Positions 1 to 25,237 of a DNA stretch of 25,237 nt are shown in pieces. Within the stretch, counting starts at the first letter, position 1. Every line of letters begins with the position of its first letter. The stretch spans positions 1 to 25,237 of IMG/VR virus record IMGVR_UViG_3300017917_003592; one strand, given 5' to 3'. The translations under genes and the position numbers were made by a program. The stretch is from a virus. Below the pieces are notes generated by a model. It had not been told where the DNA came from, made no database searches, and worked only from the letters and a program-made list of their open reading frames with translations.

Positions 1-195
1 ACATTCATCTCCATCTATATCTACATATTGTGAATCTAGTAATAAATCAAAACCGATTATTTCCATTCCGTTTTCAGAAGAGTATATTTCCACATTTACC
101 ATATGGTAATCGACTCCATGTTTGTAGCAATAGTCATGAATAGCCTGATCGATATCAAATTTAGTATAACGCTGTTTTAATCTTGAATCGTTCAT
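1..195 (-). CDS. Hypothetical protein, 3' end cut by window edge
   Basis: An open frame starts at the ATG at 195-193 and runs off the left edge without a stop, giving 65 visible residues beginning MNDSRLKQRYTKFDIDQAIH. It is acidic and shows no signal peptide or membrane segment. I do not recognise a family. The sequence before the ATG (about 193-220, ACTAACA-AAGAAAG on the coding strand) is a degenerate copy of the leader found before the next four genes, which supports both the start and membership of the same gene series. No promoter lies between it and the gene at 232-567, so the two are probably co-transcribed. Confidence 0.6.
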   Translation of the reverse strand, partial: MNDSRLKQRYTKFDIDQAIHDYCYKHGVDYHMVNVEIYSSENGMEIIGFDLLLDSQYVDIDGDEC

Positions 196-231
196 TGTTT
201 TTTACTTTCTTTGTTAGTAGTTTTTATATTG

Positions 232-567
232 TTAATTTTCAATTAATTGTAATTTATTATAAATTTTTATAGAAATTTCCTCAATAAATTCGGAATCAAA
301 ATCACTTTCAAAATTATTTGAATTTAATGTTATTAATCTTTTTGATCCAATTGGAATACAATTAAAATTCGCATGTTCTAATATTGTCATATCATTATCT
401 TTCCATAGCAAAATAGACCAATAATTTTTTGAATCATTAAAAGAAACAATAATAGTTAAAAACTCATAAACTTTTTCTTTAATTTTTTCATAGGTAATAA
501 TAGTGAAAGTATCATTGAGACGATCACTAATCTGAATGTGGGTGATTTTTGGCTCTGCAGTGTTCAT
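232..567 (-). CDS. Hypothetical protein (111 aa)
   Basis: Soluble-looking 111-residue protein starting MNTAEPKITHIQISDRLND, with alternating hydrophobic stretches (FTIITYEKIKEKVYEFLTIIV) suggesting a small alpha/beta fold. No recognised domain, signal peptide or Cys motif. The start is supported by GAAAGGG about 7 bases before the ATG, within the conserved leader, and by the consensus promoter at 621-649. It is the first gene of its transcription unit and probably continues into the partial gene at the left edge, since no terminator is visible between them. Function unknown; its own early promoter fits a host-takeover or accessory role, which is inference. Confidence 0.65.
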   Translation of the reverse strand: MNTAEPKITHIQISDRLNDTFTIITYEKIKEKVYEFLTIIVSFNDSKNYWSILLWKDNDMTILEHANFNCIPIGSKRLITLNSNNFESDFDSEFIEEISIKIYNKLQLIEN

Positions 568-652
568 CGTTTTTTCCCTTTCGCGTTAGTTGGTTCGTTT
601 CCGTTTCACCTTACACTATTAATATATACCTAGATTTCTTTTTTGTCAATTG
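568..652 (-). promoter_or_regulatory. Early promoter and leader, copy 1
   Basis: On the minus strand a perfect -35 TTGACA (649-644), a 17-base spacer and a -10 TATATT (626-621) are followed by a leader ending in GCGAAAGGG before the ATG at 567. T-rich DNA upstream of the -35 could act as an UP element. Same layout as copies 2-4, with a GCG variant in the leader. Confidence 0.85.
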
Positions 653-705
653 GAAAAAAAGAAAAAAATAAAAAAAGTCTATTCCCATTTTTAAGAATAG
701 ACTTT
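653..705 (-). terminator. Rho-independent terminator after the DUF6011-like gene
   Basis: An 11-bp perfect stem (AAAGTCTATTC at 674-684 with GAATAGACTTT at 695-705) and a 10-base loop are followed on the minus strand by a T-rich tract at 653-673. It ends the gene at 721-1137, and the same T tract leads straight into the next -35 box. Confidence 0.85.
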
Positions 706-720
706 ATTTATTAAATTAAC

Positions 721-1137
721 TTATTCACTCATTTTCTTAATGCATTCCGGACCAATACCGGATTCTATACTTTTCGGGTTTGTTAATGTTCTGCCACATC
801 GGCCGCAACAACCACAATGATTAATCCCGTAACCTTCAGGAATAGATTTACTTTCCCAGACGATTTTTGTCGACCATCTGGCTACCCTGTAGATTACATT
901 ATCCGATATTACTTTGCTTGCTCGCGTTAAGACTATCTCTCCGGTTTGATCCTTCAACAATCCCAGATACGAATAATCATTTTCGTTGTCCGATCCTCTT
1001 AAAAACGACACAAAATAAATATAACCTTGTCCGTTTCGATTTTCCTTGCGATCTACTTTGTAGGTGTAGTGCTGTCCTTTGTCGTTGTTTACTGTGAAGA
1101 TTGCTTTTCCAGCTAGTACGAATTCCTTGCTAATCAT
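721..1137 (-). CDS. DUF6011-like small Cys-motif protein
   Basis: 138-residue protein. The N-terminal ~100 residues look beta-rich (GQHYTYKVDRKEN, GYIYFVSFLRG). The C-terminus carries a compact Cys motif: C108, C110, C111 and C114 in CGCCGRCGRTLTNP, then GIGPEC with C132. This pattern (CGRCGRxLTxPxS followed by GIGPxC) matches my knowledge of DUF6011 proteins of phages and actinobacteria, in which the Cys residues probably bind zinc. Function of the family is not known to me. The start has AAAGGG upstream in the conserved leader and lies behind promoter copy 2; a clear terminator follows, so it is a one-gene unit. Confidence 0.7.
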   Translation of the reverse strand: MISKEFVLAGKAIFTVNNDKGQHYTYKVDRKENRNGQGYIYFVSFLRGSDNENDYSYLGLLKDQTGEIVLTRASKVISDNVIYRVARWSTKIVWESKSIPEGYGINHCGCCGRCGRTLTNPKSIESGIGPECIKKMSE

Positions 1138-1220
1138 CGTTTACCCTTTCCCTGTTAGTTGGTTCGTTGGTTTTACCTTACATCATTAATATATACCTAG
1201 ATCGTTCGGTTGTCAATTGG
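1138..1220 (-). promoter_or_regulatory. Early promoter and leader, copy 2
   Basis: Minus-strand -35 TTGACA (1216-1211), 17-base spacer and -10 TATATT (1193-1188), then a leader containing AACCAACTAACAGGGAAAGG before the ATG at 1137. Nearly identical to copy 4, including the spacer. Confidence 0.88.
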
Positions 1221-1252
1221 AAAAAAAAGAAAAACAGGGCGATTTTTTTTCC
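1219..1252 (-). terminator. Weak A/T hairpin after the 67-aa gene
   Basis: GGAAAAAAAA (1219-1228) and TTTTTTTTCC (1243-1252) can pair around a 14-base loop, just past the stop of the gene at 1254-1457. The stem is nearly all A-T, so termination may be inefficient. It sits where copies 1, 3 and 4 have a strong hairpin. Confidence 0.3.
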
Positions 1253-1253
1253 A

Positions 1254-1457
1254 TTATTTTTTATTATATTCATCCATCATGTCTTTTACTCTAAAACGAT
1301 AACTATCAATTAAATAATTAATAACTGATCTTACAAAATCACTAACTTGATTTTTTTCGAGATATTCTCTCATGCTTTGAGGTGATCCAAATTGAAAATA
1401 AAAACAGGTATCAACAAAAATATCAAATTCTTCATTTGTCATGTTGCTGATGTCCAT
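1254..1457 (-). CDS. Small hypothetical protein (67 aa), paralogue of 1598-1807
   Basis: 67 residues, starting MDISNMTNEEFDIFVDTCFY, predicted mostly helical and without known domain. It aligns by eye with the next upstream gene: both begin MDxSxMT, have a central acidic/Glu-Leu helix, then (V/S)RSVI and an ID pair about 50 residues in. I read them as diverged duplicates. The ATG is preceded by AGGGAAAGG in the conserved leader and by promoter copy 3. Small size, own promoter and duplication suggest an early host-interaction protein, but no function can be assigned. Confidence 0.6.
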   Translation of the reverse strand: MDISNMTNEEFDIFVDTCFYFQFGSPQSMREYLEKNQVSDFVRSVINYLIDSYRFRVKDMMDEYNKK

Positions 1458-1533
1458 TGCTTTTTCCTTTCCCTGTTAGTTGGTTTTACCTTACACTATT
1501 AATATATACCTAAATCTCTTGATTGTCAATTGG
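1458..1533 (-). promoter_or_regulatory. Early promoter and leader, copy 3
   Basis: Minus-strand -35 TTGACA (1529-1524), 17-base spacer and -10 TATATT (1506-1501), then a shortened leader lacking the CGTTGG segment of copies 2 and 4 but keeping AACTAACAGGGAAAGG before the ATG at 1457. Confidence 0.87.
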
Positions 1534-1586
1534 AAAAAAAGAAAAAAAGAAAAAAAAATCCTATTCTCATTTTTGAGAATAGGATT
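1534..1586 (-). terminator. Rho-independent terminator after the 69-aa gene
   Basis: A 13-bp perfect stem (AATCCTATTCTCA at 1557-1569 with TGAGAATAGGATT at 1574-1586) and a TTTT loop are followed on the minus strand by a long T-rich tract to about 1534, directly abutting the -35 region of promoter copy 3. Confidence 0.9.
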
Positions 1587-1597
1587 CTACCTATCTT

Positions 1598-1807
1598 TTA
1601 TTTTTTAATTCCACATGGAACTCTTCCATATGAATCTACCTGATGTTTTTTGCAGGTATCAATCATGTGCTGAATTACTGATCTGGAAAAATGATCATCA
1701 TAAGTATCGAGAGCGTTTTCCATTTCTTTAACCGTAGCATAAATCATAAATGAGTGAATGTTGTTGTAGAGTCTTCTTTGAAAATCTGTCATCTTGCTCT
1801 TGTCCAT
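1598..1807 (-). CDS. Small hypothetical protein (69 aa), paralogue of 1254-1457
   Basis: 69 residues, starting MDKSKMTDFQRRLYNNIHSF, mostly helical, no known domain. It shares the MDxSxMT start, the internal RSVI and the ID pair with the neighbouring 67-aa protein. The ATG follows the conserved AGGGAAAGG leader under promoter copy 4, and a strong terminator lies just past the stop, so it is a single-gene unit. Two Cys residues near the end (C52 and C65) are not arranged in a recognisable metal site. Function unknown. Confidence 0.6.
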   Translation of the reverse strand: MDKSKMTDFQRRLYNNIHSFMIYATVKEMENALDTYDDHFSRSVIQHMIDTCKKHQVDSYGRVPCGIKK

Positions 1808-1891
1808 CGTCTTTTCCTTTCCCTGTTAGTTGGTTCGTTGGTTTTACCTTACATCATTAATATATACCTAGATCGTTCGGTTGTCAATTGG
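1808..1891 (-). promoter_or_regulatory. Early promoter and leader, copy 4
   Basis: Minus-strand -35 TTGACA (1887-1882), 17-base spacer and -10 TATATT (1864-1859), followed by a leader almost the same as copy 2 and ending in AGGGAAAGG before the ATG at 1807. Confidence 0.88.
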
Positions 1892-1939
1892 AAAAAAAGA
1901 AAAAAAGAAAAAAAATCTATTCCCATTTCTGGGAATAGA
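1891..1939 (-). terminator. Rho-independent terminator of the terminase unit
   Basis: A 10-bp perfect stem (TCTATTCCCA at 1916-1925 with TGGGAATAGA at 1930-1939) and a 4-base loop, then a T-rich tract on the minus strand at 1891-1915. It closes the unit that ends with the gene at 1970-2434 and shares the CTATTC/GAATAG core of the other hairpins here. Confidence 0.88.
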
Positions 1940-1969
1940 CGGTATGAATGTATAGTATAAATTCGTCTA

Positions 1970-2434
1970 TTATAGGACAGGAACTACCGTTAATGTAGTT
2001 GGACTATTTCCGGTGCCACTAGCGAAAAATCTATTTACAATTTTTGAAGTAAAACAATTCGGAGTGTTATTATTAAATGAATCGGACACATATAATACAA
2101 TTTTTACTGTTTCATTATTTTGAATAATTAAATTGCATGAATTATAAAACATAATAAATTGAATAAATATAGTAGGAGTATTTGGATCATTAGAATAATT
2201 CCAACTACAACCGTTTCCTCCTGATCCTGGGGTTCCGTTATAGGTATAAGTTAAAGTAAAATTGCCGTTAAAATTTTCAAAATCTTGAGTAAATCCCGAT
2301 AAATTAACTGTCCATTGGTTGGATGCTACAGAATTAACACAATGGACACAATCACAATTATTTCCCGATCCTCCTCCGTTCGCTCCACTTTTTACAATTC
2401 CAGATAGTCCAGACAAGCCAGTGTCGGAATGCAT
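1970..2434 (-). CDS. Putative virion-associated Cys/Gly-rich beta protein
   Basis: 154 residues. After a Ser-Gly-rich N-terminus (LSGLSGIVKSGANGGGSGN) comes a CDCVHC cluster and a long Asn/Thr-rich beta segment (WTVNLSGFTQDF, FTLTYTYNG) with two more Cys and a final TTLTVVPVL strand. The composition resembles small surface or decoration proteins of phages, and the overall pattern loosely recalls the C-terminal domain of the Ser-Gly protein at 20663-21541. No family is recognised with confidence. The start is fixed by GGAGG in the end of the preceding gene (TAA to ATG is one base apart). Last gene before the terminator at 1891-1939. Confidence 0.55.
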   Translation of the reverse strand: MHSDTGLSGLSGIVKSGANGGGSGNNCDCVHCVNSVASNQWTVNLSGFTQDFENFNGNFTLTYTYNGTPGSGGNGCSWNYSNDPNTPTIFIQFIMFYNSCNLIIQNNETVKIVLYVSDSFNNNTPNCFTSKIVNRFFASGTGNSPTTLTVVPVL

Positions 2435-2435
2435 T

Positions 2436-2801
2436 TTATTCCCTCCAATGGTTCAATACAGAAAGTTTTCCAGATATTCCAGCGCCTCCTGCGCTCAATG
2501 TAATAATCAGCGCGGTATTTACCGATCCTCTCAATGGCGGTAGAAACGGAATAAAACCCACACCACTAGCCGTAACGTCTACAGAAAAAACTGTATTCCC
2601 CGATCCATCTTCTATTTTCAAATTCGCATTTGTTGGAGTTCCGCCACTATACGAAAAAGCAATTCCACTAATGCAATGCGATTGTGATGAAACGGCTGAA
2701 TAGGTTACTACCGCATTTGTATTAGTTCCAGGAGTATGAACGTTAGCCGTTTCGGCCGCACACGATCCAAGTTTAGAACAATTTTCTAAATAAACGCCCA
2801 T
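2436..2801 (-). CDS. Putative small virion structural protein (121 aa)
   Basis: 121-residue, Ala/Ser/Gly/Thr-rich protein with alternating hydrophobic strands (ISGIAFSYSGG, NLKIEDGSGNTVFSV, ALIITLSAGGAGISGKL), as expected for an all-beta fold such as a head decoration or fibre-associated protein. Four Cys lie at the N-terminal side. No signal peptide. Its RBS (AGAAAGG) lies in the last codons of the upstream gene, so translation is probably coupled. Placement in the terminase unit supports a virion role; this is inference, and no specific family is recognised. Confidence 0.5.
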   Translation of the reverse strand: MGVYLENCSKLGSCAAETANVHTPGTNTNAVVTYSAVSSQSHCISGIAFSYSGGTPTNANLKIEDGSGNTVFSVDVTASGVGFIPFLPPLRGSVNTALIITLSAGGAGISGKLSVLNHWRE

Positions 2802-2802
2802 A

Positions 2803-2973
2803 TTATTTAGCCTTTCTCAATTGTTGTTTTAATTCGTTTAATTCTTTTTCCAATAAATTAATTTTTAGATGGAACCATACTTCACATTCTGTCGCTCGTT
2901 TGACAACACCATTTTCATCTATAACTATATAATAGTCTTTTTCTGGTTCTTTTTTAACTGTGTATTGATTCAT
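2803..2973 (-). CDS. Small coiled-coil protein (56 aa)
   Basis: Starts MNQYTVKKEPEKDYYIVIDE; a short N-terminal strand pair (YYIVIDENGVVKRA) is followed by a Leu/Lys/Glu helix that looks like a coiled coil. I prefer the ATG at 2973 because AGGGGAG lies 8 bases upstream, within the end of the large terminase gene; an in-frame TTG at 2997 would add eight residues and lacks a good RBS. No family recognised. Small coiled-coil proteins near terminase can be scaffold or head-completion accessories, but nothing here shows that. Confidence 0.5.
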   Translation of the reverse strand: MNQYTVKKEPEKDYYIVIDENGVVKRATECEVWFHLKINLLEKELNELKQQLRKAK

Positions 2974-2977
2974 TTTT

Positions 2978-4459
2978 TTATTCTCCCCTACGTCCAAAAG
3001 TTACAGGACTATCATTGTATTTTGTTTTATATTTATCAAAACATAAAACAATATAAGCTGTCGCATCTACTTGATCGTCATGTGTATCGTCAATTCCGGT
3101 AAAACTACATAATTCATAAATATAATCATCTAACCATGTTGCGGACAATGGCAAAAATATTTCGCGTTGAGACATTCTAACAATCATTGGGGTTGCTCGA
3201 ACTAATTTTGATTTTCCTTCCGTTGATAACATTTTTACCGTAGGTATACCTGAAAAATTTTTAGCTTGCCTCGCGTAGGCGCTTTGAGAAAATTCCGATT
3301 CAATTCCAATATAAGAGGGTTTCCATCTTTTGCATACTTCGGCTATTCTCGGCACTACATTTTCAACCGCTATTTTTTCTCTTACTACTTCTAAAATAAG
3401 TATTGATCCTTTTGGTGTTAATCCCGCAACAATTATAGCCGTATAATCTGAATTTTCAGAAATTCCACCGGCCGGATCAACACATATAATAATTTCACAT
3501 TGATAATGTTTTGCTATTTCTTTTGTATAAGGTAAATAATAAGCATCACCTAAATCGGTATAATGTTGTAACCATTCTCGTTTTATATGTCCTTCTGAAT
3601 GTGCGGACCAATCTCCGTATCTTAGCCTATCTCTTTCTATCGGCAATAACTCTTGCAAAGATTGTTCGTAACTTTTTGAGTCTAAATGTGGATTGTCTTC
3701 TAACCTTGCGGGTATAAAAACCCTGTCATTTTCTTGTGATGATTTCCATATTTTAGAAAATTGCTCGTCTGTTTTTTTGCTAAAATAATCGGCTGGAATA
3801 AATCTTTTTTTAACCCATTCATGTCCTTTCCCTCCTGGGTTAGTAGTAGCTCGCATTCGCAACGAAACTGTGGACAATTCCCCGGTTGACGGTTTTCGCA
3901 ACCTAGAAAATAAATACGTATATCTTTGCTCTGTATGTTGTGTTAATTCATCAATGCCAATAAATTGATACCTGGCACCTTGATATTGATATACGTCGTT
4001 ATCGTTTGATAAATATCCAAAAGTTATGGTACTAAATCCCTTTTTATTTGTACATGGAAATTTCCATCGTCTTGATTGCGCGGACCATTCCGCAGAAGTA
4101 TTTCCCCACCAGCTTTGCGATCTAGGAATCAATCCATCCGGTTGATTTAGATCGGGAAACGACGATCTAAGTATCAAAGCTGAATAATTAGGTACATCTA
4201 AAAACTGTGCAGCTGATGCTAAAAGCGCTTCAGTTTTTCCACCTCCAGCCGCGCCACCGTACAGAATTTCTCTAGCTGGAATAGACAGAAACAACGATTG
4301 TTTTTTAGTTGGTGTTTTAGGTATCCAATTGTTTTCTATCACATACTTCCGGTAATTTCTCAACAATTGTGTTAATTGGTTGGTATTGAATCCCGAAGTA
4401 ATTAAGTAGCTCTCTGATTGCTTCGGGATCAAGTCCGGTTTTCTGTTCAATTGTTTCAT
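2978..4459 (-). CDS. terL: Terminase large subunit (ATPase-nuclease)
   Basis: Packaging motor that cuts concatemeric DNA and drives it into the prohead through the portal. Visible: Walker A GGAAGGGKT (residues 68-76), Walker B FIGIDE (166-171), coupling motif TTNPGG (205-210), then an RNase H-like nuclease with D328 in CVDPAGG, E387 in GIESEF and the HDDQVDAT motif (460-467). Both domains are intact and the ~490-residue length is normal. The annotated ATG overlaps the preceding gene by 143 bases and has no Shine-Dalgarno; the GTG at 4342 (residue 40, just before ENNWIPKTPTKKQ) has GGAAG upstream and may be the real start. Unusually, no portal gene follows within this unit; the portal lies at the other end of the window. 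Confidence 0.95.
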   Translation of the reverse strand: MKQLNRKPDLIPKQSESYLITSGFNTNQLTQLLRNYRKYVIENNWIPKTPTKKQSLFLSIPAREILYGGAAGGGKTEALLASAAQFLDVPNYSALILRSSFPDLNQPDGLIPRSQSWWGNTSAEWSAQSRRWKFPCTNKKGFSTITFGYLSNDNDVYQYQGARYQFIGIDELTQHTEQRYTYLFSRLRKPSTGELSTVSLRMRATTNPGGKGHEWVKKRFIPADYFSKKTDEQFSKIWKSSQENDRVFIPARLEDNPHLDSKSYEQSLQELLPIERDRLRYGDWSAHSEGHIKREWLQHYTDLGDAYYLPYTKEIAKHYQCEIIICVDPAGGISENSDYTAIIVAGLTPKGSILILEVVREKIAVENVVPRIAEVCKRWKPSYIGIESEFSQSAYARQAKNFSGIPTVKMLSTEGKSKLVRATPMIVRMSQREIFLPLSATWLDDYIYELCSFTGIDDTHDDQVDATAYIVLCFDKYKTKYNDSPVTFGRRGE

Positions 4460-4877
4460 ATTGTTGATTGTTATTAATTACTTGGACATTATTTGTACTG
4501 TTATATTTATCTGGGTATTCTCCACGCAATAAAGAAATATCACGCAAAATTGCAAGAGCTGTTCTTATGTCTCCAATTTTTACACTTTCGGAAAATAGCC
4601 TTTCTCGCCTAGCCAAACTGATTGAAATGTTTTTTCTTCTGTTTGTTATCTCGCTACTTATTATTTCTTTATGTGCTTTATTTATTAATAGTTTTATATG
4701 TGAAAAAGATAATTTATTGCATCCTTCTTCCGGCGTCCAAGATGTACCCTGTTCGTCTTGTTTTTGGCTAATATATATTTTAACGTCCCTAGAGGAAGCG
4801 CCATTTAATACTAATTCTACTAATTCGGAAATTCTTTTTTGGTGTTTTACATTTGTTGATCCTTCTTTTCTCGGCAT
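4317..4877 (-). CDS. Probable terminase small subunit
   Basis: 186 residues. The start (MPRKEGSTNVKHQKRISELV) is followed by a helix-turn-helix-like region (residues ~15-70: ELVLNGASSRDVKIYI, then LSFSHIKLLINKAH), a long basic helix with SLARRERLFSESVKIGD and then an RTALAILRDISLLRGEYP motif typical of small-terminase-type proteins located next to TerL. The C-terminal ~60 residues are less conserved-looking and overlap the TerL reading frame. AAGGAG eight bases before the ATG supports the start. It sits 25 bases after the second sigma-like gene. Role inferred: DNA recognition and regulation of TerL. Confidence 0.75.
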   Translation of the reverse strand: MPRKEGSTNVKHQKRISELVELVLNGASSRDVKIYISQKQDEQGTSWTPEEGCNKLSFSHIKLLINKAHKEIISSEITNRRKNISISLARRERLFSESVKIGDIRTALAILRDISLLRGEYPDKYNSTNNVQVINNNQQYETIEQKTGLDPEAIRELLNYFGIQYQPINTIVEKLPEVCDRKQLDT

Positions 4878-4902
4878 AGTTAAACTCCTTCTATTTTTTA
4901 TA

Positions 4903-5520
4903 TCACCATATTTTTAGAAATGCAATTTCTTTTATTTCGTTTTTATGATTTCTTAATTTTTTCATACAGGAAGACAAAGCATTTTTAACCCCAAACTCCG
5001 AACTATATTTGAATTTTTTAGCTATATCAATCATTGACATTTTTTTAACGTATCTGCTATAAATTATATTAAATTCTTTTTCCGTTATTAATGTTTTAAT
5101 TTTATTCCAAAAATCTTTTACATCTTTTTTTTCTGTTTCATTATATTGGTTTTTTTCTGTTTTTTGGCCTAAATATTTTTTTGACAAATTTTGACTATAA
5201 TCTGTAAAATTAGTTACAACAGTTTTTTTTAATTTTATTGGCGCTCTTGTAACGCCATTTTTTATATTATACCTTCTTTTTTTATATATTTCCGTTTTCA
5301 AACACCAGGACAATAACGTTCCAAAATTACACTTTTTAGATTCATCAAAACGAATAGCACAACGATACAAAGCATCGTGTGCAATTTCTTTCCAATCTTC
5401 TGGATAAATTTCATTCCTTTTTATCAATTTTTTTTTCATTAAAAAATATGCTAAATGTTCATTTTGCTCAATCAATTTTTTTTGTTTATCATTTAATCTC
5501 GGCAATTCTTTTTTTCTCAT
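4903..5520 (-). CDS. Phage sigma-70-like factor (second of a tandem pair)
   Basis: 205-residue, very Lys-rich protein. Residues ~41-83 resemble sigma region 2 (EDWKEIAHDALYRCAIRFDE, then NFGTLLSWCLKTEIYKKRR), and residues ~145-190 resemble region 4, a helix-turn-helix (ITEKEFNIIYSRYVKKMSMI, then IAKKF...KKLRN). It is a paralogue of the upstream gene: both start LNDxQxKLI and have FWxKI before region 4. It begins two bases after that gene's stop, with AGGT as a weak RBS, and is followed by the terminase genes. Likely redirects RNA polymerase to late phage promoters. It could instead be a sigma-like regulator without polymerase binding; identification rests on motif pattern only. Confidence 0.7.
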   Translation of the reverse strand: MRKKELPRLNDKQKKLIEQNEHLAYFLMKKKLIKRNEIYPEDWKEIAHDALYRCAIRFDESKKCNFGTLLSWCLKTEIYKKRRYNIKNGVTRAPIKLKKTVVTNFTDYSQNLSKKYLGQKTEKNQYNETEKKDVKDFWNKIKTLITEKEFNIIYSRYVKKMSMIDIAKKFKYSSEFGVKNALSSCMKKLRNHKNEIKEIAFLKIW

Positions 5521-5522
5521 TT

Positions 5523-6188
5523 TTAACCTAACAATAAATCTTCAAATTCTTTTATATTATTTGCTTTTCTAGCTTTTGCTATTATTCGCAGTTTTGTCAT
5601 AGCGTGCCTAATTATATTAACTGAAGTAGTATAGTTTTTATTTTGTCCCATATCTTTAACTATTTGAACATTTGTCATACCTAATAAAAATTTATTTTTT
5701 ACAAATAACCATTGTTCTGGCGTTAGCATGTTTTCTATTTTTTTCCAAAAAACATTTCTGTCTTCATTACTATATTTTTCTTCTGGAGATTTTCTAAGTT
5801 TATTATCAATACTTAAAACATCTTTAATAAAAAAAATATCACTTGTACGATCATTATTTAATTCTTTATCGAAAGAATGATTATAAAAAATATCTCTTTT
5901 TTTTTCTGGAGTATATGTAATCCCACCGGTTCTATTTTTTCTAACAGATTCGCAATAATAATATTTTACATAATAATATAAAAATGTGTGAAATTTATAT
6001 TTTCTACTTGGATCAAATTTTAGAGCCGCACCGACTAAAGAATCATGAACTATTTCTTCTTCATCCTGTTTGTTTATAAACATTCTTCCCTTGCTTTTTG
6101 CATGAATTTTATTAAAAAAATATTTACATACTTTTATATTATTTATTATTAATTTCTGTTGTTGATCATTTAATTTATTTTTGTTCAT
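5523..6188 (-). CDS. Phage sigma-70-like factor (first of a tandem pair)
   Basis: 221 residues. Region 2-like segment at ~41-86 (QDEEEIVHDSLVGAALKFDP, then FHTFLYYYVKYYYCESVRK) with the FDPSRxxxFxTFL pattern typical of sigma region 2, and a region 4-like helix-turn-helix at ~154-203 (LTPEQWLFVKNKFLLGMT, then HAMTKLR). No clear Shine-Dalgarno precedes the ATG at 6188; the start lies inside a 29-bp sequence that is repeated at 6331-6359. The 147-base gap upstream carries repeated ACGACGCAAT boxes. Position between the replication genes and terminase suggests a middle-to-late switch; that role is inference from known phage sigma factors such as SPO1 gp28 and T4 gp55. Confidence 0.75.
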   Translation of the reverse strand: MNKNKLNDQQQKLIINNIKVCKYFFNKIHAKSKGRMFINKQDEEEIVHDSLVGAALKFDPSRKYKFHTFLYYYVKYYYCESVRKNRTGGITYTPEKKRDIFYNHSFDKELNNDRTSDIFFIKDVLSIDNKLRKSPEEKYSNEDRNVFWKKIENMLTPEQWLFVKNKFLLGMTNVQIVKDMGQNKNYTTSVNIIRHAMTKLRIIAKARKANNIKEFEDLLLG

Positions 6189-6198
6189 TGTTTTGAAT
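6170..6198. repeat. 29-bp direct repeat, copy 1
   Basis: Sequence TTAATTTATTTTTGTTCATTG... matches 6331-6359 at 28 of 29 positions. This copy spans the first codons and the region just before the ATG of the upstream sigma-like gene. Confidence 0.9.
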
Positions 6199-6222
6199 CA
6201 TTAAAAAATAGTTTTTTTAATT

Positions 6223-6318
6223 CGACGCAATTTTATTATGATATAACTATTTGTTGTTATTGATTTTATATCAATTTAGAATATATTAGTATTGCGTCGT
6301 ATTGCGTCGTATTGCGTC
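6223..6318. promoter_or_regulatory. GACGCAAT-box control region upstream of sigma genes
   Basis: Three head-to-tail copies of ATTGCGTC(GT) on the plus strand (6291-6318; ACGACGCAAT read on the transcribed strand) and one inverted copy, CGACGCAAT, at 6223-6231 enclose about 60 bases of AT-rich DNA with a small TTGAT/ATCAA hairpin. No TTGACA-17-TATAAT promoter is present, although a TATATT-like -10 (TAATATATTC on the minus strand) lies directly downstream of the triple repeat. This looks like an array of protein binding sites for activation or repression of the sigma-terminase unit; it could also be a minor origin. Confidence 0.6.
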
Positions 6319-6330
6319 AATAATTTCGTA

Positions 6331-6359
6331 TTAATTTATTTTTGTTCATTGTTTTTAAT
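6331..6359. repeat. 29-bp direct repeat, copy 2
   Basis: Second copy of the 6170-6198 repeat, with one mismatch. Here it encodes the last residues of the dCTP deaminase-like protein (KNNEQK and stop) in one frame; in the other copy the same letters supply the ATG and first codons of a sigma factor. Confidence 0.9.
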
Positions 6360-6950
6360 TCTCGGCAAAACTACTCCAATTTGATTCATATATTTTCCAT
6401 TCCTATCTAAATACGTTTTTTCTGGGTTGTTATCCATTTGAAAGAATAAAAGCTGTGCTATTCCCTCATTGAAATATAAACGTACAAATTTATCAGACGT
6501 ATTGCTAATCTCTATTGTTAGCTGTCCGCTCCATCCTGGTTCGAGCGGAGTAGTGTTTACAATAACGCCACACCTTGCATAGGTTGATTTTCCTACGCAT
6601 AAACCCATTATATTACTTGGAATGGTTATTGTTTCGACACTACATCCTAAAATAAATCCATGTGGTTTTAGATCAAAATAATATTCATGCTCGTTCAAAA
6701 CTATATTATAAAATTCCGAATCATTTTTTTCTTTTGGATCAATAATTCTTTTATCTAACGAAGTTATTTTTTTTAATTCTTTTGCTAATCGTATATCATA
6801 ACCAAAAGAAGACAAGCCATAAGAAATAACGTTGTTTTCTTCTAAGTAAGGTAAAAACGGTTCTATATTTAATAACCTTTCAGATTTATTATTTAATTCT
6901 TTTGCTTTATTTATTAATTGTTTGATTTCCCTGTCACTTAATAATTTCAT
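6336..6950 (-). CDS. dcd: dCTP deaminase / dUTPase-family protein
   Basis: 204 residues with the trimeric dUTPase/Dcd fold motifs: SSFGYDIRLAKE (48-59), CVGKSTYARCGVIVNTTPLE (118-137), PGWSGQLTIEISN (138-150) with E147 aligning with the catalytic Glu of Dcd, FNEGIAQLLF (160-169), and a C-terminal GKYMNQIGVVLPRI arm. Dcd converts dCTP to dUTP (bifunctional forms go on to dUMP), feeding dTMP synthesis, sensible for an AT-rich phage. Whether this copy is mono- or bifunctional cannot be told from sequence. AAGGT precedes the ATG. The start and replication context are clear; the C-terminal codons lie in a 29-bp repeat. Confidence 0.88.
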   Translation of the reverse strand: MKLLSDREIKQLINKAKELNNKSERLLNIEPFLPYLEENNVISYGLSSFGYDIRLAKELKKITSLDKRIIDPKEKNDSEFYNIVLNEHEYYFDLKPHGFILGCSVETITIPSNIMGLCVGKSTYARCGVIVNTTPLEPGWSGQLTIEISNTSDKFVRLYFNEGIAQLLFFQMDNNPEKTYLDRNGKYMNQIGVVLPRIKNNEQK

Positions 6951-6967
6951 ATGTTTTACCTTATATT

Positions 6968-7390
6968 TTATTTGAAATTTGTAAAATGTATTACATTTGT
7001 TATCGCTAACATTATTATATTTAAAAGATTTAATAAATAATATTTCAAATAATTATAATCATCAATTTCAATTTCAATTCTTAACATTCCACGATAAAAT
7101 TCAATATTATTTTCAAAACAAGTATTTTCAATATCATGTGTTTGTTCTTCTGTTAATTTAGAAAAAAAACAATTGTTTTCTAACCATCTTAATGTTTCTC
7201 CTAAATCACTCAAATAAATATGTTCATATTCTTTTATTTTATTTTTTTGAAAAAAAACATAAATATATTCTCCATCAGGATAAGTAAAATTAGTTTTTAT
7301 TTTTAGATATTCTCTATGTCCGCAAATAGAAAAATTTTTAGAAAAATTTTCATCTAACGAATTAAATAATTTTTCTAATGATGATTCCAT
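6968..7390 (-). CDS. DUF1828-like hypothetical protein
   Basis: 140 residues. The middle reads YIYVFFQKNKIKEYEHIYLS followed by DLGETLRWLENN, then a Glu-rich helix and a later strand (FYRGMLRIEIEID). That order, ending with short-helix segments, resembles DUF1828 (a 'tDxGetlxxL' pattern), whose function I do not know. The last ~30 residues are hydrophobic (YYLLNLLNIIMLAITNVI) and could be a membrane or packing helix. RBS is weak (AAGGAAAAA about 5 bases away). Lies between dCTP deaminase and small unknown genes, reading in the same direction. Confidence 0.5.
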   Translation of the reverse strand: MESSLEKLFNSLDENFSKNFSICGHREYLKIKTNFTYPDGEYIYVFFQKNKIKEYEHIYLSDLGETLRWLENNCFFSKLTEEQTHDIENTCFENNIEFYRGMLRIEIEIDDYNYLKYYLLNLLNIIMLAITNVIHFTNFK

Positions 7391-7432
7391 AATTATTTTT
7401 CCTTATTAATTGCAATTTTTTACAATTTTTAT

Positions 7433-7495
7433 TTAACCTAAAAACTTGCCAGTAACTTCTTCAAGTTTATCAGGTAAAGCAATTTTTCCGCTCAT
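7433..7495 (-). CDS. Tiny ORF (20 aa), possible micro-protein
   Basis: ATG at 7495 gives MSGKIALPDKLEEVTGKFLG and stop. An AAGGG sequence overlaps the stop of the upstream 82-aa gene and lies six bases before this ATG, so translational coupling is plausible. No family can be judged at this length. It may be a remnant of a longer gene or simply chance; the RBS placement is the only positive evidence. Confidence 0.35.
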   Translation of the reverse strand: MSGKIALPDKLEEVTGKFLG

Positions 7496-7503
7496 AGAAA
7501 CCC

Positions 7504-7752
7504 TTAAAACGATATATCTTCATAGGGAGAAAAAAACTCTTTTTCTTCAGTATGTTTTATCTCTGATAGATTTGCAAGACAAGTAGCTATCTGTTCAGAA
7601 GCACGTTGCAAACGTGCAGCTGTATTCGCAAAATAAATTTGCTTCGTTTTGTCATCATCCTGAAAAGACATTTCGCAATACCTTTTAGCTAATGCTTCAA
7701 TGTGATTTCTAATAAATAAAAATATATTAATGTTTTTCGTTGAATTATACAT
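7504..7752 (-). CDS. Hypothetical helical protein (82 aa)
   Basis: 82 residues, predicted helical, starting MYNSTKNINIFLFIRNHIEA and continuing with a long amphipathic stretch (AARLQRASEQIATCLANLSE). No recognised domain. The annotated ATG at 7752 has no good Shine-Dalgarno; an internal ATG at residue 28 (MSFQDDDK) is an alternative. It is the first gene downstream of the palindromic region at 7753-8018, and may be transcribed either from within that region (a TTGAAT with 19-base spacing to TATATT at 7766-7796 is the best, weak, candidate) or by readthrough from the primase gene. Confidence 0.5.
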   Translation of the reverse strand: MYNSTKNINIFLFIRNHIEALAKRYCEMSFQDDDKTKQIYFANTAARLQRASEQIATCLANLSEIKHTEEKEFFSPYEDISF

Positions 7753-8018
7753 TGTTATACCGATAAATATACTTTTGTTATGTGTTCAAAATTCAATCAA
7801 AATAAAGTTTAGGTATACATATATATATTAATATATATAATTATATATATATTATACGAATTATACGATAATACGATAGGGCGCGCGAAAATACGTTTGC
7901 TGCATTTTCGCGAGACCCTATCGTATTATCGTATAATTCGTATAATTGAAAAACCCTAGGAAATACGAAGAAAATCAATGAGTTATTCCATTCGTGTAAT
8001 TCGTATAATTCCATAAAA
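7753..8018. other. Candidate replication origin: AT tract, long palindrome, repeats
   Basis: 266 bases without a credible gene. 7814-7855 is an almost pure alternating A/T tract, a likely easy-melting element. It abuts a 31-bp perfect inverted repeat (7851-7881 with 7916-7946) that holds an inner CGCGAAAA/TTTTCGCG stem and a 13-base loop. The arms are built from TTATACGA/TAATACGA units, and TAATTCGTATAATT recurs at 7996-8009, next to the primase-helicase stop. The combination beside a replicative primase gene resembles phage origins, but no function is demonstrated; a structured RNA element is the alternative. Confidence 0.5.
7851..7946. repeat. 31-bp perfect inverted repeat
   Basis: Left arm 7851-7881 (ATTATACGAATTATACGATA...AGGG) is exactly complementary to right arm 7916-7946. 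Inside, CGCGAAAA (7884-7891) pairs with TTTTCGCG (7905-7912). No T tract follows on either strand, so it is not an ordinary terminator. Confidence 0.95.
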
Positions 8019-10163
8019 TTATTTAATGTCCCCATTCTGTATAACTTTGTAATATGTTCCTTTTCTACCGGCTTTTTTAGTTATTGGCGTAATAATTTCT
8101 ATTACCTTTTGCTCAACTAGTACCTGTCGTATATCTTCGTGTTCTTTTTTACTCCAAGGAAAAGCCCTGTATATCTTGTACATGGGTACAATTTCAATTC
8201 CTTTTTTTAGTTCATCTATTAAGTAGGCTAATAGTTTTTTTCTCTTATTATCAAAGTCTGAAATATAAGAGTGTCTCTCTATCATAAGAATAGTTCGTTT
8301 AGTTGTCCATCTTGAAAACGATATTCCCCATTGTGCGGATAATTCATTTATTAAAGGTAAATCTTCAAAATTCCAATTGCTAGCTGCATGGATCAAAGAT
8401 AATTTTTTTGCTTTTTCTAACGCTCTGGCCCAAACACTCATGCAAATATGATTTTTTTCCTGTTCAGCTTTTTTATAATGATGCTCGTCTATTTCTTCCC
8501 TGTAGTCGTGAAACAATTTTAACGCGCTTTCATCCGCTCTGAACACTACCGGAACCGGATTAATATCGGATAGGTTACCTAAATTCGGTTTATACTCAAA
8601 CCATTTTTTTGCTTTATTTATAATTTCTTCAGGAATATCATCAATAGCCGTTTCCTGTCCTTTAGCTCTTGTTCCAGCTTCTATAACAATGGTTCTGGCT
8701 AGCAATCCATTAGACGCCAACCGTTCGGATACTGAGGAATAAAACAAAGAAGGAACCGCGGTTCCGTATATGGTTAAACTAGGCTGATTAATAACCGTTG
8801 GCTCTTTTCCAGCCTTAGAGCGTCCGATATGTGTTGATGCAGCTGAACTATAAAGAGTTAAAAGCATGGAAACAATGCTTTCATGCCTAGACTCTTTTTG
8901 CGTTGATAACTTCTGAAACAATCCATCTATTTCATCAATTTGAAATAAAACCGATGGACATAACCCCAATTTATCCTCTAATCCTTCACCAGATGCTATA
9001 TTACTTCCAAGAGAATTAGAAAAACCCGATCTAAATAATATCTCGGTGTTTATTTTTCTACTATGATCCTTTCCGGTTCCGCTATTAGCTAATGCAAATA
9101 AATATAAATTACTTCTATTGTTTTGCTGGTCCCGTATTTTTCTTGCGCATAGAACAGACATTAAACAAACCGCTGCCGAAAACGATAGAATAGGCTCTGG
9201 ATACGGTGCAGTTTTTAAGGAATAGTTTATAACTTCAGATATAAACCCTCCAGGGTTTAGTAATTCTTTAGGAAACAATTCGTCTTGTTTCAATTGTAAA
9301 TTGTCAATAAATTCTATTTTTTCATCATCTTTATTGTCATCTATTAAATATTTATTTTCATAAGAGTTTTCCGCATACGATTGAGCAATTGAATTAATTT
9401 CATATCTGCAAACACTGTTTGCAATGTTTTTTATTTCTAATTCTTCCAAACATGGTTTGCATCTTTTATAATTTGTTTGTATTAAAGCTGCCAAAATTGC
9501 TTCATAACTTAACCCTATTCTTCTTAATGAACCAGCCAAACTAGTAAGGGTTGAATTTCTTGATCCTTCAATAATAATATCAGATTGATTATAAATTGAT
9601 TTAGATAATGGATTATCTAAATTAATTGATTTATTTTCATTTTTTTCAGGTTCTCCGTAAGTAAGTAAATTTTTTAACCACTCTGAAGGTTCAGGGAGTT
9701 CATTAATTTTGCAGGATAATTGTTTTTTCCAATAGTAATTATCTGAATTAGGACATACAACATAACCTCCATAAGTTTTTACGTCTACATTTTTTGCAAT
9801 AAAACTGGTTGAATTTTTCCAAGTAGAACCATAAACAGACCTATAAAAAAAATGAAAACCAACTCTAGGCGTACAAGTTATCGCTCCAGAGTTTTCAAAA
9901 ATATCTTTTCTGTGATTGTCATTTTCCGGCCATTGTGGATTATCTGAATCTATTACAATTAAACCATCGCAGTTTATAGCGACATTATATTCAGGATTTA
10001 TTCTCCACCAATTGCATATAATTTTTTCGTCCGTTGTAGCGGAATGCAATCCGGTTGAAACGGCTGGAATTTTTCCACCTGGTATACATGGAAAAACTTT
10101 ATAACCTAGTCTAGCCAATGTTAAAGCAGATTGTAACTTATTTTTTTCATCTTGATTATTCAC
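8019..10163 (-). CDS. Prim-pol primase / DUF3987-like helicase
   Basis: 714-residue replication protein. N-terminal primase-polymerase (~10-170): KVFPCIPGGKIPA, catalytic IDSD (D72, D74), GFHFFY (H104) and VDVKTYGG (D128). A PriCT_1-like domain follows (~199-253, GSRNSTLTSLAGSLRRIGLS, then RCKPCLEE). The helicase part (~290-600) resembles DUF3987/D5-type ATPases: Walker A ANSGTGKDH (358-366) and Walker B VLFQIDEIDG (404-413). It would make primers and unwind at the phage fork. Start is GTG at 10163 with AAGGA nine bases upstream; no better ATG is near. It follows the RadD-like gene and precedes the palindromic region. Confidence 0.9.
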   Translation of the reverse strand: MNNQDEKNKLQSALTLARLGYKVFPCIPGGKIPAVSTGLHSATTDEKIICNWWRINPEYNVAINCDGLIVIDSDNPQWPENDNHRKDIFENSGAITCTPRVGFHFFYRSVYGSTWKNSTSFIAKNVDVKTYGGYVVCPNSDNYYWKKQLSCKINELPEPSEWLKNLLTYGEPEKNENKSINLDNPLSKSIYNQSDIIIEGSRNSTLTSLAGSLRRIGLSYEAILAALIQTNYKRCKPCLEELEIKNIANSVCRYEINSIAQSYAENSYENKYLIDDNKDDEKIEFIDNLQLKQDELFPKELLNPGGFISEVINYSLKTAPYPEPILSFSAAVCLMSVLCARKIRDQQNNRSNLYLFALANSGTGKDHSRKINTEILFRSGFSNSLGSNIASGEGLEDKLGLCPSVLFQIDEIDGLFQKLSTQKESRHESIVSMLLTLYSSAASTHIGRSKAGKEPTVINQPSLTIYGTAVPSLFYSSVSERLASNGLLARTIVIEAGTRAKGQETAIDDIPEEIINKAKKWFEYKPNLGNLSDINPVPVVFRADESALKLFHDYREEIDEHHYKKAEQEKNHICMSVWARALEKAKKLSLIHAASNWNFEDLPLINELSAQWGISFSRWTTKRTILMIERHSYISDFDNKRKKLLAYLIDELKKGIEIVPMYKIYRAFPWSKKEHEDIRQVLVEQKVIEIITPITKKAGRKGTYYKVIQNGDIK

Positions 10164-10195
10164 AATATAAATTCCTTATAAATTGAATTATTTAC

Positions 10196-11938
10196 TTACC
10201 AAGGTATATCCATTTCGTCGCATGTTAAACGTTTTGGATAATTATTTTGTTTTTGTGGATTTTCTATTTTTTCCGGTTCTGTAAAATTTGTTTTGTCTGA
10301 TTCAAAATTTTCTTCAAATTGGTATCCTGTTATTTCTGGATATTTTTGTCCATGTTTTCTAGTAGTTGTTATTGCAATTGTTCTGGCGATTGCTCCACTG
10401 AGAGCATAATCAACCGCTACCCTTACAGAATCCGGAACAGGACGAACGTTAGAGCGATTAATCCACCACGTTTCCGCTTTTTTTCGAGCATATCCCGAAT
10501 GGTTAAAACATATCCATTCTGAAAAATATTTATAAAGGCCAATGCAATAAGTAACTTTCATGCTTTCAGATATGTCACCGTTAGGCAATGTTTTTTGATA
10601 AATAGAATATGATACAGATATTACATGATAATTTTTTACTTCAATTTCATTATTCTCTGAATCGCTTATTATATCAGATTTTTCATCCGGTTGCAAATTA
10701 TTTTTAATTTCAATTGGCTGTTCAGCATTACATACAGGACAAATTCTTTCCCTGATGCCTATAATAGCCTCGCATGTTCTGCATTTTTTTTGCAGTTTTG
10801 TATCTATTTTATTTTTATTTTTACCTTTTTTATTATTAATATCTATTTGATCTATTGGACCATGCCTAATTATATTTCCAGAAAAATCTAATACTAGGCA
10901 ATTTTCTTTTCCCGGATGCAATCTAAATCCTCTCCCTACCATTTGATAATACAAACCAGCAGACATAGTCGGACGAAGCAATACAACGCAATCAATGCAG
11001 GTAGCATCAAATCCCGTAGTTAATACATTTACATTAGTAAGATATTTTATTTCTTCATTTTTGAATTTTTTTAGAATTTCATCCCGCTCGTCTGATGGCG
11101 TATCTCCACAAATAAACTCGCATTTTGATTCAGTTAATTCTTGCATTTTATTTTTTGTTGCTTCGGCATGTATAACAGAACAACAAAAAATTAATACAGA
11201 TTTTCTGTCTATTGTTCTTCTTATTAATTCTCTGCTAGTAATTTCTATTAAATTTTTATTTTCCATCGTTTCAGATAACTCTTGTTGATCAAATTCACCT
11301 CCTTTAATTTTTATAGATTCTAAATCTAATTTTGAATCTTCGCTTATTTTGTTAATTATTTTAGATAAATAACCATCATTTATTAACTGTTTAACCGATA
11401 TTTCGTAACATATTTCGTTAAGTATATTTTCTGGACCACATATGTTTCCACTTTTTAACCTGTACGGTGTGGCAGTCAATCCAAGTATTTTAATGTGCGG
11501 ATTTACAATACGACATTCATTGATAAAGGTTTGATACATTCCCTCGCCATTAGGAGGTATTAAATGCGCCTCATCGACAATGATTAAATCAAAAGGATCA
11601 AAACCAAGAGCATTCCTAAATATGCTTTGAATACTTGCAATTGTAATTGGCTTTGTTGCTATTTTTTCATTTAGTCCAGCACAATAAAAGGAATATTTTG
11701 AATCATAATCATTGCCTATAAAATGTTTTAATTTTTCTGCGGATTGGACAAGCAATTCCTTATTGTGTGCAAGTATAACTACTCGCATTCCCCAACTAAT
11801 AAAATCACTACATATCTTAGCAATTATCGGAGTTTTGCCTCCTCCTGTTGGTATAACAACACAAGGGTTAGTTTTTTTTGTTTCAAAATGTTTGTAAACA
11901 GAATCAACGCAATCTGCCTGATATTTCCTAAGTTCCAT
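10196..11938 (-). CDS. RadD-like superfamily 2 DNA helicase
   Basis: 580 residues from the ATG at 11938, chosen because AGGA lies nine bases upstream; a TTG at 11947 would add three residues and overlap the previous stop. SF2 motifs: Q-like KYQ near the start, Walker A PTGGGKT (30-36), DEAH (122-125), LTAT (154-157), and the motif V/VI region TTGFDA and QMVGRGFRL. A zinc-binding CRTC...CPVC pair and a C-terminal extension give the architecture of E. coli RadD (YejH, about the same length), a helicase linked to recombination and double-strand-break repair. Neighbours RusA, DUF669 and Sak4-like ATPase support a recombination role. Confidence 0.85.
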   Translation of the reverse strand: MELRKYQADCVDSVYKHFETKKTNPCVVIPTGGGKTPIIAKICSDFISWGMRVVILAHNKELLVQSAEKLKHFIGNDYDSKYSFYCAGLNEKIATKPITIASIQSIFRNALGFDPFDLIIVDEAHLIPPNGEGMYQTFINECRIVNPHIKILGLTATPYRLKSGNICGPENILNEICYEISVKQLINDGYLSKIINKISEDSKLDLESIKIKGGEFDQQELSETMENKNLIEITSRELIRRTIDRKSVLIFCCSVIHAEATKNKMQELTESKCEFICGDTPSDERDEILKKFKNEEIKYLTNVNVLTTGFDATCIDCVVLLRPTMSAGLYYQMVGRGFRLHPGKENCLVLDFSGNIIRHGPIDQIDINNKKGKNKNKIDTKLQKKCRTCEAIIGIRERICPVCNAEQPIEIKNNLQPDEKSDIISDSENNEIEVKNYHVISVSYSIYQKTLPNGDISESMKVTYCIGLYKYFSEWICFNHSGYARKKAETWWINRSNVRPVPDSVRVAVDYALSGAIARTIAITTTRKHGQKYPEITGYQFEENFESDKTNFTEPEKIENPQKQNNYPKRLTCDEMDIPW

Positions 11939-11943
11939 AAATA

Positions 11944-12114
11944 TCAATCCTGTGTATTTTTTGTATTTACTGGCTTCCTATTTGTTATCTTTCCGTTAAA
12001 AATTTTGCTATTTTTCCTGCTGCATGAATTACAAATTCTATTAGCTGCCGATGAAGATACAAAAAAAATATCGCATTTCAAACATTTTCTGTAGGCTTTT
12101 GTATTTTTATTCAT
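11944..12114 (-). CDS. Small zinc-finger-like protein (56 aa)
   Basis: ATG at 12114 to TGA at 11946-11944. A CxxC pair at C11/C14 (RKCLKCDIFF) and a second at C28/C31 (RICNSCSRK), 13 residues apart, form a four-Cys zinc knuckle; the rest is basic. The pattern 'RKCLxC...RxCxxCS' is frequent in small phage proteins of unknown role, probably nucleic-acid binding. AAGGAA lies eight bases before the ATG, in the last codons of rusA, and its stop is five bases before the helicase start, so it fits tightly in the operon. Confidence 0.75.
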   Translation of the reverse strand: MNKNTKAYRKCLKCDIFFVSSSAANRICNSCSRKNSKIFNGKITNRKPVNTKNTQD

Positions 12115-12117
12115 TTA

Positions 12118-12498
12118 TTATTCCTTATATTCAATTAGTTTGACTTCAGCATATCCATCAAAAATAGGTTTTTTCCTCGTTATAACTAATTTATCAACTA
12201 GATTATCGTTTTTAATTATTCTAAATTTTTGAAGAACATCTAAAATAGGTTTTACGTTATTATCTATATCCCTCAGTCTTTTATCCGGAGGGTACAAAAC
12301 AATGTGAATTTCTAACCTGTAATCTATTGTATTTATTAATTGTTTTTCTAAAAACTGCTCCAAAACATTTTTGCAACCGGCTATAAAACTTTTATATTTT
12401 TGTCCTATTGTAGGACGTTTATAATTATAAACCCTATACATTGTGTTAGACGTACAAGGGTACGGCAAAACAATTGTAAATTCTTTTTCGTCTGACAT
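12118..12498 (-). CDS. rusA: RusA-family Holliday junction resolvase
   Basis: 126 residues, typical RusA length. The catalytic signature is complete: D77 and D79 in RDIDNNVKPILD, K83, and D98 in IIKNDN, with the same spacing as D70, D72, K76 and D91 of E. coli RusA. The N-terminus has the usual PYPCTSNTMYR start. RusA cuts four-way junctions symmetrically to give linear DNA that can be packaged, and acts with recombination proteins encoded on both sides. AAAGG precedes the ATG. A 15-bp hairpin lies just upstream, between this gene and DUF669. Confidence 0.92.
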   Translation of the reverse strand: MSDEKEFTIVLPYPCTSNTMYRVYNYKRPTIGQKYKSFIAGCKNVLEQFLEKQLINTIDYRLEIHIVLYPPDKRLRDIDNNVKPILDVLQKFRIIKNDNLVDKLVITRKKPIFDGYAEVKLIEYKE

Positions 12499-12521
12499 AT
12501 TAAAAAACCTTTGTTGTTTAA

Positions 12522-12558
12522 CAAAACGGATACCATGTAAACAATGGTATCCGTTTTG
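12522..12558 (-). terminator. Strong intra-operon hairpin before rusA
   Basis: CAAAACGGATACCAT (12522-12536) pairs perfectly with ATGGTATCCGTTTTG (12544-12558) around a 7-base loop. The distal minus-strand arm ends GTTTTG, followed by TTAAACAAC, so the T tract is short. It may be a leaky terminator or an RNase III / mRNA-stability site between DUF669 and rusA. Confidence 0.55.
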
Positions 12559-12578
12559 ATCTAATTACAATTTAACTG

Positions 12579-13097
12579 TTAGAAATCAATATTATCTCTT
12601 CGCGCCCAATTCGGTTTGCTTGTTTTGTTGTTATTGCCATTATTTACCTTGTTTGGTGGTGTTTGTTGCGTTTGTTTTGCCTGTTGTTGTTTTGGCTTAT
12701 AGTTTGTTATTTGATTGTTTAATTCTCCATTGTCTAAACGTTTTTTTACTCTAACAGAAATTATCATAGCAATTTCGTGTAAATCTTCACTACATTCTGG
12801 AGAAACAATTCCACAAGCTTTGCAAATTGCAGCAAGTTCGGCTCTAGCTATTCCCCTAGCTGCATCGGATGGATTATCTAAATTGAGTCTGACAAATAAT
12901 TTTCTGCCTTCAAATTGTCCTTCTAAAACAGAAAAACACAATTCCAAATAATTTCCATTACCTGCTCTAGTCTGTTTCATTTCCGATGAAATGATACAAG
13001 CTAAATAATCCCCGGCCGGTAATGGTTCATATGTTCGCATTTGATTTTCATCATTTGCGTTAAATTTTTTCATATGAAAATCGCTAAACGATGGCAT
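12579..13097 (-). CDS. DUF669 protein, likely ssDNA-binding
   Basis: 172 residues. Residues ~1-115 form the DUF669-like core (LPAGDYLACIISSEMKQT, LELCFSVLEGQFEGRKLFVR, AELAAICKACGI). A Gln/Asn/Pro/Lys-rich linker follows, ending in RRDNIDF. The flexible tail with an acidic-hydrophobic tip resembles SSB proteins, and DUF669 genes typically sit beside Sak4/RecT-type genes in phages. Likely coats single-stranded DNA during replication and annealing. AAAGGATG precedes the ATG. It follows the Sak4-like gene, which strengthens the assignment. Confidence 0.85.
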   Translation of the reverse strand: MPSFSDFHMKKFNANDENQMRTYEPLPAGDYLACIISSEMKQTRAGNGNYLELCFSVLEGQFEGRKLFVRLNLDNPSDAARGIARAELAAICKACGIVSPECSEDLHEIAMIISVRVKKRLDNGELNNQITNYKPKQQQAKQTQQTPPNKVNNGNNNKTSKPNWARRDNIDF

Positions 13098-13125
13098 TTA
13101 TTACATCCTTTTTGTGTTTGGTTTT

Positions 13126-13875
13126 TTAGTTTTGATTAATAGATTGAAAAAAATCTTCCCAAGATAGTGGTATTTCTTCACTAATCCCGTATCGGTTTTT
13201 AGCTATGGTTTGTAATTGAGTATAACAAATTATAACTCGATCATCGTTTTTGGACGATTTTGCTATATTTCTTTCTTTTCCGAATCCCTGTTGCTCTTTT
13301 TCCCTCCTGATTTTTTTTGTGGCAAATAATATTGCATCACACCACTCAATTAGTGGCCCAGAAATAGTTCTATGTAGTTTGATAGTATTTCTATCGTAGC
13401 TGCCTTCAGGATCTTCATATTTTTCTATTTTTGCATGGCATGTCAATATAACTGCCATATTTTTTTCATCTCTTAACCACTCAAGTTTTTTTATTATTTC
13501 ATCCCAACTCTTCAAGGCTGCGACATAACCTTTTCCGTATCCTCCCATAATTTTTTCGATACTATCTGTCGAAAAAGTATTGCATAAATCCCGATGGATT
13601 AATCTTTCTAACCAATCTAACGAATCAATAACTATAGTTTGAAACTCATGAGATTCATCAATCAAACAATCAAGATACTTTATTACTTCTAAATAATTTT
13701 TCGCTAGTGGAAATTTAGCGGATTCTATTTGATCTAATCCGTCTTCCGTTTGGACAAAAACAGGATTAGGAGCACCAGAGCAAAACGTACTTTTTCCTAT
13801 TCCAGGATGTCCATAAATCATTATTCTAGGAGGAGAATTTTTTTTACCTTTTGTTACAATTTCTTTAATATTCAT
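13126..13875 (-). CDS. Sak4-like RecA-fold ATPase (AAA_24-type)
   Basis: 249 residues from the ATG at 13875. Walker A GHPGIGKST (22-30), an early FVQTEDGLDQIESAKFP segment, Walker B TIVIDSLDW (80-88) and VILTCHAKI (motif-III-like) make it a single-domain RecA-core ATPase of the phage Sak4 / AAA_24 kind, implicated in single-strand annealing with an SSB partner. A further ATG at 13884 sits directly against AAGG and is less likely; the ATG used has AAGG eight bases before it. The start overlaps the end of csrA (ATG inside its last codons), so translation is probably coupled. Confidence 0.85.
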   Translation of the reverse strand: MNIKEIVTKGKKNSPPRIMIYGHPGIGKSTFCSGAPNPVFVQTEDGLDQIESAKFPLAKNYLEVIKYLDCLIDESHEFQTIVIDSLDWLERLIHRDLCNTFSTDSIEKIMGGYGKGYVAALKSWDEIIKKLEWLRDEKNMAVILTCHAKIEKYEDPEGSYDRNTIKLHRTISGPLIEWCDAILFATKKIRREKEQQGFGKERNIAKSSKNDDRVIICYTQLQTIAKNRYGISEEIPLSWEDFFQSINQN

Positions 13876-14071
13876 TTTGTTCATCCTTGTTATTGTTTGG
13901 TTCTTTATTTAATAACTCTTCACGCAATATCCTTACACTCTTGGGCGCATCTATGGACATTTTCATACGTCCATTTTCCATAGCATATGGATAGATCCAT
14001 ATTTCTATATCACCTATCACTATTTTTACGTTTCGTTTTCCAGGTATATCGTATCTAGTCAATACTAACAT
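13865..14071 (-). CDS. csrA: CsrA/RsmA-like RNA-binding regulator
   Basis: 68 residues. It starts MLVLTR (L4 and R6, both RNA-contacting in CsrA), continues with KIVIGDIEIWI (the second strand region) and ends with SIDAPKSVRILREELLN, matching the conserved (N/D)APK-V-xxREE tail of CsrA, with R50 aligning with R44. It is longer than E. coli CsrA (61 aa): there are about four extra residues after MLVLTR and a charged C-terminal tail (EPNNNKDEQNEY). CsrA dimers bind GGA-containing mRNA leaders and alter translation or stability. A phage copy could retune host or phage mRNAs. GGAAGGTGA precedes the ATG. It overlaps the Sak4-like gene by 11 bases. Confidence 0.85.
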   Translation of the reverse strand: MLVLTRYDIPGKRNVKIVIGDIEIWIYPYAMENGRMKMSIDAPKSVRILREELLNKEPNNNKDEQNEY

Positions 14072-14094
14072 TAATCACCTTCCTTGATATTATC

Positions 14095-14472
14095 TTATTG
14101 ATTAAAGTTTTCCCTTAAAAACTCTTTAGTTTTCAATTCTAAAGAATTTACAAACGGTCGTTTTCCTATGTAATCATCGGCAATTTTTTTCAAAAACTCA
14201 TTTGTTTTATTCAATAGCTCTTGCAATTTTTTTAATTTTTCTGCCTCACTGTTACCATCTTTTTTTCCTTCTTCAATTACCACTACTTTTTTATTAGTAC
14301 AATTATACGCTATGAATCTAACGTCTACCTCGTCCAGCATAGGCGAGCATCTTCGTTGATTAGCTGCATGAAGAGCCGATAATATCTCTTCGTAACTAAA
14401 TTCGTTATTCCTCATTATATTTCCTAATTTTTGCAAAAGTAATTTCCTACCGTCATCTTGATAGTTCGTCAT
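14095..14472 (-). CDS. Stand-alone PriCT_1-like domain protein
   Basis: 125 residues. Residues ~8-57 (GRKLLLQKLGNIMRNNEFSY, then AANQRRCSPMLDEVDVRFIA) align well by eye with residues ~199-253 of the large prim-pol (GSRNSTLTSLAGSLRRIGLS, then RCKPCLEELEIKNIA), the PriCT_1 module linking primase and helicase. The remainder is a Lys/Glu-rich helix, probably a coiled coil, with no catalytic domain. It is the first gene of the replication operon, directly behind the consensus promoter. A role as loader, adaptor or competitor of the prim-pol is possible. AAAGGAAAAA precedes the ATG. Confidence 0.65.
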   Translation of the reverse strand: MTNYQDDGRKLLLQKLGNIMRNNEFSYEEILSALHAANQRRCSPMLDEVDVRFIAYNCTNKKVVVIEEGKKDGNSEAEKLKKLQELLNKTNEFLKKIADDYIGKRPFVNSLELKTKEFLRENFNQ

Positions 14473-14525
14473 TTTTTCCTTTCTTTTTTTTATTTTTTCG
14501 CTTTTCTTTTTTTCATTACAACGCT

Positions 14526-14554
14526 ATAATATCGTTACCCTGACGCATTGTCAA
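14526..14554 (-). promoter_or_regulatory. Consensus promoter of the replication operon
   Basis: Minus-strand -35 TTGACA (14554-14549), 17-base spacer, -10 TATTAT (14531-14526). Upstream (toward higher coordinates) is a T-rich tract like that before the four left-end promoters. On the plus strand TATAAT at 14525-14530 could serve the divergent gene at 14592, so the two promoters may overlap, though no good plus-strand -35 is seen. Confidence 0.85.
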
Positions 14555-14559
14555 GGTAA
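14535..14559. promoter_or_regulatory. Palindromic operator candidate
   Basis: TTACCCTGAC (14535-14544) and GTCAAGGTAA (14550-14559) are inverted repeats with one mismatched pair, around GCATT. The site covers the -35 box and most of the spacer of the minus-strand promoter and lies about 33 bases before the divergent regulator gene, a standard place for a repressor. Confidence 0.6.
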
Positions 14560-14591
14560 AAAAAAGAAAAAAGGAAAAAAGGAAAAAGCCG

Positions 14592-14843
14592 ATGACGATG
14601 ACAAAAGAACAGGTAAGCAAATTGCAACCGGAAGAAAACGACGTTACAGAAGCTCAAGGAAATGAGGAAAACCGATGTTTTAAGCAAGTTCGATTTCCGG
14701 CCGATCTAGTCGTTAAGCTTCGTAATTATTGCCATAGGAACAAACTGGGAAAAGCTAATGTATGGATTGTCGCTCAATTTGAAAGATTTATTTTAGAAAA
14801 AGAATCTGAAGAAAACAAAAATGAAAATAATCCCAACGATTAA
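14592..14843 (+). CDS. Ribbon-helix-helix-like regulator
   Basis: 83 residues. After a polar N-terminus, FKQVRFPADLVVKLRNYCHR and then NVWIVAQFERFILEKE fit a strand-helix-helix: a short RFP strand, helix A and helix B ending in an alternating hydrophobic pattern, as in RHH (CopG/Arc-like) DNA-binding proteins. The C-terminus is Lys/Glu/Asn-rich. AAAGGAAAAAGCC precedes the ATG at 14592; a second ATG two codons later is possible. Being divergent from the replication operon, with a palindrome between, it is a plausible autoregulator and repressor of that operon. The fold assignment is by pattern only. Confidence 0.55.
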   Translation: MTMTKEQVSKLQPEENDVTEAQGNEENRCFKQVRFPADLVVKLRNYCHRNKLGKANVWIVAQFERFILEKESEENKNENNPND

Positions 14844-14875
14844 AATAATTTAATTTTTGAATTAAGGAATAAAAT

Positions 14876-15454
14876 ATGAAGATTTATTTTTTGTTTTTTT
14901 TTCTGTGTGTCTCGTCATGCTTTGCAATTGACGTTCCGCCTCTTCGTCTTACTACGGAAGAAGATGTTGCAGGTGGCCCAGAATTGTTGCGAAAAAACTA
15001 CGAAATAGATGCAGCAAAGCAAGAAAAGTTTGAAGTATTAATGTTTTTGCATTATTTTGATCAAGAAACGGCATTAGAGTATTTATCCAGAATGGATAAA
15101 TTTGAAATTGTCCGAACGGATTGGCGCAACATGTCTCCCACTCTGTACGTGTCTACCCGAGAAGTTTTTTCCGATCCTGATTATGTGAAACAAAAAAAGG
15201 ATATGATTGATTGTTATTGGGAAGCAATGTGGGAAGCATATGATATGCCTCTGGGTGATGAACGTCGATTGGTAGCTTTATGGTATCGGCTAGATTTAGA
15301 AGATTCTCATCGAGATTTATATATTAAAACATGCCAGAAAATTATAGAGAAAAAATATGAAAATTCAGAAGAAAGGAAAAAACGATTTCAACAACGAAAA
15401 GATTTAGAATACTACGTCAAAAATTATAAAAAGTTTAAGAACGTTTTACCGTAA
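14876..15454 (+). CDS. Exported hypothetical protein (signal peptide)
   Basis: 192 residues. The first 18 (MKIYFLFFFLCVSSCFA) form a signal sequence; a type I cut after CFA is plausible, while VSSC also fits a weak lipobox. The mature part is highly charged with Trp/Tyr-rich helices (CYWEAMWEAYDMP, LVALWYRLDLEDSHRDLYI) and a basic Lys/Glu C-terminus. No known domain. It is co-transcribed after the regulator on the plus strand (AAGGAA before the ATG) and ends at a strong terminator. An envelope-acting protein made away from the lysis cluster, such as superinfection exclusion or lysogenic conversion, is an inference. Confidence 0.6.
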   Translation: MKIYFLFFFLCVSSCFAIDVPPLRLTTEEDVAGGPELLRKNYEIDAAKQEKFEVLMFLHYFDQETALEYLSRMDKFEIVRTDWRNMSPTLYVSTREVFSDPDYVKQKKDMIDCYWEAMWEAYDMPLGDERRLVALWYRLDLEDSHRDLYIKTCQKIIEKKYENSEERKKRFQQRKDLEYYVKNYKKFKNVLP

Positions 15455-15468
15455 CTTTTTAAGTAATT

Positions 15469-15506
15469 AAAAAACCCTTGATCGTTTTTTCGATCAAGGG
15501 TTTTTT
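15469..15506. terminator. Bidirectional rho-independent terminator
   Basis: AAAAAACCCTTGATCG (15469-15484) and CGATCAAGGGTTTTTT (15491-15506) form a 16-bp perfect stem around a TTTTTT loop. A and T tracts on both sides allow termination of the plus-strand unit and of the leftward late operon. Confidence 0.95.
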
Positions 15507-15514
15507 GTTTTTAA

Positions 15515-15844
15515 TTATCCAATTAAGAACGGTAGCAATTTAGTAAGAATTTCTAATAGACGTTTCCAATCGACTTTTCCCGTTACTGGCTCTGACGATT
15601 GAACCGATGAAGCATTGATAACAAATAAATTCAATTCGTTTACAATTTCAGTAATTTTTTCCGCAGATTCCGCAGAAGAACCAACTACTACCGGCTGAAG
15701 AGCTTTTTGCATTTCTTGCAAAATTGTCACAAAATCATTTACCGCATGAGAATAATTACCACTAGTTAAATCGCCAATCAAGTGTTTAACGGATCGAATA
15801 ATTAACCCTAAATCACCATCACCTACCACATTAACTGCATTCAT
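15515..15844 (-). CDS. Hypothetical protein (109 aa), end of late operon
   Basis: 109 residues, helical, starting MNAVNVVGDGDLGLIIRSVK, with regular hydrophobic spacing (HAVNDFVTILQEMQKALQPV) and a final amphipathic KRLLEILTKLLPFLIG. No signal peptide or known domain. The last helix could associate with membranes. It is the last gene before the bidirectional terminator and follows the Cys-rich repeat protein. A TATAAT-like sequence lies about 40 bases upstream but lacks a -35 match, so it is more likely read through from upstream. Confidence 0.55.
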   Translation of the reverse strand: MNAVNVVGDGDLGLIIRSVKHLIGDLTSGNYSHAVNDFVTILQEMQKALQPVVVGSSAESAEKITEIVNELNLFVINASSVQSSEPVTGKVDWKRLLEILTKLLPFLIG

Positions 15845-15936
15845 TTTATTTCTCCAATTAATTAAAAACCAATATAATTATACAAATTAAAAAACAAAAT
15901 AATTTTTTTTAATTGACCAATTAAAAAAAATTACCT

Positions 15937-16380
15937 TCAAGAGCCACAATTGGAACTACCGACATAAGGAACTGAACTACCGACATAAGGAGCCGAACTA
16001 CCGACATAAGGAACCGAACTGCCTACATAAGGAATCGGACTACCAGAAATAAAATTATTTTCGTTTACATTATCTGCATACCTCCACCATGTTTTAGTTG
16101 TTTCGTCCCAATTCCAATTATTTTTCGGCAATGATTTTTCTACCCTAGGACAATTGCAAGGGTTGATTCCACCCAAACAACCACACTTGCAGTTTACACT
16201 ACAACCGCAAGAGACCACCGGCTTAGGCTGAACCGTAGGCGGTGCCGAAGCTGTTGAAATAAATTGCGAACGCTCTTCCTTACCTACAGGAGTTTTTTTG
16301 TTTTTCGTTCCTGTTTCTAAATCAGGAATAGAAAGAGCGATAGCGTAAGCTAGTGCGGAAATTGCTTTGCTTTCATACAT
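15937..16380 (-). CDS. Cys-rich protein with PYVGSSV repeats
   Basis: 147 residues. An N-terminal helix (AISALAYAIALSIP) is followed by a Pro/Lys linker, a tight cluster of seven Cys (residues 58-77, CGCSVNCKCGCLGG then NPCNC) that probably binds metal or forms disulfides, an aromatic NNWNWDETTKTWWRYAD segment and four 7-residue repeats of the type (V/A)PYVGSS at the C-terminus. Cys clusters of this type plus a Trp-rich 'WDxxxKxWWRY' stretch are reminiscent of small phage proteins of planctomycete-like hosts, but I cannot name a family. Late operon position suggests a virion or lysis-time role. Confidence 0.55.
   Translation of the reverse strand: MYESKAISALAYAIALSIPDLETGTKNKKTPVGKEERSQFISTASAPPTVQPKPVVSCGCSVNCKCGCLGGINPCNCPRVEKSLPKNNWNWDETTKTWWRYADNVNENNFISGSPIPYVGSSVPYVGSSAPYVGSSVPYVGSSNCGS
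15953..16044. repeat. 21-bp tandem repeats in coding sequence
   Basis: Four copies of a 21-bp unit (GAACTACCGACATAAGGAACT-like; starts at 15953, 15974, 15995 and 16016) plus a partial fifth, encoding PYVGSS(V/A) repeats. The copies differ mainly at a few positions, so the array is young. Confidence 0.9.
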
Positions 16381-16396
16381 AATAAATAACCTTTCG

Positions 16397-17338
16397 TTAA
16401 AATAACCAAGTTAATGGCTCTCGTTTCGGAAATCCTTGAACGTCTGACAATGCATGCGAGTCGTCTTGCGACAACATTCTATGCGCTGTTGATTCTTCAA
16501 CGCAAAAAGACCCTTCGGGAAGTTCGTAAGTTTTTCCAGAAGAATCTACAAAAGAACCGTTCGAGTTCAAATAATTTCCCCATGAATTTTGACATATTAA
16601 AGCTCTAACGTTCCTTGATCCTTTTTTAGCTATCACCCTTCCTCTAAATAACATGCAATGGCCCCAATTTCCTTGAGCGCTGCAAAATCCATCCGAATCA
16701 AGAGAAGTAGTAAAACCCTGATTAGAACAAACCGCTACAGGATAACCCGAACCAATTGCGTCCCATGCTTCCGCAAACGTATTACAAGCTGTTACCGTTT
16801 TAACCGGAAATTGTTTCGCTAAATTTTCCAATTCGTTTGGTACTCCACTTCGTCCCCATTCTCTTGATTTGCTTTCACTATATGAAGTTAGATCATAAGA
16901 ATTATATTTCTTTCTAAGCAAGACACCCCATTTTTGCAACCATTCGGCAGCCCAGGCACCCACTGAACCATCTCCAGTTATTTGCCCTTTACCTACTTCT
17001 ACCCTGCTCCCGGCGTAAATTGGTTCCGTTGCAACGGCTGATTCCGGTTTATCTATATCTCCTCTAGCCGCTGAAAGTAACAAGCAATCATTGCATCCTC
17101 TACCATATCCAAAAGAAACGCAAGTGCCAACTTTTCCTTGGTCCCATGAATTTTGAACGGATCCAAAAATTTTTCGCTCCGCTTCCCACAAGCAAACAGT
17201 ATCATCCGTTCCTCTTCCATACGCTGGAGTTTGCCAGAATCGCGGTTTAGAATTCGGGCCTTGATTGGCCATAATTCTAATCATTGAATTTTTAACTGCT
17301 TCAGGATCATTTATCCATCCCGTTTCGTATGTTGTCAT
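16397..17338 (-). CDS. Papain-like (C1-type) cysteine peptidase
   Basis: 313 residues. The papain catalytic set is complete: Q67 (WDQGKVGTC), C73, H227 (GNWGHCMLFRG) and N251 in QNSWGN. No signal peptide or inhibitory propeptide is obvious, unlike secreted C1 enzymes. C1-type peptidases are rare among classic phage lysins, and this gene lies next to a secreted protein and a holin-like gene, so it may act in host lysis, in virion maturation or in cleaving a host surface protein at entry. Its start (ATGA overlap with the preceding gene) couples it to the 236-aa protein. The assignment is by motif; the fold should be testable. Confidence 0.75.
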   Translation of the reverse strand: MTTYETGWINDPEAVKNSMIRIMANQGPNSKPRFWQTPAYGRGTDDTVCLWEAERKIFGSVQNSWDQGKVGTCVSFGYGRGCNDCLLLSAARGDIDKPESAVATEPIYAGSRVEVGKGQITGDGSVGAWAAEWLQKWGVLLRKKYNSYDLTSYSESKSREWGRSGVPNELENLAKQFPVKTVTACNTFAEAWDAIGSGYPVAVCSNQGFTTSLDSDGFCSAQGNWGHCMLFRGRVIAKKGSRNVRALICQNSWGNYLNSNGSFVDSSGKTYELPEGSFCVEESTAHRMLSQDDSHALSDVQGFPKREPLTWLF

Positions 17339-18045
17339 TGTATAGACTCCAATAAAGATTTAGATATTTTCAAAAATAAACTTTTAATTCTTGGAGAATC
17401 CCCATACGGTTCAGCTGAATTAGTAGGAAGCACTTTTAATAATTCTTGAGATATAGCAACGCGCACAGGTTTGATAGCATCAATTGAAATCATAACGGAA
17501 TGCATATTTGCTAGAGCTTTGCTTAAATCTCCAGCAGTTTTAATAGTAGGTTGATCAAGTAAATTAACTGCTTGATCGTAAAGAGCCGATAACTTTTTTA
17601 CATTTTCTCGCTTAGATGAATCTGTTCCAGAAGATACTAAAAAAGCATCCTTAAAAGATTTTACCATCGGATCAATTGGAACCGGTGGCGCTGGCGGTTC
17701 TGGCGGTTTTACTTCTCCAATGTTTACTTCTATTTCTTGATTGGTTTTTATTATTTTTTTCTTTTTAGATTCAAAATCAATATCTATTGTTATAGAAGTT
17801 ACTGATATTTTGTAACTTCCTTTCTGTCCATTTGTTATTGTTGTTATGTTATCTAGTGATGATGATTTTAACGTATCTGGAATACTCCATGAATAAAAAT
17901 CTGCTCCAGGTAATGCAATAATCTTAAATGGAAAACTTTTTACAACAACAATCGTTTCTCCTTCGATAACCAACGGAATTGGTTTTTCTGGAGATTGTGC
18001 AAAACAAATTGAACACAATAAAAATAAAAAAATTATTTTTTTCAT
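17335..18045 (-). CDS. Exported protein with PKD-like domain
   Basis: 236 residues. Signal peptide (MKKIIFLFLLCSICFA) with a likely cut before QSPEK. Residues ~25-112 resemble an Ig/PKD-type beta sandwich (IIALPGADFYSWSIPD, then NGQKGSYKISVTSITIDID). A Pro-rich linker (KPPEPPAPPVPIDP, 113-126) leads to a helical C-terminal region of about 110 residues. Modular secreted proteins of this style are common in planctomycete genomes; a phage copy may be a lysis accessory or surface-binding factor. Its stop overlaps the peptidase start. Confidence 0.65.
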   Translation of the reverse strand: MKKIIFLFLLCSICFAQSPEKPIPLVIEGETIVVVKSFPFKIIALPGADFYSWSIPDTLKSSSLDNITTITNGQKGSYKISVTSITIDIDFESKKKKIIKTNQEIEVNIGEVKPPEPPAPPVPIDPMVKSFKDAFLVSSGTDSSKRENVKKLSALYDQAVNLLDQPTIKTAGDLSKALANMHSVMISIDAIKPVRVAISQELLKVLPTNSAEPYGDSPRIKSLFLKISKSLLESIQ

Positions 18046-18048
18046 GAT

Positions 18049-18393
18049 TTAACCTATGTTTGTTTTTTTAGTTAGCATTCCCTGACATTTATTTGATTCA
18101 ATTGCTTTATTTAATTTTTCAATAGCCTCAACAATAGCCTCGTGCCTTTCTTCGCTTTGTTTTAATGCTATAGTTAAATGCCGTTCCCACAATTCCCGAT
18201 CCTTGGCCCTGTCTTCTCGTGCGTCGTCTCGTGCTTGAGATTGAATCCGCCACAAAACAAATGCTAAAACTCCAACGCCTCCAAAATTAATTAAACTTGA
18301 AATTGCTCCAACGGTTGGATCTGGTGTTGTAGTCGATTGCGAAAAAAGAGACAAACTAGCGTAGCCAAAAATAATGACAATAGATTCTCTCAT
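18049..18393 (-). CDS. Holin-like small membrane protein
   Basis: 114 residues. A hydrophobic N-terminus (MRESIVIIFGYASLSLF), a likely transmembrane helix at ~30-50 (LINFGGVGVLAFVLWRI) and then a highly charged coiled coil (QARDDAREDRAKDRELWERH and following) give the layout of small phage holins of the BhlA/UviB kind. One membrane span plus a coiled coil could equally be an i-spanin-like or anchor protein. It heads the cluster that includes the secreted and peptidase genes, which makes a lysis module plausible. AAGGATATTC precedes the ATG. Confidence 0.6.
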   Translation of the reverse strand: MRESIVIIFGYASLSLFSQSTTTPDPTVGAISSLINFGGVGVLAFVLWRIQSQARDDAREDRAKDRELWERHLTIALKQSEERHEAIVEAIEKLNKAIESNKCQGMLTKKTNIG

Positions 18394-18434
18394 TTGAATA
18401 TCCTTATAGCGTTAATAAAAAAACACTATTAACA

Positions 18435-19097
18435 CTATATATTATTTAATAAAGCTGAAAACCTCCCTATGTCTTTTTTTTCTTCAAATTTTACAGAATA
18501 ATTATATCCAAGATATTTACTTAATGAATGTATATTACAGATGTCATCTAAATTGTGAAATTCTCCGACTATGTATTTTATTTTTGTAAACAGATTTGAT
18601 TCAAATAATATTTGATATTCAGAACCTTCGCAATCAATTTTCATAATATCTATAAAAGATTTTTTTGACCATGTAATCATTAAATCTATAATTGCATCTA
18701 ATCCAAGAACTAAAACCGGTTGTCCATTAGTTCCGAGTGTATTTCCTCCACCTGTATTTGTTCCAACGTCTGCATATGCTGCAATACTTTTAGAATCAAT
18801 TTTACTTCCGCCAACTGCGCAAGGAATTAATAACGCTCTATCTGAAGCGCGACAAACTTGATGAATGTTATGTTGTAATAAATGAAAATTTTCTATAGAT
18901 GGCTCGCATGATATTATTTTTCCTATTCCTCTATCAAGAGCATAATAAGTAAATCCTCCAATGTGCGCTCCAATGTCAATTGCTGTTGTGTGTTGTGTTA
19001 TATTATAATTGTTTAATCCATATTCATCGTGTTCAACTACACTTTTCCATATGTTTTTATCCCATGTTTTTTCCCTAAAATATAAATCGTTATTCAT
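18435..19097 (-). CDS. FkbM-family methyltransferase
   Basis: 220 residues with the class I SAM-methyltransferase core: glycine-rich loop IDIGAHIGGFT (40-50), an acidic SAM ribose-binding segment (CEPS, E65) and the MKIDCEGSEY motif that is diagnostic of FkbM proteins, which O-methylate sugars on glycans and polysaccharides. It overlaps the glycosyltransferase stop by four bases (ATGA), so the two are co-translated. Probably methylates a sugar added by that enzyme, either on virion proteins or on a host surface glycan. No signal peptide, so cytoplasmic. Confidence 0.85.
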   Translation of the reverse strand: MNNDLYFREKTWDKNIWKSVVEHDEYGLNNYNITQHTTAIDIGAHIGGFTYYALDRGIGKIISCEPSIENFHLLQHNIHQVCRASDRALLIPCAVGGSKIDSKSIAAYADVGTNTGGGNTLGTNGQPVLVLGLDAIIDLMITWSKKSFIDIMKIDCEGSEYQILFESNLFTKIKYIVGEFHNLDDICNIHSLSKYLGYNYSVKFEEKKDIGRFSALLNNI

Positions 19098-20656
19098 GTT
19101 ATTTCTTTTCTTTTTAGTGTTATTTCACATTGTTCATATTCTAACCATTTACCCGCCCAATTATTTATATCAAAAATAGAATTGAAATTGTTATTTTCTG
19201 GAATAGCGGTAAAAGTAGGCTTTCCTTCTATAGAAGAAATAACCAAAAACGGTTTTTTATCTTTTTCCCATATATTCCAACTAAACTCGCATTTATCGGC
19301 CCCGCGTCCGATTCGATTATCTTCTAAAAATCTAATTTCTCTTTTCCCTAATCCTTTTCGTTCGTATAAAAAAATCATACCCTCTAATTGTTTTTTCCAT
19401 TGTTTTTCTATTTCTGTCGGTTCTATTTGATGCCATAACTTGCCATTCCATTTATTTCTAAGCTCTTCTAAATGTTTTTCGCATTCGTCGCGTTTTAGAA
19501 CGGCTCCAGGGGAAGGATAGCCAGATAAACTCGGTTTATTTCTGGTTAAATGCTGGAATAAAAGATTGTTAGAGAAATCATATTGATATAAGGAAGCATC
19601 GTTCCCGCCTGGCCCATGCCTAGGAATCGCGTAGTGAGTTCCTAAAACGGACCATGCTAAATGATAAGTAGATTTATCACCGAATACAAATTGATAATAA
19701 TAATCACTATACTCATTAAAAAACATTGTTAGCGATAATTCTTTTTGCCTAGCTTTTTTATCAATTGCAAATTGTCCTGATTCAAAATCTACTTCGTCGC
19801 GATAATCTAGGCCGACATTTTTCCAAACACATTCCGGAAGCCATTCAGCGCGATCGTATGGCGGTACATCCGGCCAAAAAATAGCTTTAACTTGTTTGAA
19901 TTGGGAAGAGTCTAAAATATAGGTAGGATCAATTATTGGGTTAATGTCGGCATCTAAATATAAAATTTGTTCGTATGGTGCATGAATAGACGCATAAACT
20001 TTTGATTCCCAACCCGCTAAAATTCTTGGCCTTCTATTGTCATTTTTTTCTATTTCTCTTAAATCAATCACATTTACATCATATGGTTTCATCAGTCGAG
20101 TTAAATTAATATCCCATTCCAACGCTCCTAAATGTGCAAAAGTTATTGGCAATTTGCATCCTAAACGTCGTAATTCTTTAACTAAAACATACGCCCCAGG
20201 AAAATAGCCATGCGGAAGATTTTTACCTGAACTAAACCCAGGTTTAGCAGAAACACTTACAACAATTCCTCGCGTTCCTGTTCCAATTCCAGGCATCGGC
20301 CTAGGCTCTTTTTCTATTTCTTGCTTCATTAAAATAATGAAAGCATCTCGAACATTGTCCCATTTTGCCCAATCGTTTGGCCAATTTCCGGGAGAACGTT
20401 TTTTAATAATGCTTGCCACTTCTTGAGGAGGCATTGTTGAATTTATTTCTTGCATATTATTTGCTTTCTGTTTTTTCTTTTCTACGCATGTTATACAATG
20501 CGGAATCCCTTTAGGCAATTTTGGTTTTTCTATTTTTATTTCTTCATTCCATAATTTTCTATATGCTTCTCCTTTTGGAGTTTTATCTAAACACCATGCG
20601 CATATTCTGCAATTTGCAGGATTAAAATTATGATCGTTATAACATGGCCTAGGCAT
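19094..20656 (-). CDS. Glycosyltransferase (Mnn1/Mnn2-like GT-A)
   Basis: 520 residues. An N-terminal Cys-rich stretch (NCRICAWCLD, then HCITCVEK) may bind zinc. The catalytic part shows VYASIHAPYEQILYLDADIN with the metal-binding DAD (235-237), then FWPDVPPYDRAE and FESGQFAIDKKAR, the pattern of alpha-mannosyltransferase MNN-type GT-A enzymes (PF11051-like). A C-terminal ~100-residue region is unassigned. Acts on a nucleotide-sugar donor; the acceptor is unknown. It sits between the Ser-Gly protein and FkbM, so the acceptor may be the Ser-rich fibre-like protein (inference). Starts with AAAAAATGCC; RBS is weak. Confidence 0.75.
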   Translation of the reverse strand: MPRPCYNDHNFNPANCRICAWCLDKTPKGEAYRKLWNEEIKIEKPKLPKGIPHCITCVEKKKQKANNMQEINSTMPPQEVASIIKKRSPGNWPNDWAKWDNVRDAFIILMKQEIEKEPRPMPGIGTGTRGIVVSVSAKPGFSSGKNLPHGYFPGAYVLVKELRRLGCKLPITFAHLGALEWDINLTRLMKPYDVNVIDLREIEKNDNRRPRILAGWESKVYASIHAPYEQILYLDADINPIIDPTYILDSSQFKQVKAIFWPDVPPYDRAEWLPECVWKNVGLDYRDEVDFESGQFAIDKKARQKELSLTMFFNEYSDYYYQFVFGDKSTYHLAWSVLGTHYAIPRHGPGGNDASLYQYDFSNNLLFQHLTRNKPSLSGYPSPGAVLKRDECEKHLEELRNKWNGKLWHQIEPTEIEKQWKKQLEGMIFLYERKGLGKREIRFLEDNRIGRGADKCEFSWNIWEKDKKPFLVISSIEGKPTFTAIPENNNFNSIFDINNWAGKWLEYEQCEITLKRKEIT

Positions 20657-20662
20657 TTTTTG

Positions 20663-21541
20663 CTATTCCGTTATTGTTACCGTAGCGGCTCCAGGACAAG
20701 GAAAACCGGCGTTTGTTGTGCTGCCTTCCCATAAAAAAGGATTGCAAGATTTTAATTCACCTATCCAAGGATCATAGCCAATAGCAAAAGTAACCAACCC
20801 AAAAACATATTGAAAAACTCCATCTATTTCAATACATTGAAAAGTTATTCCTGTTGGACCACAAGCCGATGGCGGTTGAATAGATGCACTATAGTCATCT
20901 ATTCCTTGATAATTAATAACAACGGTTCCAACGGACGCCAATGCTCCTCCAAACGTAACGGACAAAGTAGATAAATTCAATCCGCAACAACCGGCAACGA
21001 TTGGCACGCTTCCCGCTGGAATACTTCCGCTTGCAATCGAGCCGCTACCAGCTGAACCGCTACCAGAACCACTACCGGAACCACTTAAAGAAACGCTAAA
21101 ACTAATTGGTTCAATTCCGCTTGCAATGCTTCCTATTTCAATCAAACTACTAGCAGAACCACTACCACTACCCGATCCGCTACCACTACCGGAACCACTC
21201 GCAGAAACGCTAGGACTAATTGGTATGCTTCCAGCTGGAATACTTTCGCTTGCAATCGAACCGCTAGCGCTACCCGAACCACTACCACTACCGGAACCGC
21301 TGCCAGAACCGCTACTAGAGCCTATGCAATTTGCTATAGCGTAAATTTTTCTATCTGTTGATCCAACTAACCTTCCTATATTTTTTATTATGCTTGAAGA
21401 TAATGAAAAAATTTTTCTATCATTTGCGCCTACTAGTCTGGCTAATTGCTTTCCTTGCATTTCGGGACAAATAGTAGAATATATTTTTCTATCGGAATAT
21501 CCAACTAATCTAGCCAATGCCCTAGGTTGTGCCGTAGCCAT
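20663..21541 (-). CDS. Ser-Gly repeat fibre-like protein
   Basis: 292 residues in three parts. The N-terminus holds three copies of RLVGxxDRKI (residues 11-20, 35-44 and 57-66), 22-24 residues apart, probably a virion-attachment region. Residues ~75-181 are low-complexity Ser-Gly dipeptides in three larger blocks separated by IPAGSIPISPSVS-like spacers. The last ~110 residues are a Cys-containing beta domain (LSTLSVTFGG, DDYSASIQPP, FQYVFGLVTF, then CPGAATVTITE). The design resembles a flexible stalk and terminal binding head of a tail or decoration fibre. Placed after the structural gene at 21547 and before a glycosyltransferase. Confidence 0.6.
   Translation of the reverse strand: MATAQPRALARLVGYSDRKIYSTICPEMQGKQLARLVGANDRKIFSLSSSIIKNIGRLVGSTDRKIYAIANCIGSSSGSGSGSGSGSGSGSASGSIASESIPAGSIPISPSVSASGSGSGSGSGSGSGSASSLIEIGSIASGIEPISFSVSLSGSGSGSGSGSAGSGSIASGSIPAGSVPIVAGCCGLNLSTLSVTFGGALASVGTVVINYQGIDDYSASIQPPSACGPTGITFQCIEIDGVFQYVFGLVTFAIGYDPWIGELKSCNPFLWEGSTTNAGFPCPGAATVTITE
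20999..21319. repeat. Low-complexity Ser-Gly coding repeats
   Basis: Three blocks of (Ser-Gly)n-coding DNA built from short ACCACTACCGGAACC-like units, separated by related Ser/Ile/Pro spacers. Such arrays are prone to slippage and length change. Confidence 0.85.
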
Positions 21542-21546
21542 TGTTT

Positions 21547-22863
21547 CTAAACACTCCCTGCATCAATAACCCAGATTCTTTCTCGATCTTTCCATTGTTT
21601 TTGAATATCATCCCAACGCTGAATAAAAGCATCAAAATAAATTCCGTTTTTTTGTCCAGTAAGACGAACGATTTCCGTTAATGGATCAATTTCTCTATCC
21701 ATACCCAACGTCGTTGGCGGTTTTCCATTTCTGTAAATAGTGGTTATTGTTCCTCTTCCAGGTATCGGTAAATCATTTCCTGAATCTGACCACTCAACAG
21801 ATGTAACTTGCGAATTAGGAATAAAACCAATATCGTTTATAGGCGCTGCATAAACTAAATAAGCATCATCAATTCTATTAGCTAAATCATCAAAATATAG
21901 CTTTGCTCTTTCTGTTGCTTTTAATTGTAATTTGTCTAAATTGTTTGGCCCGCTTCCATCAGCATTATACAATGCTGGAGTATCGTCGTAAATTGTTATT
22001 ATTCCTTCAGGAGAATCGTCCGGCCATAATCTTGATCCTGATAAATAATCAGATAAATCTATTGTATAATAAGGAGAATTTTGCCCTCTAATATGTGGCA
22101 ATTTAGAGAATACAATTCTAACATATTTTGGAACTAATCCCTTAGAACTAATTCTAGTGTAATCGTCCCATATTTTTAACTTGTTATATTTATTTATTGC
22201 GTTATTGTAATCGTCATCATTTGCGGCCGCTAGTTTTATTGTGTATTCTTCTGTTGTTGGATTGTAACACAATCGGCAATTAATTTTAGATAAAATATCT
22301 GACAATGCAAAAATACCTGAAGTATTCCAATATTCTAAATCTGTTGGCAATCCTTCAGGATTTATAGGAAGTAAAGAATCACCTGATAAATTAATTTCAT
22401 TCCAAACATAGTCTATACATTCTTGCCATGTTTTTGATTGTATCAATTCTTCATTGGTAAATTTATGCCTAACGTTAAACGCTACATCTATTAGTTTTTT
22501 ATTATCAATTAATCTTTTATCATTTAGTGTCATTAAATAAGCTGAATTGCTTTGCGATGCGCCAGGAGTTAAACATTGACAATTGATAGATATAAGATTT
22601 TTAATTGTTATTGAATAATATGAATCATTGTTCAAATATGTTGAAAATTGTAAATTATATTTACCGTTTAGATATTTTGAACTATCAATAATATCTAAAG
22701 TATTTTTTGATATTAATATATTGGCCTCACCCGGAACATGGCCATAAGGACAATTATATTTATTTACTTTTGGTAACCAATCTACACTTAAACCAATAGA
22801 ACGGCATGAACGCGCTAATGCCGAAGGATCTAAACAGGGTTGGTTATTTATCAAAACTGTCAT
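21547..22863 (-). CDS. Large unknown virion or tail-region protein
   Basis: 438 residues without a recognised domain, starting MTVLINNQPCLDPSALARSC. It is rich in beta-type segments (YYSITIKNLISI, YVRIVFSKLPHIRG, GTITTIYRNGKPPTT) and in Trp/Tyr; a GHVPGEANILI region and Cys pairs near the N-terminus are the only unusual features. Its start overlaps the head-morphogenesis stop (ATGA) and it lies directly before the fibre-like gene, so a baseplate, connector or tail component is plausible. I cannot assign a family. Confidence 0.65.
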   Translation of the reverse strand: MTVLINNQPCLDPSALARSCRSIGLSVDWLPKVNKYNCPYGHVPGEANILISKNTLDIIDSSKYLNGKYNLQFSTYLNNDSYYSITIKNLISINCQCLTPGASQSNSAYLMTLNDKRLIDNKKLIDVAFNVRHKFTNEELIQSKTWQECIDYVWNEINLSGDSLLPINPEGLPTDLEYWNTSGIFALSDILSKINCRLCYNPTTEEYTIKLAAANDDDYNNAINKYNKLKIWDDYTRISSKGLVPKYVRIVFSKLPHIRGQNSPYYTIDLSDYLSGSRLWPDDSPEGIITIYDDTPALYNADGSGPNNLDKLQLKATERAKLYFDDLANRIDDAYLVYAAPINDIGFIPNSQVTSVEWSDSGNDLPIPGRGTITTIYRNGKPPTTLGMDREIDPLTEIVRLTGQKNGIYFDAFIQRWDDIQKQWKDRERIWVIDAGSV

Positions 22864-23843
22864 CTCAACCCACCTTTTCGCAACAATTCTGCCAATTTTG
22901 GAGATAAATTTACATTGTATCCCCTAGTTATTCCTTTTCGTTTTGCCATGCTTTCAGTTAATGGATTTTGTCCACATCTGCAATTGTAATGGCTAGGTGG
23001 TTTAACCAGATTCCAAACCGGATCACTTCTTAAATATATTCCGGTTCCATCTATTCCAGATATGCTGGCTAATTCACATACTTCTGATAATCTGCTATCT
23101 TGAATCTGTAATCTTTCAATATAAGGAAATGCATCACCGACTATCGGATCTGCCAACATGTTTTCCATTCCTTGAGAATACAACTGCTGAATTGTTGTTC
23201 TAAATGCTGTTTCTATATGATTTCCTTCTATTGTATGCATTAAATTATTATCTATTAATTGTTGTTGAAAAGATTGCAGTGATGGAGCTTGTATCTGCGC
23301 CTCGATTAATGGCCTAAGATTTTGCAAGTATTCCTCTCTAACAACTCCAGCAACAACAATAGCCGTTTCTTTAGCTTGTTGATCCATTGTCTGATATGTT
23401 GAATATGAAACTAAGTTTTTTTCTTCCAACACTTTTAACGATTGTTGTATTAATGGTAATTCCGTTGGCCTTGCTATTCGTCCTGTTGTCCTTCCCAATG
23501 CGGCCGCATATTGTATTTGCAATTCTTCAGGTAATTGGCTTAATTGTTGATCTATTAATATATTTAATTCTGATTGTTGCAACGGCAACGCTGGTATAGA
23601 TTCGCTAACAGGTAGATTTTTTGCTACCTGAGAAGCGCCAACTAAAAGAGCTGCTATCAATGGCTCTCTGGCTTGTTCTATAATATCTGAAGTTAAATTA
23701 TCAATAGATCTCAAAACACTTGCCCAATCTCCTAAATATGCAGCTAATTTAATATCTTCGATTGTTTTTTCTCTTGCATCAGATAAAGAAGCAAGAGCCA
23801 ATTGATAAGCCATTTCTGTAGCGTTTGTATATAAATCACTCAT
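22860..23843 (-). CDS. Phage head morphogenesis protein (SPP1 gp7 / Mu gpF type)
   Basis: 327 residues. The C-terminal ~90 residues hold the family signature: DSRLSEVCELASISGIDGTG followed by the RSDPVWNLVKPPSHYNCRCG segment (SHYNCRC is highly typical) and then QNPLT. The N-terminal two-thirds is helical. These minor head proteins are injected or act in head assembly beside the portal, which is the gene immediately upstream (stop/start ATGA overlap). The signature is strong enough for a firm call. Confidence 0.9.
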   Translation of the reverse strand: MSDLYTNATEMAYQLALASLSDAREKTIEDIKLAAYLGDWASVLRSIDNLTSDIIEQAREPLIAALLVGASQVAKNLPVSESIPALPLQQSELNILIDQQLSQLPEELQIQYAAALGRTTGRIARPTELPLIQQSLKVLEEKNLVSYSTYQTMDQQAKETAIVVAGVVREEYLQNLRPLIEAQIQAPSLQSFQQQLIDNNLMHTIEGNHIETAFRTTIQQLYSQGMENMLADPIVGDAFPYIERLQIQDSRLSEVCELASISGIDGTGIYLRSDPVWNLVKPPSHYNCRCGQNPLTESMAKRKGITRGYNVNLSPKLAELLRKGGLR

Positions 23844-25081
23844 TGATTTATAAACCTGGATAAATTATTAATAGGTGGTTGTTGTGATTGTTGTTGTGTA
23901 GTTTGTTGTCTTGCGTCAATTCTTGTTTTTAATAAATCCAAAACTCTAATTTGTACAAAATTATTAGGACCAAAATTCCAAGATATTAACGGCTTTCCAA
24001 TTTGTGTATACCATGATTGCAACAAATTTTCCGCTAATGTTTGTTGTTGTAGATAAAATGCTTCCAATGGAATAGCTCTTCCGCTATATCCCGATCCTAC
24101 TTCACTTGCTTCGATTAGTTCCGGTGGTACTCCACAACCTAACGATATAGCTTTTTCTAAATCGTTTGTATATGCGATTAGTCCGGCAACGTCTATTGAA
24201 TTAGTTGGGAAATGGACATCCCAACGATAGCTTCCTTCATCCTTTAGCGAAGACATAGCGACGACTCCTCCAGATTTCAAATTCTCTAGCATTTGTCGCA
24301 TTTTGTCGCGATTAGAAAGATACACACCATCGACATTGCTAGGCGCTTGATCATCAGGAGGGTATCGACCAATAGGTGGCGCAAATGCGAAACGATAAAT
24401 CCCACCATCAACAATATCTTCAGCACCATCTTTTCCCGCTAATCGTCGCCACGGTCTCCATGCGCCGTAATTTTGAGGAGTTCCAAACCATCGAGAATAT
24501 CGTTTATTGTGTGCATGATACCATGCTTTACCTGGAGTGTTGCTAGTTGGACCAGGTAAATCACCTTTATATCCTCCTGTTGTCGTTCCTTTAATTCTAA
24601 TCCCTATGTATTTATTTGTTTTGCTGTTTACTAAAGGAATAACGTCAAGCCCGCAAAACGGCTCTAAGCAAGCTAATCTCATTAAACCGTTTTCTATTTC
24701 ATATATTAATTCTGCTCCGCCTCTACCGTACTCGTAAGAAAGCTGAACCGCTCCAAGAAATTTAGACCAAAATCGTTGAGCTTCCTCAAGCGCAAACTTT
24801 CCAACTTGTTCAGACGATTGCGAAACAATTTCAAATTTAGCCGATGCAATGCCGCTCTTAAAATATTGGCTACAATGATATATTCTTGGATGCGCTAACA
24901 TTGGCTCAACATCTGATAGCATTCGTCCTAAATCTGGCGTGCCCGATTCTCCCCAAAATCCAGCGCCTGGCATGGTTGGCCTATAGCCTTCTATAATTCT
25001 ATCAGTTAAAATTGATTTTTTTTCATTGTTATTTTTTAAGGTAAAAAAATCAATCAATCTGGTTATTATATTTTTTTTCAT
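23840..25081 (-). CDS. Phage portal protein (DUF935 / Mu gp29-like)
   Basis: 413 residues. Portal of the DUF935 kind: MLAHPRIYHCSQYFKSGIAS (~60-80), AVQLSYEYGRGGAELIYE, and near the C-terminus GCGVPPELIEASEVGSGYSG and FYLQQQTLAENLL, the last forming the wing/clip helices expected in portals. Forms the dodecameric vertex through which DNA is packaged. Next gene is its usual partner, a Mu gpF-like head morphogenesis protein. Its ATG overlaps the stop of the gene cut at the right edge (ATGA). TerL lies far away in the other leftward unit. Confidence 0.88.
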   Translation of the reverse strand: MKKNIITRLIDFFTLKNNNEKKSILTDRIIEGYRPTMPGAGFWGESGTPDLGRMLSDVEPMLAHPRIYHCSQYFKSGIASAKFEIVSQSSEQVGKFALEEAQRFWSKFLGAVQLSYEYGRGGAELIYEIENGLMRLACLEPFCGLDVIPLVNSKTNKYIGIRIKGTTTGGYKGDLPGPTSNTPGKAWYHAHNKRYSRWFGTPQNYGAWRPWRRLAGKDGAEDIVDGGIYRFAFAPPIGRYPPDDQAPSNVDGVYLSNRDKMRQMLENLKSGGVVAMSSLKDEGSYRWDVHFPTNSIDVAGLIAYTNDLEKAISLGCGVPPELIEASEVGSGYSGRAIPLEAFYLQQQTLAENLLQSWYTQIGKPLISWNFGPNNFVQIRVLDLLKTRIDARQQTTQQQSQQPPINNLSRFINQ

Positions 25082-25237
25082 TTTGGTCTACTTTGTTTCA
25101 GTATTTGTTTGCTTCGTTCATAATCCGCTTTTGCCCTATCGCCTGTCGTTATTAAAATAGCTTTATAAATTCCATCCGGAGTTAATCTATCATAATCGTT
25201 TTCTAATGCTTCTTCTGCTTTAATTACTTTTATTGCT
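25078..25237 (-). CDS. Partial hypothetical protein upstream of portal (3' end only)
   Basis: Only the last 52 residues are in the window, ending ILITTGDRAKADYERSKQIL and KQSRPK. The TGA overlaps the portal ATG (ATGA), so the gene is tightly coupled to the portal. The visible part is charged and helical, without a recognised motif; its 5' part lies beyond the right edge, so nothing can be said of its function. Confidence 0.7.
   Translation of the reverse strand, partial: AIKVIKAEEALENDYDRLTPDGIYKAILITTGDRAKADYERSKQILKQSRPK

Follow-up and report, generated by a model that had tools for sequence, protein, structure and literature searches.

A phage-encoded CsrA-family protein in a Sak4-type replication module and its putative role in translational control

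The window analysed here comprises the whole of a virus record, 25,237 bases long and possibly itself a genome fragment. Its minus strand carries a run of genes in the order unknown 125-aa gene, csrA, Sak4-like ATPase, DUF669/SSB-like gene, RusA, helicase, and Prim-Pol primase. The small gene (14095..14472) lies directly upstream of csrA and is probably the first of the operon; its 125-aa product has no convincing family match in profile searches with the ORF. A gap of 23 nt (14072..14094, minus strand), which contains the Shine-Dalgarno sequence AAGGAAGG, separates it from the csrA-like gene (13865..14071). The latter encodes a 68-residue protein, read from 14071 to 13865 as MLVLTRYDIPGKRNVKIVIGDIEIWIYPYAMENGRMKMSIDAPKSVRILREELLNKEPNNNKDEQNEY. 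The first-pass annotation had given the right coordinates for this gene but had left its strand, which is minus, unstated. The next gene codes for a Sak4-like ssDNA-annealing ATPase (13126..13884; AAA_24, phrog_124). It is followed by genes which profile matches assign to a DUF669/ssDNA-binding-protein-like protein (12579..13097), a RusA-like Holliday junction resolvase (12118..12498), a superfamily II DNA helicase (10196..11947), and a Prim-Pol/PriCT-1/DUF3987 primase (8019..10163), all on the minus strand. The csrA-like gene had been described as overlapping the Sak4-like start within the replication operon, and it does so by 20 nt when the mechanical start at 13884 is used. The ATG at 13875, nine bases downstream, has the better-spaced Shine-Dalgarno AAGGA and is the more likely start of sak4; hence, the two genes may in fact overlap by 11 nt.

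The csrA-like ORF encodes a real CsrA-family protein. It matches Pfam PF02599 at 7.8e-10 with 39 bits, above the cut-off of 27, and the same family scores 41.6 bits in a six-frame search. PHROG 9500, named 'CsrA-like regulator', also matches the protein (9.7e-6). Different from these, the NCBIfam csrA equivalogs TIGR00202 and NF002469 give 28.4 and 30.1 bits, below their respective cut-offs of 70.1 and 73. As the score for PF02599 exceeds its cut-off while the equivalog scores are far below theirs, the protein is a CsrA by family and not a csrA equivalog. The two family matches, together with the phage genes that surround the gene on the viral record, bear out the first-pass view of a phage-encoded CsrA-like protein. 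That view also held that the key RNA-contact positions are kept. In an alignment of 63 sequences, the protein indeed retains L4 and R6 on β1, the A42-P43-K44 core, and R50 on β5, which is equivalent to R44 of E. coli CsrA. L4 and R44 have been named as critical RNA contacts of CsrA (PMC7652899).

We then inspected the fold in an AlphaFold model of the single chain, for which the 63 related sequences served as the input alignment. The confidence of this monomer model is moderate, with a mean pLDDT of 70 and a pTM of 0.46, and β1 has no strand assignment. Foldseek against the PDB returned CsrA, RsmA, or RsmE chains as all of its 14 best matches, ten of them at a probability of 1.00, with query-based TM scores of 0.45–0.61; after these 14, the probability falls below 0.15. 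VIA-align likewise found CsrA/RsmA/RsmE in all matches listed, with Z scores of 4.2–5.2, a range which alone would be middling. Both comparisons thus recover the CsrA β-strand fold with a C-terminal helix, within the moderate confidence of the model. The charged tail noted in the first pass is present after the CsrA core, and residues 60–68 have a pLDDT below 50. The protein most likely forms the domain-swapped homodimer that is usual for CsrA, and it is most likely a putative binder of single-stranded A(N)GGA RNA. That the ORF merely resembles CsrA by chance, or is bacterial contamination, is extremely improbable, and nothing was found in favour of either. The score is above a curated Pfam cut-off, and the only confident fold matches are CsrA chains. 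Contamination from a host, which the first-pass annotation had kept in view as a way for its claim to fail, is ruled against by the terminase and portal-type genes of the record, by the placement of csrA in a phage replication module, and by the recurrence of that csrA-module order in other viral contigs.

An alignment scan of viral contigs reveals how often this neighbourhood recurs. In L007 (GC 0.54), csrA is directly upstream of Sak4, and the order Sak4-SSB-helicase-PrimPol is the same. Three further contigs, L011, L012, and L014, which are near-identical to each other (GC 0.66–0.69), show the same direct placement of csrA before Sak4. In L045, Sak4 is preceded by a very divergent CsrA-like ORF (5335–5547) that scores above the Pfam cut-off and lacks the MLVLxR start. 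In L099, L251, and L254, csrA is located about 1 kb (within about 1–2 kb) upstream of Sak4. The csrA of L241 has a weak Sak4 relative on one side and a helicase on the other, and is within about 1–2 kb of the Sak4-like gene. Conversely, we inspected 160 loci collected by their Sak4 gene, of which three (L045, L099, and L158) have a recognisable csrA within the sequence examined; that of L158 is several kb downstream of Sak4. The replication module itself is widely conserved. As the csrA-sak4 pairing recurs while most of the 160 Sak4 loci do without csrA, csrA is a recurrent but optional accessory gene of the module. Separately, three viral contigs (L008, L242, and L244) each carry two different csrA genes, and in L242 and L244 one of the pair is of a divergent type ('IGIEADKEITV.RSEL').

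The protein of the window departs from its relatives mainly in one loop. This β1–β2 loop is longer by five residues, inserted between R6 and the IGD turn (YDIPGKRNVKIVIGD), and the spacing therefore runs from R6 to G20, as compared with R6 to G15 in canonical CsrA. The extra residues after the first strand had been seen in the first pass and are present, although their number had been put at about four. One further residue is added ahead of the AP motif. The β1–β2 insertion is absent from the other 62 aligned sequences and, by eye, from further phage CsrAs, about 85 sequences in total; these further relatives in viral contigs were reached by alignment queries and not by direct tblastn of the protein. 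No relative of this exact protein came up in tblastn of phage records or in a pattern scan of viral contigs. Position 7 is a Tyr where Lys or Arg is usual, and in the protein tree the end branch is 2.15 long against a median of 0.57, in a tree built on few columns and giving no supported placement. Such a long branch, an insertion unique to this sequence beside the RNA-binding strand, and the exchange at position 7 would fit a captured csrA allele which no longer binds GGA RNA and either drifts or has taken on a new role as a protein partner. We regard this reading as very unlikely, given that the ORF is intact and that L4, R6, R50, and the APK core are kept; a Tyr after R6 is also found in the phage CsrAs of L008 and L011.

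We then examined the leaders for candidate regulatory sites. The first-pass annotation had proposed that the protein might time translation through the AAGGAAGG site in its own leader. This site is present in front of csrA (AUCAAGGAAGGUGAUUAAUG), but it is the ordinary Shine-Dalgarno of the gene, and AAGGA-type leaders are general in this phage, where they precede many genes. When the leaders of the phage are ranked by their agreement with the E. coli CsrA consensus, the csrA leader comes out mid-list. It folds no better than its shuffles (z −1.03), and the predicted structure places its GGA outside any hairpin loop. Around the sak4 start there is essentially no structure, and no significant hairpin presents a GGA in its loop. 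There, the Shine-Dalgarno of sak4 lies inside the 3' end of csrA as ACAAGGATG (13882..13890, minus strand). This site matches ACARGGAUG, the core of the E. coli CsrA consensus (PMC7652899), perfectly, as no other site in the window does. We dropped this perfect ACAAGGAUG as evidence for a CsrA site, since 29 of 100 shuffled windows have at least one match and AAGGA leaders are general. A search for a CsrB-type sponge RNA saw no dense cluster of AnGGA motifs.

Comparison across phages used sak4 starts as the control for leader sites, mechanical ORF starts being judged too crude. An AnGGA Shine-Dalgarno precedes 33 of 38 phage csrA genes versus 57 of 135 sak4 genes of related modules, counts which ignore relatedness. 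The longer CANGGA is weakly enriched at phage csrA starts (14/33 versus 80/333, p = 0.02; relatedness again ignored). AAGGA leaders are also common at sak4 starts in modules with no detected csrA. As such leaders are general in the phage and common at csrA-free sak4 starts, the candidate sites may be plain ribosome-binding sites. The csrA gene of E. coli is known to regulate itself (PMC7652899). The excess of AnGGA at phage csrA leaders fits self-regulation, and equally fits a small gene that is simply well translated. From the leader sequences, self-regulation of the replication operon by the phage CsrA is plausible.

The host of the phage is likely in the Planctomycetota/Verrucomicrobiota group. 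Sak4 relatives are frequent in planctomycete records, and a planctomycete host was considered on this ground. It was dropped because a second phylum, reached via a Verrucomicrobia record, matches equally (30/294 versus 27/289), and with equal rates in two phyla the assignment at phylum level was abandoned. The structural protein encoded at 21547–22863 was searched in both phyla and gave no match. For the phylum of the Planctomycetes record (G001), 149 genomes were sampled and CsrA was found in 54 of them, with copy numbers of 9 to 17 in some; for that of the Verrucomicrobia record (G408), the figure is 15 of 145. These counts bear on the main rival to self-regulation, a host-directed role (the first-pass annotation had suggested that host control might be overridden) in which the phage CsrA would compete with or mimic host CsrA and reprogram host mRNAs, its place in the operon merely giving early expression. 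As the candidate-host phyla often carry CsrA, up to 17 copies of it in one genome of the first phylum, a network for it to enter often exists, and phage CsrAs are widespread. However, many candidate hosts have no detected CsrA, and a role inside the phage would account just as well for the repeated link to Sak4. We consider a host-directed role possible but rather unlikely.

The reading we favour, and hold to be probable, is that the phage encodes a CsrA-family RNA-binding protein as an accessory at the head of the Sak4-SSB-RusA-helicase-PrimPol module, where it tunes translation of its own operon. In this scheme, the protein would form a domain-swapped dimer, and the dimer would bind A(N)GGA in single-stranded RNA where this motif overlaps a Shine-Dalgarno sequence. 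Binding would repress or adjust translation within the operon at the csrA leader and at the overlapping sak4 start. Other phage and host mRNAs might also be regulated, the host-directed part being an unsupported guess. A more specific version of self-regulation seems unlikely to us, namely that the protein belongs to a phage-specialised CsrA lineage, that this lineage serves Planctomycetota/Verrucomicrobiota phages as a dedicated feedback switch on translation of the Sak4 module, and that the loop extension has changed its RNA preference.

Phage csrA genes are already known. Sobrero and Valverde (2020) reported csrA in 30 phages (PMC7366521), and 90 records of a phage collection match a canonical CsrA query, a few of which are large and maybe bacterial. 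The csrA of the window is a new, slightly unusual example and not a new kind of system. It shares with the CsrA/RsmA/RsmE family (PF02599) the fold, the length, L4, R6, and the R44 equivalent, the APK core, and a GGA-containing Shine-Dalgarno before its own gene, and differs in the five extra β1–β2 residues, the one more before AP, the divergent charged tail, and the sub-equivalog scores. Phage-borne csrA alleles, e.g., those of Pseudomonas RsmM-type phages and of Vibrio phages (PMC7366521), resemble it in being carried by phages. The phage csrAs found by tblastn are canonical and come mostly from Pseudomonas and Vibrio phages, whereas for the csrA of the window tblastn of phage records gave no match; it lies in a replication operon, and its phage is one of another bacterial group. 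CsrT of Legionella ICEs and other mobile-element paralogues, among them the csrA in the replication region of plasmid pMBA19a (PMC7366521), are likewise csrA genes on mobile elements; their carriers are conjugative elements and plasmids, not phages, and the likeness drawn here is between their published descriptions and the csrA of the window. What is new here is the phage group, the repeated link to the Sak4 module, and the loop extension. Earlier descriptions of phage-borne csrA came from mostly proteobacterial phages; the example takes it beyond these, ties csrA repeatedly to a DNA replication/recombination module, and offers a concrete case in which to test whether phage CsrA proteins act on the operon of the phage or on the host.

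The remainder of the window has several other features. An intergenic element of about 105 nt occurs four times (603–707, 1170–1274, 1483–1587, and 1841–1945), with 67–85% identity to the first copy. The copies lie upstream of small genes on the minus strand; ahead of the start codon, the leaders of these genes have CAACTAAC..GGGAAAGG in common, and the element is perhaps a repeated promoter/leader. Two adjacent genes (4903–5520 and 5523–6188) match phage sigma-factor families (phrog_351), and part of the transcription of the phage may thus be under the control of its own sigma factors. Among the structural genes are an FkbM-type methyltransferase (18435–19097) and a putative mannosyltransferase (PF11051; 19094–20656), a pair that suggests glycan modification. 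Beside the structural genes, the gene at 20663–21541 encodes a protein with long Ser-Gly repeats (SGSGSG).
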